Below, piece after piece: positions 1 to 64,000 of a stretch of DNA of 64,000 bases. Positions within the stretch are counted from its first letter, which is position 1. The number at the start of each line of letters is the position of its first letter. The DNA is taken from contig NZ_WTYN01000001.1 in assembly GCF_009827535.1 (NCBI RefSeq), positions 1,240,001 to 1,304,000 of the forward strand. Direction: 5' to 3'. The position numbers and the translations under genes were made by a program. The notes beneath the pieces were generated by a model that worked only from the letters and a program-made list of their open reading frames with translations, made no database searches and had not been told where the DNA came from. This DNA is from Qipengyuania oceanensis (GTDB taxonomy: Bacteria; Pseudomonadota; Alphaproteobacteria; Sphingomonadales; Sphingomonadaceae).

Positions 1-2
1 GA

Positions 3-872
3 AGCGGCATACATACTCGCAACGGCGTGGTCGATGACGAGGTCGCTAGCGAGGCAGAGGCCTTTGCCCGTGCCCGCCATTTCCTCAGCTTCATGCCCGA
101 GCACGTCGGCCAGTTGGCGCGGCGCGTCGAAACCGGCGACCCGGCCGATCGCCGCGAAGAAGCGCTTCTCGATCTCGTCCCGCGCGAAGACAAGCAGGTC
201 TATTCGATGCGGCGCGCGATGGAGATGGTGTTCGACCGTGGAACGGTGTTTGAAATCGGCCGCATGTGGGGCCGCGCCTCCATCACTGCCCTCGCCCGTC
301 TCGACGGCTGGCCGGTGATGGTGCTGGCCAACGACCCCTCCTACCTCGGCGGATCATGGGACGCGAAGACGAGCGAGAAGGTCGAACGCTTTGTCAAACT
401 GGCAGACCTGTTTCGCCTGCCCATCGTCCACCTGGTCGACAATCCAGGTTTCATGATCGGGCGCGAGGCGGAGATGGCGGGCACTATCCGTTACGGCGTG
501 CAGGCGATGAACGCGGTCTACAAGGCGACCGTCCCGCTTGCCTCGATCGTCATGCGGCGTGCCTACGGCATCGCGGGCAGCGCGATGAGCAACGCCGATA
601 CCTACCAGTACCGCTATTGCTGGCCGAGCGGCGACTGGGGCAGCCTGCCGATCGCGGGCGGGCTGGAGGTCGCCTACAAGTCCGAGATCGAGGCGGCCGA
701 CGATCCGGCGGCGGAACTGCAAGCGATCCGCGAGCGGCTGGACAAGGTGACCAGCCCGTTCCGCAGCGCCGAGCGCTTCAACGTCGAGGATATCATCGAC
801 CCGCGCGACACGAGGCCCTTGCTGTGCGAGTTCGCGGGTCTTGCCTGGCGAAGGCTGGCCGCCGGGGCTTAA
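3..872 (+). CDS. Acyl-CoA carboxylase carboxyltransferase subunit, C-terminal part (5' truncated by window)
   Basis: This is the C-terminal part of a biotin-dependent acyl-CoA carboxylase carboxyltransferase (propionyl-/methylcrotonyl-CoA carboxylase beta or MmdA type), which moves a carboxyl group from carboxybiotin to an acyl-CoA. The frame is open from base 3 and the first residues (SGIHTRNGVVDD) look like the interior of the crotonase-like fold, so the real start lies upstream; the GTG at 27 is not credible as a start. Typical CT motifs are present: NDPSYLGGSWD, the HLVDNPGFMIG oxyanion-hole segment, and RRAYGIAGSAM. The stop overlaps the tail-to-tail exporter gene by 4 bases. Which acyl-CoA is used cannot be told from this fragment. 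Confidence 0.85.
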   Translation, partial: SGIHTRNGVVDDEVASEAEAFARARHFLSFMPEHVGQLARRVETGDPADRREEALLDLVPREDKQVYSMRRAMEMVFDRGTVFEIGRMWGRASITALARLDGWPVMVLANDPSYLGGSWDAKTSEKVERFVKLADLFRLPIVHLVDNPGFMIGREAEMAGTIRYGVQAMNAVYKATVPLASIVMRRAYGIAGSAMSNADTYQYRYCWPSGDWGSLPIAGGLEVAYKSEIEAADDPAAELQAIRERLDKVTSPFRSAERFNVEDIIDPRDTRPLLCEFAGLAWRRLAAGA

Positions 873-2149
873 AGCCCTTCGTGCATGGCGAGGTAGCGGC
901 GCGCCTGCCCCGGTCGGCGGAACAGCTTGCCCCGCTCGCTGAACAGCACCAGCAGCAGACAGGCGAGGCTGCAGCCGAACAGCGCGAAGGCGATCGGCTT
1001 GGCCGTCCCGTCGTAGATCTGGCCGATGCCGATGCCGATCAGCGCGGCTCCGCCCATGCGGATGAAGCCCTGCGCCGAGCTGGCCGAGCCGGCAGTATGC
1101 TCGAACGGCTGCATCGCGATCGAGCCGAAGTTCGCGCCCATGAAGCCGAGCAGGCACAGATTGCCCGCCATCAGCGGCACAAACCAGGCGAGCGATCCGG
1201 GCTGGAACAGCGCCGCATAGACTTGCATCCCGGCGATCGCGATGAAGGTGCAAAGCGCCGTGTGGCTCACTCGCCGGGCGCCGAAGCGTTCGACGATGCG
1301 CGAATTCGCAAAGCTCGACACGGCGAGCGTCGATGCCGTCATGCCGAAGATCAGCGGGAAGTATTCGTCGGCATCGAAGTGCTCGCCGATCAGCTGCTGC
1401 GCGGAATTGATGTAGCCGAACAGCGCGCCGAAAGTGAGCGAGGATCCGATGACATAGCCCGATGCGGTGCGCGTGGTCAGCGTCAGCGGCAGGTTGTGGA
1501 ACACGGTCTTGAGGTCGATCGGCTGCCGATCCATCGGGTCGAGCGTTTCGGGAAGCCGGCGGAAAGCCCACACCCAGACGACACTGGCGATGGCCGCCAT
1601 GGCGATGAAGACCCAGGGCCAGGTCGCGAAGCCCAGCACCGCCTGCCCGAGGCTGGGCGCGAGCACCGGCACGACCATGAAAACGATGAAGATCGTGCTC
1701 ATCAACCGGGCCATCGCATCGCCTTCGAACCGATCGCGGATGATCGCGGCGGGCAGCACGCCCAGCCCGGCGGTGGCGAATCCCTGCAGCGCGCGCAGCA
1801 CCAGGAGCATGTCGAAACTGGGCGCGAAGGCACAGGCGATGGAGAAGCCGACATAGGCCGCGAAGCTGACCCACAACACGCGCCTGCGGCCGAAGCGGTC
1901 GGCGAAGCTGCCCGGAACGAGGCACCCGACGCCGGTCGCGAGCAGGTAGATGCCGACGACCAGCTGGCGCCGGTTGGGGTCGGTCACCCCGTAGCTTCCG
2001 GCAATTTCGTCGAGCGCGGGCAGCATCGCGTCGATCGCCAGCGCGCCCAGGCTCATCACTGCCGCCATCAGGGCGACGAACTCGCCCCGTCCGATGCTGC
2101 GTCGGCTGTCGTCGCTGGCGTGGATGCGGGTGATCATCGCGAGGCCCAT
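869..2149 (-). CDS. MFS drug exporter, Bcr/CflA family
   Basis: A 12-helix inner-membrane proton antiporter of the Bcr/CflA (DHA1) type, about 427 residues. The N-terminus has MSLGALAIDAMLPALDEIA in helix 1, the usual opening of this subfamily, then the MFS loop 2-3 signature GSFADRFGRRRVL and the long motif-C-like stretch MVVPVLAPSLGQAVL. The reading frame is open further upstream to 2410, but that extension is arginine-rich and overlaps dinB antisense, so I place the start at the ATG at 2149 (an ATG at 2137 is the alternative). It is divergent from dinB, with about 80 bases between starts. The substrate is not predictable. Confidence 0.85.
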   Translation of the reverse strand: MGLAMITRIHASDDSRRSIGRGEFVALMAAVMSLGALAIDAMLPALDEIAGSYGVTDPNRRQLVVGIYLLATGVGCLVPGSFADRFGRRRVLWVSFAAYVGFSIACAFAPSFDMLLVLRALQGFATAGLGVLPAAIIRDRFEGDAMARLMSTIFIVFMVVPVLAPSLGQAVLGFATWPWVFIAMAAIASVVWVWAFRRLPETLDPMDRQPIDLKTVFHNLPLTLTTRTASGYVIGSSLTFGALFGYINSAQQLIGEHFDADEYFPLIFGMTASTLAVSSFANSRIVERFGARRVSHTALCTFIAIAGMQVYAALFQPGSLAWFVPLMAGNLCLLGFMGANFGSIAMQPFEHTAGSASSAQGFIRMGGAALIGIGIGQIYDGTAKPIAFALFGCSLACLLLVLFSERGKLFRRPGQARRYLAMHEGL

Positions 2150-2229
2150 GCCTGTTGCGCTGCAGCATGGGAAGCGTTTTCCCGTGCAACCTGCTTCAAT
2201 TGCCAGTCGCGTGCGCTTATTCTCGGGTG

Positions 2230-3351
2230 ATGGACGAACAGGCGACGGCGGAGGAGGAACAAGAGGGCGAAGCCGCCGGCCTGCGCAAGATAATCCACGT
2301 GGACATGGACGCGTTTTTCGCGAGCGTCGAACAGCGCGACAATCCGGAATTGCAAGGCAGGCCGGTAGCGGTCGGCGGGTCGAGCGGGCGCGGCGTCGTT
2401 GCCGCCGCAAGCTACGAAGCCAGAAAATTCGGCGTCAGGAGCGCCATGCCCTCGGTCACGGCCAAGCGGCTGTGCCCGGACCTCATCTTCGTCAAGAGCC
2501 GCTTCGACGCCTATCGCGAGGTCTCCCAGCAGATCCGCGCGATCTTCCGTCACCACACCGAACTGGTCGAACCCTTGAGCCTCGACGAAGCATATCTCGA
2601 CGTGACCGAGGATCGGCTGGGGATCGGCTCGGCGACGCGCATAGCGCAGATGATCCGGCAGGAGATCAAGGCCAAGACCCGGCTGACCGCGAGCGCCGGG
2701 GTCAGCTACAACAAGTTCCTCGCCAAGCTCGCCAGCGACCAGAACAAGCCGGACGGAATCTGCGTCATCAGGCCCGGCCAGGGCGCCGATTTCGTCCAGT
2801 CGCTGCCAGTCAGGCGATTCCACGGTGTCGGTCCCAAGGGCGCGGAGAAGATGGCCAGGCTGGGGATCGAGACCGGCGCGGATCTCGCGGGAAAAGACAT
2901 CGCGTTCCTGCGTGCGAACTTCGGGAGCTTTGCGGATTATCTCTATCGCGCGGCGCGCGGGATCGACCTGCGGCCCGTGCGCTCCAACCGTATCCGCAAG
3001 TCGGTCGGCGGGGAGCGGACGTTCTCGGAGGACATCTCGAGCGGACCGGCCTTGCGCGAAACGCTGGAGAACATCGTCGACATCGTGTGGGAGCGGATCG
3101 AGCGCGCCGAGGCAAAGGGGCGGACGGTCACGCTCAAGATGAAATACACCGATTTCCAGATCATGACCCGGGCGAAATCGCTGTCCGAGAACGTGCGCGA
3201 CAAGGCGCATTTCGCCCAGATCGGTCGCGCGCTGCTGGAGGAATCGCTGCCACTGCCGTTGCCGATCAGGCTGATGGGGCTGACGCTGTCGAACCTCGAA
3301 GGGGTGGAAAAGAAGGTGGTGCGCGACGAGGCGCAGTTGCGCCTTCTCTAG
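2230..3351 (+). CDS. dinB: DNA polymerase IV (Y family)
   Basis: A translesion polymerase of about 373 residues. The first catalytic motif VDMDAFFASVEQ carries the metal-binding Asp pair and steric-gate region, and the second carboxylate motif is SLDEAYLDV. The finger and palm block SAGVSYNKFLAKLASDQNKP and the helix-hairpin-helix-like GVGPKGAEKM follow, then a little-finger domain. The ATG at 2230 is chosen because the family begins close to the RKIIHVDMDAFF segment; the frame extends back to 2155 without family likeness. I saw no GTTC-N7-GTTC box just upstream, so SOS control is not evident. Its end overlaps the convergent Nudix gene by 4 bases. Confidence 0.95.
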   Translation: MDEQATAEEEQEGEAAGLRKIIHVDMDAFFASVEQRDNPELQGRPVAVGGSSGRGVVAAASYEARKFGVRSAMPSVTAKRLCPDLIFVKSRFDAYREVSQQIRAIFRHHTELVEPLSLDEAYLDVTEDRLGIGSATRIAQMIRQEIKAKTRLTASAGVSYNKFLAKLASDQNKPDGICVIRPGQGADFVQSLPVRRFHGVGPKGAEKMARLGIETGADLAGKDIAFLRANFGSFADYLYRAARGIDLRPVRSNRIRKSVGGERTFSEDISSGPALRETLENIVDIVWERIERAEAKGRTVTLKMKYTDFQIMTRAKSLSENVRDKAHFAQIGRALLEESLPLPLPIRLMGLTLSNLEGVEKKVVRDEAQLRLL

Positions 3352-3827
3352 GAGCCTGTCCGCATGTGCTCGCGCCAGAGTTCGAGCCGTGCGCGGGTCA
3401 GCTTGCTCAATGGCTCGGGCAGCGAATTGGCCGGAAAGAGCCGCGCTTCGGCAATCTCGCGTCCGTCGGCCTCGGGCATATCGGTGATCGTGCCGAGGTA
3501 TACATGGGCCCGGTGGGGTGAGCCGGAGATCGTCTCGTTCAGCACGCCGATGCAACGCAGCCCCGTCACCTCGCAGCCGATTTCCTCGCGCGTTTCACGC
3601 CGCACGGCATCCTCCGGGCTTTCGCCACGGGCGAGCCCGCCCCCCGGCAAGCACCAGGATGGCGTGCCATAGCTGTGACGCACCAGCACGACCCGGCCTT
3701 CCAGGTCACGCAGAATGGTGGAGACTCCCTCGATCCGCGTGCCGCGCCAGATGCGCCAGCGATGGCGGACGCGATGCGCGATCCGCAAGGCGACCCGGTG
3801 GACCGGGCGCGGGATCAGGCGAAGCAC
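3348..3827 (-). CDS. Nudix hydrolase
   Basis: A small hydrolase (159 residues) that cleaves nucleoside-diphosphate-linked substrates. The Nudix box is complete: GGGLARGESPEDAVRRETRE followed by EIG, matching GX5EX7REUXEEXGU with its metal-binding glutamates. The N-terminal 30 residues are basic and arginine-rich, an unusual leader for the family; a later start is possible. It overlaps the 3' end of the upstream pgl gene by 13 bases, so the two are probably cotranscribed. The substrate is not predictable from the sequence. Confidence 0.88.
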   Translation of the reverse strand: MLRLIPRPVHRVALRIAHRVRHRWRIWRGTRIEGVSTILRDLEGRVVLVRHSYGTPSWCLPGGGLARGESPEDAVRRETREEIGCEVTGLRCIGVLNETISGSPHRAHVYLGTITDMPEADGREIAEARLFPANSLPEPLSKLTRARLELWREHMRTGS

Positions 3828-4438
3828 GTGACGGGCTGGCTGGCGGCGGCTAGAAGACGCGCGACCGGCAAGTCGTGCTCGCCACGAACCGCGGCATCGA
3901 AAACGGCGCGCTTGTCTGCCCCTTCGCCGAGGGTGAAGAGGATCTCGTCGCTGTCGAGCAGCGACGGCATGGTCAGCGTGATCCGGTCGAACGGGGCTTC
4001 GGGCGGGAGCGGATCGGGCGTCAGCTGCCGCACCTGTGCCGGGTCATCGACCTGCGGATCGGTATTGGGAAACAGCGACGCGATATGCCCGTCCGCACCC
4101 ATGCCGAGCCAGGCGAGCGCGAAATGCGGGATGGCCTCCATCACCGTCAGCGGCGCGACCTCGGCCCCGACGGGTTCGAAGATCGCGCGGATCCGTCCGC
4201 GATTGCTCGCCGGATGATCGAGCGGCACAACGCGGTCGTCGCCTGCAAAGATCACGATGCGCGACCAGGCGAGCTCGGCCTTCGCCAGCTCCTCCATGAT
4301 CGGGAACGGCGTCGAACCTCCGGGCACGGTGATCGCCAACGGGCCCTCGCCCGCGGCCAGCGCCGAACGCAGGCGAGACTCGATCCAGTCTGCGATCGCG
4401 GATGATCCGGCGTCTTCGATGACAGTGACGTTGTCCAT
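3815..4438 (-). CDS. pgl: 6-phosphogluconolactonase
   Basis: Hydrolyses 6-phosphogluconolactone in the oxidative pentose phosphate (or Entner-Doudoroff) branch. At 207 residues it is a little shorter than the usual 225-240. Family motifs are present: VPGGSTPFPIMEEL, the IFAGDDRVVPLDHPASNRG block, and GMGADGHIASLFPN with the catalytic histidine. Only dinB, the Nudix gene and dps surround it; no zwf or edd is in the window. Confidence 0.9.
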   Translation of the reverse strand: MDNVTVIEDAGSSAIADWIESRLRSALAAGEGPLAITVPGGSTPFPIMEELAKAELAWSRIVIFAGDDRVVPLDHPASNRGRIRAIFEPVGAEVAPLTVMEAIPHFALAWLGMGADGHIASLFPNTDPQVDDPAQVRQLTPDPLPPEAPFDRITLTMPSLLDSDEILFTLGEGADKRAVFDAAVRGEHDLPVARLLAAASQPVTCFA

Positions 4439-4452
4439 CGCCCTCCCATAAC

Positions 4453-4486
4453 GAAAAAAGCCGCGGTCGCCTATCGCGCCGCGGCT
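4453..4486 (-). terminator. Rho-independent terminator of dps
   Basis: Read on the minus strand: stem arm AGCCGCGG, a 12-base loop, arm CCGCGGCT, then a run of six T. It sits 24 bases past the dps stop and just before the pgl start, which separates the two transcription units. Confidence 0.85.
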
Positions 4487-4509
4487 CTCTTCCGGTGATG
4501 GGCGAAACG

Positions 4510-4971
4510 TTACTTGGCGGTCTGGTTGAGGAACCAGACGCGCTCCTCTGCCTGGTCGATCCAGTCGTCGACGAGGCCGTTCGTGGCATTGTCGTTCGCT
4601 TCTTCGGACGTCTGCTTCACCTGTTCGAGCCGTTCGAGCAACTTGCGATTGTCGTCCCGCAATTCGGCGACCATCGCATCCGGCGTCAGCGTCACGTCGT
4701 CCTGGTCCTTGATCGCGGTGATCTTGGCGACCGACCCGACCGAGGTCAGCGTGTATTCGTCGTTCTTGCGTACGCGTTCGCCGATCACGTCGACCAGCGA
4801 GATGATCTGCGCGGCCTGTTCGTCGAACAGCAGGTGCAGGTCGCGAAAGCGCGGACCCGCGATGTGCCAGTGGAAGTTCTTGGTCTTGATGTAGAGCGCC
4901 AGGTGATCGGCGAGCGCGCCGTTCAGCGCTTCGATCAGCGCGGTTTTCGAATTGTTGCCACTGTCGGCCAT
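4510..4971 (-). CDS. dps: Dps-family DNA-protecting ferritin
   Basis: A 153-residue four-helix miniferritin that forms a dodecamer, oxidises Fe(II) with peroxide and protects DNA in stress. The intersubunit ferroxidase site is visible in KNFHWHIAGPRFRDLHLLFD (His and Asp ligands) followed by DEQ. The length is typical. It stands alone: a strong terminator follows it, and 116 bases separate its start from the next upstream gene. Confidence 0.93.
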   Translation of the reverse strand: MADSGNNSKTALIEALNGALADHLALYIKTKNFHWHIAGPRFRDLHLLFDEQAAQIISLVDVIGERVRKNDEYTLTSVGSVAKITAIKDQDDVTLTPDAMVAELRDDNRKLLERLEQVKQTSEEANDNATNGLVDDWIDQAEERVWFLNQTAK

Positions 4972-5087
4972 GTGTCGGCTCCTCTTCGTCTTCGTCGTTC
5001 GGGTGTTATCCCATCAACGGTCCGGCACGTCCCGGGTTGCATGAGGATTCGTCATCGAAATGAACGAGTAAGTCAAGCAATAGGCCG

Positions 5088-5627
5088 CTATTGAGCGAAA
5101 GCGCCGAAATAGAACGCTCCGGCTGCGAGGACCGTCGCAGCTCCATAGCGAGCGTTTACCCCGAATTTCTCCGCCCCGCCACGCAGGGCAAGCGCTGCCG
5201 CGACACCCGTTCCCATCGCCAGCCCCGCCGAGAGGCCGGTAAAATCCGATGCGATCAGGCCGAGTGCCAAGGCGAGCGATGCCACCCCGTCACGGATCGC
5301 GAAGGCGGCAGCGACGAGCCCGATGGCAAAGCCCGAACGGGTCGGCTCGGCAGGCTCGACCAGCGCGTAGGGTTTCAGCACGAGGAACACCGTCACCGCG
5401 AGCAGGCCTGCGGCTGCCGCTCGCGCGAGTTCGTGCCCCAGCACAGGAGTGATCGCAGCGCCGGCCAGCAGCAGCAAGCCGATGATCGCGAGCTGGCCGA
5501 CGAAGGCCGGGACCAGCAGCGCGCTACGCACATCTGCCTTGCGCCCGAGCACATCAAGCAGGCGCGCCACGTTTCCCGAAAGTCCGGTAAAGAGCGCGGC
5601 TATCAGCCCGTATATTGCCAGCGCCAC
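5088..5627 (-). CDS. Integral membrane protein of unknown function
   Basis: About 179 residues with several hydrophobic, alanine/leucine-rich segments (roughly 1-15, 43-65, 73-92, 105-135 and 155-178), so it is an inner-membrane protein. The GTG at 5627 is chosen as start because it lies 8 bases past the stop of the upstream PhoX-like gene; the longer frame to 5714 would run through that gene's 3' end. The two-block layout is loosely like small cation/proton exchangers, but the E-x-G-D-[KR] motif of the UPF0016 family is missing, so no function is given. Probably cotranscribed with the PhoX-like gene. Confidence 0.6.
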   Translation of the reverse strand: MALAIYGLIAALFTGLSGNVARLLDVLGRKADVRSALLVPAFVGQLAIIGLLLLAGAAITPVLGHELARAAAAGLLAVTVFLVLKPYALVEPAEPTRSGFAIGLVAAAFAIRDGVASLALALGLIASDFTGLSAGLAMGTGVAAALALRGGAEKFGVNARYGAATVLAAGAFYFGAFAQ

Positions 5628-5634
5628 CCCTCGA

Positions 5635-6966
5635 TCAGCCGAGGTGCTGCCAGGGTCCGGTAATCGCCAGCGTGGCTGCAGGGCTGTAGCTGTTGACGAA
5701 CAGTACCCGCCCATCCGGAGAGAAGCAGGCCCCTGCCCACTCGGTCTGGCGGCGCAGCTTGGCCAGCGGATAAGCGCGCCCGTCCCGCGTCACGCCGCGA
5801 AGGTGGTTGTCGACCACCTCGGTGTACTGGTCCTCGCAAACAATCAGCTGGCCGTCCGGCGCGATCGTGAGATTGTCGCCGTAATTGAACTGGTCGGGAT
5901 CGGTGCTCTCGTAGAACAGCGACACGGTCTCGCGCGATCCGTCGAACGCCGGGCGCAAGCGGAAGATCTGGCCGAGCTTGGCCGCACCGCCGCTGGTACA
6001 GGCGAAATAGAGTTCGCCATCGCCCATGTGGATCCCCTCGCCGCGGGCGAAGCGCGCGCACCCCTTGGCGGCACCACGCTGGCGCAGGTCGTCTTTGGGT
6101 GCCTCCACATCGTCCATGACGACCCATTCGACCGCGTATTCACGCTCGCGCGGCATGTTCGAACCATCCCAGTTGCGCGTATCGTCGAGGCCGACGATCC
6201 GCATCGCCTGCAGTTGCCCGCCCTCGGCCAGCCGCTTTCCGCTGTTGGGCACGAAGCGATACAGCAGCGAATCGTCGCGATCCTCGGTCAGGTAGATCAG
6301 GCCATTGCGCGGATCGACACAGGCCGCCTCGTGATTGAAGCGGCCCATGGCCTTCAGCGGCACCGCATCGATGAGACCCGTCGCCGTCGCCGGGACTTCG
6401 AATATCCAGCCGTGATTCTTGTCGAGGCCCTCGCCATAACGCTGGCCGGGTCCGGTCACCGCCTCCTCGCAGGTCAGCCAGCTTCCCCAAGGGGTAGTCC
6501 CGCCTGCGCAATTGCGAATCGTTCCGGCGAGCGAGCGGAATTGCTTCTCCACGGCGAGCGTGCGCGCATCGAGCACGATGTTGGTCGTGCCGCCCGGCAG
6601 AACCAGCCCGTCGCGCTTGCCGAAACCCTTGGGGAGCGGATCGCCGATGTCCTGCCCGGGCATGAGTTCGTGATTGCGGACCAGCACCAGCTTGCCGCCG
6701 CCGATGTCGAAGCAGCCCATGCCGTCGGCCGCATCGGGCACCGAACCGCCATCGTCCATCCGGTCGCCGAGCTTCGAGAGGATCCGGTACGAAAAGCCCT
6801 GCGGCAAGTCGATGAAGCCAGCAGGATCGGCAACGAGATCGCCATAGCCGGCCACGCGCGGACTGCCGGTACCGGCCGGGCCGCGCACGCTGCATCCGCT
6901 GGCGACCAGCGCCGCCATGGCGACGGCCGTCGAGCCGAGGAACTGCCTGCGATCCTGGATGGGCAT
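5635..6966 (-). CDS. PhoX-like (DUF839) secreted protein, Tat and lipobox signal
   Basis: A 443-residue beta-propeller protein of the PhoX/DUF839 family. The N-terminus carries a Tat motif DRRQFLGSTAVAMAALV followed by a lipobox-like ASGC, so it is likely exported folded and lipid-anchored. Family blocks include LVLVRNHEL, NCAGGTTPWGSWLTCEE and GRFNHEAACVDP. PhoX itself is a Ca/Fe alkaline phosphatase; whether this shorter member is an active phosphatase cannot be judged without structure mapping. The ATG at 6966 is used because the Tat motif follows at once; 16 more residues are open upstream. Divergent from the SDR gene. Confidence 0.85.
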   Translation of the reverse strand: MPIQDRRQFLGSTAVAMAALVASGCSVRGPAGTGSPRVAGYGDLVADPAGFIDLPQGFSYRILSKLGDRMDDGGSVPDAADGMGCFDIGGGKLVLVRNHELMPGQDIGDPLPKGFGKRDGLVLPGGTTNIVLDARTLAVEKQFRSLAGTIRNCAGGTTPWGSWLTCEEAVTGPGQRYGEGLDKNHGWIFEVPATATGLIDAVPLKAMGRFNHEAACVDPRNGLIYLTEDRDDSLLYRFVPNSGKRLAEGGQLQAMRIVGLDDTRNWDGSNMPREREYAVEWVVMDDVEAPKDDLRQRGAAKGCARFARGEGIHMGDGELYFACTSGGAAKLGQIFRLRPAFDGSRETVSLFYESTDPDQFNYGDNLTIAPDGQLIVCEDQYTEVVDNHLRGVTRDGRAYPLAKLRRQTEWAGACFSPDGRVLFVNSYSPAATLAITGPWQHLG

Positions 6967-7067
6967 TTTCACTACTGGTTTCTCCTGCGCGCGAATTTTG
7001 CTTGCTCCGGCCATAGTGACGCGGAATGGTCCCGGTAAACAACCGAAATGACAAATGGGAGATAGCG

Positions 7068-7862
7068 ATGAAACTTGAACAGGGCATGGCGGCAGTCGTT
7101 ACCGGCGGCGCATCGGGGCTCGGGCGGGCGAGTGCGCAGGCCTTGGCGGATCAGGGCCTGAAGGTCGCGATCTTCGACATCAACGATGAAGCCGGCGAGG
7201 AACACGCACAGGCCATCGGCGGAACCTTCCACCATGTCGACATCATGGACGAGCAATCGGTCGAGGACGGCTTCGTCGCCGCCCGGGCAGCCAACGGGCA
7301 GGAGCGCGTGACCGTCCACTGCGCGATGGCGAGCCAGCGCGGCAAGACCATCGGCTGGGACAAGGAATCGGGCGGCTACAAGCGCCTGCCGACCGAACAT
7401 TACGAATTCGGCGCACGCGGCGTGCTGGTCGCCAGCTATCGCGTCGCCTCGATCTCGGCGCTCGGCATGGCGAATGCCGAACCGGTCAACGACGATGGCG
7501 AGCGCGGCTCGATCACGCTGACCGCCAGCGTCGCGGCGCAGGACGGCCAGATAGGCCAGGTGATCTACGGCAGCTGCAAGGCAGGAGTGAACGGGCTCGT
7601 CCTGCCGATGGCGCGCGACCTGATGGACCTCGGCATCCGGGTCAATTCGGTAATGCCCGGCATCTTCGCGACCCCGCTGATGCTCGGCATGAAGGACCGC
7701 AACCCGCAGATGTGGGACCAGCTCAACGCCAGCGTTCCCTTTCCCAAGCGGCTGGGCGAACCGGAGGAATTCGCGTCGCTGATCGTCGAGATCGCGCGCA
7801 ATACCTATCTCAACGGGCACCAGTTCCGCATCGACGGCGCAATCCGGATGCCGCCCAAGTAG
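7068..7862 (+). CDS. SDR oxidoreductase, HSD10 / 3-hydroxyacyl-CoA dehydrogenase-like
   Basis: A 264-residue Rossmann short-chain dehydrogenase. It shows TGGASGLG for NAD binding, FDIND after beta-2 (NAD preference), the active-site YGSCK (YxxxK) with the TLTASVAAQDGQIGQ serine strand, and a C-terminus ending NGHQFRIDGAIRMPPK, characteristic of HSD10-type 3-hydroxyacyl-CoA dehydrogenases. Oddly, the usual N(N/C)AG motif reads HCAM, and the alpha-4 segment that normally carries the structural/catalytic Asn (NVNLMG-like) reads EFGARGVL. GGGAGATAGCG before the ATG at 7068 is a fair ribosome site and fixes the start. Likely fatty or branched acyl-CoA metabolism. Confidence 0.85.
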   Translation: MKLEQGMAAVVTGGASGLGRASAQALADQGLKVAIFDINDEAGEEHAQAIGGTFHHVDIMDEQSVEDGFVAARAANGQERVTVHCAMASQRGKTIGWDKESGGYKRLPTEHYEFGARGVLVASYRVASISALGMANAEPVNDDGERGSITLTASVAAQDGQIGQVIYGSCKAGVNGLVLPMARDLMDLGIRVNSVMPGIFATPLMLGMKDRNPQMWDQLNASVPFPKRLGEPEEFASLIVEIARNTYLNGHQFRIDGAIRMPPK

Positions 7863-7872
7863 GGGGCGCGGG

Positions 7873-8817
7873 TCAGGCGAGCTTGGCCAAGCCGTCACGA
7901 ATGGCGGCGACCAGTTCGAGCGGGTGATCCGCCAGCAGGTGATGATAGGCATCCTCGACCACGGTGGTGAACCGCAGGTCGTCGATCATCGCCTCGAGGT
8001 CCGCGAGCTGACCGTCGGCGAAGAGCGCGGATTTCTCTCCGATGATGACGCCCATCGGCACGCGCGGCTCGACGCCCAGGTCGCCGCGCTCGAACTTCTG
8101 CCAGAAACGCGGATCGAAGCGCCATGTCCAGCCGCCCGGCGCCTCGTCCGTTTCCGGCACCTCGTGCAGCGCATTGCGCGCCATCCAGTCGATGATCGCG
8201 GGCTCGCCGTGGTCCTGTTCCGGCATGAACCGGAACCGCCGCAGGGCGGATGCGACGGAGGGGTAACGGGGGTTCTGGTCGCGGCCTTGTGCGAGGCGCG
8301 GAGGCGGCCCGCCGTCGGGCCTCGGCGGTGTCGAATCGACCATGATTGCGCCCGCGATGGCCTCGGGATGGGTCCGCGCGAGATTGAGAGTCGGGAAACC
8401 GCCGAAGGAATGGGCGACGATCACCGGTGGCGATCCCGAGGCGGCCAGCCCGGCGGCATCGATCGCGCCGAGCGCCTCGCGCACGAAGATCGGAATCTCA
8501 TAATGCTCGCGCCAGTCCGACCCGCCCATGCCCGACCACGATATCGCGGCGCAGCGATGGGTATCCGCAAACTGCGGCGCGATGAAACTCCACCAGTCGG
8601 CATGGGCCGCATTGCCGTGGAGGAACAGGAGGCCGGGCTTGCCCACCTCGCCCCATGTCAGCAGCTCGATCCGGGCACCGTCGACCTTGAACGTCGAGCG
8701 CTCTGGTGCATGCGCGATGGCCTCGTCGAACCACTCGGGAGCAGGAGGCCGTTCGCCGTCGAAGCGGCCAAGGAGCGTTCCGTCATAATCCGGATGCTCC
8801 GATGCGATTTGCGTCAA
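7873..8817 (-). CDS. Alpha/beta-fold hydrolase
   Basis: A 314-residue single-domain alpha/beta hydrolase. It has the oxyanion-hole motif LFLHGNAAHADWW, the nucleophile elbow VIVAHSFGGFP with Ser in S-x-G-G, a candidate acid in the IIGEKSAL strand region, and a C-terminal catalytic His in EDAYHHLLADHP. The substrate is unknown; esterases, epoxide hydrolases and C-C hydrolases share this plan. It is convergent with the SDR gene, 10 bases between stops. Confidence 0.85.
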   Translation of the reverse strand: MTQIASEHPDYDGTLLGRFDGERPPAPEWFDEAIAHAPERSTFKVDGARIELLTWGEVGKPGLLFLHGNAAHADWWSFIAPQFADTHRCAAISWSGMGGSDWREHYEIPIFVREALGAIDAAGLAASGSPPVIVAHSFGGFPTLNLARTHPEAIAGAIMVDSTPPRPDGGPPPRLAQGRDQNPRYPSVASALRRFRFMPEQDHGEPAIIDWMARNALHEVPETDEAPGGWTWRFDPRFWQKFERGDLGVEPRVPMGVIIGEKSALFADGQLADLEAMIDDLRFTTVVEDAYHHLLADHPLELVAAIRDGLAKLA

Positions 8818-8907
8818 ACCCCGACCCCATCGTCACGTTGCAAAAAGCTACCATTGCCTCGCCGTTGCCGCTTGGCAAGCGATCGACCGGCAAAATTCGG
8901 GAAGGGC

Positions 8908-8981
8908 TGGAGCGGGTAGCGGGAATCGAACCCGCGCGTTCAGCATGGGAAGCTGACAGGCTACCATTACATCATACCCGC
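8908..8981 (-). tRNA. tRNA-Gly (anticodon CCC), CCA encoded
   Basis: On the minus strand a full cloverleaf can be drawn: acceptor arms GCGGGTA and TACCCGC, discriminator T, then encoded CCA; anticodon stem TCAGC/GCTGA around the loop TTCCCAT, giving anticodon CCC that reads GGG; T arm GCGGG/CCCGC with the TTCGAAT loop. Length is 74 bases with CCA. The remaining gene-free bases between 8818 and 9138 hold nothing else I can name. Confidence 0.95.
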
Positions 8982-9138
8982 GCTCCGGGCCGCGGGCATT
9001 TGCCCGACTGCGCCGCGGCGGTCAATCGCCAAGCGTATCTCGGAACCGGGAAGACCTGCCACTAGTCATAGGTGGAGGGGGCACCGTCTTGCGGAAGCGA
9101 AGCCAGCCCGCCATGGAGCCGGGCAAAGGAGATTACCG

Positions 9139-10635
9139 ATGCGCACAGTCGACCATTTCATTTCGGGCGGAGCGGGTGGCTCGGCCGGACGCACGCACAA
9201 GATCTGGAACCCGTCGACGGGCGAGGTCCAGGCCGAAGTTCCGCTGGGCGATGCGGCGCTGCTGCAGCGAGCGGTCGATGCGGCCAAGAAGGTCCAGCCC
9301 GAATGGGCGGCGACCAATCCCCAGCGCCGGGCGCGCGTCATGTTCGATTTCAAGCGGCTGGTCGAAGAGAACAAGCAGGCACTGGCCGAACTGCTGTCGA
9401 GCGAACACGGCAAGGTCGTCGACGACGCGCACGGCGACGTGCAGCGCGGGCTTGAGGTGATCGAGTTCGCTTGCGGCATCCCGCAAGCGCTCAAGGGCGA
9501 ATATACCCAGGGTGCAGGCCCGGGTATCGACGTCTATTCGATGCGCCAGCCGCTCGGCATCGGGGCGGGCATCACCCCTTTCAACTTCCCGGCGATGATC
9601 CCGATGTGGATGTTCGGAATGGCGATCGCGGCGGGCAACGCGTTCATCCTCAAGCCCTCGGAGCGCGACCCGAGCGTGCCGGTCAGGCTCGCGCAGCTGT
9701 TTCTCGAGGCCGGTGCGCCCGAGGGGCTGCTGCAGGTGGTCCACGGCGACAAGGAAATGGTCGACGCGATCCTCGACCATCCCGACATCCCCGCGATCAG
9801 CTTCGTCGGCTCGTCCGACATCGCACAATACATCTACTCGCGCGGCTCGGCCAACGCCAAGCGCGTCCAGGCTTTCGGCGGGGCGAAGAACCACGGCATC
9901 GTGATGCCCGACGCCGATCTCGACATGGTCGTGAACGATCTTGCCGGGGCGGCTTTCGGCAGCGCGGGCGAGCGCTGCATGGCACTGCCGGTGGTGGTCC
10001 CGGTCGGCGACGACACGGCCGAGCGGCTGAGGGAAAAGCTGATCCCGGCGATCAACGCGTTGCGCGTCGGCGTCTCAAACGATCCCGATGCACATTACGG
10101 CCCGGTCGTCACGCCCGAGCACAAGGTGCGGATCGAGCAATGGATCGACACCGCCGAGAAGGAAGGTGCCGAAGTCGTCATCGACGGTCGCGGTTTCAGC
10201 CTGCAGGGGCACGAGGACGGTTTCTTCGTCGGGCCGACGCTGCTCGACCACGTCACGCCGAAGATGGAGAGCTACCAGGAGGAAATCTTCGGGCCGGTTC
10301 TCCAGATCGTGCGCGCGAAGGATTTCGAGGAGGCCGTGCGGCTGCCCTCCGAACACCAGTACGGCAACGGCGTCGCCATCTTCACCCGCAACGGCCATGC
10401 GGCGCGCGAATTCGCCTCCCGCGTCAATGTCGGCATGGTCGGCATCAACGTCCCGATTCCGGTACCGGTCAGCTACCACAGCTTCGGCGGGTGGAAGCGT
10501 TCGGGCTTCGGCGACATCGACCAGTACGGCATGGAAGGCCTCAAGTTCTGGACCAAGAACAAGAAGGTCACCCAGCGTTGGCCGGACGGTGGCGGCGACG
10601 GGTCGAACGCCTTCGTCATCCCGACGATGGGCTGA
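9139..10635 (+). CDS. mmsA: CoA-acylating methylmalonate-semialdehyde dehydrogenase
   Basis: Oxidises methylmalonate semialdehyde (from valine) to propionyl-CoA with NAD and CoA. 498 residues, the normal length. Signatures: ITPFNFPAMIPMWMFGMAIA, FVGSSDIAQYIYSRG, KNHGIVMPDADLD, the catalytic cysteine in FGSAGERCMALP, and GPTLLDHV. AAAGGAG lies 9 bases before the ATG. It is the first gene of a run of eleven, most with 4-base overlaps, that contains nearly the whole lower valine pathway. Confidence 0.95.
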   Translation: MRTVDHFISGGAGGSAGRTHKIWNPSTGEVQAEVPLGDAALLQRAVDAAKKVQPEWAATNPQRRARVMFDFKRLVEENKQALAELLSSEHGKVVDDAHGDVQRGLEVIEFACGIPQALKGEYTQGAGPGIDVYSMRQPLGIGAGITPFNFPAMIPMWMFGMAIAAGNAFILKPSERDPSVPVRLAQLFLEAGAPEGLLQVVHGDKEMVDAILDHPDIPAISFVGSSDIAQYIYSRGSANAKRVQAFGGAKNHGIVMPDADLDMVVNDLAGAAFGSAGERCMALPVVVPVGDDTAERLREKLIPAINALRVGVSNDPDAHYGPVVTPEHKVRIEQWIDTAEKEGAEVVIDGRGFSLQGHEDGFFVGPTLLDHVTPKMESYQEEIFGPVLQIVRAKDFEEAVRLPSEHQYGNGVAIFTRNGHAAREFASRVNVGMVGINVPIPVPVSYHSFGGWKRSGFGDIDQYGMEGLKFWTKNKKVTQRWPDGGGDGSNAFVIPTMG

Positions 10636-10640
10636 TCGCA

Positions 10641-11132
10641 ATGCGTCGCGCCCTTGCATCGATCGGGATCCTCGCGAGCGCCGCGCTGCTCGCGGGTTGT
10701 GGCCAGTCGACCTCGCCCGATCCGAGTGAAACCGCAATTCCGGTAGAACCCGACGGCGGGATCGGCGATGGCGCGGGGCCTCCGGAGGGCTCGGCGGACA
10801 CGATCCCCATGGCGCTCTACGGGCGCTGGGGCATCAGCCCCGGCGATTGCACGGATGCCAACGGCGATGCGAAAGGTTCGATCGAGATCTCGGCGGACGG
10901 CCTGAAGTTCTACGAATCGCGGGCTGTCGTCGACACGGTTGCCACCCGTTCGGACGACGGCATCCGCGCGACCTACGCCTTCACCGGCGAGGGGCAGGAA
11001 TGGTCGCGTGACATCGAACTCGAACTGGCCGATGGCGGGACCAGCCTGATCCGGACCGAGTTCGGCCCCGAAGCCATCCCGGAACCCCTGACCTACGCTA
11101 AATGCCCAGTGGAGACCAACGATGCACAATAA
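10641..11132 (+). CDS. Small lipoprotein of unknown function
   Basis: A 163-residue protein with a clear lipoprotein signal: MRRALASIGILASAALLAGC, with the lipobox LLAGC. A Ser/Pro/Gly-rich linker follows to about residue 52, then a small domain (LYGRWGISPGDC ... YAKCPVE) with two cysteines that could pair. It lies 5 bases after mmsA and overlaps the next lipoprotein gene by 11 bases. No family function is recognised, and its link to valine breakdown is positional only. Confidence 0.75.
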   Translation: MRRALASIGILASAALLAGCGQSTSPDPSETAIPVEPDGGIGDGAGPPEGSADTIPMALYGRWGISPGDCTDANGDAKGSIEISADGLKFYESRAVVDTVATRSDDGIRATYAFTGEGQEWSRDIELELADGGTSLIRTEFGPEAIPEPLTYAKCPVETNDAQ

Positions 11133-11439
11133 GACCGCCGCGACATTTCTCGCACTTGCCGGCGCACTGACGCTCGGCGGATGCGTCACAGCGACCAGCA
11201 CCGACGAGCCCGATCGCCGCCCCGTGGGCGCAGACCGCATCTGCAACGCGGCAGCCGTCCAGTCGCACGTCGGCCATTCCGCGACGCAGGACATGGGCGC
11301 AGCAATCCTTGCCCAGAGCGGCGCCGCGCAGCTGCGCTGGGGCGCACCGGGTACGGCCTGGACGATGGACTACCGGCAGGACCGTGTGAACGTGCGCTAC
11401 GACAACGCCATGAAAATCACCGAAGTCACTTGCGGATGA
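11122..11439 (+). CDS. I78-family peptidase-inhibitor-like lipoprotein
   Basis: A 105-residue lipoprotein with lipobox LGGC in the signal, then a domain matching inhibitor family I78: CNAAAVQSHVGHSAT, then LRWGAPGTAWTMDYRQDRVN and a final VTCG. The family folds like potato inhibitor I and several members inhibit serine proteases. The cell location would be the periplasmic face of a membrane. It overlaps the genes on both sides, so it is part of the mmsA transcript. Confidence 0.85.
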   Translation: MHNKTAATFLALAGALTLGGCVTATSTDEPDRRPVGADRICNAAAVQSHVGHSATQDMGAAILAQSGAAQLRWGAPGTAWTMDYRQDRVNVRYDNAMKITEVTCG

Positions 11440-11531
11440 GAGAGCGCCGCCGGGCGTTCACCGGCTCGCCTTACGAGGCGCAACACGGCTTCGCGCGCGC
11501 GTTGCGCGAGGCCGAGGCGATACTCGCATGA
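11436..11531 (+). pseudogene. RidA (YjgF/YER057c) N-terminal remnant, 31 codons
   Basis: An ATG overlaps the previous stop and the frame ends in a TGA inside the next start (ATGA at both ends). The 31 residues, including RRAFTGSPYEAQHGFARALR, resemble the first strand and helix of RidA-family proteins, which hydrolyse reactive imines and are about 115-130 residues long. The rest of the domain is absent: the sequence passes at once into a polysaccharide deacetylase signal peptide. It may be a decayed gene kept because its frame links translation of its neighbours, or a chance similarity. Confidence 0.55.
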
Positions 11532-12502
11532 CCAGGATTTTTCGTTGGATCGCGGCGCTCTGTCTGACCTCCCTGGCCTTATGCGCGCCCCTCGCCGCGC
11601 AAGATGTGCCAGCGCCGCAGGAAGCCAAGCGCGTCGCGCTCACCTTCGACGATATCCCGCGCCAGAAGGGGGCCTTTTTCACGCCCCAGGAGCGCACCGA
11701 CAAGATCCTCGCCGCCCTGCGCGACTCGTCGGTCCGGCAGGTCGCGTTCTTCATCAATCCGGGCCGGCTGGACACGCCGGACGGCGTCGATGGTGAGGCT
11801 CATATCGACGCCTACGTGGCCGCGGGCCATGTCATCGCCAACCACAGTTTCAGCCACCGCCACCTGAGCAAGAGCACTGCCGAAGACTATCTCGCCGATA
11901 TCGATCGCGCCGCAGACTGGCTTCGCGGACGGGCCGGCTACCGGCCCTGGTTCCGCTTTCCCTATCTCGACGAAGGCGCGGACGACAAGGTGAAGCGCGA
12001 TGCGGTCCGCGCCGGGCTGAAGGCCCGCGGCCTTGCCAATGGCTATGTCACCGCCGACGGGTCCGACTGGCACCTCGAGTTCCTGACGATCGCCGCTCAG
12101 GAGCAGGGCAAGCCGATGGACATGAAGCAGCTGCGCCGGCTCTATGTCGCGGCGCAAATGAGCGCGCTCGACTATCACGACCAGCTCGCACTCGACACGC
12201 TGGGGCGCTCGCCCGCACATGTCCTGCTGCTCCACGAAACCGATCTCGCCGCGCTGTTCCTGCCCGATCTGGTCGCCGAGATGCGCAAGCGCGGCTGGCA
12301 GATCATTAGCCCGGACGAAGCCTATCGCGATCCGATCGCATCGACCCAGCCCGATGTCCCTTATGCATGGGGCACCTTGACGGGCTCGATGGCGTGGGAG
12401 AAGGACGTGCCGCCTCCACTATCCCCCAATTGGATCTCGACCGGTATGATGACCTACCTGTTCGAGACGCGCGTACTGAAAGCCAAACTGGACACAGAAT
12501 GA
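11528..12502 (+). CDS. Secreted polysaccharide deacetylase (NodB fold)
   Basis: 324 residues with a cleavable signal peptide (to about LAAQ, residue 25). NodB-type motifs are complete: TFDD (motif 1, catalytic Asp and metal), HSFSHRHLS (motif 2, metal His pair), FRFPYLDEG (motif 3), and LLLHETD (motif 5). A periplasmic carbohydrate-esterase-4 deacetylase, acting on peptidoglycan or exopolysaccharide N- or O-acetyl groups. Its place inside a valine-degradation operon is unexpected. The ATG overlaps the RidA remnant stop and its stop overlaps the acyl-CoA dehydrogenase start. Confidence 0.88.
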   Translation: MTRIFRWIAALCLTSLALCAPLAAQDVPAPQEAKRVALTFDDIPRQKGAFFTPQERTDKILAALRDSSVRQVAFFINPGRLDTPDGVDGEAHIDAYVAAGHVIANHSFSHRHLSKSTAEDYLADIDRAADWLRGRAGYRPWFRFPYLDEGADDKVKRDAVRAGLKARGLANGYVTADGSDWHLEFLTIAAQEQGKPMDMKQLRRLYVAAQMSALDYHDQLALDTLGRSPAHVLLLHETDLAALFLPDLVAEMRKRGWQIISPDEAYRDPIASTQPDVPYAWGTLTGSMAWEKDVPPPLSPNWISTGMMTYLFETRVLKAKLDTE

Positions 12503-13644
12503 CCTCCCAATTCCAGCTTACCGAAGAGCAGCTCGCGATCCAGGAAATGGCGCAGCGCTTCACCGCCGACGCCATCACTCCGCACGCCGCCGAGTGGGAC
12601 GAGAAAAGCCACTTCCCGCGCGACGTCATCCAGCAGACGGGCGAGCTGGGCTTCGGCGCGATCTACGTCAGCGAGGCGAGCGGCGGGATCAATCTCGGCC
12701 GGCTCGAAGCCGCACTGATCATGGAGGCGATGGCTTACGGTTGCCCGGCTACCAGCGCCTATATCTCGATCCACAACATGGCCGCATGGATGATCGATCG
12801 TTTCGGCGGGGACGAGGTCAAGCAGCGCTTCCTGCCGAAGCTTGTCACGATGGAACATCTCGCCAGCTATGCGCTGACCGAGCCCGGCAGCGGCTCGGAC
12901 GCGGCAGGTCTGAAGACCAGCGCGGTCGTCGACGGCGACCATTACGTGCTCAACGGCACCAAGCAGTTCATTTCCGGCAGCGGTTTCAACGACATCTACG
13001 TGGTCATGGTCCGCACGGGCGAGCACAAGTCGAAGGGCATCACCTGCCTCGTTGTCGAGAAGGACACGCCGGGCCTGTCGTTCGGCAAGCCGGAGAAGAA
13101 ACTCGGCTGGAATGCCAGCCCGACCGCGCAGCTGATCTTCGAGGATGCGCGCGTGCCGGTGGCCAACCGGGTCGGTGCGGAGGGCGAAGGCTTCGGTTTC
13201 GCAATGGCCGGGCTCGACGGCGGACGGCTCAACATCGGTGCCTGTTCGCTCGGCGGGGCGCAGCGCTGCCTGGACGAAGCGGTGGCCTACACCAAGGATC
13301 GCCAGCAGTTCGGGCAGCCGATCGCCGATTTCCAGAACACGCAGTTCATGCTCGCCGACATGGCGACCGAGCTGGAGGCGGCGCGCGCGCTGCTTTACCT
13401 CGCGGCCTGCAAGGTGACCGACAACGCGCCGGACAAGTCGCGCTTTTCCGCCATGGCCAAGCGGCTGGCGACCGACAGCGGCAGCAATGTCGTCAACAAC
13501 GCGCTGCAGTTGTTCGGCGGCTATGGCTACTTGCGCGAATACCCGATCGAGCGGTTCTGGCGCGACCTGCGCGTCCACTCGATCCTCGAAGGAACGAACC
13601 AGGTCATGCGCATGATCGTGGGAAGGGACTTGCTCAGGCAGTGA
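12499..13644 (+). CDS. Acyl-CoA dehydrogenase, probably isobutyryl-CoA dehydrogenase
   Basis: FAD enzyme of 381 residues that oxidises an acyl-CoA to the 2-enoyl-CoA. Conserved blocks: YALTEPGSGSDAAGLKT, FISGSGFND, QLFGGYGYLREYPIERFWRD, and SILEGTNQVMRMIVGRDLL with the catalytic Glu of the GTNQ/EGT segment typical of short- and branched-chain members. Gene context (mmsA, 3-hydroxyisobutyryl-CoA hydrolase, mmsB) supports isobutyryl-CoA as substrate, forming methacrylyl-CoA. Start set by the ATGA overlap at 12499. Confidence 0.9.
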   Translation: MTSQFQLTEEQLAIQEMAQRFTADAITPHAAEWDEKSHFPRDVIQQTGELGFGAIYVSEASGGINLGRLEAALIMEAMAYGCPATSAYISIHNMAAWMIDRFGGDEVKQRFLPKLVTMEHLASYALTEPGSGSDAAGLKTSAVVDGDHYVLNGTKQFISGSGFNDIYVVMVRTGEHKSKGITCLVVEKDTPGLSFGKPEKKLGWNASPTAQLIFEDARVPVANRVGAEGEGFGFAMAGLDGGRLNIGACSLGGAQRCLDEAVAYTKDRQQFGQPIADFQNTQFMLADMATELEAARALLYLAACKVTDNAPDKSRFSAMAKRLATDSGSNVVNNALQLFGGYGYLREYPIERFWRDLRVHSILEGTNQVMRMIVGRDLLRQ

Positions 13645-14030
13645 GCGGACTCGCCCTCGCCACCTTCCTCGTCCCCGATTACGACGTAGCCATCGCCTTC
13701 TTTCGCGACGCGCTGGATTTCGCGGTCGTGGAAGACAGCGATCTGGGCGACGGGAAGCGCTGGGTCGTGGTTGGCGGGGCCAGCGGCGGCAGGCTGCTCC
13801 TCGCGCGGGCAGCAAACGAGCAGCAGCGGGCGGTCATCGGCAAGCAGGCAGGCGGGCGCGTCGGATGGTTTCTCCATACGGAAGACTTTGCCGCCGATCA
13901 CCGCCGCATGGTATCCTGGGGCGTGGAGTTCACCGAGGAACCGCGCCATGAAACCTACGGCACGGTGGCGGTCTTCAGGGATCCCTGGGGCAATCCGTGG
14001 GACCTGATCGAACAGAGGAAAGCAGCATGA
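13641..14030 (+). CDS. VOC/glyoxalase-superfamily protein
   Basis: 129 residues, GTG start at 13641 inside the previous stop (GTGA). A single VOC domain: ATFLVPDYDVAIAFFRDALDF at the start, GWFLHTEDF in the middle and VAVFRDPWGNPWDLIEQ at the end, the last Glu being a typical metal ligand. Small members of this kind include glyoxalase- and methylmalonyl-CoA-epimerase-like proteins. The reaction is not known; operon position suggests a role near acyl-CoA metabolism or aldehyde detoxification. Confidence 0.8.
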   Translation: MSGLALATFLVPDYDVAIAFFRDALDFAVVEDSDLGDGKRWVVVGGASGGRLLLARAANEQQRAVIGKQAGGRVGWFLHTEDFAADHRRMVSWGVEFTEEPRHETYGTVAVFRDPWGNPWDLIEQRKAA

Positions 14031-15073
14031 CCGACGAGGTCCAGATCCACACGCACGGGGCTGCGGGTCATATCTCGCTCAACCGGCCAAAGGCGCTGCA
14101 CGCGCTGACGCTTCCCATGTGCCACGCCATGAGCGCAGCGCTGAGCAAATGGGCGGGCGACGACGACATCAAGGCGGTGATCCTCGATCATGCCGAAGGG
14201 CGCGGTTTCTGCGCGGGCGGCGACATCGCCTTCCTGCGCGATTCCGCGCTGAACGATGGCGGCGCCTCGGGGCGCAAGTTCTTCCACGACGAGTACCAGC
14301 TCAACCACCAGCTGTTCACCTACGAAAAGCCGACGGTGGCCTTCATGGACGGGATCACCATGGGTGGCGGCGTGGGCATCGCCATGCCCTGCCAATACCG
14401 TGTCGCGACAGAGAACACGCGGTTCGCCATGCCGGAAACCGGCATCGGCCTGTTCCCGGACGTAGGCGGCGGCTGGTACCTGTCGCGCCTCGGCGGACGG
14501 ACGGGCCAGTTCCTTGCGCTGACCGGTGCGCGGCTCGACGGGGCGGAGTGCCACTTCCTCGGCCTTGCCACGCATTACCTGCCCGCCGACAAGCTGACCG
14601 AAGCAAAGGCGCGGATCATCGACAATCCCGATCGCATTGCGGGCATATTGTCGGAGCTGTCGATCACCCCGCCCGAGCCGCGGATCGAGGCCAATTGCGA
14701 CCGCATCAACCGGCATTTCGCTTCCGACCGGTACGAGGATATCCTCGCGAGCCTGGAAGCCGAGGACAACGAATGGGCGGCGAAGGAACTCGCGACGCTC
14801 GGCACCAAGAGTCCGCAGACCTGCAAGGTCGCGCTGCGCCAGCTGGCCACGAGCGCCACGCTCGACGATTTCGCGGACAACATGGCCATGGAGTACCGCA
14901 TCGCCAGCCGGGTGCTGACCCGGCCCGATTTCGCCGAGGGCGTGCGCGCCGTCATCACCGACAAGACCAACGACCCCCAATGGGACCCGGCAACGCCCGA
15001 GGGCGTGAGCGACGAGCTGATCGACGGCATCTTCGCCCCGCTTCCCGACGATGAGGAATGGAAACCGCTATGA
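14027..15073 (+). CDS. 3-hydroxyisobutyryl-CoA hydrolase (crotonase fold)
   Basis: 348 residues, longer than simple enoyl-CoA hydratases, with the hydrolase-type layout. Oxyanion-hole blocks are GRGFCAGGDIAFL and FMDGITMGGGVGIAMP, followed by MPETGIGLFPDVGGGWYLSRL, whose Glu and Asp match the catalytic pair of human HIBCH. It frees 3-hydroxyisobutyrate from CoA, the valine step just before mmsB. The ATG at 14027 overlaps the VOC stop; upstream in-frame codons lie within the VOC gene. Confidence 0.92.
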   Translation: MTDEVQIHTHGAAGHISLNRPKALHALTLPMCHAMSAALSKWAGDDDIKAVILDHAEGRGFCAGGDIAFLRDSALNDGGASGRKFFHDEYQLNHQLFTYEKPTVAFMDGITMGGGVGIAMPCQYRVATENTRFAMPETGIGLFPDVGGGWYLSRLGGRTGQFLALTGARLDGAECHFLGLATHYLPADKLTEAKARIIDNPDRIAGILSELSITPPEPRIEANCDRINRHFASDRYEDILASLEAEDNEWAAKELATLGTKSPQTCKVALRQLATSATLDDFADNMAMEYRIASRVLTRPDFAEGVRAVITDKTNDPQWDPATPEGVSDELIDGIFAPLPDDEEWKPL

Positions 15074-15867
15074 GCACGCAATCCAACAGTTACGAAACCA
15101 TCACCGTCGAAACCCGTGACGCGGTCACGCTGATCACGCTCAACCGTCCGCAGGCGCTCAATGCCTTGAACAGCAAGGTGCTCGAGGAACTGATCGATGC
15201 CTTCGCCGCCTACCAGGCCGACGAAAGCCAGCTGTGCGCGGTGCTGACCGGATCGGGCGACAAGGCCTTTGCCGCCGGCGCCGACATCAAGGAGATGAGC
15301 GAGAAGGCGGCGGCCGACTTCTACCTCGACGACTTCTTCTCGCCCTGGACGTCGGAGATCGTCAAGAAGACCCGCAAGCCGTGGATCGCCGCGGTCAACG
15401 GCTTCGCGCTGGGAGGCGGCTGCGAGCTCGCCATGATGGCCGATTTCATCATCGCCTCGGAAAACGCCAAGTTCGGCCAGCCCGAAATCAACTTGGGCGT
15501 CGCGCCGGGCATGGGCGGCAGCCAGCGCCTGACCCGTGCGATCGGCAAGTCGAAGTCGATGGAAATGTGCCTCACCGGCAGGATGATGGGTGCAGAAGAA
15601 GCCGAGCGCAGCAATCTGGTCGCGCGCGTCGTGCCGCACGACAGCCTCATCGACGAAGCGCTGAAGACTGCCGCGACCATCGCCAGCAAGCCGCCGATGG
15701 CCGTCATCGCGAACAAGGAAATGGTCAATTCGGCTTTCGAAATGACGCTCGACCAGGGTCTGATCGTCGAACGCCGCATCTTCCAGATCCTCACCGCGAG
15801 CGAGGACAAGAAGGAAGGTATGGAAGCCTTCATCGAGAAGCGCGAAGGGAAATGGAAAGGACGCTAG
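15070..15867 (+). CDS. Enoyl-CoA hydratase
   Basis: 265 residues. Classical crotonase: FAAGADIKEMSE (first oxyanion NH), VNGFALGGGCELAMM (second), and GQPEINLGVAPGMGGSQRLTR carrying both catalytic glutamates, then a C-terminus ending FIEKREGKWKGR. It hydrates 2-enoyl-CoA to 3-hydroxyacyl-CoA; here probably methacrylyl-CoA to 3-hydroxyisobutyryl-CoA, while crotonyl-CoA is also a usual substrate. ATGA overlap with the hydrolase gene. Confidence 0.93.
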   Translation: MSTQSNSYETITVETRDAVTLITLNRPQALNALNSKVLEELIDAFAAYQADESQLCAVLTGSGDKAFAAGADIKEMSEKAAADFYLDDFFSPWTSEIVKKTRKPWIAAVNGFALGGGCELAMMADFIIASENAKFGQPEINLGVAPGMGGSQRLTRAIGKSKSMEMCLTGRMMGAEEAERSNLVARVVPHDSLIDEALKTAATIASKPPMAVIANKEMVNSAFEMTLDQGLIVERRIFQILTASEDKKEGMEAFIEKREGKWKGR

Positions 15868-15868
15868 G

Positions 15869-16222
15869 ATGAAAACGTATTCACTGCTCCTCGGCCTGCT
15901 CTGGCTGGTACTCGTCGGCTACACGGCGATGGTGATCGGCGAATACGGGTTCAATGTCTTCCCATACTTCTTTGGCGACATGGCCGCCCTCGGCTGGCCG
16001 GGCCAGTTCAACCTCGATTTCATGCTGATGCTGGTCTTGTCCGCCAGCTGGACCGCATGGCGCAACCGCTTCACCGGCACCGGCTGGCTGCTCGCCATCG
16101 TCGCATTCTTCGGCGGGGCGGGCTTCCTCCTCCCCTATCTCATCTACCTCACGCGCAAGCATGACGGCGATCTTGCCGCGATTCTGCTCGGCGCGGATTA
16201 CAGCAGGGATCCCAATCCATGA
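15869..16222 (+). CDS. Small membrane protein of unknown function
   Basis: 117 residues with three hydrophobic helices: about 5-24 (LLLGLLWLVLVGYTAMVIG), 48-62 and 72-95. It resembles short DUF-type membrane proteins with a conserved aromatic FPYFFGDMAALGWPGQF stretch. It lies between the enoyl-CoA hydratase (1 base gap) and mmsB (4-base overlap), so it is certainly expressed with the valine genes. No function recognised. Confidence 0.7.
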   Translation: MKTYSLLLGLLWLVLVGYTAMVIGEYGFNVFPYFFGDMAALGWPGQFNLDFMLMLVLSASWTAWRNRFTGTGWLLAIVAFFGGAGFLLPYLIYLTRKHDGDLAAILLGADYSRDPNP

Positions 16223-17085
16223 AAATCGCATTCATCGGCCTCGGCAACATGGGCGGCGGCATGGCCGCCAATCTCGCAAAGGCGGGCCACGAGGTCCGCG
16301 CCTTCGACTTGTCGCAGGAGGCGCTCAAGACCGCCGAAGCCAACGGCTGCACCACCTTTTCATCGGCGCGCGACGCCGCCGAAGATTGCGAGGCGGTCGT
16401 CTCGATGCTTCCCAACGGCGCGATCGTGCGCGATCTCTATACCTCCGACATCATCGGGCAGGCGCCGAACGATGCAATTCTGCTCGACTGCTCGACCATC
16501 GACGTCGCTACGGCGAAGGATGTCGCCAACCGGGCGGCGGACGAAGGCTATGCGATGGTCGATGCGCCGGTTTCGGGCGGGATCGCCGCGGCCAACGGCG
16601 GCACGCTCACCTTCATGGTGGGGGGTACGGAGGAGGCGTTCAAACGCGCCGAGCCGATCCTGCAGGCGATGGGCAAGGCCGTGATCCACGCCGGCGATTC
16701 AGGCGCCGGCCAGACTGCCAAGATCTGCAACAACATGCTGCTCGCCATCTCCATGATCGGCACGGCGGAAGCGATGAAGATGGCCGAGAAACTCGGCCTC
16801 GACCCGCAGAAGTTCTACGAGATTTCCTCGCAGAGCTCGGGCTACTGCTGGTCACTCAACGCCTATACGCCGATGCCGGGCGTGGGCGTCGAGAGCCCTG
16901 CGGACAACGGCTACCAGGGCGGCTTCGCGACTGCGCTGATGCTCAAGGACTTGCGGCTCGCCTCCGAAGCCGCGGAAACCGCGGGCGCGAGCATCGCGCT
17001 GGGTGAGCACGCCCGCGAGATCTACGAGGAACTCGCGAAGGAACACGGGCACAAGGATTTTTCGTCGATCATCACGACGCTCTGA
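16219..17085 (+). CDS. mmsB: 3-hydroxyisobutyrate dehydrogenase
   Basis: 288 residues; oxidises 3-hydroxyisobutyrate to methylmalonate semialdehyde with NAD. N-terminal GLGNMGGGMAANLAKAGH is the beta-hydroxyacid dehydrogenase dinucleotide fold, DAPVSGGIAAANGGTLTFMV is the substrate-binding signature, and GAGQTAKICNNMLL contains the catalytic Lys. It closes the run begun by mmsA, which uses its product. The 3' end overlaps the convergent Nmad3 gene by 14 bases. Confidence 0.95.
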   Translation: MKIAFIGLGNMGGGMAANLAKAGHEVRAFDLSQEALKTAEANGCTTFSSARDAAEDCEAVVSMLPNGAIVRDLYTSDIIGQAPNDAILLDCSTIDVATAKDVANRAADEGYAMVDAPVSGGIAAANGGTLTFMVGGTEEAFKRAEPILQAMGKAVIHAGDSGAGQTAKICNNMLLAISMIGTAEAMKMAEKLGLDPQKFYEISSQSSGYCWSLNAYTPMPGVGVESPADNGYQGGFATALMLKDLRLASEAAETAGASIALGEHAREIYEELAKEHGHKDFSSIITTL

Positions 17086-17797
17086 TCGCGTCGAGCACGC
17101 GCGCGAGCCATTCGCGCGGCGCGTGCCTGCGGCCGACATCGGCGACGAATTCCTGCCCGCGCGCAACGCTCCTCACACGACCACCGCGCAACCAGCGGTC
17201 GGCCCGGTCGTGATAGCTCAGCCCGCCGCGCTTCAACCAGTCGGGCCGATGCCACAGGCTCGGCGGGCCGCCATCCACCGTCAGGCGCAGCGCGACAGAG
17301 GCCGTGCGCGCCTGCTCGCCCGGCCCCCGATAGATGACGTCGTTCGAATGATGCATCGCCAATGCGTGCGGGTGGTTCAGCGCCACGATGTCGGCGGGAG
17401 CACCGCCGGCCAGCGCGACCGTCTCTGCGATCTCGAGAAAGCCGAAAATGCGGTGATGCGGTTCGCCGGTCGCTTCGTCGGCATAGAGGCCGAAGAACAG
17501 GAACACGTCGCCCTCGCCGACACCTTGGTTGGCGAGGTGCGTCTGCGCCGCGCCGCACTGGCCGAACAGGCATGTCCCATCGTCCAGGAACATGGGATCG
17601 TGGTGACACAGGTCGTCCGCGCCGAGCCGGCCGCGGCTCGCCCGGGCGGCATGATGGCCAAGCCCCAGCGCGCCGTAGCTCGTCCGCGAAGCGGCACCTG
17701 CGGGGATGGGCAGGCTGACCGGACGTCCCCCCACGATCGGCGATGGTCCGCCGCCAGCGGCGCTGTCGAAGCCCTTCCTGCTGAAGATAATCCGCAT
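17072..17797 (-). CDS. Nmad3-family protein (nucleotide modification associated domain 3)
   Basis: 241 residues. The start MRIIFSRKGFDSAAGGGPSP, then RPVSLPIPAG and the central DVFLFFGLY, match the Nmad3 family as I remember it, named for its presence in phage and bacterial loci for base hypermodification. Its enzyme activity is not known to me. The ATG at 17797 is chosen because the family starts exactly at the MKII/MRII segment; the open frame upstream to 17962 is a shadow of the flippase 5' region. No DNA-modification neighbours are in this window. Confidence 0.7.
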   Translation of the reverse strand: MRIIFSRKGFDSAAGGGPSPIVGGRPVSLPIPAGAASRTSYGALGLGHHAARASRGRLGADDLCHHDPMFLDDGTCLFGQCGAAQTHLANQGVGEGDVFLFFGLYADEATGEPHHRIFGFLEIAETVALAGGAPADIVALNHPHALAMHHSNDVIYRGPGEQARTASVALRLTVDGGPPSLWHRPDWLKRGGLSYHDRADRWLRGGRVRSVARGQEFVADVGRRHAPREWLARVLDAIRAS

Positions 17798-17909
17798 GAG
17801 GCATCGCTGCCGGATCACGGGCCTGCTCGCAAGCCTTGCGAAAAGTGGCGATAGGTCTAGGGCTTGGCCCCGTGAATATGCCTGCCGGGATCGGGGCCGA
17901 GGTCGCCAT

Positions 17910-19202
17910 ATGAACCGCCTGTTCCGCAACATCGGCTGGTTGCTGGGCGGGCGCGGCGTCAATGCTGCGCTCAGCCTCGTCTATCTCGCGCTCGCAACCA
18001 GGACCCTCGGGCTCGAAGGCTTCGGCCATTTCGCCCTGATCGTCGCGCTGGGACAGACGGTTACCGGCCTGGCCAATTTCCAGACCTGGCAATTCGTGGT
18101 GCGCTGGGGTGCGGGGCCCGACGGTCCGGGCGAGGCGACGGGGTTTGCCATCGCGCTCGATCTCCTGTCCGTTGCCCTCGGTTCGATCCTTGCCGCAGGT
18201 CTCGTGTGGTCGGCGCAATTCTGGCTGCCCTTGCCCAAGGACCTGCTGTGGATGGCGTTCTTCTATTGTCTGGTCATGCTGATCTCGATCAGGACGACGC
18301 CAACCGGGCTTTTGCGGCTGCGCTTCCAGTACGGGCGCGCGACCTTTGCCGAGGCGGTACTGCCGATCGTGCGCGCGATCGGAGCCGTCCTGGCCGCCCT
18401 CTACATGCCCACCGTCCTCGGCTTCATCATCACCTGGGCGGTGGCGGAAATGGCGGTCGCGGCCGCCATGTGGGCGGTCGCCGCCCAGCACGAGCGGATC
18501 GACTTGTCGCAGATCAGCTTCCGCCGGATCCCGCGCGATCATCCGGGCGCCTGGCGGTTCGTGTGGGCGACCAACATGACAGGCAGCCTGTCGGTCGGCA
18601 GCAAGCAGGTGATGATCCTGCTGGTCGGCGCGATCGGGGGCGAGGCCCTGGCGGGCGCGTTCCGCGTCGCGAGCCAGCTGGGGCAGGCGTTGGTCAGCCT
18701 CGCGCAGACGATCTCCAAGGCGATCTATCCCGAGCTGGTCCATGCACAGGAAGGCGCACAGGCGATCGCCAGGCGGATGGCGAACATCGCGCTGATCGGC
18801 GGCGCACTCGCGGTACTTGCCGCCATCTTCTTCGGCAGGCCCGCCATCGCTCTGGTCGCCGGGCCGGAATTCCGCAGCGCCTATTGGCCGATGATCATCC
18901 TCGCGATCGCCGGCGCGATCGAACTGGTCGGAGCAAGCCTGGAATCACTGTTGGTATCCGCCGGACGGGCGGGCACCGCCTTCATCGTGCGCGCCATCCC
19001 GACCGCGCTCGCCTTTGCCCTCCTCGGCACCGCGATGGGCTGGATGGGCCTGAAGGGCGCGGCATTCACCGTCATGGGGTCGAGCGCGCTGGCCGTGATG
19101 GGCTTCTGGGCCGCGATCCTCTCGATGCAGCAGATCCGCATCGTCGTGGAGCCGCCGGAGGGCGAACCGCCGCCGATCCTCGACGAGGACCGGGCGGCCT
19201 AG
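17910..19202 (+). CDS. Polysaccharide flippase-like membrane protein (MATE/MOP superfamily)
   Basis: 430 residues with about 12 hydrophobic helices and the Wzx-type opening LFRNIGWLLGGRGVNAALSLVYLALATRTLG-like helix, then GFGHFALIVALGQTV. Such proteins flip undecaprenyl-linked sugar repeats across the inner membrane. It stands far from the polysaccharide cluster at 30.6-39 kb, which has its own flippase. The ATG at 17910 is used because the earlier frame is not membrane-like and overlaps Nmad3 antisense. The stop overlaps gcvPB by 4 bases, tail to tail. Confidence 0.82.
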   Translation: MNRLFRNIGWLLGGRGVNAALSLVYLALATRTLGLEGFGHFALIVALGQTVTGLANFQTWQFVVRWGAGPDGPGEATGFAIALDLLSVALGSILAAGLVWSAQFWLPLPKDLLWMAFFYCLVMLISIRTTPTGLLRLRFQYGRATFAEAVLPIVRAIGAVLAALYMPTVLGFIITWAVAEMAVAAAMWAVAAQHERIDLSQISFRRIPRDHPGAWRFVWATNMTGSLSVGSKQVMILLVGAIGGEALAGAFRVASQLGQALVSLAQTISKAIYPELVHAQEGAQAIARRMANIALIGGALAVLAAIFFGRPAIALVAGPEFRSAYWPMIILAIAGAIELVGASLESLLVSAGRAGTAFIVRAIPTALAFALLGTAMGWMGLKGAAFTVMGSSALAVMGFWAAILSMQQIRIVVEPPEGEPPPILDEDRAA

Positions 19203-20803
19203 CTCCCGCCGATCTCGCTCGCGACCGGAATGCCAGCCGGCGTTTCCGGTTCTTCCCAGGTCAGCACGGGCTTTCTTGCAGCGAGCGTTTCGTCGAGCCT
19301 GCGGCGCGGCGCGTAATGCGGCGCGGACTTCAGGCTCTCGTCGCCCGCCTTCGCCCGCTCCGCCACGGCGCGCAGGCTCGCGATCAATCGGTCGAGACCC
19401 TGCTTGCTTTCCGTCTCGGTCGGTTCGACCAGCATTGCGCCATGCACCACCAGCGGAAAATAGACCGTCATCGGGTGATACCCCTCGTCGATCAGCCCCT
19501 TGGCGATGTCGAGCGTCGAGAAGCCCTCGGCAAGCCCGCGGTCGCTGAACAGCGCCTCGTGCATGCAGGGACCGCTGGCGCCGTAAGGCGCATCGAGCAC
19601 GTCCTCAAGACTGCGCAGAATGTAATTTGCGTTGAGCACGCTGTCCTCGGCGACCTGGCGCAGTCCGTCGGCCCCGTGGCTGAGCATGTAGGTCAGCGCC
19701 CGGGTAAACATGCCCATCTGCCCGTGGAAGGCGGTCATGCGCCCGAAACTGTCGGGCAGCAGGTCCTTGGCCGCACGTTCCTCGACCAGACGCATCCGGC
19801 CCCTCTCGTCGCGGCGGACGAAGGGAGTGGGCGCAAAAGGTGCAAGCGCTTCGGACAGCACCACCGGCCCCGAGCCCGGTCCACCACCACCGTGCGGGGT
19901 GGAGAAAGTCTTGTGCAGGTTGATGTGCATCGCGTCGACGCCGAGGTCCCCGGGGCGCACCTTGCCGACGATCGCGTTGAAGTTCGCGCCGTCGCAATAG
20001 ACGAGGCCACCGGCGGCATGGACCGCCTCGCTGATCGCTTTCATGTCGCGCTCGAACAGGCCGCAGGTGTTGGGATTGGTGATCATCACGCCGGCGACAT
20101 CCGGACCAAGCCTTGCCTTGAGCGCTTCGAGATCGACGCGACCTTCCTTCGTCGCGGGAATATCCTCCACCCGGTATCCGGCGAAAGCGGCGGTGGCGGG
20201 ATTGGTCCCGTGCGCGCTTTCGGGGCACAGGATCACCTCGCGTGCATCCCCGCGCGCTTCGAGCGCCGCGCGGATCGCGAGGATACCGCACAGCTCGCCA
20301 TGCGCACCTGCCTTGGGCGTCATCGCGACCGCGCTCATGCCGGTCAGCTTGCACAGCCATTCCGACAATTGCTCGATGACCTCGAAGGCACCCTGCACCG
20401 TGTCCATCGGCTGGAGCGGGTGGATGTCGGCGAAACCGGGCATCCGCGCGACCTTTTCGTTGAGGCGCGGATTGTGCTTCATCGTGCAGCTGCCGAGGGG
20501 GAACGGTCCCAGGTCGATCGCATAATTCTGGCGGCTGAGCCGCGTGTAGTGGCGCACCGTTTCCGGCTCGGTCAGGCCGGGCAGGGTCAGCGGTTCCTTG
20601 CGCAGGTGCTTGCCCAGTTCGGGCGCGACCTCGCCCGGCTCCTGCCCGAAATCGACACCGCAATTGGCGCGGGTTCCGAGCTCGAAGATCAGCGGTTCTT
20701 CCAGCTGCAAGGCACGGTTGCCGCTCGCGGTCGCCGGGCCGGAGCCGCTAGTGCCAGCCTCGCCCATCTCGGGCTTCCAGCCGCTCTGGTTGGGGGCATT
20801 CAT
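19199..20803 (-). CDS. gcvPB: Glycine dehydrogenase (decarboxylating) subunit 2, P-protein C-terminal half
   Basis: 534 residues of the two-subunit form of the glycine cleavage P-protein, a PLP enzyme that decarboxylates glycine and passes the methylamine to lipoyl-GcvH. The PLP lysine lies in [19 protein letters not shown]. Other blocks: [15 protein letters not shown] and [11 protein letters not shown]. The first 60 residues are a flexible Gly/Ser/Thr-rich lead-in. ATGA overlap with gcvPA. Confidence 0.96.
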
Positions 20804-22167
20804 CGCAGTTCCTCCGCAAGAGCGTCGGCAAGGGCATCGATGTCCTCGGCCGTGCAGGTTTCGGTCACCGCGACCACCAGGCCGTCCGACAGGGCCTGGA
20901 CATCCGGATAGAGCCGCCCGAGCGACACGCCCGCGAGAATGTCCCGCTTCGCCAGCGCCAGCGCGATGTCGCGCGCATCCTTGCCCGCCAGCCGCAGGGT
21001 GAACTCGTTGAAGAAGCCGCCGGTATTTACCAGCTCGACACCTTCGAGCGCAGCCAGCTTGGCCGCCGCGTCGCGCGCCAGCGAGTGGTTTATCCGCGCG
21101 AGTTTGCCCAATCCCTCGCCGCCGAGCAGGCTCATGTGGATCGAGAAGGCCAGCGCACACAGCCCGCTGTTGGTGCAGATGTTGCTCGTCGCTTTCTCGC
21201 GCCGGATGTGCTGCTCACGGGTGGACAGCGTCAGAACGAAACCGCGCTTGCCTTCGGCATCGACCGTCTCGCCGCACAGCCGCCCGGGCATCTGGCGCAC
21301 CAGCTTGGTATCGCGGACTGCGAACAGCCCAAGATAGGGACCGCCGAAGTTGAGGCCGACGCCGATCGACTGGCCTTCTCCGACGACGATGTCCGCGCCG
21401 AGTGCTCCCGGGCTCTCTATCAGGCCGAGCGCGACCGGCTCGGTATTGACCGCGATCAGCAGCGCGCCCTTCTCGTGGGCAGCGTCCGCCACCCGGGCAA
21501 GATCGGGAATGCGTCCGAGGATGTCGGGATATTGCACCACGACGCAGGCGGTCGCCTCGTCGATCTGCGCGATCAGCGCGTCCTCGCCGCAGTCGCCCGA
21601 AAGGTCCGGCGCACCGCTGACGATTTCATCGCCGGTGAAGCGCGCCATGGTCTTCGCAGTCGAGACGTAATGCGGGTGCAGGCCCGGCGACAGCACTGCG
21701 CGCGTCCGGCGTTTGACGCGGGTCGCCATGGCGATCGCTTCCCAGCAGGCGGTCGAGCCATCGTACATCGACGCATTCGCGACCGCGCAACCGTAGAGGC
21801 GCGCGACCTGGGTCTGGAATTCGAACAGCATCTGCAGCGTGCCCTGCGCGATTTCCGGCTGGTAGGGCGTGTAGGCGGTCAGGAATTCGCCGCGCTGGAT
21901 CAGGTGATCGACCGAGGCGGGAATGTGGTGGCGGTAAGCGCCCGCCCCCAGGAAAAACGGCACGTCGCCTGCCGCCGTGTTCTTCTGCGCGAGCCGCGCC
22001 ATGTGGCGTTCGACCGCCATTTCGCTGGCATGCATCGGCAGGCCTTCGACCGGGCCGTCGAGCAGATGCTCGGCCGGAACATCGGTGAACAGCGCGTCGA
22101 TATCGCTCGCGCCGACTGCGGCGAGCATCGCCGAACGATCGGCATCGGTCAGGGGCAGGTAGCGCAT
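20800..22167 (-). CDS. gcvPA: Glycine dehydrogenase (decarboxylating) subunit 1, P-protein N-terminal half
   Basis: 455 residues. Starts with [19 protein letters not shown] and contains [34 protein letters not shown] and [15 protein letters not shown], all standard for GcvPA. It pairs with GcvPB to form the active enzyme. The ATG at 22167 is 19 bases after the gcvH stop; the frame is open further back into gcvH without family likeness. Confidence 0.96.
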
Positions 22168-22186
22168 CGCGCGATTTTCCTTCGTA

Positions 22187-22558
22187 TCAAAGCTCGTCGC
22201 AGAAGCTCTTGTAGGCCTTTGCATCCATCAGCCCGTCGAGTTCCGACTTGTCGGAGACGGCCAGTTTGAAGAACCAGCCTTCTTCCTCGGGCGAGGTGTT
22301 GACCAGTTCCGGATCGTCCTCGAGCGCGGCATTGGCTTCGATCACTTCGCCCGAGATCGGCGAATAGACGTCGCTTGCCGCCTTGACGCTTTCGACAACG
22401 GCAGCGTCGCCGCCCTTGTCGAGCATCGCGCCGACGTCGGGTAATTCGACGAAGACGATGTCGCCCAGCTGTTCCTGCGCATAATCGGTGATGCCGACGG
22501 TGGCATTGTCGCCATCGACCTCGATCCATTCATGCTCATCGGTGAAATAACGTGGCAT
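22187..22558 (-). CDS. gcvH: Glycine cleavage system H protein
   Basis: 123 residues, normal length. [20 protein letters not shown] opens the protein and the lipoyl-lysine lies in [19 protein letters not shown]. It carries the aminomethyl group between P, T and L proteins. Only 4 bases separate it from gcvT. The ATG at 22558 follows the family start (MPRYFT). Confidence 0.97.
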
Positions 22559-22562
22559 CGGC

Positions 22563-23768
22563 TCATTTCCCTCTGTGATAGCGATGGGGGACGAAGGGCA
22601 GCGCGGCGACCTTCGCGGGCAATCTCTTGTTACGAACCACGACCTCGAGTTCGGTTCCCTCGGCACAGTGCGCGGCATCGACGTAGCCCATGGCCACGGG
22701 CACGCCGAGCGTGGGCGAAAAGCCGCCGCTCGTGACCGTGCCGACCCGGACCTCTCCGGCGAAGATTTCCGCGCCTTCGCGGGCGGGCAGCCTGCCTTCG
22801 AACAGCAGCCCGACCCGGCGCGTCTCGGTGCCTCTGTCGAGAAGCGCCAGCACGCGCTCGGCGCCCATGAAGCCGCCAGCCTCGCGGCGCTTCTTGCTGA
22901 TCGCGAAACTCAGATCCGCTTCGACCGGGCCCGTTTCGGTCGTGATGTCGTGGCCGTAAAGCGGCAGGCCCGCTTCCAGCCGCAGGCTATCGCGAGCGCC
23001 GAGCCCGGCGGGGCGCACCTCGATCTCCGCGCACAGCCGCCCGGCGAGCAGTTCGACCTGTTCGGCAGCTACCGAGATCTCGAAGCCGTCTTCGCCGGTG
23101 TAGCCGCAGCGCGAGATACGCAGCGGCAGCTCGCCGAAGTCATAGGTCATCGACTGCATGAAATTGATCTGGTCGGGTACGCCGCGCATCGCCCGGCCCA
23201 GCGCGGTCGCGGCGTTCGGCCCCTGCAACGCGAGCAGCGCCTGATCATCCATATGTGTAAGCGTCACCTCGTCCGGGAGATGTTCGCGCAGGTGGGCGAT
23301 ATCATCCCACTTGGTCGCGCCGTTGACGACCAGGTAATACGCCGGCTCGCCCCAGCGGCCTTCCTCAATCACCTTGCCATTCTCGTCCTCGACCGGGTCG
23401 ATCCATTGGGTCGCATTGGTGACCATCAGGTCGTCTAGGATGTTGCCGTCCTCGTCGAGCAGCAGCGAATAGCGTACCCGGCCCGGCTTCAGCGCCGAGA
23501 TGTCGCCGGGCAGCAGCGCTTCGAGCGCCTCGGCCGCGCCCTCGCCCGTCACCATCAGCTGGCCCATGTGGCTGACGTCGAACAAGCCCGCCTGTTCGCG
23601 CGTCCACTGGTGCTCGGCGACGATCCCGCCACCCGCTTCCTTGGCATACTGGATCGGCATCTCGTAGCCGGCGAAGGGCACCATGCGCGCGCCCATGCGC
23701 CGATGCCACGCATCGAGCGGCAGCTGCTGCACTTCGGCAATCTCGGTATCGGTTTCGGTATCGCTCAA
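22563..23768 (-). CDS. gcvT: Aminomethyltransferase (glycine cleavage T protein)
   Basis: 401 residues; transfers the methylene group from H-protein to tetrahydrofolate. Blocks: [27 protein letters not shown] (catalytic Asp region), [15 protein letters not shown], and [10 protein letters not shown]. No ATG fits: I place the start at a TTG (23768) giving (M)[12 protein letters not shown], with GGGGAAA 4 to 10 bases before it as ribosome site. First gene after the glycine riboswitch. Confidence 0.93.
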
Positions 23769-23814
23769 TCTGTTTCCCCGGACAGGACGCGCACCGCGAA
23801 TGCGATGGCCTGCC

Positions 23815-24015
23815 CCCTCTGTCGGGAAACCTGAGAGCTTAGCCTGACGCGCCGTGGCGCGCCGGGCTTTCCCCTTCGGTGGCTGCCGGCCTAAAAAGCC
23901 GGGAAGCGCTTTCCAGAGTGTCGATGACCCGCACGGTCCTTCTGCCTGAGAGATTCCGGGGCGGTTGCTCCTTCGGCGGCACGGGGACCGGCCCCGCACG
24001 CTCTCCCGTGCGCGC
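23815..24015 (-). promoter_or_regulatory. Tandem glycine riboswitch upstream of gcvT
   Basis: On the minus strand two consecutive aptamers can be read. The first, from about 24012, opens ACGGGAGAGC, carries GCCGAAGGAGCAA and closes ATCTCTCAGGCAGAAGGACC. The second carries CACCGAAGGGGAAAGC and closes AGCTCTCAGGTTTCCCGACAG near 23817. These are the conserved cores of the two-aptamer glycine riboswitch, which in this position turns the gcv operon on when glycine is high. About 45 bases separate it from the TTG start, so control may be by translation or by a short expression platform. Confidence 0.92.
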
Positions 24016-24091
24016 CTGCTGCAGAATCGCTCCCGCAGCCGACGGCAATCCCCTGCGCGAATAGTCTGCGCCGGTCAATCGCGCGGACGCC

Positions 24092-25008
24092 TCACCGCGC
24101 GTTAAGCCACAGGAGATAGAGCGCAGAGAGGACGATCCAGCTGCCATCGAGCGTCTTCAGCCGCCGCGCACCCAGCCACAGCGCGATCGGGCGGGCAAGA
24201 AAGCCGCCCAGTGCCGCGCCCGGCGCAGCGAGCAGCACGACTTCCCACTGCACCGTCCCGGCCTCGATATGCCAGACTGCCCCGGCGAGCACGCTGACGC
24301 TGGAAATGAGGCAGGCGGCACCGGTACACAGCAGCACCGGGTAATGCCGGATGAAGAGATACAACGCGACGAGTTCGCCAACGCCGACCGAGAACAGCGC
24401 GGTCAGGATACCGCCGGGGATCGCCAGTGCAGCCAGCACCGCCAGGTCGACGGCCTCCAGCCGGGATTTCTCCGGGCGCTTGGCATTGACCGTCCAGGTC
24501 GCGGTAATGAGCGCCAGCCCGAGGGCGATGGAAAAGGCCTTGTAGCCCATCAGCACCGCCTGCTGGTCGAACTGGGCAGCGCGCTGCGTCACCAGCATAG
24601 CAGGCAGGGACAGCGCGAGGACGAGAGCACTCGCGGTGAAGAAATCGCGCGGCCGCACGAGTGCGTGGAGCGGCGCGGGAGCGGACTGGTGATACAGGCG
24701 ATCGGTCCAGCGGAGCGCCCCCATGGTCATGCCGAAACTCTGGATGCACATCGACACGCCGACCACTTGCAGTGGCGACAGGTCCATCGCGCCCCATTCG
24801 CGCAAGGCGTTGAACACCGGCACGAAGACCACCCCGCCCCCGGTGCCCGAGGTGTTGGCGATGATCGCGCCGACGACGCCGATGGCCGGGAGGAACCACA
24901 GCCGCGCCAGCAGGGCGCCGTCCAGCGGGATCAGCGCCGCCATCACGGCATAGGCGAGCGCGATCACGCACCCGCCGACCATGACCAGCCGGCCCGGCGC
25001 CAGCGCGC

Positions 25009-25033
<25 letters not shown>
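24092..25033 (-). CDS. TSUP (TauE/SafE) family membrane permease
   Basis: Up to 313 residues with about eight hydrophobic helices and the TSUP signature region [21 protein letters not shown] plus a second repeat [17 protein letters not shown]. These proteins move sulfite, sulfonates or related anions out of the cell. The longest start (25033) overlaps the metH 3' end by 25 bases; an ATG at 24982 would leave 26 bases after metH. Being the last gene of the methionine operon, a sulfur-compound role is plausible but inferred. Confidence 0.78.
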
Positions 25034-27621
<2,588 letters not shown>

Positions 27622-27624
27622 GGT

Positions 27625-28671
27625 TCAGGCGGCAATCGTGAAGGGTTCGAGGCCGGCGAGCTGCATCGCCTCGTCGGCTTTTGGGGGAACGCGCGGGGTA
27701 ACTCCGTCGACCGCGCGCGCCATCGCCGCGATGTGGTCGGGCGTGGAGCCGCAGCAGCCACCTAGGATGTTGACCCGGCCGTTGTCGGCCCAGATCCTCA
27801 CCAGCGAGGCGGTCGTCTCCGGCTCCTCGTCGTATTCGCCGAGCTCGTTCGGTAGCCCGGCATTGGGATAGGCGAGCAGCAGGGTATCGGCAATCTGGCT
27901 GAGCAACTGGACGTGCGGGCGCAGCTGGTCCGCGCCGAAGCTGCAATTCAGCCCGATCGCGACCGGCTTCGCATGGCGGACCGTGTACCAGAACGCCTCG
28001 ACCGTGTGACCCGACAGGTTGCGGCCCGACAGGTCGGTCAACGTCAACGAGATCATCAGCGGCACCTCGCGGCCCAGCTCGCGCTCGAGCTGCCTGACCG
28101 CCATGATCGCCGCCTTGCAATTGAGCGTGTCGAACACGGTTTCGATCAGGATGAAGTCCGCCCCGCCTTCGATCAGCGCGGCGGCCTGCTCGCGATAGAC
28201 GGCGACGATCTCGTCGAAAGTCACCTCGCGGAATCCGGGGTCCTCCACGTCGGGTGAAAGCGAGAGCGTCTTATTGGTGGGCCCCATCGCTCCCGCGACG
28301 AAACGGGAAATGCCGTCCTGCGCGGTGCGCGCGTCGCAGGCCTGCCTGATGATCCGCGCCGCCGAGAAGTTGATCTCGTGCACCAGCGCCTCGGCCCCGT
28401 AATCCGCCTGGCTGATGCGGTTGGCGTTGAACGTGTTGGTCGCCAGCAGCCGCGCGCCCGCATCGAGATAGCTGTCACAGATGGCGCGGATGACCTGCGG
28501 CTGCGTCAGGTTGACGAGATCGTTGTTGCCCTTCTGGTCGGCGGCAAGGCCGGTCTCGCCCGCGTAATCCTCGGCCGACAGCTTCGCCCGCTGGATCTCG
28601 GTCCCGTAGGGCCCGTCCTTGATCAGGATCGCTTCGCGTGCGGCGGCGAGGAGTTCTTCGCGTTTGGTCAT
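27625..28671 (-). CDS. metH: Methionine synthase, homocysteine-binding part (split MetH, first subunit)
   Basis: 348 residues: the N-terminal homocysteine S-methyltransferase barrel. Zinc ligands are visible as Cys in [13 protein letters not shown] and the pair in [13 protein letters not shown]. The N-terminal [14 protein letters not shown] matches the MetH opening. It must act with the 870-residue partner encoded next. The start is 4 bases after metF. Confidence 0.95.
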
Positions 28672-28675
28672 GGTG

Positions 28676-29596
28676 TCAGGCTTTCGGGCGCAGGCCGAGC
28701 ATGTGGCAGATCGCGTAACTCAGCTCGGCGCGGTTCAGTGTGTAGAAGTGGAAATTGCGCTCGCCGCCCGCGTAGAGCCTGCGGCACAATTCGGCTGAAA
28801 TCGTGGCGGAAACGAGCTGGCGTGCAGCCGGCCGATCGTCGAGCCCCTCGAAGAGCCCTTCCATCCAGCCCGGGATGGAAGTGCCACAGAGGCCCGACAT
28901 GCGCTGGACGGCGGCAAAACTCATCACCGGCATGATGCCCGGCACGATTTCCGCGTCGATCCCGGCAGCAGCGGCCTTGTCGCGGAAGCGGAAAAAGCAA
29001 TCCGGTTCGAAGAAGAACTGGGTGATTGCCCGGGTCGCACCGGCATCGATCTTGCGCTTGAGATTGTCGAGGTCGGCCGCTTCGTCGGCAGCCTCGGGAT
29101 GGACTTCCGGATAGGCCCCGACAGAGATCTCGAACGGTGCGATGGCCTTGAGGCCCGCGACCAGTTCCGCCGCGTTGGCATAGCCGTCGGGATGAGCGGA
29201 ATAGCCCGCCTTGCCGTCGGGCGGATCGCCGCGCAGGGCGACGAGGTGGCGTATGCCGCTTTCCCAGTAGTGCCGGGCAACCGCATCGACTTCCTCGCGC
29301 GTGGCCTCGACGCAGGTGAGATGGGCCGCTGCCGGAATGCCGGTTTCGTTGTTGATCCGCACGACCTCGTCGTGCGTGCGCTCGCGCGTGGAGCCGCCCG
29401 CGCCATAGGTGACCGAGACGAAGCGCGGGCCCAGCGGGGCGAGCATCGCCACGCTCTCGCGCAGGGTCTCTGCCATCTTGTCGGTCTTCGGCGGGAAGAA
29501 CTCGAACGACACGGCAATGTCGCCGGGCAGGCCGGAAAACAGCGGCTCGTCGTGCGCGGTCCGCGCTTCGTGAACGGGGTCCAGCTGCTCGGTCAT
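28676..29596 (-). CDS. metF: Methylenetetrahydrofolate reductase
   Basis: 306-residue FAD enzyme that makes 5-methyl-THF for MetH. Blocks: VSFEFFPPKTDKMAETL (with the FEFFPPK signature), FVSVTYGAGGST, ALRGDPPDGKAGY and TQFFFEPDCFFRFRD. ATGA overlap with the upstream regulator, so all are on one transcript. Confidence 0.96.
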   Translation of the reverse strand: MTEQLDPVHEARTAHDEPLFSGLPGDIAVSFEFFPPKTDKMAETLRESVAMLAPLGPRFVSVTYGAGGSTRERTHDEVVRINNETGIPAAAHLTCVEATREEVDAVARHYWESGIRHLVALRGDPPDGKAGYSAHPDGYANAAELVAGLKAIAPFEISVGAYPEVHPEAADEAADLDNLKRKIDAGATRAITQFFFEPDCFFRFRDKAAAAGIDAEIVPGIMPVMSFAAVQRMSGLCGTSIPGWMEGLFEGLDDRPAARQLVSATISAELCRRLYAGGERNFHFYTLNRAELSYAICHMLGLRPKA

Positions 29597-30579
29597 GCTT
29601 GTGCTCTCCGTCCCTCGGTGCTCGCCGGTCCGCCGCGCCGTTCGCCGAGCCAGATCTTGACCGTGAGGTCCTCGCCTTCCAGCGCCATGGGGGGAACCTG
29701 GCGATAGCCGGCCCGCGCCAGCAGATCGCGCATCGCCGCATCGCTGAAACCCAGCCGCGCATGGGCGTGGCGCTGGCGCAGTTCCTCCAGTTCGTGCGCA
29801 GCGAAATCGACGATCGCGATCCGGCCGCCGGGTGCAGTTACCCTAGCCGCCTCGGCCAGGACCCTCGCTGGATCCTGCGCGAAATGCAGTACCTGGTGCA
29901 GCAACACGGTGTCGAATGCCTGCGCATCGAAAGGCAAGGCGAGGAAATCACCCTGCACCAGTTCGACCCGTTCGGCGGGCAGGTGCTGCAGCTTGGCGCG
30001 CGCGACCCGCAGCATGTCCAGGCTCTTGTCGAGTGCGACCACGTGATCGGCGTCGGCGGCGAACAGTTCGGCCATGCGCCCGCTCCCGGTCCCGATGTCG
30101 AGCAGCCGGCCGAGCGGCGCTTCGCCGAGCGCCTCGGCCAGCGCGCTCTCGACCTGCGCGTCCGGGCTGTGACGGCGGCGCAATTCGTCCCATTCTTCGG
30201 CGTGCGCGGCGAAATACCGCTCCGCCCCCGCTTCTCTTGCATCGCGGATCGCGGCGAGCTTGCGCCGGTCGGCCTGGCAATCGCGGGCGAAGGCCTCGTC
30301 CTCGTTCTCCGCGATCGCGAGCAGCCGATCGACGGCCTGCGCCAGCGGCTCGGCCCCTTCCCCGCTTGCGAGCGAACGCAGGAACACCCAGCTGCCTTCG
30401 CGGCGCCGGGCAGCGAGGCCGGCATCGCACAATATGCCGACATGCCGCGACACGCGCGGCTGGCTTTGCGAGAGGACCTGTGCCATTTCGCCCACGGCGA
30501 GCTCCATCGCGCCGAGCATCCGCATCACGCGGAGCCGGGTCGGATCGGCCAGTGCCTTGACGATTGTTTCGATCTGCAT
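29593..30579 (-). CDS. ArsR-type regulator fused to a SAM methyltransferase domain (SahR-like)
   Basis: 328 residues. Residues 1-80 form an ArsR winged helix (ALADPTRLRVMRMLGAMELA, SQPRVSRHVGILCDAGL). Residues 150-300 form a class I methyltransferase fold with LLDIGTGSGRMAELFA and VALDKSLDML. The order regulator-metF-metH fits the known SahR regulators of methionine genes in Proteobacteria, which sense S-adenosylhomocysteine; here the effector role is inferred. The ATG at 30579 follows an AT-rich palindrome by 7 bases; the longer frame upstream is not ArsR-like. Confidence 0.85.
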   Translation of the reverse strand: MQIETIVKALADPTRLRVMRMLGAMELAVGEMAQVLSQSQPRVSRHVGILCDAGLAARRREGSWVFLRSLASGEGAEPLAQAVDRLLAIAENEDEAFARDCQADRRKLAAIRDAREAGAERYFAAHAEEWDELRRRHSPDAQVESALAEALGEAPLGRLLDIGTGSGRMAELFAADADHVVALDKSLDMLRVARAKLQHLPAERVELVQGDFLALPFDAQAFDTVLLHQVLHFAQDPARVLAEAARVTAPGGRIAIVDFAAHELEELRQRHAHARLGFSDAAMRDLLARAGYRQVPPMALEGEDLTVKIWLGERRGGPASTEGRRAQA

Positions 30580-30586
30580 CGGGGTG

Positions 30587-30608
30587 GATATAAAGATATA
30601 TTTATATC
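30587..30608 (-). promoter_or_regulatory. Perfect palindrome, likely operator of the ArsR-methyltransferase/met operon
   Basis: Arms GATATAAA and TTTATATC, exact complements, six bases apart, in a very AT-rich patch of an otherwise GC-rich region. It ends 7 bases before the regulator start codon, so a bound protein would also block translation start or the promoter. ArsR dimers bind palindromes of this size. The patch also holds TATA-like promoter sequence. Confidence 0.65.
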
Positions 30609-30649
30609 TGTAAACGGTAGTCCGGATTGACTGCCTGCAAGACGGTCTT

Positions 30650-31444
30650 GTGTTCGCGCGGCGCTGCTGGAACAAGTCGCTGAAAAAGGGGCGTGCGCAA
30701 GTGTATCCATCGCAATGGCATCGCGAATTCGGCGACAGGACACTCGCTTCCGCGCACGTCATCCTGCCGCCTCTGCTCGACCGTTTCGCCGTGGCATCGA
30801 TGGTCGAGGTGGGCTGCGGCCACGCGCACTGGTCTGCCGCGGCGCGAGACCACGGCGTTGCGAAGCTGCACTGCATCGACGGGGCATGGAACGACCGATC
30901 GCAACTGCTGGTCGATCCCGCGCTGTTTGCCGAACACGACCTTGCCCGGCCGGTCGCATTGCCGCAGCGCTACGATCTTGCCGTGTGCCTCGAGGTCGCC
31001 GAGCATGTCGCCGAGCATGGCGCGGCCACATTGGTCGCATCGCTGGTCGAGGCAGCGCCGGTCGTCCTGTTCGGCGCGGCCATCCCGATGCAGGGCGGCC
31101 ACGGCCACATCAACGAGCAATGGCCGAGCTACTGGCGCGACCTGTTCGCCGATCACGGATACCGACCCCACGATCTCGTCCGCCCGCGCCACTGGCACGA
31201 TCGGGAAATCCATTACTGGTATCGCCAGAACTGCTTCGTCTATGTCGACGAGAGCGATGCTGCGGCCTGCCGCAATGCCGCGAGCGCCGACCCGTGCCCG
31301 AGCATCGCGTTGATGGACGCGGTCCACCCTGAGAAATTCGAGGAGGTCGCCTCCTACGAAGCCATCGCCGGCAAGCGCCTGTTGCAGCGACTCCCCGGCT
31401 GGGCGCTCACCCGCCTGCGTTCGAAACTTACAGGCATGGGCTGA
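30650..31444 (+). CDS. SAM-dependent methyltransferase, polysaccharide cluster
   Basis: Up to 264 residues (GTG at 30650; a GTG at 30701 is also possible). Methyltransferase motif I is VEVGCGHAHWSAAARDHG, the acidic loop is HCIDGAW, and the post-I block LAVCLEVAEHVAEHGA matches motif IV of FkbM-/class-I-like enzymes. A C-terminal HWHDREIHYWYRQNCFVYV region is like sugar methyltransferases. Divergent from the met regulator and first of four genes with tight spacing, the rest being polysaccharide genes, so a sugar substrate is likely. Confidence 0.75.
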   Translation: MFARRCWNKSLKKGRAQVYPSQWHREFGDRTLASAHVILPPLLDRFAVASMVEVGCGHAHWSAAARDHGVAKLHCIDGAWNDRSQLLVDPALFAEHDLARPVALPQRYDLAVCLEVAEHVAEHGAATLVASLVEAAPVVLFGAAIPMQGGHGHINEQWPSYWRDLFADHGYRPHDLVRPRHWHDREIHYWYRQNCFVYVDESDAAACRNAASADPCPSIALMDAVHPEKFEEVASYEAIAGKRLLQRLPGWALTRLRSKLTGMG

Positions 31445-31447
31445 GCC

Positions 31448-32446
31448 GTGACCACGCAGATCGCGACCTGGTTCGTCGCCGACCTTGCGGCGGAAGCGAG
31501 CTACTTTCCGCAAGTCGGGGCGCGCTCCGATGCCCCCGAAACCCAGGCGATATACTGGCGGTGCGCGGCCGTGTTTTTCGCCAGCAGCCTTGTGGCGAAC
31601 CCCGGTGCCCGCCACGTGTTCTACACCAATTCGGTGCTGCCGAGGATCGATGGCGTCGATCTCGCGTGCCTGTTCGCGCAGTGGGGCGTGGAGACGGTTC
31701 ACTTGCCGATCAGCTACCGGCTCGATCCGGCGCACACGGACCAATGGGGAAACCAGTTCTACGTCTTCGACGTCCTGCGCGATTTCGTGGAGCGGCAGGT
31801 GGACGATCGGTTGATCCTGCTGGATAGCGACTGCCTGTGGCTGCGCGCCGTCGACCCGCTCGCCGAGGCGATCGACAGGCACGGCGCACTGACCTTGCCG
31901 CTCGGCCCGGACGAGCATCCGGCGGGCGAGCCGATCAACGGAGTCACCCGCGAGCAGCTTGCCCGCTTCGCCCGTCGCTTCGGAGAGGTGGCCGGCCGGT
32001 ACCTGGAATATTGCGGCGGCGAAATCCTCGCGCTGAACCGCGCGGCCGGCGCCAGCGTGCTGCGGCAGTTCGATAGCCTGTGGGCGCAAGTCCGGGCAAA
32101 CGCGCCGGATGCCCCGCGCGAGGAGGCGCACCTGCTCTCCGTGATCTACGCGCTCGAAGGCTTTGCGATGGGCACTGCGGATCCATTCGTCAGGCGATTG
32201 TGGACCACGTTCCGGCACAACAATCTGCACGATGCCGACCGTGATCTTGCGATCTGGCATCTGCCTGCGGAAAAGCGCACCGGTTTTGCAGAGCTGTTCG
32301 GCAGGATCGCCGCCAACCCGGGGGCGGAACCCAGCCAGCTGGGCCTGGATTTCGAAACCTATGCGAGCGCGATGGGCTGGCCACGGCGTCGTCCCGCCAA
32401 GTTCGTCCGCGATGCCGCCCGCAAGCTCGCCGAGAAGGTCCGGTGA
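31448..32446 (+). CDS. GT-A-like glycosyltransferase, family not recognised
   Basis: 332 residues, GTG start 3 bases after the methyltransferase. A central LILLDSDCLWLRAVDPL is a DxD-type motif of GT-A glycosyltransferases, with a preceding HVFYTNS strand and a later YCGGEILALNR acceptor-like loop. No signal or membrane helix. Likely adds a sugar to a surface polysaccharide. The remaining parts show no family that I know. Confidence 0.6.
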   Translation: MTTQIATWFVADLAAEASYFPQVGARSDAPETQAIYWRCAAVFFASSLVANPGARHVFYTNSVLPRIDGVDLACLFAQWGVETVHLPISYRLDPAHTDQWGNQFYVFDVLRDFVERQVDDRLILLDSDCLWLRAVDPLAEAIDRHGALTLPLGPDEHPAGEPINGVTREQLARFARRFGEVAGRYLEYCGGEILALNRAAGASVLRQFDSLWAQVRANAPDAPREEAHLLSVIYALEGFAMGTADPFVRRLWTTFRHNNLHDADRDLAIWHLPAEKRTGFAELFGRIAANPGAEPSQLGLDFETYASAMGWPRRRPAKFVRDAARKLAEKVR

Positions 32447-33693
32447 CTTCGGCACGCGCGGGGCGCATCCTCGTCCACGGAATCAATTACGCTCCCGAGA
32501 CGATCGGCATCGGCCCCTACACGGCGGGCCTCGCGCAGCATTTCGCGGCCGCCGGGCACGCAGTGGAAGTCGTCACTGGGCGGCCCTATTACCCGGCGTG
32601 GCGACCTGCCGACGGATCGTCCGCCTTGTGGCGAACAAGCGTCGAGCACGGCGTCTCGATCACGCGCTGCCCGCATTACGTCCCCCACCAGCCGGGAGGC
32701 GTGAAGCGGATGCTGCATCACGCCAGCTTCGCCGCTTCGAGCGCGCTACCGCTGCTGCGCTGTGTGTCGCGCCGTCCCGATATAGTCCTTGCGATCGTGC
32801 CGTCGCTGATCGGCGCATTGCCTGCCGTGCCGGCCGCGAGGATCGCAGGTGCAAGACTATGGGTCCACGTGCAGGATCTCGAGGTCGACGCAGCCCTTGC
32901 AACCGGTCTCGTCCCGCACGGATCGATGTCCGCCCGGCTCGGACTTGCCGCCGAGCAAGCGCTGTTGTCCCGGGCAGACCTCGTCACCACCATCAGCGGG
33001 CAGATGGCACGGCGGATCGGCGAGAAAGGGGTTGCCGCCGACCGGATCGGCGAATTGCGTAACTGGGCCAATCATCTCGACGCGATCAATGGCGCGGACG
33101 GCGCGGCGGTGCGCAAAGAGATGGGCCTCCATGGCAAGTTCGTGGCGCTTTATTCCGGCAATATCGGCAACAAGCAGGGGCTGGAGATCGTCGTCGATGC
33201 AGCGCGCCTGCTGGCAGCGCGAACGGATATTGCCTTCCTGATCTGCGGCGAGGGCCCCAACCTTGCGCGGCTGGTGGGTCTGGCCGGCGGAGCCCCCAAC
33301 ATCCGCTTCGAACCCTTGCAAAGCCCCGAGCGTTTCGCACCGCTCATGCGGATGGCCGATTGTCATCTGCTGCCGCAACTCGCCGATGCTGCCGACCTGG
33401 TCCTGCCGTCGAAGCTGGCCAACATGTTCGCATCCGGTCGCCCGGTGGTGGCGACCGCGGAGCAGGGAACGGGTGTCGCAGAGGAAGTCGATGGGTGCGG
33501 TCTCGTCGTCTCGCCGGGCGATGCAGGAGCACTCGCGGCAGCGGTCTCCAGCCTCGCCGGAAATGCAGGACTAGCCCGCAGGCTGGGTGAGGCGGCGCGC
33601 GAGCGCGCCCGCCAGCGCTGGACCCGCGATGCCGTATTGCGCGATGCGGACGCCCACCTCTCCCGATTGCTCGCGGCCGGAAGCGGGAATTGA
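32443..33693 (+). CDS. Glycosyltransferase family 4 (WcaI-like)
   Basis: 416 residues, GTG start overlapping the previous stop. N-terminal ILVHGINYAPETIGIGPYTAGLA is typical of WcaI/WbuB-type GT4 enzymes. The C-terminal GT-B domain has ALYSGNIGNKQGLEIVVDAARLL and LPSKLANMFASGRPVVA with the usual E/G-rich donor loop GTGVAEEVDGCGL. Cytoplasmic, transferring a sugar to a lipid-linked acceptor. Confidence 0.87.
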   Translation: MTSARAGRILVHGINYAPETIGIGPYTAGLAQHFAAAGHAVEVVTGRPYYPAWRPADGSSALWRTSVEHGVSITRCPHYVPHQPGGVKRMLHHASFAASSALPLLRCVSRRPDIVLAIVPSLIGALPAVPAARIAGARLWVHVQDLEVDAALATGLVPHGSMSARLGLAAEQALLSRADLVTTISGQMARRIGEKGVAADRIGELRNWANHLDAINGADGAAVRKEMGLHGKFVALYSGNIGNKQGLEIVVDAARLLAARTDIAFLICGEGPNLARLVGLAGGAPNIRFEPLQSPERFAPLMRMADCHLLPQLADAADLVLPSKLANMFASGRPVVATAEQGTGVAEEVDGCGLVVSPGDAGALAAAVSSLAGNAGLARRLGEAARERARQRWTRDAVLRDADAHLSRLLAAGSGN

Positions 33694-35063
33694 GCGGCCG
33701 TTTCCTCATCCGGCTGGGCAACGGCCTCTTCGGCAATGCGAGTGCGCAGGCCTCAGCCCTGCTCGTCCAGCTCGTGGTCGCGCTGGTTTCCGTGCCGGTC
33801 TTCGCGACGGTATGGGGGCTGGAGGACTACGGCGTCTGGCTGATCCTCGTGACCGTACCAGCGACCATCGCGCTGTCGGACCTGGGCTTCATCGGCGCGG
33901 TCGGCAATGCGATGACAGCCGCCGTAACCCGGGGGCAGGACGCCGGGGCGCGGGAGATGTTCAGCCAGCTGACCGCGCTCGCCTTCTGGGTGGGGCTCGG
34001 ACTGCTGTCCTTGGTCGCGATCATCGGCTTCGGCATCGATCCGCCTTGGCTGGACTTCGCAGACGGGGCGACCGGCGGACAGGGCGGAGGGACGATCCTC
34101 GCCCTCGCTTCCTTCGCGGTCTTCGCGCTGTGGAGCCGCACGCTCTATGCAGCTCTTCGCGCGACCGGCCATTTCGCCAAGGGCTCCTACGCAACCGCCT
34201 TCGCCGCACTGCTCGAAATCACGCTTGCCGGGACCATCGCGCTGGCCGGTGGCGGCCTGCTCGGCGCGGCGATCGGTTACGCCTGCGGCCAGGCGATCGG
34301 CCTCGCGATCATGGCGAGCCTTGTGGCGAAGCTCGCGCCGGGGTTTCGCCCGGCACTGATTCCGCTCGCCTTCGGCCTGTTGCGCCCCCTCCTGCGGCCC
34401 GCACTGGCGCTGGTCATGACCATTCTGGCGCAGAGCGTGATCCTGCAAGGAGCGGTGGTGATACTGGGCATCGTGGCCGGGTCCGCCGCGGTCCCCGCTT
34501 TCACCGCGGTGCGGACCCTGGCGCGGATCGGCGTCCAGTTGGTGGGCGTGGCGAACCTCGCCATCATGCCCGAAATGACGATGGCCAGAGCGCGAACCGA
34601 CGGGGAGCGGATCGCCGATCTGGCGGCGCTCAACGTTTGCGCCGGCATCGTCATCGCGCTGCCTGCCGCGCTGGGGCTGGCGCTGTTCGGGCCCGCCATC
34701 GTCGACCTGTGGAGCGGCGGAGTGATCGCGGCGAGCCAGGAACTGTGCACGATCATGGCCCTCGCCACGGTCCTCGGCTGCCTGTGGGGACCGTTCGCCG
34801 CCTTCCTGACCGCGGACAATCTGCAGGGGCGCTATGCGCTCTGGTTCCTAGTCGCGGCGTGCAGCGGAGCACTTGCGGTGTACCCCCTCGCGGAACGGAT
34901 GGGGGCGGCCGGAGCAGCGCTCGCGACGGTCGCGGTGGAGCTGGCAGTGCTGATCGCTGCCGGCCTGGCAGCATGGCGCGCAGGCTTCTTGGTCGGCTTG
35001 AATCCGAGGGAAATCCTAGACCGAACCCATCGACTGCTTCGCAAAGCAGTCGAGTCGCGCTGA
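33690..35063 (+). CDS. Polysaccharide flippase (Wzx-like)
   Basis: 457 residues, mostly membrane helices, with the Wzx opening RLGNGLFGNASAQASALLVQ, VPVFATVWGLEDYGVWLIL and DLGFIGAVGNAMT. Function: flips lipid-linked oligosaccharide repeats. A GTG/TTG-type start is used at 33690 (the frame overlaps the GT4 stop by 4). With the Wzy-like gene 1.6 kb on, it suggests a Wzx/Wzy-dependent polymer. Confidence 0.85.
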   Translation: MSGRFLIRLGNGLFGNASAQASALLVQLVVALVSVPVFATVWGLEDYGVWLILVTVPATIALSDLGFIGAVGNAMTAAVTRGQDAGAREMFSQLTALAFWVGLGLLSLVAIIGFGIDPPWLDFADGATGGQGGGTILALASFAVFALWSRTLYAALRATGHFAKGSYATAFAALLEITLAGTIALAGGGLLGAAIGYACGQAIGLAIMASLVAKLAPGFRPALIPLAFGLLRPLLRPALALVMTILAQSVILQGAVVILGIVAGSAAVPAFTAVRTLARIGVQLVGVANLAIMPEMTMARARTDGERIADLAALNVCAGIVIALPAALGLALFGPAIVDLWSGGVIAASQELCTIMALATVLGCLWGPFAAFLTADNLQGRYALWFLVAACSGALAVYPLAERMGAAGAALATVAVELAVLIAAGLAAWRAGFLVGLNPREILDRTHRLLRKAVESR

Positions 35064-35143
35064 GGGCGCATCGACAGATTTGATTTTCCTATTCGGGCAG
35101 GGGTGCATAACCGATTCGGTTCCTAACAGCTCAGGAACCAACC

Positions 35144-35377
35144 ATGTCAGCCAAGATACCAGTTCAGACACCGGCCGGTTTCGCCCCGGTCTAGCGGATC
35201 CGCATCTACAAGCGCACGGATCCCGGGGCGCTTCGCTTCGTGAAGGGAGCGCACCCGAGCTTCGTGGTCCCGCAAACGCGGGTGCTCGACAAGGGGCAGG
35301 ACTGGATCGAGTTCGAATGGAACCCGCATGCAAACCGCTGGGAAGAATCGGCGTTTCGGAGCAGTTCGGCGACCTGA
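35144..35377 (+). pseudogene. Small gene (77 codons) broken by in-frame TAG at codon 17
   Basis: ATG at 35144 gives MSAKIPVQTPAGFAPV, then TAG (35192-35194), then the same frame stays open with protein-like composition (RIRIYKRTDPGALRFVK, later QDWIEFEWNPHANRW) to TGA at 35375. The fit (charged, amphipathic, tryptophans kept) and the TAG in a place where TGG is plausible suggest a recent nonsense change. No family known. It lies in a gap between divergently placed polysaccharide genes; the rest of that gap shows nothing else. Confidence 0.55.
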
Positions 35378-35392
35378 CGTGAGAGCCTCGGC

Positions 35393-36565
35393 CTAGCCGG
35401 CGACCAGCCGGTTCACGGAGGCCACGAAATGCCGGATGTCGCCCCGCCACGCACTGGTGAGGGCGGCATCCGACATTCGTCGCCAGAGATCCTCGTTCGT
35501 ATCGAGCGCAAGCATCGCGTCGAGCAGCGCCTGCCCGTCCTCGGGTTCGAAGATCAGGCCGTTCACGCCATGGTCGATCAGCACGTCGACCGAGCCCGCG
35601 CGCGAGGTCACGATCGGCATCAGCCCCTGTGCCAGCGCTTCGGTAACGACCAGCCCATATTGCTCGACCGTGCTCGGCAGGACGAGGGCTAGGGCGCGCC
35701 GCATGGCGACGGCGACTTCCGCCCGTGGCCTGCCCCCCAGCCAATCGACCCGCTCGCCGACCTGCAAGGTCGCCGCGAGCTCCTGCAACCGCGCCCGGTC
35801 AGGTCCCTCGCCGATGATGGCCAGCCTGCGTTTGCCGCCGTGGTCGCGAACGTAGCGGCCAAAGGCGCGCAGGGCCGCAGGGATGTTCTTCTTGCCGACC
35901 AGGCGCGCCACGACGAGAAACGCGCGGTCCCCGAAAGCGATCGGTTGCGCCGTCTCGCCCATCGCCTTCAGGCTGGCCACGTCGAGCGCGTTGTAGTCGC
36001 CCGCGATGCGATCTGCCGGAATGCCCAGCGATTGCGCGTATTCGCGTGAGCGCGGGCCGGCGACCAGCGCGCCACGATAGGGAGCCAGCGAAAGAAACCG
36101 CAGCCACCGGCTTGAGCGCGAGCGTTTCCGGTCGTCTTCCTTGCTGTCGAGCATGGTGAAGACCGCCATGCCGCGCGCGCGTAAGACGAGCGCGGCGAGG
36201 AACACTGCCGGCTCGTTGTAGTGGCACATGAAGGCATGGCGCGCACCGCTCTCGCGCACTGCATTAACGATCCTGCGAGCGAGCGCCATCGGCCCGATCG
36301 ATCCGCGCTGCCGGGCCAGAGTCACCGTCCGCCAACCCCTCGTGTCGCCGTCGCGCTCCCAGTCGTAGACGTGCGAGGCACCGAACAGCTCGATCGCGGT
36401 CACTTCGTGGCCCGCTCCGGCGACAGCGCGCAGGCGATCGCGGTGCGAGGGTCCGAAGTTCTCCCACAGGAACACCAGCGGCAGCGCTGCCCGATCGTCC
36501 CCGGCTGCTGATTGGTCGCCCGTCACCGCGCCGGCTTTAGCCCTGCAACCGGCAGACGCAACCAT
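35393..36565 (-). CDS. Glycosyltransferase family 4
   Basis: About 390 residues. N-terminal FLWENFGPSHRDRLRAVAGAG and the C-terminal LVVARLVGKKNIPAALRAFG, IGEGPDRARLQELA, LPSTVEQYGLVVTEALAQGL (the E-x7-E donor motif region) are typical GT-B/GT4. The start is uncertain: 36565 (ATG) is chosen, as the open frame to 36631 would overlap the divergent Wzy start; a GTG at 36526 is also possible. It transfers a sugar in the same cluster. Confidence 0.85.
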   Translation of the reverse strand: MVASAGCRAKAGAVTGDQSAAGDDRAALPLVFLWENFGPSHRDRLRAVAGAGHEVTAIELFGASHVYDWERDGDTRGWRTVTLARQRGSIGPMALARRIVNAVRESGARHAFMCHYNEPAVFLAALVLRARGMAVFTMLDSKEDDRKRSRSSRWLRFLSLAPYRGALVAGPRSREYAQSLGIPADRIAGDYNALDVASLKAMGETAQPIAFGDRAFLVVARLVGKKNIPAALRAFGRYVRDHGGKRRLAIIGEGPDRARLQELAATLQVGERVDWLGGRPRAEVAVAMRRALALVLPSTVEQYGLVVTEALAQGLMPIVTSRAGSVDVLIDHGVNGLIFEPEDGQALLDAMLALDTNEDLWRRMSDAALTSAWRGDIRHFVASVNRLVAG

Positions 36566-36629
36566 CACCCACTTCCTATCCGGCGCCGAGACATGATACT
36601 GCTGCCGTGATGGGAGGCCGGGTCGCGCC

Positions 36630-38039
36630 ATGATCGTCTATGACATCCTGCTGGCGGCGGGCGTTGTCCTGTTTGCAGGTGTCGTCTGGCTATACCTGCG
36701 CCATCGCGCGTCCTCGTTCTATCATCCGCTGACGATCTACCTCGCCATGCACGGCATCGTCTTCACGCTGCGCCCGATCCTCGCGCGGCTCTACGATTAC
36801 CGCGCGCTCTACGCGTCGACCCAATTCCAGCCGTCGGTGTCGGACAAGATTACCGTGTTGCTCGCGGCTGATCTGGCGCTGATCGTCTTCGCGCTGGTCA
36901 GCCTGCGCGTGGCGCGAGAACCCGTCGCCGCCGGACCCGCACAGCGGACGCTGCACCGCGACCACCTGTGGGTGCCGTTCCTGATCGTGAGCGCGATCGT
37001 CGCCCCGGTCGCAATCTATGCATCGATCACCGAATGGCTCGAGGCGGCGACCAATTCCACGACCATGGTCATCGATCGCTATACCGGCGTGAACTACAAC
37101 ACGACCGCCAACGGCTGGTTCGGCGCGTCGCAGCTCGCACTGGTGCCGCTCGTCGCGATCTTTGCCTGGCTGACGCGTTTTCGCTGGTACTCGTTCGCGC
37201 CCTTCGCCGCCTTTTTTCCCTTGCGCGCCGGGACCGGCGGGCGCGGACCGATCGTCATCGCGACTGTGGCCATCGTCATCCTGTACCTGCTCGATCGGCA
37301 GCGGCGCTGGCCCGAATGGAGGAGCTTCCTTTTGATCGTGGTCGCCGCTCTTGCGTTCAACGCTATCGTCGCCGATCGCGGCAAGGCGGTGCGCGAGCTG
37401 TTCATCGCGGACAAGGCCTACCAGCCGCACCAGACGAGCGACATCAAGCCGTTCGAGCACATGGATTTCGCCAATCTCGAGTATTTCGAATTCGCGGTCT
37501 ACGCGATCCCGCAGCGCAGCGGGACCTATGATTACTTCCTGCACAATCTCCAGATATTCACCGAACCGATCCCCCGCGTCTGGTGGAGAGACAAGCCCCT
37601 CGGCCCCCCGATCGCGATGTACCAGCTACCCGACTACGGCCGGCCTTACGGCTTCACCTATTCGATCGCGGGCGTTGGCTGGATGGCGTGGGGCTGGCCG
37701 GGCGTGGCGATCCAGGCGGCGATCTTCGCACTGATCTTTGCCGGTTCTCACAGGCGGCTGGCTACACGGCGAAGGACGCCGGTCTACACGCTCGCGTTCG
37801 CGATGATGATCGCATCGGCGGTCGTTTCCTATCGCGACGGAACGCTCTTGACCGTCGTGAGAGTGATCCCCTTCTACCTCGGGCCGATAGCGGCCATGTG
37901 GGCGCTGAGTTTCGTCGTGGCGCACCGGCACGACGTGCGATCCGGCCGCGCCCGTAACGGTTCGCGCCCGGCGCCGGACGTGCCCGCCCGACTGTCACCG
38001 GCGGATCGCCGCCGCGCGCTCGCTGCCCAGGTCGAATAA
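36630..38039 (+). CDS. Wzy-like polysaccharide polymerase (O-antigen polymerase type)
   Basis: 469 residues, about 10-12 membrane helices and a large soluble loop (about 255-345), typical of oligosaccharide repeat-unit polymerases. The loop holds ADRGKAVRELFIADKAY and GTYDYFLHNLQIFTEPIPRVWW, a pattern of EpsG/Wzy-like members. The basic C-terminal 50 residues are cytosolic. It would join repeats in the periplasm. No strong single motif exists for the family, so the call rests on layout and neighbours. Confidence 0.75.
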   Translation: MIVYDILLAAGVVLFAGVVWLYLRHRASSFYHPLTIYLAMHGIVFTLRPILARLYDYRALYASTQFQPSVSDKITVLLAADLALIVFALVSLRVAREPVAAGPAQRTLHRDHLWVPFLIVSAIVAPVAIYASITEWLEAATNSTTMVIDRYTGVNYNTTANGWFGASQLALVPLVAIFAWLTRFRWYSFAPFAAFFPLRAGTGGRGPIVIATVAIVILYLLDRQRRWPEWRSFLLIVVAALAFNAIVADRGKAVRELFIADKAYQPHQTSDIKPFEHMDFANLEYFEFAVYAIPQRSGTYDYFLHNLQIFTEPIPRVWWRDKPLGPPIAMYQLPDYGRPYGFTYSIAGVGWMAWGWPGVAIQAAIFALIFAGSHRRLATRRRTPVYTLAFAMMIASAVVSYRDGTLLTVVRVIPFYLGPIAAMWALSFVVAHRHDVRSGRARNGSRPAPDVPARLSPADRRRALAAQVE

Positions 38040-38046
38040 ACATGCT

Positions 38047-38067
38047 TAATTTCCGGAAAGGAAATTA
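38047..38067. promoter_or_regulatory. Perfect inverted repeat before PAP2 gene (TTTCC-N5-GGAAA core)
   Basis: Arms TAATTTCC and GGAAATTA with a 5-base spacer, 8 of 8 paired. It lies 8 bases after the Wzy stop and about 40 bases before the PAP2 ATG. It shares its core with two repeats at 60.8 kb. No T-run follows, so a protein-binding site is likelier than a terminator. Confidence 0.5.
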
Positions 38068-38107
38068 GGCAAATCGAAAGGCTCTCCCGCTAACCGCAGT
38101 TCTGCAA

Positions 38108-39145
38108 ATGGACGCCGGAGCAGGTAAATCTATGAAGTCCGTGGGATTGACAGTCGGATACGGCACAATCGTCGCGCTGGCGCTGATCGGTCAATTGCTG
38201 CCCGTTCCGGACACCAATCGCTCGATCCCGCTGATCCTGCTGGCCCTGCAATTGGGCTTTTTCATCGCGCTCTTCCGCCCCCTGTCGCGCATCATCCGGC
38301 GCGAGCCGGACTGGTTCGCCCAGACGATGGACGATCTGCGCCGGAACTGGCCCTGGCTCCTTGCCACCGCGCTGGTCTACATCTCGCTGGCCCTGACGCT
38401 CGAGGCAGGGACGGGCATCAAGAAGTCGATCTCGCTCAACAACCCCTTCTATGCCGACGCCTTCCTCATCGATCTCGACCGGCGGGTGTTCGGAACCGAT
38501 CCCTGGCACCTGACCCATGCCGTGCTCGGCTGGGCCACTCCGGCGATTTCGGGTGCCTACGTGCTGTGGCAGGCGGTCCAGATCGGCCTCGGTCTGCTGA
38601 TCGCCTTCTCCTTCGATGATGCCGTGCGCATCCGGTTCGCCCTGTGCTTCCAGCTCGCCTGGCTGCTCATCGGGGGCGCGATGGCGACTGCCTTCTCGTC
38701 GGTCGGACCGATCATGGTCGGACATTTCTACGGCGACAGCTCGTTCGATCCGCTGATCGCGACGGTCGGACGCGACGCGCCGCAGGTGCTGCAGATTCGC
38801 GACATGCTCATCGGCACGCTTGCCGATCCCACGGTGGTCAGCGGCATTTCGGCCATGCCCTCGATGCATGTTGCGATCAGCGTGCTGTTCGCGCTGTTCG
38901 TCGCCCGGTTCGGCAAGCCGGTCCTGACCGGGATCGCCTGGGCCTATGCCCTGCTCATCTATATCGGGTCGATCCATCTGGGCTGGCATTACGCGAGCGA
39001 CGGCGTCGTTTCCGCGCTTTGCATCGTCGCGATCTGGTGGCTTACCGGCCGCTACGTGGCGTGGCTGGAAACGCTCGCGCCCGCATCGGTGCGGGACGGT
39101 GCAAGTGCCGAGCAGGAGCGGGCGAGCCCGACCGGGCTGACCTGA
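38108..39145 (+). CDS. PAP2-superfamily membrane phosphatase
   Basis: 345 residues with about six helices. The PAP2 catalytic motifs are SAMPSMHVAISVL (motif 2, with its His) and GSIHLGWHYASDGV (motif 3, His nucleophile and Asp). Motif 1 (K-x6-RP) is less clear. Such enzymes remove phosphate from lipid pyrophosphates, for example undecaprenyl-PP recycling, or act in inositol-lipid synthesis. The start at 38108 or at a second ATG 38132. The end faces dnaE2 tail to tail, 20 bases apart. Confidence 0.82.
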   Translation: MDAGAGKSMKSVGLTVGYGTIVALALIGQLLPVPDTNRSIPLILLALQLGFFIALFRPLSRIIRREPDWFAQTMDDLRRNWPWLLATALVYISLALTLEAGTGIKKSISLNNPFYADAFLIDLDRRVFGTDPWHLTHAVLGWATPAISGAYVLWQAVQIGLGLLIAFSFDDAVRIRFALCFQLAWLLIGGAMATAFSSVGPIMVGHFYGDSSFDPLIATVGRDAPQVLQIRDMLIGTLADPTVVSGISAMPSMHVAISVLFALFVARFGKPVLTGIAWAYALLIYIGSIHLGWHYASDGVVSALCIVAIWWLTGRYVAWLETLAPASVRDGASAEQERASPTGLT

Positions 39146-39165
39146 CAGCCGTTCGGCACGGCCCG

Positions 39166-42100
39166 CTAGTGAAAGTCGCGTGAGCGGGGCAGGATGCGCA
39201 CTTCGCGCGGGTGGCGCGACTGACCGCCCGGCAAGGGGCTGATGACGTGATCGGCCCGCTCGAACTCGGTCTTGAGCAGGTCTTCGGACAGGTCGAACAG
39301 CCGGTCGGTCGCATCGACGATCTCGCGCACCACCACATGCACCACATCGTCGTCCTTCTGCATCGTGCCGCGTACTTCCATTAGCCGCGAGGACATGATC
39401 TGCTTGCGATAGCGGGCCATGATGTCCGGCCAGACGACGAGATTGATGACCCCGACCTCGTCCTCCAGCGTGATGAAGCACACTCCTTGCGCGCTGCCCG
39501 GTCGCTGGCGGATCAGCACGATCCCGGCGACCTGCACCGCCGCGCCGAACTTCCTGTCGCGCAGCTCGCTCGCGGGAATGAAACCGCGCGCGCGGTATCC
39601 ATCGCGCAGGAAGGACAGCGGATGCGCTTTCAGCGACAGCCGCAGCGTCTGGTAATCGGCCACCACGTGCTCGCAAACCGGCATCGCAGGCAGAGCCACG
39701 GGCGCCGCCTCCCCGCCCTCGTCGCGTTCCTCGGCGAAGGTGAACAGCGGCAGGTCGGGTGCCTGTTTCAGCGCCCGCACGTGCCATAGCGCCTGCCGCC
39801 GGTCGAGCCCGCACGAACGGAAGGCATCGGCCTCGGCGAGCTTCTGGATGGCCGGCACCGGTATGCCCGACAGCGTGCGCAGGTCCTCGACATCGGTGAA
39901 AGCGCGGGTGCGATGGCTGACGAGCGCCTCGACATCCTCCTGCTTCAGCCCGCCGATCTGCCGGAACCCCAGCCGCACCGCCCAGCCGCCATCCTTCCCC
40001 GGCTCGAGCAGATTGTCCCATGCCGAGAAGTTCACGTCCGGGGCGCGCACCTCGACCCCGTGTTCGCGCGCGTCGCGCACGATCTGCGCCGGCGCGTAGA
40101 AGCCCATCGGCTGCGAATTGAGCAGCGCGGCGCAGAAGGCGTCCGGGTAGTGACACTTGATCCAGCTCGAGACGTAGACGAGGTGCGCGAAGCTCGCCGC
40201 GTGGCTTTCGGGAAAGCCGTATTCGCCGAAACCCTCGATCTGGCTGAAGCAGCGCGCGGCGAAATCGCGTTCATATCCGCGCTCGACCATCCGTTCGACC
40301 ATCCGCGCCTTGTGCTCGGTCACCTGCCCGCGGCTGCGGAAGGTCGCCATCGCCTTGCGCAGCCTGTTCGCTTCTTCGGGCGTGAATTCGGCAGCGACCA
40401 GCGCGATCTTCATCGCCTGTTCCTGGAAGATCGGCACGCCGAGCGTGCGCTGGAGGATCTTCTTGAGCTCGTCGGGATCGTATTGCGGCCCGGGCGAGGG
40501 ATATTCGGGCTTCTCGCGCCCCTGCCGCCGCTTGAGATAGGGGTGGACCATGTCGCCCTGGATCGGGCCGGGGCGCACGATCGCGACTTCGATCACGAGA
40601 TCGTAATAGCAGCGCGGCTTGAGGCGCGGCAGCATGTTCATCTGCGCCCGGCTCTCGACCTGGAAGACGCCGATCGAATCCGCCCGGCAAAGCATGTCGT
40701 AGACCGCCGGGTCCTCGCGCGGGACGGTGGCGAGCGTGAAGCGCTTGCCGTGATGCGCGTCGATCAGGTCGAAGGCCTTGCGGATGCAGGTCAGCATCCC
40801 GAGCGCGAGCACATCGACCTTCATGATACCGAGTTCGTCGATGTCGTCCTTGTCCCACTCGATGAAGCTGCGGTCGGGCATCGCGCCATTGCCGATCGGC
40901 ACGCTTTCGACCAGCGGCCCGCCGGTGAGGATGAAGCCGCCGACATGCTGGCCGAGATGGCGCGGCATGCCGATCAGCTGCTCGGTCAGCGCGATCACCC
41001 GGCGCAGGTACGGATCGGTCAGGTCGACGCCGGCCTCGTCCGCCTTGGCCTCGTCCATCGAACTGCCCCAGCTGCCCCAGATCGTGCCGGCGAGCGCGGC
41101 GGTGACGTCTTCGGACAGGCCCATCGCCTTGCCGACCTCGCGGATCGCCGAGCGCGGGCGGTAGTGGATCACCGTGGCGCACAGGCCCGCACGATGGCGT
41201 CCGTACTTGGCATAGATGTGCTGGATCACCTCCTCGCGCCGCTCGTGCTCGAAATCGACGTCGATGTCGGGCGGCTCCTTGCGCTCTTCGGAGATGAAGC
41301 GCTCGAACAGCAATTCGACTTCGGACGGGTCGACCGAGGTGATCCCGAGGCAGTAGCAGACCGCGCTGTTGGCGGCCGAACCGCGCCCCTGGCACAGGAT
41401 CGGCGGATCGACGCTGCGGGCGTAGTCGACGATGTCCTTGATGGTGAGGAAATAGCGAGCGATGTCGAGCTTCTCGATCATCGCCAGTTCGCGCGTGACG
41501 AGGTCGCGGACCTTGTCGGGAATGCCGCCGGGGTAGCGGTTGTGCGCGCCCTCCCAGGCGACTTCGGTCAAATAATCCTGCGGCGTGCGCCCGCCGGGCA
41601 CGGTTTCCTCCGGATATTCGTAGCGCAGTTCCGACAGCGAGAAGCGGCAGGCATCGGCGACATCGCGCGTGGCGGCGATCGCATGCGGCCAGTCGGCGAA
41701 CAGGCGCGCCATTTCGGCCGGGCTCTTCAGATGCCGCTCGGCATTGGCGTGGAGCAGATAGCCGGCCTTGGCGATAGTGGTCTTCTCGCGGATGCAGGTC
41801 ATCACGTCCTGCAGCGGGCGACGCTCCGGCGCGTGATAATGCACGTCGTTGGTCGCGAGGATACCCATGCCGTTCGCCCTTGCCAGCGCATCGAGCCGGG
41901 CGATCCGCGCGCGGTCGTCACCGAGATAGAGATAGCTTGCCGCGACATGACGCAGCGTGGGCAGGCGGGCACCCAGGTGCGGCAGCGCGGCCCCGAAGGC
42001 ATCGAGGTCCTCGCCCGGGCAGGCGATCAGCTGCACGCCTTGCGAATGCTCGGCCAGCATGGCGAGCGTCAGCTGGCATTCGTCCTTGTCCTGCCAGCCG

Positions 42101-42495
42101 CCGTCCAGCGTCTGCATCTTGCCGAGCGAGAGCAGGCGGCACAGCCGGCCATAGGCCGCGCGGTCCGTCGGATAGGCGAGGAACTCGTGCGGTGGCCGGT
42201 CTTCATCGGGGACCAGGGCGATCCGGCAACCGATCACGGGCCGCATCTTCGCCGTGTTCGCCTCGGTGTGCAGCCGCACCACGCCCGCCATCGTGTTGCG
42301 ATCGGCGATGCCGAGCGCATGGTGGCCCTGCGCATAGGCGGCGATGACGTAGTCGATCGCGTCCGACGCGCCGCGCAGGAAGGAAAAGCAGCTCGTCACG
42401 CCCAGCTCGACGAAGGCACTTTCCGGATTGGCCGGAAAATCCTCGTCCGAGCGCTTGAGCGTGCGCCGCGCCGGGGTCAGTGGGCCTTCGGGCAT
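39166..42495 (-). CDS. dnaE2: Error-prone DNA polymerase III alpha subunit (ImuC)
   Basis: 1109 residues. PHP domain at the start (FVELGVTSCFSFLRGASDAI, GIADRNTMAGVVR). The two catalytic carboxylate blocks are present: PDIDVDFEHER and DELGIMKVDVLALG. The C-terminal OB fold has VQVAGIVLIRQRPGSAQGVCF. This is the polymerase of the SOS mutasome with ImuA and ImuB. The ATG at 42495 lies 13 bases after imuB; the longer frame overlaps imuB and is not family-like. Confidence 0.95.
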   Translation of the reverse strand: MPEGPLTPARRTLKRSDEDFPANPESAFVELGVTSCFSFLRGASDAIDYVIAAYAQGHHALGIADRNTMAGVVRLHTEANTAKMRPVIGCRIALVPDEDRPPHEFLAYPTDRAAYGRLCRLLSLGKMQTLDGGWQDKDECQLTLAMLAEHSQGVQLIACPGEDLDAFGAALPHLGARLPTLRHVAASYLYLGDDRARIARLDALARANGMGILATNDVHYHAPERRPLQDVMTCIREKTTIAKAGYLLHANAERHLKSPAEMARLFADWPHAIAATRDVADACRFSLSELRYEYPEETVPGGRTPQDYLTEVAWEGAHNRYPGGIPDKVRDLVTRELAMIEKLDIARYFLTIKDIVDYARSVDPPILCQGRGSAANSAVCYCLGITSVDPSEVELLFERFISEERKEPPDIDVDFEHERREEVIQHIYAKYGRHRAGLCATVIHYRPRSAIREVGKAMGLSEDVTAALAGTIWGSWGSSMDEAKADEAGVDLTDPYLRRVIALTEQLIGMPRHLGQHVGGFILTGGPLVESVPIGNGAMPDRSFIEWDKDDIDELGIMKVDVLALGMLTCIRKAFDLIDAHHGKRFTLATVPREDPAVYDMLCRADSIGVFQVESRAQMNMLPRLKPRCYYDLVIEVAIVRPGPIQGDMVHPYLKRRQGREKPEYPSPGPQYDPDELKKILQRTLGVPIFQEQAMKIALVAAEFTPEEANRLRKAMATFRSRGQVTEHKARMVERMVERGYERDFAARCFSQIEGFGEYGFPESHAASFAHLVYVSSWIKCHYPDAFCAALLNSQPMGFYAPAQIVRDAREHGVEVRAPDVNFSAWDNLLEPGKDGGWAVRLGFRQIGGLKQEDVEALVSHRTRAFTDVEDLRTLSGIPVPAIQKLAEADAFRSCGLDRRQALWHVRALKQAPDLPLFTFAEERDEGGEAAPVALPAMPVCEHVVADYQTLRLSLKAHPLSFLRDGYRARGFIPASELRDRKFGAAVQVAGIVLIRQRPGSAQGVCFITLEDEVGVINLVVWPDIMARYRKQIMSSRLMEVRGTMQKDDDVVHVVVREIVDATDRLFDLSEDLLKTEFERADHVISPLPGGQSRHPREVRILPRSRDFH

Positions 42496-42508
42496 CCGCG
42501 CGGCTCCC

Positions 42509-44050
42509 TCAGGCGAACAGCCCGTGGACGAACCACTGCGGCGGGCCGCCGCGCCCGTCGCCGACCACCCCGCTGCGATAGATCCACAGCCGCCGCCCGG
42601 CCTCGTCCTCGACCTTGTAGTAATCGCGCAAGCGCACCTCGGAGCGTTCGCGCCACCATTCGGGCGCGATGCGTTCCGGCCCTTCGGAGCGCGCGACATC
42701 GTGCAGCTGCCGCCGCCAGCGGAACCGGCGCGGCGGGCCATCGGGAGTCGCGTAGATCACCGTCACCGGTTCGGGCCGGTCGAACAGGCGGATCGGCCGG
42801 TCGCGCAGGATTTCCCCGAAGGCGCCGGGCGCACCCATGTCCTCCTGCCAGACTATGGAGCGTTCGGGCACGTGGCTGGCACACGGCGCGGCGAGGCGCA
42901 CATTGCCCGCTCCCAGCCGCACCCGCAGCCGGTCGATCAGGTGGGCGAAGGAAATGCCGGGCGCCTCGTCCTCCTCCAGCCCCTTCTGCAAGGCGTCCAT
43001 CTGCTCGTGCCACAGCGCGGTGAGTGCAAAGGCATCGAAGCCGAAGCCTGCATCGAGCCCGTCGAGCTTTTCGGAAAACAGCCGCACGACATGCGCAGGG
43101 GCGCGCACCGGCGCAGCGGTTTCCACCTCCAGCTGCGCGATGTGCCCGTCGATCCGGAACGCCTCGAACCGCGCACGGCGCAGGCCCAGATGCGCTTCCT
43201 CCAGTTGCTGCGCGAGATCCGCCGCGAGGTCGGCGACGACCGGCTCGAGCACCGCGACGTGGCGGATCGGCTCGAGCACGCGGGCGCTGGCGCGATAGAC
43301 CTTGTGCGGCGCGAGCGGGGCGACGACTTCCTCGACATCGCCATAGGCCTGCTGCAACCGCCGCAAGGGGTTGGCGATGGCGCGGCGGTGCTTGCGGAAC
43401 CGGCGGCCGAGCGCCTCGGTCGGGATGCCCCGCAGCGCGCCGACGGTCTTGATCCCCAGCCGCCTCAGCAGCAGCACCGCGTCGGCATCGATCCTGAGGC
43501 TGGCGATGGGCAGCGGGGCGAGCGCGGCCGCCAGGTCATCCTCGGCGATCACCACCTGTTCCTTGCCGCCGTAATGCGCCAGCGCCCAGGCCGCGCCGAT
43601 CGTGGGGGCAAGCGCGATCCGGCTGGTGTGGCCGAGAGCGCCGAAAGCACGTGCCATCCCGGCCAGCATCGCCGCCTCTCCGCCGAAGAGATGCGCCGCA
43701 CCGCCGGTATCGAGCAGCAGGCCGTCGGCGCCGTCCACCGCGGTCCACGGGCTCCACCGCTGGGCCCAGCGCCCCATGGCGGCAAGCGCGGCGGCATCGC
43801 CCGCCGGATCGGCGGGCGCAATGGCGAGCGTCGGCAGGATCGCGCGGGCATCGGTCATCCGCTGGCCCCGACGAGCGCCGCCGTGGCGCGCCGCGGCATT
43901 GACCGCCGCGATCACCTGGCCGTGCGGCCCTTCCTCCGCCAGCGCGAGCGGGATCGCGTCATCCGTAGCGGGATGGGCGTTCCGCCATCGCTCCATCACC
44001 AGTTGCGGAAACCAGATCGAGACGATGCGCCGCCGGGTCATAGCCGACAT
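42509..44050 (-). CDS. imuB: Y-family polymerase-like protein ImuB
   Basis: 513 residues with the Y-family fold but without the catalytic metal-binding Asp/Glu motif: the N-terminus reads RRRIVSIWFPQLVMERW, where a real polymerase has DxDxFF. It has LFGGEAAMLAGMARAF and a helix-hairpin-helix-like segment. The long C-terminal tail interacts with ImuC, ImuA and the clamp in known systems. It is therefore a structural hub, not a polymerase. The start overlaps imuA by about 90 bases. Confidence 0.92.
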   Translation of the reverse strand: MSAMTRRRIVSIWFPQLVMERWRNAHPATDDAIPLALAEEGPHGQVIAAVNAAARHGGARRGQRMTDARAILPTLAIAPADPAGDAAALAAMGRWAQRWSPWTAVDGADGLLLDTGGAAHLFGGEAAMLAGMARAFGALGHTSRIALAPTIGAAWALAHYGGKEQVVIAEDDLAAALAPLPIASLRIDADAVLLLRRLGIKTVGALRGIPTEALGRRFRKHRRAIANPLRRLQQAYGDVEEVVAPLAPHKVYRASARVLEPIRHVAVLEPVVADLAADLAQQLEEAHLGLRRARFEAFRIDGHIAQLEVETAAPVRAPAHVVRLFSEKLDGLDAGFGFDAFALTALWHEQMDALQKGLEEDEAPGISFAHLIDRLRVRLGAGNVRLAAPCASHVPERSIVWQEDMGAPGAFGEILRDRPIRLFDRPEPVTVIYATPDGPPRRFRWRRQLHDVARSEGPERIAPEWWRERSEVRLRDYYKVEDEAGRRLWIYRSGVVGDGRGGPPQWFVHGLFA

Positions 44051-44651
44051 CCCAGATGCCGGGCCGCATGTCGCGCGCGCGGAACAGATCGAGCGACCAG
44101 GCAGGCGCGCCCGGTGCCTTCGGGTCGTAGGGATGCGGCAGCGATGGGCGGCTTTCGACCCGCCAGCGCCGCCGCGCGCCGCTCAGCTCCGCATGGCCGC
44201 CGGTCCGCACCAGGAAAGCGGGCACGCCATGGCGTTCCGCCGCGACCGCCAGCCGCCGCGATGCGGTGAAGTCGAGCGCCTGCGGATTGCCGTGCAATTC
44301 GCCGATCACCGCGCCGAGCGAGGCGCATTTGAGCCCTTCCTCCATTGCCCACAGCACGTCGCGCGCCTTGCGCACGAAGACATGCAGAACCGGTCGCCGC
44401 AGGCGGGGCGGAAGGCCGTGGGCGAAGACGCGCCCCGCCTCGCCCGCCGCGCGCGCTTCCTGCACCCAGAACAGCGGCGCAGAGCCGCCCTCCCCGCCCG
44501 GCAGCTGCGCGAGCGCCAGCCCGGTGGCGGAAGCATCGCCGGGTGCTGCAAAAATCTCCTGCAGCATCGGGCGCGGAGCGACGATCGTCTCCGGCAAGAG
44601 GGAGGAGCAGGAGGACGAGGCGGTCGGAATCAGGCACGGTACATGGGTCAT
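43959..44651 (-). CDS. imuA: SOS mutagenesis protein ImuA (RecA-like)
   Basis: 230 residues. ImuA features: LPETIVAPRPMLQEIFAAPGDASATG at the front, VFVRKARDVLWAMEEGLKC with the conserved LWAMEEGL stretch, and a basic WRVESRPSLPHP end. It lacks a full Walker A and works with ImuB and DnaE2. ATG at 44651; the frame upstream overlaps the SOS box. First gene of the cassette. Confidence 0.9.
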   Translation of the reverse strand: MTHVPCLIPTASSSCSSLLPETIVAPRPMLQEIFAAPGDASATGLALAQLPGGEGGSAPLFWVQEARAAGEAGRVFAHGLPPRLRRPVLHVFVRKARDVLWAMEEGLKCASLGAVIGELHGNPQALDFTASRRLAVAAERHGVPAFLVRTGGHAELSGARRRWRVESRPSLPHPYDPKAPGAPAWSLDLFRARDMRPGIWDVGYDPAAHRLDLVSATGDGAMAERPSRYG

Positions 44652-44663
44652 GGGAGAATCAGT

Positions 44664-44678
44664 GTTCCTATTATGTTC
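44664..44678 (-). promoter_or_regulatory. LexA (SOS) box of the imuA-imuB-dnaE2 operon
   Basis: GTTC at 44664-44667 and GTTC at 44675-44678, seven bases apart: the direct-repeat LexA site of Alphaproteobacteria. It is 13 bases before the imuA start. Two more GTTC follow at 44680 and 44684. This fits damage-induced expression of the cassette. Confidence 0.85.
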
Positions 44679-44728
44679 CGTTCGTTCTCCGACTGCAACG
44701 GGATTCGTCCCAAGCGGTTTCCGGGCAC

Positions 44729-44761
44729 GCAAAAGGCCCGGACGCTGGCTGCATCCGGGCC
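44729..44761 (-). terminator. Rho-independent terminator of the sugar-permease operon
   Basis: On the minus strand: arm GGCCCGGA, 11-base loop, arm TCCGGGCC, then TTTTGCG. It is 37 bases past the permease stop and 78 bases before imuA, shielding the SOS cassette from read-through. Confidence 0.85.
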
Positions 44762-44797
44762 TCGCGATCTGCCGGAGAGAGATGGCAGGTCGAAAGA

Positions 44798-46243
44798 TCA
44801 GGCAGGTCTGCGGGCGAACATCCCGAAACCGGCGATGATGGCGTAGCAGGCGATCGGCAGGACCATCGCCAGGGCAAGGCTGCCCGTGCCGTCGGCCAGC
44901 ACGCCGTACAGCAACGGCACGACCGCGCCGCCGAAGATGGCGACGTTGATGATGCCCGACCCGTCAGCTGCCCGCGGACCCAGCTTCTCGCAAGCGAGCG
45001 AGAAGATGGTCGGGAACATGATCGAGTTCATCAGCCCCACGGCCAAGAGGCTGTAGGCCGCAACGTAGCCGCCGGTCTGGGTGCTGAGGACGATCAGCAC
45101 GATCGCGCCGATCGCATTGAAAGCGAGGATCTTGCCCGGCGAGAAGATCCGCAGAAAATACGAGCCGATGAACCGGCCGACCATGGCCGCGCCCCAGTAC
45201 AGGCTGATCATCCAGCCGACCGCGCTTTCCATGTTCGCGCCGGGCATGCGCGTGGCGATCAACTCGCCCAGCACCCGGTCCTGGGCGAGGTAATTGATCA
45301 TGATCGAGCCGATCGATACCTCCGCCCCGACATAGAGGAAGATGCACAGCGCACCGAAGCTGAAGCGGCTGCGACGCAGCAAGTCGTTGTTGTAGAGCCA
45401 GGCGAAGGGGGCGGCGATGATCAGCAGTACGCCGATCCATGCGTTGACGTAGATGGCAAGCAGCGCGCCCGCCACGATGATCGCCAGGCCGACCAGATAG
45501 CGGCCGTTGGAAACGAATTCGTTCTCACCCATCATCTTGGAATCGTGCGGCAGGCGATTGCGGAACAGCCACACCGCGAGGGCGACGACCGCGATCAGCG
45601 CGGCAACGCCGAGATAGCCCTGCCAGATCGCCTCGCTTTCCGCCTGGCGATAGGCCTGCAGTTCCGCGCCGGAAAGCTGGTCCGCGCTGACTGCGGCGAG
45701 ACTGCCGAGAATGACGATTGCGCCGACCCACGGGAAGACCGTCGTGCCGAGCGAATTGAAGGCCTGCGCGAAGGTCAGCCGGCTATGCGCCGTCTTCTGC
45801 GGACCGAGCAGCGAGATCAGCGGATTCGCCACCACCTGCACGATCACCACGCCGCTGGCGAGGATGAAGAGCGCGAACAGGAAGATCTCGTAAGTCGCCG
45901 TCTGGCTCGCCGGAATGAACAGCAGGCAGCCGACCATCATCGTGAGCAGGCCAGCCACCGCACCGCGCATGTAGCCCAGCTTCTTCACGAGCTTGGCACC
46001 GGGAATGCCGACGATCAGATAGGCGGCGAAGAAGCAGAACTGCACCAGCATCGCCTGCGTGTAATTGAGCGTGAAGAGTTCCTTCAGCTTTGGAATGATC
46101 ACGTCGTTGAGCGAAGTGATGCCGCCGAAGATGAAGAACAGGCCGAAGACGAAGTAGTTGAGGCCGGGCGCCTGGATGCCGGCACCGTCATCTTCGATCG
46201 GCCGTGAATCGGTGCTCGAGGCAACGTCGGGTACAAGGGCCAT
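44798..46243 (-). CDS. Sugar MFS transporter, FHS (FucP / glucose-galactose) family
   Basis: 481 residues, 12 helices, in the family that holds FucP and GluP. Features: FGLFFIFGGITSLNDVIIPKLKEL (helix 1, with the substrate-site Asn), YMRGAVAGLLTMMVGCLLF, QVVANPLISLLGPQKTAHSRL and LMNSIMFPTIFSLACEKLG. A proton-linked sugar importer. It is the last gene of the LacI-MFS-GH3 set, 66 bases from the GH3 stop, and ends at a strong terminator. It appears intact. Confidence 0.88.
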   Translation of the reverse strand: MALVPDVASSTDSRPIEDDGAGIQAPGLNYFVFGLFFIFGGITSLNDVIIPKLKELFTLNYTQAMLVQFCFFAAYLIVGIPGAKLVKKLGYMRGAVAGLLTMMVGCLLFIPASQTATYEIFLFALFILASGVVIVQVVANPLISLLGPQKTAHSRLTFAQAFNSLGTTVFPWVGAIVILGSLAAVSADQLSGAELQAYRQAESEAIWQGYLGVAALIAVVALAVWLFRNRLPHDSKMMGENEFVSNGRYLVGLAIIVAGALLAIYVNAWIGVLLIIAAPFAWLYNNDLLRRSRFSFGALCIFLYVGAEVSIGSIMINYLAQDRVLGELIATRMPGANMESAVGWMISLYWGAAMVGRFIGSYFLRIFSPGKILAFNAIGAIVLIVLSTQTGGYVAAYSLLAVGLMNSIMFPTIFSLACEKLGPRAADGSGIINVAIFGGAVVPLLYGVLADGTGSLALAMVLPIACYAIIAGFGMFARRPA

Positions 46244-46309
46244 AGTCGCTATTCCTCCCAGATGTCGGCAGCGCCTTGGCCTACCAACGAGTTATCCTTG
46301 TCGACCGGC

Positions 46310-48352
46310 TCAGAAAGAGCACTGGGCGCCGTCGGACATTTCCTGTCGCACGATCCGCGCCACCTGCAGCGTCATCGGAGCCGTCGAGGTGAGCGACAGG
46401 CGATCGCCGAGGGTCGGAGCGCATTGTTCGGTTATGATCATCTCGCGCCACCCCTTGCCCGCGCTTAGCGCCAGGTTGCGGGTGATGTCGATCGTGTTTC
46501 CCCCGACCGTCAGCGTGACCTTGCCGGCGGGCTGCGCGGCAAGATTGTAAAGGATGCGATAATCGCCCTTGCCCTGTCCGGCCTGTGCGAGCGACAGCGT
46601 CGCGCCCGGTCCGAAGACGATCTCGCGCGCATCTTCCTGCCGATCCTTGTCGAGGCCCCGCGCGACGATTCCGCCGCCTTCGCCGCGCAGGTTCACGAGG
46701 CGGGTGTCGCCGCCATAGGCAGTGATCCCGCTCGCCAACCGACCGAGATCGTACCACGATGCCGCCGCGCCTTCGCTCAGATAACCGCAGTCTTCCGGCA
46801 GTTTCGCCGCGCCGCTCTTCTGCGCCAGGCCGAGGCCGTAGCCGACCTGGAACAGTGCGCCTTGCGAGCCATTGACCGGCGCTCCGCCACATTCGGCGGG
46901 CCAGCTGAAGGACAGCCTGCCGGTCGCCTCGCGACGGCCGAACAGAATGTCGGAAACGCCTGCGCCCTCGCTGCCCGGCAGCCAGGAGGCGACGAAGGCG
47001 TCGGCCGCGTTCATCTCGCGGTTCATCCACAGGGGGCGGCCGGATAGGAACACCGCAACCGTCGGGATGCCCGCCGCATCGTATTTGCGCAGCAGGTCGA
47101 GACCCTCGGTGTCGGCGAAGACCATCGTCGTCCGGTCGCCGACGAACTCGGCATAGGGTTCCTCACCGAAGACCACGATCGCGACGTCGGGCCTGCCGGA
47201 ATAGGCGCCGTCCGCCGACAGCGTGGCCTTGCCGCCCTGCGCCTTTGCCTCTGCCTCGATCGCCTGCCAGATCGAGGTCGCGCCGGGAAACTTGCCGTCG
47301 TTGTCGAGCTCGGTCCCGCCCTGCCAGGTCAGCGTCCAGCCGCCCGAAGCCTTGGCGATGCTGTCCGCCGCGCTGCCGGCGACGAGCACGTTAGCGCCCG
47401 CCTTGATCGGCAGCACGCCGGTATTCTTGAGAATGACCTGCGACTTCGCGACCGCCTCGCGCGCGATGGCACGATGCCCGGCGCTGCCGAGCTGCGACCA
47501 ATCGCCCGCGTAGGCGCGATCCGAAGGCTTCTTCGCATCGGGGCCGAGCAGGCCGAGCCGGTACTTGGCCCGCAGCACGCGGCCGACGGCCTCGTCCAGC
47601 CGTGCCATCGAGATCGTGCCGTCCTCGACATCTGCGACCATGTTCTCGATCAGCGCCTTCCAGTCGTCGGGCACCATGTAGATGTCGAGCCCGGCGTTGA
47701 TGGCCTGCGGGCAATCCGACACCGTGCAGCCGTCGATCTGGCCATGCGCGTTCCAGTCGCCGACGACCACGCCGGTAAAGCCCATCTCGCCGCGCAGAAC
47801 GTCGGTGAGCAGCGCCTTGTTGCCGTGCATCTTCACGCCGTTGATCGAATTGAAGCTCGCCATGACAAATTCCGTCCCGGCCGCGATTGCCGCCGGATAG
47901 GGATAGGCGTGGATGGCCTTTAGCGCCTCGATGTCGCCGTTGACGTCGCCCTGGTCGACGCCCTGCATGGTGCCGCCGTCGGCGAAGAAATGCTTGGCGG
48001 TCGCCGCGACATGACCCTTGCCGAGAAATTCCGTCGTGCCCTTGCGGCCCTGCAGCCCCTCGATCAGCGCCGCGCCGAGCGGTGCGACGATCCGCGGATC
48101 TTCGGAATAGCTTTCGTAGGTCCGGCCCCAGCGGTCGTCCCGCGCGACGGCGACCGTGGGCGAAAAGTTCCAGTCGATGCCGGTCGCCGCGATCTCCACC
48201 GCGGTTGCCGCGCCGATCCGGCGGAGCAGGTCGGCGTCGCGCGTCGCGCCCAGACCGATATTGTGCGGGAAGATCGCCGCGCCGACGACGTTGGTGTGGC
48301 CGTGGACCGCGTCGGTGCCCCAGATGGTCGGGACGATAGGCTCGCCATCGTC
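46310..48352 (-). pseudogene. Glycoside hydrolase family 3 (beta-glucosidase) lacking its N-terminus
   Basis: About 680 residues of a GH3 enzyme. From DGEPIVPTIWGTDAVHGHTN it aligns well to the catalytic barrel: the catalytic Asp lies in GFTGVVVGDWNAHGQIDGC and the second domain holds PDVAIVVFGEEPYAE. The signal peptide and about 100-150 first residues are missing. No start codon or ribosome site fits; the frame simply runs on, out of register, into the MFS gene upstream. Secreted GH3 glucosidases of this type are usually 800-850 residues. If no start is used, it is a pseudogene; a fused assembly error is another cause. Confidence 0.8.
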
Positions 48353-49509
48353 GCCAGGCCGGCAAGCAGCAGGAACAGGCCGGTAAAGCCGAAAACCGGC
48401 ACGAGGCCGAGCGTCAGCCACGGCATGACGAGCGACGGCGCGGTGTTGGTGAGGTTGAACAGGCCTAGATCGCCTCCACGCACTTCGGGCCTCGGCAGGA
48501 CGCGCAAGGTCTGCGCGGAATGCAGCGCGAGGAAGGTCGAACCCGCGATACCGAAGATGACATATCCCGCGATCGCTCCCGTCAGGCTTTCCGAAATGCC
48601 CATCGCGACCAATCCCAGGGCGACCGCGAAGGCACCGATCGCAAGTGGCAGCATCGGTCGCTCGCGCCGGTCGGCCCAGCGTCCGGCAAGCAGGGCCACG
48701 GGGATCGAGGCGGCCAGCACGAAGGAGAAAAGCGTCGCGGTCCGGTTGTCGCTGAAGCCGGGCTGGATGGAGCGCAGCCAGAGATAGAGGAAGGCGAACA
48801 GCGCCGCTTCGGAAATCTGGACCAGCAGGCGCGCGAGCCACATCTGCTCGACCGGACCGAATGCCCCGCGGCCTCGCCCGGCAGTCTCCGGCTCGACCTT
48901 GCGCGCGCGGGTCAGTTCGGGAAACGGGCGCGGATTGCCGAACACGACCACCGGCAGCACGGCTGCTGCGACCAGCAGGGCCACCAGCCACAGCCGCTCT
49001 TCGGGTGCGGCAAGGCCGGGCAATGTGACCAGCGCCCCGGCCATTGCGCCAAGGGCCGGCGCGACCGGCAGCAGCCCGCCCAGCAAGCCTTTCTGGTGAT
49101 CGGGCACGCAGTCGCCCGCCCAGGCGCTGAGCGGACCGAGCATGAGATTGAGCGCGAACTGCCAGGCAACCACGAGCAGTATGATGGACGGCAAGGTCGT
49201 CACCCTCGGCATCGTCACCAGCAGCAGGCATGAGAGCACCAGGCCGGTGACGATCCACGGACGGCGGCGGCCCGAAAGGTCGCTCAGCCACCCGAACAGG
49301 ATATTGGCGATGCTTGCCGCGATCGCGCCGGAGAAGGCGATGTAGGACAGCCACTCGATGCTCTGCGCCCCGCCGAGGATGGTCACGCGGACCGGCAGAA
49401 GGATCGTCAGGAACGGGACATAGGCGATCGCGCCGCCCGCCCAGGCAAGCGCGTAGAGCAGCAGGAAGCGTGTCGATTGGCGACCGGGCGCGGTCGCTTC
49501 AGCCGACAC
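48340..49509 (-). pseudogene. MFS permease with lost 3' end, running into GH3 out of frame
   Basis: About 388 residues of a 12-helix MFS permease (FGWLSDLSGRRRPWIVTGL, FALNLMLGPLSAWAGD) up to FTGLFLLLAGLATMASL near 48340. Its frame then reads a non-native, arginine/serine-rich tail through the GH3 gene to a stop at 48064. Only the last few residues seem lost, so it may still work. GTG start at 49509, which lies in the 3' end of the LacI gene (11-base overlap). Confidence 0.75.
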
Positions 49510-50557
49510 CGTTTGCGCCGGGCCGGGCAGTCGACGCGCGTTCGACCAGCGTTCCGGAAACGACCACCGGTTCGCTCGGCAGGTCTTTCTTGCCTGCATT
49601 GATGAGCAGTTCGACCGCGCGTGAGATGGTCGCCGCGATCGGCTGGTCGACAGCGGTCAGCGATGGTTCGGTAAAGCGGACGATGGGGGTGTTGTCGAAG
49701 CTGACCAGCGAAAGGTCGGCTGGCACGTCGAGGTTCATCGACCGGGCGACCTCGAGCGTGCCGGTGGCCATCTGGTCGCTGCTGGCGATGATCGCCGTGG
49801 GCCGGTCGGTTTGCTCGAGCAGTTTGCGCGCGGCAACCACGCCGCTTTCGAAGCCGAAGTCGCCCCTTTCGCACAGTCCCTCGGTGGAGAGGCCCGCATC
49901 GTCCATCGTCGCGCGCCAACCGTCGATACGCCAGCCGGCAACGGCGTAATCGGTCGGCCCTGCAATGAAGCCGATCCTGCGGTGGCCGAGGTCGATCAGG
50001 TGCTGCGTCGCCAGGCGGGCGGAGCCTTCGTCGTCCATTGTCATCGCGATGCCCGGCCCCGGCGTGACCGAACCGATCCGCGCGAAGGGAATGCGCGCTT
50101 CGGCCAGCAGCGAGGTGATGAGCGGATTTTCCGAGTGCGGGGGCGTCAGGATGATTCCGTCCGGCTGGAGCGCGGCGATGGCCGCGCGCAGCTCGCACTG
50201 GACGTGGTCGTTATGCGTGTCGACCAGCTCGAAGATCATCCGGTACCCGTGCTCGGCGCATTTGAGCATCCCGCCAAGCAGCATCTGGTCGACCCAGTCG
50301 GTACCCTGGCGCGACTGCCAGTCGGCGATGGTGCGCTCGCGGTCGTTGAGCGCGAGGATCAGGTAGGAGCGCGAGCCGCTCATCCGCTGGGCCGCGATCG
50401 ACGGCACGTAGCCGAGCTTGTCGATCGATGCCTGCACCCGCTCCTTCATCTCGGGCCGGACATTGGGCTCGTTGTTGATGACGCGGCTGACCGTCTGCAG
50501 CGACACACCTGCATCGGCAGCGACATGCTTGATCGTTACTGATTGGCGCCGACGGCC
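49499..50557 (-). CDS. LacI-family transcription regulator
   Basis: 352 residues. Helix-turn-helix VTIKHVAADAGVSLQTVSRV and hinge helix NNEPNVRPEMKERVQ are standard LacI; the C-terminal domain is a periplasmic-binding-protein-like sugar sensor. It leads the MFS-GH3-FHS genes on the same strand and likely represses them. ATG at 50557. The gap 50588-50715 holds an inverted repeat (arms GCGGCTT and AAGCCGC at about 50602-50617) and a weak hairpin, whose role is open. Confidence 0.9.
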   Translation of the reverse strand, partial: GRRRQSVTIKHVAADAGVSLQTVSRVINNEPNVRPEMKERVQASIDKLGYVPSIAAQRMSGSRSYLILALNDRERTIADWQSRQGTDWVDQMLLGGMLKCAEHGYRMIFELVDTHNDHVQCELRAAIAALQPDGIILTPPHSENPLITSLLAEARIPFARIGSVTPGPGIAMTMDDEGSARLATQHLIDLGHRRIGFIAGPTDYAVAGWRIDGWRATMDDAGLSTEGLCERGDFGFESGVVAARKLLEQTDRPTAIIASSDQMATGTLEVARSMNLDVPADLSLVSFDNTPIVRFTEPSLTAVDQPIAATISRAVELLINAGKKDLPSEPVVVSGTLVERASTARPGANGVG

Positions 50558-50715
50558 CATCGTCCAAAATCCCCTGGCCCTGCCCACTGCCCCGAAGTCT
50601 CGCGGCTTTCAAGCCGCAAGGGGGCGTGTCGCTCGCGGCACGAAGCAGGAGGGCTCCGGGATTGTCGTCCCGAAGCCCCCTGTGGTTCGCATCCGTTTGC
50701 GGCGGGCGTTTCCGC

Positions 50716-52389
50716 CTAGAAATTGAACCGCGCGAGGAAGGTGTAGCGCCGGTCGTTGCGGAAGGCCGCGCTGAGGACGCGGGTTCCGTCGTAGTCGATG
50801 ACCGTCGACAGCTTGGTCACCTGGTCGAGCAGGTTCACGCCCTGGACGCCGAGCTTGAGATGGTCGTTGACCGTGTAGAACAGCGACGCATCGAGCTGGC
50901 CGCCGGATTCCTGGAACGTCGGCGAGAACGGGAACAGGTCGTCGCGCGGAGTGACCAGGAAGCGGCTGCGCCAGTTGTATACGGCACGTGCCGAGATCGG
51001 TCCGCGTTCGTAAAACACGGTCGCGTTGACGGTATGCTTCGAGGTACCCGAATTCGGCACTTCGCCCGTGAAGGCACCGCCGTTGAGCGGGCCGCCCGAC
51101 GAATTGACCGACGGCGAACCGATGTCGGAGATGTCGGGCGTGACGAAGTCCGACGCATCGACGTAGGTGTACGACAGCTGGGTTCCCAGTCCGCTGAGCA
51201 GTCCCGGCAGGAAGTCGTAGACCTGCTGGTAAGCCAGCTCGAAACCCTTGAGCGTGCCGTCGAGGTCGTTGGCCGGACCGTTGATGATGACGTCCTGCGA
51301 CCCGCCGCTCGGGGCGGTATAGTTCACCAGGCCGGTACCGGTCTGGATGATCCCCGTGATGTCCTTCAGGAAGAAGGCCGCGGTGATCGAGCCGACGTCG
51401 TCGAAGTACCATTCGGCGCTCAGATCGTAATTCCACGACTTGATCGGTCGCAGGTTGCGATTGCCGGTGCGGATCGAAAGCGGCGGTCCGCTGTCGACGC
51501 GACCGCTGAAACCGAGCACGCCGCCGGCATTGAACAGATTGAGATCGGGCCGCGAGATCGCCTTGGAAACGGCACCGCGCAGCACCAGTCCGCTGCCGTT
51601 GTCGAGGCGGATGTTGAATGCGGGCAGCCAGTGATCGAACGTGATGTCGCGCCGGTCGGGGATCAGCTCGCCGGTGTAGAGCGAGGCGAATTCCGTCAGG
51701 CGGTCACCGGTCAGCTGACAGTACAGGATCTGCGGTGCATAGCCGCCATCCGGCGCACCCGGGACTGGCGGAGGACAGGAATCGGTGACCTCCGATACCT
51801 GGACCACGCCGTCGCCGTTGCCGCCGCCGACCTGGACGCCGTTCTCGTCGAAAACCGGATCGTCGAACTGCCCCGGATCGGGGAAGGCGATGAGCGCGTC
51901 GTTCTTGACCTTGGTCTCGACGTAACGCAGCCCGATGTTGCCGGTGATCGACCAGCCGCTGTCCATATCGATGCCATAATCGAGCCGCGCATAGGCCGCG
52001 TTGGTGATCTCGGTCACATCCGAGATTTCCGATGGGCAGTACGGATCGCACAGCACCTGGCGCCCGTCGAGCAAGGTGCGCGTACGACCGTTGACGCCGA
52101 GATTGCCCGCCTCGGGGGTCTGGCTGAAGGTGGTCAGTTCATCCCATTGCTGATCGGTAACGCCGTTCAGGTAATCCTGCAGGAAGTCGTCGCCGCCGTA
52201 GAAATAAGTGGCGCCGCCCGGGATCGGGGTGTTCGCTTCGCCGCGCTGGAAATTGTCGCCGAAGGGGGCGCGAACCTGCGAGTAGGCCGGGAATTCGTCG
52301 GCATAGGCACCGCCGGCAATGGCGAATTCCTGGTCCGGCAGACCGGTGTAGAACCGACCCGGCTTGAAGCCCGACCAGTCTGCGACCGA
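50716..52389 (-). pseudogene. TonB-dependent receptor, C-terminal half only
   Basis: About 558 residues of a TonB-dependent outer-membrane receptor of the Caulobacter/Sphingomonas sugar type. It has the barrel strands (WSITGNIGLRYVETKVKND, LRPIKSWNYDLSAEWYF) and the C-terminal F (RFNF) for barrel assembly. The TonB box, plug and first strands, about 350-450 residues, are absent. The frame starts at a junction near 52385; further on it meets TAG at 52414-52416. So there is no start or signal peptide. It sits before the LacI gene, same strand. Confidence 0.82.
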
Positions 52390-52708
52390 GCGTGACGATT
52401 CGGATTTCTGGAACTACTGCCGGACGATGGAGGTGCCCGATACGCTGCGCGAGAAGATCGAGATCTTTCAGGCCAACGGGCAGGTCTTCCGCGAAGAGGA
52501 CGAGCTGTTCACCGAGACGAGCTGGGCCGCGGTGATGATGGGCCAGCGCATTCCGATGAAGGGCCACAACCCAATGGCCGACACCTTCGACCCGGGCGAG
52601 ATTCGCCAGGAAGTCGACGAGATGGAAAAATCGATCCGCTACCTCGTGCAGCAGATGCCGCTGCACGGCCAGTACGTGCAGAAATACTGTCCGGCCGGCA
52701 CGCTCTGA
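52384..52708 (+). pseudogene. Tryptophan halogenase family, C-terminal fragment
   Basis: Only about the last 108 residues: ATERDDSDFWNYCRTMEVPDTL, then EKIEIFQANGQVF and ETSWAAVMMGQRIPMKGHNP, which match the end of the flavin-dependent tryptophan halogenase family found next to TonB receptors in sugar loci (about 500 residues whole). The rest of the gene is missing. An ATG at 52364 lies in the TonB sequence and does not belong to the family. It points away from the truncated TonB gene, both N-termini meeting at one junction. Confidence 0.8.
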
Positions 52709-52726
52709 CGCGCAGCCACGCGGGGG

Positions 52727-54751
52727 TCAGAACCCGTAGCGCAGCCCTGCCCAGAACGTGCGCGGTGCGCCGAGGTCGATCGACCCGCCCGAATTGCGCG
52801 TGACGACATCCTCGTCGGTCAAATTCTCGCCGCGCAGGACGAGCTGCAGCCGGCCCGCGAGGGGAAAGCCGAGAAAGGCACCGACGGTCGTCGCCGCGGG
52901 CAGCACGTCATCCTCCAGGTCGCCTTCGAATTGCGCGCCGACATGGCGCAAGGAGAGCGCGGCAACGAGGCCCGAAGCAGGTGCATAGGCGATGCTCGCC
53001 GCGGCAGACCAGCGTGGCACCTGCGGCGGGCGATTGCCGTCGAGCGCCAGCGAAATGCCTTCGCCGTCGACTTGTGAATCGGTGAAGGCGAGCGATCCGT
53101 CGAGGCGCAGCGGGCCGCGATCGAAGGCAATCTCGGCCTCGATCCCGCGCGCATCGATCGCCGGCAGGTTCTGCCGCTGGCGCAGGTTGGGGGCGAGTGT
53201 CACATTGGCGATGGCATTCTTCACCCGGTTGTCGAACGCGGTCACCGACAGGCGAAGCCCGGCCGCAGGGGTCAGGTCCGCGCCTGCCTCGAAGCCGGTG
53301 AGCTTCTCGTTGGCGAGCTCGGCATTGGCCTGCGTGACCACTGGAAAGACTACGAACGGGCGGTACAGCTCGTTGAGCGTCGGCAATCGCAACCCGCTGT
53401 ACGCCGCCGCGCGCAACCGCACCGCCTCGCTAGCCTGCAACGCCGCCCCGCCGCGCCAGGTGACCGTCCAGTCCGAACGATCGGAGGCAATGGTCTCGTC
53501 GACCACGTTGCCGCGTGCATCGCGCGCTCGGTAGAACCCGTCGGCGATCCGCGTGCGATCGGCGCGCAAGCCCCCGGTCAGTACCAGGGCGCCGAGCGTC
53601 CAGTCGTGCTCGGCGAACAGGCCGAGGTCGGTAGTGACGCCTCCGGCACGTCGCCGCTCGCCGAGCCGGCCGGTGAAGGCACTGTAGCTTTCTTCCTGCA
53701 ACTCGCCCGAAGCCCGGCGATAGTCGATGCCCAGCCGCAGGACGTGATCCTCGCCGACCGGCGGGCGCAGTTCGAGCTTGCCGCCAAGCCCTGTCGAGGG
53801 CGTGTTGCGCTGGTCGAGCACGCGGGTGAAACGGGTCGAGCTGATAACGACATTGCTGAAATTGCGCGCCTGGACATAGCCGAGCGCATCGAATTGCCAG
53901 GCACCGCGACCCACCAGCCTCAGGCTCGCATCCTGCCCCTCGCTCGAACTGTCCGCCCCGTCGAAGCGCAGGGTCCGCCGGTCGTCGAAGGCGGCGACGC
54001 GCGCCTGCAACTCGATCTCGTCGGAGATCGGCGCGACCGCGCGGATTGATCCCGAGATGCCGTCGAAGGCAGCGCGCGCGCTTGCCGGGACGCGCTGGTC
54101 GATTGGGGTCGTGAAGAACCCCTCGCCCCTGTCCCAGCGCGCTGCGGCGGTGACGAAGCCGCCGCCCAGTGCCGCCGAACCGAGCATCGCAGCCTCGGTT
54201 TCGCCGCGGTCGTTGACCAGTGCCGAAAGCCCCAGCTGCGGAAGATCTGCAAGGCCGGCACTCTCGAGCGCGATCGTGCCGGCCAGCGCCCCGGCTCCGA
54301 ACGGGCCAGAACCCCCGCCCCGTGTGACCCGGATGCTGCCGAGCGTTTCGGGCATGATCGAGCCGAGCGGAATATAGCCGAAGAACGGGTCCGCGATCGG
54401 CACCCCGTCGAGAGTGACCAGCGCGCGGCTGGTCGCATTGCCGCCAAGCGCCCTAAGCGTCACCCCTTGCGCCGAAGGGTTGGCCGACCGGCTGTCCGCC
54501 CGGCGGAATTGCTGGAAGCCCGCGACCGCGCCGAGCGCGTCCTCGATCCGGCCCGAGGGCGACGTCACGATCTGCTCGCGATCGAGCTCGACAGCGAAAT
54601 AGGCAGGGACACCGGGCGCATCGTCCAGCCCGCGTGCGGTCACGATGATGACGGGTGCTGCGTTCCGCGACTCGCTATTGTCGGCGTCCTGTGCGGAAGC
54701 GGCAGCCTGGGGGATACCGGCGAGCGAAAGAAGCAGGAGTGTGCGGCGCAT
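52727..54751 (-). CDS. TonB-dependent outer membrane receptor
   Basis: 674 residues and complete: signal peptide MRRTLLLLSLAGIPQAAASAQ, plug domain (VIIVTARGLDDAP as TonB-box-like, GVTLRALGGNATSRALVTLDG, RVTRGGGSGPFGAGALAGTI), a 22-strand barrel, and the terminal F (GLRYGF). Likely takes up a metal complex or cofactor; no riboswitch is seen before it. The ATG at 54751 is chosen by the signal peptide. It is tail to tail with the halogenase fragment, 18 bases apart. Confidence 0.92.
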   Translation of the reverse strand: MRRTLLLLSLAGIPQAAASAQDADNSESRNAAPVIIVTARGLDDAPGVPAYFAVELDREQIVTSPSGRIEDALGAVAGFQQFRRADSRSANPSAQGVTLRALGGNATSRALVTLDGVPIADPFFGYIPLGSIMPETLGSIRVTRGGGSGPFGAGALAGTIALESAGLADLPQLGLSALVNDRGETEAAMLGSAALGGGFVTAAARWDRGEGFFTTPIDQRVPASARAAFDGISGSIRAVAPISDEIELQARVAAFDDRRTLRFDGADSSSEGQDASLRLVGRGAWQFDALGYVQARNFSNVVISSTRFTRVLDQRNTPSTGLGGKLELRPPVGEDHVLRLGIDYRRASGELQEESYSAFTGRLGERRRAGGVTTDLGLFAEHDWTLGALVLTGGLRADRTRIADGFYRARDARGNVVDETIASDRSDWTVTWRGGAALQASEAVRLRAAAYSGLRLPTLNELYRPFVVFPVVTQANAELANEKLTGFEAGADLTPAAGLRLSVTAFDNRVKNAIANVTLAPNLRQRQNLPAIDARGIEAEIAFDRGPLRLDGSLAFTDSQVDGEGISLALDGNRPPQVPRWSAAASIAYAPASGLVAALSLRHVGAQFEGDLEDDVLPAATTVGAFLGFPLAGRLQLVLRGENLTDEDVVTRNSGGSIDLGAPRTFWAGLRYGF

Positions 54752-54853
54752 CCCGCGCCTTTGCCCGCTAAGTGCATTGGGTTTCAAGGAGCAATGCTTA
54801 TCGCTTGTCACGCCTGCTGGCCTGATTTACCCTCGCGTCAATGGGAGAGAGAG

Positions 54854-56344
54854 ATGAGCGCACCCGAAAGTGACTTCGACGTCCTGATTGTGGGAGCCGG
54901 CATTTCCGGTATCGGCATGGCCGCCCACCTGGAAATGATGGCCCCGGGCCGCACCTATACGATCGTCGAGCGGCGCGCGGATCTGGGCGGGACATGGGAC
55001 CTGTTCCGTTATCCAGGGATCCGTTCTGACAGCGACATGCACACGCTCGGCTTCAGCTTCGAACCCTGGAAGCACGAGAAGTCGATCGCCGATGCTCCGG
55101 CCATTCTCGATTATCTCAACCGGATCGTCGACGAGCGCGGCATCCGCCCGCACATGCAATTCGAACACAAGGTGGTTTCGGCCGACTTCCGGCACGAGGA
55201 CGCACGCTGGCACGTGATCGTCGAGCACGAGGGCAAGCAACGCGAGCTGACCGCCAACTGGATCTTCTTCGGCGCCGGCTATTACGATTACGACGATCCC
55301 TACGATGCCGGCTTCGATTTCTCGGAATTTGCCGGCGAGGTCGTCCATCCCCAGTTCTGGCCCGAGGAGCTCGACTACAACGGCAAGCGCATCGTCGTCG
55401 TGGGATCGGGTGCCACCGCGGTTACCATCGTGCCAGCGATGAGCGACAAGGCGGCCAAGGTCACCATGCTTCAGCGCACGCCGACCTGGATGTGGGCGCG
55501 CCCGGCAAAGGATGCCTTCGCCAATTTCCTGCGCAAGGTCCTGCCTGAGAACACCGCCTACAAGATCACCCGCTGGAAGAACGTGTTCCTCCAGGAGGTT
55601 TCGTTCAAGAAGGCGCGTACCGAGCCGGAGAAGGTGAAGGACGCGCTCAAGAAGAAAATCGAAGGGCTGCTCGGCCCGGATTACGACGAGGCTGCGTTCA
55701 CGCCACCGTACAATCCGTGGGAACAGCGACTGTGTCTGGTGCCCGACGACGACCTGTTCGTCGCCATGAAAAAGGGCAAGGCGGAAGTCGTGACCGGCCA
55801 TATCGACAAGTTCGTCGCCGAGGGCGTCAGGCTGACCGACGGGCGCCTGCTGCCCGCCGACATCATCGTGACCGCGACCGGGCTCAGCCTGGCGATCGCC
55901 GGCAAGGTGAAGTGCAGCATCGAGGGCGAGCCCATCGATTGGTCCGAGCACTATTATTACAAGGGCTGCATGTTCTCCAACGTGCCGAACCTGGGGCACA
56001 CCTTCGGCTATCTCAACGCTAGCTGGACGCTGCGCGCGGACATCAATTCCGAGTATGTCTGCAAGGTGCTCAACACGATGGAAGAAAAGGGCGCGGAGAT
56101 CGTCACGCCGGTCCTGAGCGAGGCGGAAGAGGCCAGGATCGAGCAGGAAGACCTGTTCGATTTCTCCTCCGGCTACATCAAGCGCGGAATGCACATCATG
56201 CCCAAGAGCGCGACGAGCAATCCGTGGCGGCTCAGCCAGGATTACCGCCAGGACAAGCGCGATCTGCAGACCACGCCGATCGCGGACGGCGTGCTCGTCT
56301 TCGAGAACGCGCATGGCGAGGCGAGGCGCGAAGCGGCCGAGTAG
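54854..56344 (+). CDS. Flavin-containing / Baeyer-Villiger-type monooxygenase
   Basis: 496 residues. The FAD motif is VLIVGAGISGIGMAAHLE, the BVMO fingerprint is FAGEVVHPQFWPEE (FxGxxxHxxxWP), and the NADPH motif is VVVGSGATAVTIVPAM. GGTWDLFRYPGIRSDSDMHT is the EthA-like class. It inserts oxygen into ketones or oxidises S/N groups; the substrate is unknown. GAGAGA before the ATG fixes the start. Divergent from the TonB receptor. Confidence 0.92.
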   Translation: MSAPESDFDVLIVGAGISGIGMAAHLEMMAPGRTYTIVERRADLGGTWDLFRYPGIRSDSDMHTLGFSFEPWKHEKSIADAPAILDYLNRIVDERGIRPHMQFEHKVVSADFRHEDARWHVIVEHEGKQRELTANWIFFGAGYYDYDDPYDAGFDFSEFAGEVVHPQFWPEELDYNGKRIVVVGSGATAVTIVPAMSDKAAKVTMLQRTPTWMWARPAKDAFANFLRKVLPENTAYKITRWKNVFLQEVSFKKARTEPEKVKDALKKKIEGLLGPDYDEAAFTPPYNPWEQRLCLVPDDDLFVAMKKGKAEVVTGHIDKFVAEGVRLTDGRLLPADIIVTATGLSLAIAGKVKCSIEGEPIDWSEHYYYKGCMFSNVPNLGHTFGYLNASWTLRADINSEYVCKVLNTMEEKGAEIVTPVLSEAEEARIEQEDLFDFSSGYIKRGMHIMPKSATSNPWRLSQDYRQDKRDLQTTPIADGVLVFENAHGEARREAAE

Positions 56345-56401
56345 GATTCCCGGCATCTCGCCCCTTCCATCGGGCGGGATGCTGGCCTAAGCCCCTTCGC
56401 C

Positions 56402-57166
56402 ATGAGCGAAGGCGACAAGATCTGGACCGCCGGGCTCGTCGTCATCGGCGACGAAATCCTGTCCGGCCGCACCCACGACAAGAACATCGCGCAAGTCGCG
56501 AGCTGGCTGCAGGTGCAGGGCATCCGCCTCGCCGAAGTGCGCGTCGTGCCCGACGTGATGGAGCGCATCGTCGAGGCGGTGAACGCCTTGCGCGAGGCGA
56601 ACGACTATCTCTTCACCACCGGCGGGATCGGCCCGACGCACGACGACATCACGGTCGATGCGGTTGCGAGGGCTCTCGGCGTCGAGGTCGTCGTCCACCC
56701 CGAAGCGCGCGCCATGCTCGAACGCTATTACAAGAGCATCGACAAGGAGCTGACCGAGGCGCGGCTGCGGATGGCGCGCGTGCCGGAAGGCGCAGACCTG
56801 ATACCCAACCGCATGTCGGGTGCGCCGGGCATCAAGTTCGGCAATATCCACCTGATGGCGGGCGTCCCGCACATCACCGCAGGCATGCTCGATGCGCTTA
56901 CCGGGACGCTGGAAGGTGGCGCGCCGCTCCTGTCCGAAACCATCGGCTGCTGGACCCCGGAAAGCGAGGTCGCCGATATTCTGCGCCAGGCGGAAAAGGA
57001 TCACCTGCACTGTCAGATCGGCAGCTATCCCTTCTTCCGCGAGGGTCGGGTCGGGGCTAATTTCGTGATCCGCTCGACCGATCGCGAGGATCTCGACGCC
57101 TGCGTTGCAGCCCTGTCGTCCGCGCTCGAATCGGCCGGTTTCGCCACGACTTCCGGCGGCATCTGA
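56402..57166 (+). CDS. Competence/damage-inducible CinA-like N-terminal domain (molybdopterin-binding)
   Basis: 254 residues: a single MoaB/Mog-type domain as in the first part of CinA. Motifs: VVIGDEILSGRTHDKN, LFTTGGIGPTHDDIT (GGxGPTxDD) and GAPGIKFGNIHLMAGVPHI. The nicotinamide-deamidase C-terminal domain of full CinA is missing, which is normal in many Alphaproteobacteria. ATG at 56402. Small separate gene between the monooxygenase and the UbiC-like gene. Confidence 0.88.
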   Translation: MSEGDKIWTAGLVVIGDEILSGRTHDKNIAQVASWLQVQGIRLAEVRVVPDVMERIVEAVNALREANDYLFTTGGIGPTHDDITVDAVARALGVEVVVHPEARAMLERYYKSIDKELTEARLRMARVPEGADLIPNRMSGAPGIKFGNIHLMAGVPHITAGMLDALTGTLEGGAPLLSETIGCWTPESEVADILRQAEKDHLHCQIGSYPFFREGRVGANFVIRSTDREDLDACVAALSSALESAGFATTSGGI

Positions 57167-57199
57167 CTGCCGCGATAGACCCTCAGCGAACGTTTTCCT

Positions 57200-57733
57200 G
57201 TGACCAGCCTCACCGCCAGCACCAGCGCGCTCCAAGGCGAGCGACTTGCCGAACTAGAGGCCCTGCTCGCTGATAACGTAAGCGCGACGCTGGCGCTCGA
57301 GGAATGGTGCGCGCGTCACGCGGTCGGCGATCCGCCGGAAATCCTCGCGCTTCCCGTGACCGGGGACGGGGTCGCCATTCCCGACGATGCACAGGCCGTG
57401 CTCAAGCTCGAACCGGGCGAGACGATCCGGGTCCGGCACGTGCGGCTGGTGTGCGGCAACACGGTGCTCAGCTTCGCGCGCAATTTCTATGTTCCCGAGC
57501 GGCTGCCGGATGCCACGAACCGGGCACTGGAAACGACCAGCCTGCCATTCGGCAGGGTCGTCGCCTCGCTCGGATACACGCGCGAACGCCTCGATACCGC
57601 GCGCGGCAAGGCATGCGGATGCCCGGCGGACACGGTCTTGTCGCACCGCGCCATGCTACGCCTGCCAGACGGCAGGCCTCTCAGCCTTCTGGCGGAATGC
57701 TACACCCGGGATGCCATTGCCGCGGCAAGCTAG
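57200..57733 (+). CDS. Chorismate-lyase (UbiC)-like protein
   Basis: 177 residues, GTG start. The middle holds IRVRHVRLVCGNTVLSFARN, followed by LPFGRVVASLGYTRERL, which follow the order of UbiC-type and UTRA-like folds (a substrate-binding Arg in the R-x-V-x-L strand, then the PLG/LPFG loop). UbiC itself splits chorismate to 4-hydroxybenzoate and pyruvate, for ubiquinone. Remote likeness only; it may be a related enzyme without that activity. No ubi gene is nearby. Confidence 0.5.
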   Translation: MTSLTASTSALQGERLAELEALLADNVSATLALEEWCARHAVGDPPEILALPVTGDGVAIPDDAQAVLKLEPGETIRVRHVRLVCGNTVLSFARNFYVPERLPDATNRALETTSLPFGRVVASLGYTRERLDTARGKACGCPADTVLSHRAMLRLPDGRPLSLLAECYTRDAIAAAS

Positions 57734-57805
57734 TTCGGGAATAGTTCGCCGGCCCGATTGCGCTGCGTCGGCAGGTCCGCGATAAGATTTGCCGGAGGGC
57801 AAGCG

Positions 57806-60769
57806 ATGGAATGGCTGTTCATCTTCGGCCTTGCCGGAGTTGCCGCATATCTGTGGAACCGGCTGGATCGGGCCGAGAAGCGGCTCGACACGCTCGACCG
57901 GTTGCACGAGGCAACGCTGCTCCGCTTGCGCGATCTGGTCGCCAGCGACCAGTTGGTACCCGGCCAGACGACACCGCCACCGGGCGCGCAAGAGACCAGC
58001 GAAGCCTCCGCAATGCCGCAGCGTGCGGCGGTCACTGTCCCGAAGACTTCTCTCGAACCGGCGGTCCTGCGCGCCGGCCCCTCCCCACAGGTGCCGCAGG
58101 AAGCCCCCGCGGAGCCGGTCGCCGGGGAAATCCCGGATAGCGCAGAGGGCCCGAGAACTTCCCGCTTTTCCGCGCCGAAGCTGAGTTTCGATTTCGAGGA
58201 CATCTTCGGCCGCAAGCTGCCGATCTGGGGCGGCGGGGTGGCCCTCGCCGTCGCCGGGGTGTTCCTCGTCCGCTATGCGATCGATGCCGGTTTGCTGACG
58301 CCATCGGTACGGGTCGTCATGGCATTCCTGTTCGGGATTGGTCTGATCGGCGGCGCAGAGGTTGCGCGCAGGTTCGAGCACAAGGTCGCGGACGAGCGGG
58401 TGCAGCAGGCACTCGCCGGCGCAGGCCTCGCGACGCTCTATGCAGGCTTCTACCTCGCCGGATCCCAATACGGGCTAATCGGCCAGCTGGTCGCTTTCGT
58501 GGGCCTGGCAGCAGTGACGGCGGTGGCGATCGCCCTGTCCTTCCGCTTCGGATTGCCAAGTGCGGTACTCGGCCTCGTCGGAGGGTTCGCGGCTCCGGCG
58601 CTGGTCGGCGGCGACGGAGCCAACGTTCCGCTGCTGGCGCTGTATCTGGGCCTCGTCACCGCCGGCCTCGCGTTTTCGGGCGAGCGGCAGAATCGCTCGT
58701 GGCTCGGCATCGCCGCACTTGTCGGCGGGCTCGGCTGGGGCGCGGTGCTGCTCGCAGCCGGCGATTTCGCGACCAGCGACGTAGTCGCTCTCGGTCTGTA
58801 TTTCCTGGTGCTCGGCGCCGTCGTTCCGGCCCTGATCGCCAACGAGCGCTTCGGCAAGATCCTGCGGCTGGCTTCGGCGGGTGTAGCCAGCATCCAGCTC
58901 GCGATCCTGGTCGATGCGGGTGGGTATACGCCGCTCGCATGGGGGCTCTACCTGCTCATGGGCGGCGCACTGGCCTTCTTCGGCTGGCGCAAGCCGGAAT
59001 TGCGCGAAGGGTGTGCAATTGCCTCGACCGTCGGCCTGCTGCTGCTGATGCAATGGCCACAGCCCGAAGGCATGGCTTTCACGCTGGTATCGATTGCCAT
59101 GGCAGCGCTGTTCGCCGGCGTTCCGCTCGCTCACCTCGCCCTGCGGAGCGAGCGCAAATTGGATGCGGTGCAACTGGCAGCTGTCCCGCCGGCGCTCGCT
59201 TTGGTCGCCTACAGCCAGTTCGGCAGCTTTTCCGACGACCTGGAGGCGACGCTCGCCTGTGCCTGCCTCGCGCTCGCTGCCCTGCCGATTGCCGGTGCGT
59301 GGCTGGCGCATGGCCGCCTGCAACCGCGCCTGTTTGCGGGGCTGACCGGATCTGGCGCGGCACTGGTGTTCGCGGCTTTCCTCATGCTGACGCCCGCCTG
59401 GAGCGCGCCCTTGGTCATCCTTCCATCGCTGGCCGCCATCCTGTCGTTGGCCCATCGTCGCGCCGACCGGACGCTGGCGAACCTTGGGTGGACCTGGGCG
59501 GCGGTCGCAGTCATCGCGCTGGTGGCGACGCCCGATTTCTTCGCCGAGGCAGGCCGTTTGGGCGGAGAATCCGGCGATACTCAGGCCGTGCGCGCCTTGC
59601 TGCGCTGGATGGCGGTTGTCGCGCCTTTTGCTGCGCTTGCGTGGCTCGAGCTTCGCGACCCGGCACGGCGACTGGCCGAAGGGTTCGCCGCCGCAGCGCT
59701 CTACGGCGCGCTGTCGCAGGTTCTGCCGGTGGACGCTCTGGCCTGGACAGCGGCGCTTCTGGGCATCGTGCTTGCCCTGCTCCAGCCGGTTCGGCTGGCC
59801 GCACAGGCGGTCCTCGCCGCCATCGCCGGCTTGTGGGCCCTCCCCGTCGTGGCGACCTGGATCGAGGCCGGGCTCGCATCACTGGCGAACGATCCTATCT
59901 TCGTGATCGACTTGCCAGGGGTGAAGGCCATCGCGCTGCAATTGCTGCCAACCGTGGCGGTCCTCGCGTTCCTGCGCGGCCGGGTGGCGGAGCGCCGCCT
60001 GCGCCGTGCAATAGACATTGCCGCAGGAGGGCTTGGCATTCTCGCGGCGCACGTCCTGTTCAAGCAGATCTTCGCGATCGAAACGCTGACCGGCTTCGTC
60101 GAGCTCGGCATGACCGAGCGTACATTGTGGCAGGCCGTACTGCTCGGCGCAGCCTGGATCGCCGCGAGCGGCCTGCCACGGATTGGTACGCAAAAGCCGC
60201 TGGCGATCGGCCTTGCCGCGGTCTCGCTCGCGCACTTCATGGTCTACAGCTGGCTCATTCACAATCCGCTGTGGGACAGGCAGGCTCTCGGCCCGCTGCC
60301 GCTCGCGAATATCGCGCTCGCAGCCTATGCGACGGGAGTTGGCGCGGCACTCTCGCTGCGGGCATGGGTGGACGGGACGCTGCGCCCGTGGATCGACGGG
60401 CTCGTCGTGGCCCTCGCGGCCTTCGGCGCGCTGACCCTGCTGCGCCAGGCATTCGGCGGCTCCATTCCGTTCGACGAGGCCGTCGGCCCGACCGAGGACC
60501 TGTTGCAATCGCTCACCGGCATCGTGCTCGCCTTCGCATTCCTGTTCGTTGGCGCCCGGCGGCAGGAGCGCAGCTGGCGGGTCGGTTCGCTGGTGGTGAT
60601 GCTTATCGCGGTGGCGAAGGTATTCGTGTTCGATGCCGCGGGACTTGAAGGACTGCTCAGGATCGCAAGCTTCCTCGCGCTCGGTTTCGCGCTGATCGGG
60701 ATCGGCTGGCTCTACGCGCGGCAATTGCGCGGACCGGTCGCCGAAGCGGGCCCGGCTGACAGCGCGTAG
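57806..60769 (+). CDS. DUF2339 giant membrane protein
   Basis: 987 residues with about 25 or more hydrophobic helices from residue 140 on. The N-terminal part is a helix (MEWLFIFGLAGVAAYLWNRL), a coiled-coil-like piece, and a Pro/Ala-rich linker to about 135. It then shows the family core FEDIFGRKLPIWGGGVALAV and RYAIDAGLLTPSVRV. The DUF2339 family has no known role. The ATG at 57806 is chosen as the family starts at the first helix. Gene is complete. Confidence 0.85.
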   Translation: MEWLFIFGLAGVAAYLWNRLDRAEKRLDTLDRLHEATLLRLRDLVASDQLVPGQTTPPPGAQETSEASAMPQRAAVTVPKTSLEPAVLRAGPSPQVPQEAPAEPVAGEIPDSAEGPRTSRFSAPKLSFDFEDIFGRKLPIWGGGVALAVAGVFLVRYAIDAGLLTPSVRVVMAFLFGIGLIGGAEVARRFEHKVADERVQQALAGAGLATLYAGFYLAGSQYGLIGQLVAFVGLAAVTAVAIALSFRFGLPSAVLGLVGGFAAPALVGGDGANVPLLALYLGLVTAGLAFSGERQNRSWLGIAALVGGLGWGAVLLAAGDFATSDVVALGLYFLVLGAVVPALIANERFGKILRLASAGVASIQLAILVDAGGYTPLAWGLYLLMGGALAFFGWRKPELREGCAIASTVGLLLLMQWPQPEGMAFTLVSIAMAALFAGVPLAHLALRSERKLDAVQLAAVPPALALVAYSQFGSFSDDLEATLACACLALAALPIAGAWLAHGRLQPRLFAGLTGSGAALVFAAFLMLTPAWSAPLVILPSLAAILSLAHRRADRTLANLGWTWAAVAVIALVATPDFFAEAGRLGGESGDTQAVRALLRWMAVVAPFAALAWLELRDPARRLAEGFAAAALYGALSQVLPVDALAWTAALLGIVLALLQPVRLAAQAVLAAIAGLWALPVVATWIEAGLASLANDPIFVIDLPGVKAIALQLLPTVAVLAFLRGRVAERRLRRAIDIAAGGLGILAAHVLFKQIFAIETLTGFVELGMTERTLWQAVLLGAAWIAASGLPRIGTQKPLAIGLAAVSLAHFMVYSWLIHNPLWDRQALGPLPLANIALAAYATGVGAALSLRAWVDGTLRPWIDGLVVALAAFGALTLLRQAFGGSIPFDEAVGPTEDLLQSLTGIVLAFAFLFVGARRQERSWRVGSLVVMLIAVAKVFVFDAAGLEGLLRIASFLALGFALIGIGWLYARQLRGPVAEAGPADSA

Positions 60770-60801
60770 CGATCCGCCCGGCAGCCATTCCTACCTCTCA
60801 T

Positions 60802-60869
60802 TTTCCGTTTTGGAAAGTTATCGCTTGCCAACCTGGAAAGTCGAGCCTAACCAGTTTCCATTCTGGAAA
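60802..60869. promoter_or_regulatory. Two TTTCC-N5-GGAAA repeats with a third half site
   Basis: TTTCC-N5-GGAAA at 60802-60816 and again at 60855-60869; between them TGGAAAGT at 60834. All three right arms extend to TGGAAAGT. The set ends 13 bases before the start of the membrane-protein/winged-helix pair and most likely binds that regulator. Confidence 0.6.
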
Positions 60870-60882
60870 GTGGAGTTTGGAA

Positions 60883-61335
60883 ATGACCGATGAGAAAGCC
60901 GATGCCCGCGATGCGCTGGCAGCCTTGCAGCAGACAAGGAACAGTCTCGCCGCGAGTTACGACTACCCGTTCGCCCGCCACCTCGCCTTTGGGCTACTGA
61001 TAGGATCCTTTGTCGCTGCCCAGGCGCTGCCGACGGGCTTGCGGATGGGCGCGCTGGGCCTGGCACTGGCCGGCATATTCCTGATCCAGCGGTGGGATCG
61101 CAGGCGAACGGGATCCTTCATCAACGGCTATCGCCCCGGCGCGACGCGCAAGGTGACCGCTCTCCTGCTGCTGGCCGTGCTGCCGATCCTGGTGGCAGCC
61201 GTCGTCTTCGGCGGGCCCGAGCGACCCACGCTCGTAGTCGCACTCGCGGGATTGGCGACCCTCGTCTGCATCGCCTTCAGCTACTGGTGGCAGGCGGTCT
61301 ATCTGCGCGAACTGGGCGGCGAGGACGCATCGTGA
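60883..61335 (+). CDS. Small membrane protein, paired with regulator
   Basis: 150 residues with four hydrophobic helices (about 32-50, 53-69, 90-108, 114-134) and a charged start (MTDEKADARDALAALQQTR). ATG at 60883 lies 9 bases after GGAG. No family function recognised, though the pairing with a small winged-helix regulator is common in Sphingomonadales. Its stop overlaps the regulator start by 4 bases (GTGA). Confidence 0.72.
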   Translation: MTDEKADARDALAALQQTRNSLAASYDYPFARHLAFGLLIGSFVAAQALPTGLRMGALGLALAGIFLIQRWDRRRTGSFINGYRPGATRKVTALLLLAVLPILVAAVVFGGPERPTLVVALAGLATLVCIAFSYWWQAVYLRELGGEDAS

Positions 61336-61613
61336 GCGGCTTCGATCCCGTGATCCATCCCCCGGCGCGCCTGCAGATCATGGGGGTGCTGGGCGGCGTG
61401 AGCGACATCGCCTTCGAGAAACTGCGCGAGATCGTCGGCGTGAGCGATTCCGTGCTGTCCAAGCATCTCTCCGCCCTTGCCCAGGCAGGCTACGTGGTCA
61501 CGCGCAAGACGCCGCTCGACGGGCGCCAGCGAACCTGGGTCGAACATACCGCCAAGGGGCGCAAGGCGTTCGAGCAGCACCTCGCCGAACTGCGCCGGCT
61601 GGCCGGCGGCTAG
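61332..61613 (+). CDS. Small winged-helix transcription regulator
   Basis: 93 residues, GTG start. A single winged-helix domain: PPARLQIMGVLGGVSDIAFEK, then VSDSVLSKHLSALAQAGYV (recognition helix) and the wing RKTPLDGRQRTWVEHTAKGR. Belongs to the short MarR/ArsR-like group (DUF-type 'transcriptional regulator'). Most likely binds the repeats at 60802-60869 and controls its own operon. Confidence 0.82.
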   Translation: MSGFDPVIHPPARLQIMGVLGGVSDIAFEKLREIVGVSDSVLSKHLSALAQAGYVVTRKTPLDGRQRTWVEHTAKGRKAFEQHLAELRRLAGG

Positions 61614-61628
61614 GCCGTAACGAAAGCA

Positions 61629-61652
61629 GGCCGGAGGATCGCTCCCCCGGCC
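61629..61652 (+). terminator. Hairpin after the regulator gene (possible terminator)
   Basis: Arms GGCCGG and CCGGCC around a 12-base loop, then CGTTGTTCGTTG, a weak T-rich tail. It lies between the convergent regulator and rplA, so it could end the regulator transcript. Confidence 0.4.
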
Positions 61653-61718
61653 CGTTGTTCGTTGCCGTGCCGCGTTTCACGCTACCCGAGCGCGAATGGC
61701 GGCAATCGCCTTGCAGGG

Positions 61719-62411
61719 TTATGCGCCTTCGACCTCGGCGAGATCGATCTTCAGGCCCGGGCCCATCGACGAGGTCAGCGAGATCTTGCGGACGTACTTG
61801 CCCTTGGAGCCCGAGGGCTTCGACTTCACGACGGCTTCGGTCAGCGCCTTGAAGTTCTTCACCAGGTCTTCGTCCTTGAACGACAGCTTACCGATGCCGG
61901 AATGGATGATGCCCTGCTTCTCCACGCGGTATTCGACCTGGCCGCTCTTGGCGTCCTTGACGGCCTGTTCCACGTTCGGGGTAACCGTGCCGAGCTTCGG
62001 GTTCGGCATCAGGCCCTTGGGGCCGAGCACCTTGCCGAGGCGGCCGACGACAGCCATCATGTCCGGCGTCGCGATCACGCGGTCGTAATCGAGATTGCCG
62101 TTCTGCATGTCTTCCATAAGGTCTTCCGCACCGACCTTGTCGGCACCGGCGGCGGTCGCCTTGTCGGCGTTTTCACCGCGGGCGAAAACGGCGACGCGAA
62201 CGTCCTTGCCGGTTCCGGCCGGAAGCGACACCATGCCGCGGACCATCTGGTCGGCGTGGCGCGGGTCGACGCCGAGGTTCATCGCGACTTCGACGGTCTC
62301 GTCGAACTTCGCCTTGTGCTCGCGCAGCGTGGCGAGTGCCTCGTCCACGGTGTAGAGCTTCTCGCTGTCGAGCTTGGCGACAACCTGCTGCTTCTTGGTC
62401 TGCTTGGCCAT
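61719..62411 (-). CDS. rplA: 50S ribosomal protein L1
   Basis: 230 residues, normal length. Marked by [40 protein letters not shown] and [14 protein letters not shown]. It binds 23S rRNA and, in known systems, represses its own mRNA. ATG at 62411, 2 bases after rplK. No rplJ/rplL follows: the next gene is convergent. Confidence 0.98.
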
Positions 62412-62413
62412 GT

Positions 62414-62845
62414 TCAGCCCTCCACCACTTCGATGCCCATCGAGCGGGCGCTGCCACCGATGATCTTCACTGCCTGGTCGATGTCGTTGGCATTGAGATC
62501 GGCCATCTTGGTCTGGGCGATTTCGGCCAGCTGCGAGGTCTTGATCGTGCCGATGATGTTCTTGCCCGGCTCCTTCGAACCCGACTTGATCTTCATCGCC
62601 TTCTTGATGAGGTAGCTCGCCGGCGGGCTCTTCGTGACGAAGGTGAAGCTGCGATCCGCATAGACCGTGATCTTGGTCGGGATCGGCGTGCCCTTCTCGA
62701 GGCTGTCGGTCGCCGCGTTGAAGGCCTTGCAGAATTCCATGATGTTGACGCCGCGCTGACCCAGCGCAGGGCCGATGGGCGGCGAGGGATTGGCAGTGCC
62801 GGCGGGCACTTGCAGGTTGATGTAACCGTCGATCTTCTTGGCCAC
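62414..62845 (-). CDS. rplK: 50S ribosomal protein L11
   Basis: 143 residues, normal length. [20 protein letters not shown] and [15 protein letters not shown] are the N-terminal signature; [16 protein letters not shown] and [12 protein letters not shown] lie in the rRNA-binding half. A GTG start with AAAGGAGG 6 bases before it is very clear. Normally nusG lies just upstream; here the upstream gene is divergent. Confidence 0.98.
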
Positions 62846-62930
62846 GATGGGCCTCCTTTCTCACTTTCGCCGCGCCTGTTTCCAGCCGGGGCTCATGGTA
62901 AGCGGTCAAGCGGTCCATTCGCATGAACCT

Positions 62931-62960
62931 CCCGCACGGGTTTCCCGAATGACTTGGGAA
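62931..62960 (-). promoter_or_regulatory. Possible rplK leader hairpins
   Basis: In the 5' region of rplK, on the minus strand: TTCCC-N9-GGGAA at 62942-62960, then CCCG-CA-CGGG at 62931-62940 and GGAGG. Might be a structured leader or part of a promoter with a GTG start downstream. The function is not established from sequence alone. Confidence 0.3.
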
Positions 62961-63064
62961 GGCCGCGCACATAGCGATTTTCGGGCGCGATGCAAGCGAT
63001 TCGCCGTCTGCCGCAGGCCGCGCCGGACTTGCCTGGTCACGACACGGAAGATAGGCGCCCGGCG

Positions 63065-63538
63065 ATGTTTGCGGGAAAGACGAACGGCCCGATCTGGCTC
63101 GCGATCTCAGCCGCGCTGTTCCTGCGCGCGCTGGTCCCGGCGGGCTGGATGATCGACGTCGACCCCGGCGATGGCGCCATCATGCTTCGCATCTGCGAGG
63201 CACAGACCCCGGGCTTTGTCGACAAGGTGCAGGGTCCTGCGCACGCACCGGTCGATCATGCCGCCATGGGTCACGCGGAGATGGTCGGCGAACACGAACG
63301 GGGTGCGCAAACCGATCACGAGGATGGCTCCGGACACCACCAGCCCGAGCACGATCGCGCCGAGCCACCCTGTGTCTTTGTAGGCTTCGGTGTAGCCGAC
63401 CTTCCGCCCCCGCCGCTGGCGCTCGTCGCGGTCAAACTTCCGGACAACCAGCCGAATACCGACCAGATCGCACGCCTCGAATTGTCGCCGATCGCCTACG
63501 CGAAACCGCCTGTGCGAGGCCCGCCACCGCATTCCTGA
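63065..63538 (+). CDS. DUF2946-like His-rich membrane-anchored protein
   Basis: 157 residues. A first helix ([20 protein letters not shown]) with the [10 protein letters not shown] pattern of DUF2946, then [10 protein letters not shown]. The middle is rich in His, Glu and Asp ([30 protein letters not shown]), likely metal-binding. A second hydrophobic block is near 110-125. Family members sit in copper loci. The start is the ATG at 63065; the longer frame is not family-like. Followed by the outer-membrane protein gene. Confidence 0.65.
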
Positions 63539-63539
63539 T

Positions 63540-63557
63540 CCGCTCCCTTCGGAGCGG
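63540..63557 (+). other. Hairpin between DUF2946-like gene and OM-protein gene
   Basis: CCGCTCC-CTTC-GGAGCGG, a 7-bp perfect stem with a CTTC loop, 1 base after the stop of the DUF2946-like gene. No T-run follows, so it may be an mRNA processing or partial-stop signal between the two genes. Confidence 0.4.
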
Positions 63558-63602
63558 AAGATCATTCACCCAAGAACCGATCTCATCAGGATTACCCTTG
63601 CA

Positions 63603-64000
63603 ATGACAATGACTTTGAACGGCAGCGCCGCGGCGCTGCTGCTATTGACCTGTGCGTCGCCCGTTTTGGCCGACGAGACCATGATTGATGCGCCTGCCGA
63701 ACAGGCCGAGCCGATCATCGTGACCGACGTTTCGCTCTATCCCGCGGCCGGGCTCATGAACGAACACACCCACGATGGTGGCGAGGCCATGATCGGACTG
63801 CGTTACGCGCACAGCCGGTTTTCGGGACCGAACCGATCCGGCACCGATACCGTGTCCGACGCCGATATCCTCGCAGCCGGGTACACCACCCGCGCCGCCC
63901 GGATGGAGATGGACATGGTGATGCTCGACATCATGTATGCCCCCAACGACAAGGTGACCCTCATGGTCATGCCGCACTGGATGCGGCACGAAATGACCAT
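63603..64000 (+). CDS. Exported protein, probable outer-membrane transporter (3' truncated by window)
   Basis: First 132 residues of a gene running off the end. Signal peptide: TLNGSAAALLLLTCASPVLA. Then EPIIVTDVSLYPAAGLMNEH, EAMIGLRYAHSRFSG and MYAPNDKVTLMVMPHWMRH, alternating strands like an outer-membrane beta-barrel. Many Met and His residues (MEMDMVML) fit the copper-linked outer-membrane family seen after DUF2946 genes. ATG at 63603 (or 63609). Confidence 0.65.
   Translation, partial: MTMTLNGSAAALLLLTCASPVLADETMIDAPAEQAEPIIVTDVSLYPAAGLMNEHTHDGGEAMIGLRYAHSRFSGPNRSGTDTVSDADILAAGYTTRAARMEMDMVMLDIMYAPNDKVTLMVMPHWMRHEMT

Follow-up and report, generated by a model that had tools for sequence, protein, structure and literature searches.

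Deletion between short direct repeats is a general mechanism of gene loss in bacteria. The locus analyzed here is probably the same in kind, with one copy of a short stretch left at its first junction, and lies in a sugar-uptake cluster of the Erythrobacteraceae. The glycoside hydrolase family 3 (GH3) enzyme of this cluster belongs with the ExoP-like exo-1,3/1,4-beta-glucanases (PDB 3usz, 3ut0, and 3rrx): the intact orthologue L049 matches 3usz across residues 37–674 (E 1.9e-199). Among the literature titles and abstract openings examined, none treated this locus.

Across relatives, the order LacI–MFS–GH3 was seen in 24 of 26 named loci with DNA reaching upstream of GH3, and a TonB match lay ahead of the cluster in 20/27 (flanks limited). 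A GluP-type permease gene came next after GH3 in 18 of the 25 named loci with enough downstream DNA. Among the longer stretches fetched, all five carried halogenase, TonB, LacI, MFS, and GH3 genes together, while one of the five had the GluP gene after GH3; in two (L144 and L146), additional frames stand between TonB and LacI. Based on these counts (24/26, 18/25, and 20/27), the cluster is common but not uniform among Erythrobacteraceae relatives in the sequences compared. In full, the cluster runs from a divergent tryptophan halogenase through TonB receptor, LacI regulator, and MFS permease to the secreted GH3, with a GluP-type permease added in many relatives.

The locus in Qipengyuania oceanensis

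We analyzed a 64,000-nt stretch of Q. oceanensis DNA (hereafter the window; GCF_009827535.1, contig NZ_WTYN01000001.1, positions 1,240,001–1,304,000 of the forward strand). The genome is 2.87 Mb in 14 contigs with a completeness score of 100%, and is the sole member of its genus among the genomes compared. In the window, the halogenase, TonB, LacI, MFS, and GH3 genes follow one another and point the same way as in the Erythrobacteraceae clusters (L142–L146 and L032–L058), and the minus strand carries, in this order, a TonB remnant, LacI, MFS, the GH3 frame, and a GluP-type permease 89% identical to that of L047. In contrast to those clusters, that of the window has lost parts of four of its six genes to two deletions (Table 1). 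The comparison makes it highly probable that the sugar-uptake cluster of the Erythrobacteraceae has been inactivated here by these two events. This is a case of ordinary gene loss, wider than the preliminary description of the DNA had it, i.e., two deletions and four damaged neighboring genes within one cluster.

Table 1 Features of the sugar-uptake cluster in the window.
Feature	Position	Strand	Description
GluP/FucP-type glucose/galactose MFS permease, complete	44798..46243	-	TIGR01272 248.3 bits (cut-off 202.55)
GH3 remnant (ExoP-like exo-beta-glucanase)	46310..48349	-	PF00933 match from profile position 63; remaining frame open
Junction 1	48338..48350		13 bases compatible with MFS tail and GH3 frame; deletion endpoint, ~449–496 bp
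MFS permease	48340..49509	-	PF07690 match; complete but for last ~7–13 residues; stop at 48064
LacI-family regulator, complete	49499..50587	-	
TonB-dependent receptor remnant	50716..52374	-	C-terminal ~550 residues; without signal, plug, and first barrel part
Junction 2	52374..52382		TonB receptor joined to halogenase; ~3.0–3.2 kb absent
Tryptophan-halogenase remnant	52376..52708	+	C-terminal ~108 of ~505 residues

Junction between the permease and the glucosidase

At junction 1, the frame of the MFS permease meets the GH3 frame on the minus strand, as previously claimed. Read in the MFS frame, the minus strand gives FGFTGLFLLLAGLATMASL, where ...LAGLATMASL is followed by an out-of-frame run to the stop; read in the GH3 frame, it gives DGEPIVPTIWGTDAVHGH, from where this frame is family-like. 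The MFS frame probably starts at a GTG at 49509, overlapping the LacI stop. The preliminary description had counted 15 shared bases (48338–48352); the common stretch is at most 13. The leading D of “DDGEP” does not fit GH3, this residue being P in 19 and E in 2 of the 21 relatives examined.

The evidence for a deletion comes from the relatives. We measured how far apart two conserved motifs, one in MFS and one in GH3, lie in 21 chosen loci, and then repeated the measurement over all 27 named loci (L032–L058), of which L052 (contig end) and L055 and L057 (upstream MFS motif absent) were not measurable. In all 24 others this distance exceeded that of the window, by 449–496 bases (median 460), and both genes were whole, so that the comparison with related Erythrobacteraceae proposed earlier bears out the lesion. 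A search of the Q. oceanensis genome with 741 bases of L032 DNA, from the end of MFS to inside GH3, gave two matches and no others at E ≤ 0.001. The matched pieces (23–157 and 621–740 of the query) adjoin in the window and both use the 13 bases at 48338–48350, while the 463 query bases between them are absent. Within the 40 of 93 first-look candidates that were scored in this search of the 14 contigs (E ≤ 0.001), there was no other copy of the missing DNA. Overall, ~0.46 kb is gone, and the earlier list of what it held, i.e., the end of the permease, the spacer, and the GH3 signal peptide with the first residues, is correct, GH3 having lost ~112–130 N-terminal residues that include the signal peptide and the start of the catalytic barrel (as derived from 36 rows with a start callable beside a lipobox-like motif).

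By this comparison, a first deletion of ~0.46 kb fused the end of MFS to the interior of GH3 at no more than 13 shared bases. The suggestion that the two genes were joined at a short repeat fits these shared bases, but a repeat at both ends, as the deletion-at-repeat pattern would have it, was seen in none of 24 relatives. Since L056 alone among the 24 relatives has the exact 13 bases on the GH3 side (1/24) and no relative has them on the MFS side (0/24), the repeat is plausible, not demonstrated, and it is the alignment with relatives, not the repeat, that demonstrates junction 1. Exact 13-base direct repeats 300–700 bases apart form 8 pairs within the 64 kb window, hence openings for such deletions are common.

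Junction between the receptor and the halogenase

A second junction, absent from the preliminary description, lies ~4 kb from the first, within 52368–52390. The TonB remnant matches residues 590–1127 of a 1127-aa relative (the L143 protein), with the match ending at 52374, and the halogenase remnant, on the opposite strand, matches residues 397–504 of 506 of its L143 counterpart from 52376. The receptor is therefore without its first half and the halogenase without its first four fifths. Profile matches agree with these boundaries: TIGR01782 covers positions 470–868 of 868 on the TonB remnant and, at 302.4 bits, stays below its cut-off of 310, the plug and a whole barrel being missing, while PF04820 covers positions 388–457 of 458 on the halogenase remnant, whose absent N-terminal part is presumably the FAD-binding one.

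In the five relatives fetched, halogenase and TonB genes were divergent and far longer without exception, and 3011–3208 bases separated the same two points (for L142 and L146, this required extrapolating the TonB edge over 20 residues). A protein search of the Q. oceanensis genome found no other part of the TonB receptor or the halogenase, and one further halogenase match, which was weak (E 3e-4, 34% identity). By this comparison, a second deletion of ~3.1 kb took away the 5′ ends of both genes, and the outer-membrane receptor of this cluster would have been lost with them. Junction 2 shares few bases, if any; we nevertheless regard both deletions as having most likely arisen between short shared stretches.

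Gene histories and the origin of the junctions

Gene trees across the interval 44798–48349 give a mosaic, in which the nearest relatives of GH3 and GluP differ, each with strong support. The GH3 tree places the window with L032, L049, and L056 (99), and joining it to L047/L048 instead is rejected (p-AU 9e-45); the GluP tree places it with L047 and L048 (99), and joining it to L049 instead is rejected (p-AU 0.01). All three groupings tried were rejected for MFS (p-AU 0.009–0.037), and for LacI the three groupings tried gave p-AU 0.045–0.078; in each case, the groups tested were picked after the trees had been seen. Genes of this cluster thus seem, from their trees, to have moved between lineages.

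The same trees raise the question of whether GH3 was imported as a foreign fragment that lacked its 5′ end and recombined homologously on one side and illegitimately at junction 1, which would then be an import boundary. The opposite placements of GH3 and GluP, with the alternative groupings rejected (if for groups chosen post hoc), would fit such an import. However, L049 falls into the same GH3 group with its junction intact and its MFS grouped elsewhere, i.e., a mosaic needs no truncated import, the window MFS falls outside all three groups tested, which leaves a switch exactly at junction 1 unproven, and junction 2 requires a deletion regardless. Because L049 shares the GH3 grouping and is intact, we do not favor an import and consider it unlikely. 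On this unlikely reading, junction 1 would border on a GH3 allele of foreign origin, homologous at one end and attached over a few bases at the other, whose acquisition destroyed the gene itself, and clusters of this kind would be mosaics with a separate history for each gene.

Slightly less probable still is an assembly artefact, in which sequence was joined over short repeats and both regions are whole in the strain. Both junctions are known from a single assembly, of the one genome of its genus, as an artefact would allow. Yet the shared stretches, at 13 bases or fewer, are below the usual assembly words, which are longer than 13 bases, the missing parts were found on none of the 14 contigs that make up this genome, scored as 100% complete, and two such errors within one cluster would be required. 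Two deletions thus remain the preferred reading of both junctions.

State and age of the remnants

If two deletions account for the junctions, the genes they touched differ in how much they retain. The PF00933 catalytic barrel of GH3 is incomplete, with only profile positions 63–315 of 316 matched and positions 1–62 gone. Relative to the ExoP-like enzymes, the remnant retains the remaining barrel, its C-terminal domain (PF01915, 112.2 bits, cut-off 31) and part of the Exop_C domain (27.1 bits, cut-off 26.1), whereas the signal peptide and, of the L049 residues that align with 3usz, roughly the first 80 are missing. The window GH3 has no N-terminus, and hence no signal peptide was identified. 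No in-frame ATG, GTG or TTG lies between junction 1 and a GTG at 48199, the first in-frame start codon past the junction; the next ATG is at 47968. Lacking a signal peptide, a start codon near the junction and the first barrel segment, GH3 is probably inactive, not merely unexported. We thus agree with the earlier inference that export was probably lost, which nonetheless understated the harm, as part of the catalytic domain has gone too.

All 53 orthologue rows clear of contig ends retain an open N-terminal frame (55 rows were read; L052 and L133 begin at a contig end and were left out), although these rows do not amount to 53 species, as the two collections overlap with at least 4 identical pairs. 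A QLIQP-type motif is found in the N-terminal part of 49 of the 53; the exceptions (L132, L135, L137, and L139) lack it, yet have open frames that are equally long. A lipobox-like motif, defined by a simple pattern, occurs in 41/53. The preliminary description had held that a related genome with the same short GH3 form and a working start would speak against it; we looked for a relative with that short form and rejected the idea, none being present among the 53 rows.

For the permease, the picture is less clear. Counted in 24 relatives, it has lost ~7–13 residues, the end of its last helix (helix 12), and gained a ~90-residue out-of-frame tail. It may be impaired or, as only the end of the last helix is gone, may still work; the claim that the junction breaks both genes therefore holds for GH3 and is uncertain for the permease. 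In L055 and L057 (2498–2951 in L057), an intact GH3 is found without an MFS gene in front, which means that some relatives can do without the permease. A seeming MFS break in L039 (3327–4506) reflects a stretch of N in the assembly and no lesion.

The frames of GH3 and MFS hold no further stop. Of 242 columns without variation among the other 24 rows, the window GH3 alters 2, compared to 0–7 for single other rows, and the window MFS alters 2/85 invariant columns, compared to 0–7 for the other 22 rows (L039, L052, and L053 were left out of the column counts because of a gap or contig end). A long decay, evaluated for the GH3 and MFS remnants, is supported neither by these counts nor by the branch lengths of the trees. 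Given that what is left of GH3 and MFS remains conserved and carries no further stop, the losses are probably recent relative to the distance between genera.

A remnant conserved like the copies of relatives could also be read as a sign of function, yet a functional re-modelling, in which a short GH3 is translated intracellularly from an internal or re-initiated start in a new role, is very improbable: its 680-codon open frame, without additional lesions and with little change at invariant columns, would suit such a role, but the start-free stretch up to GTG 48199, the loss of the first 62 of 316 catalytic-domain profile positions and the breakage of TonB and halogenase as well all argue against it.

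Consequences for sugar use

Under two deletions, a sugar-uptake cluster would have been caught while being lost stepwise, with the receptor and the exported glucosidase gone and the regulator and the glucose-type permease, which both deletions would have left whole, kept. If this is real, the strain may have shifted from cutting oligoglucans itself to taking up free sugar. Elsewhere in the genome, there is one other GH3-domain match, NagZ-like, and no GH1 match, along with two GH16 matches; a loss of beta-glucoside use is likely from these data, the search having covered GH1 and GH3 among the beta-glucosidase families. A profile search that counts fragments would list a GH3, a TonB receptor and a halogenase at this locus, none of which is whole.

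The loss is easy to read here since related bacteria retain whole genes. In a survey of 199 genomes of the family (own genome included), 28 other genomes had a GH3 match at ≥60% identity, and their open frames spanned 742–944 codons, with one of 653 cut by a contig end. Separately, in L023 (983–2897), from a family genome 86% complete and 7% contaminated, GH3 is split over several matches, reflecting either a pseudogene or sequencing errors.
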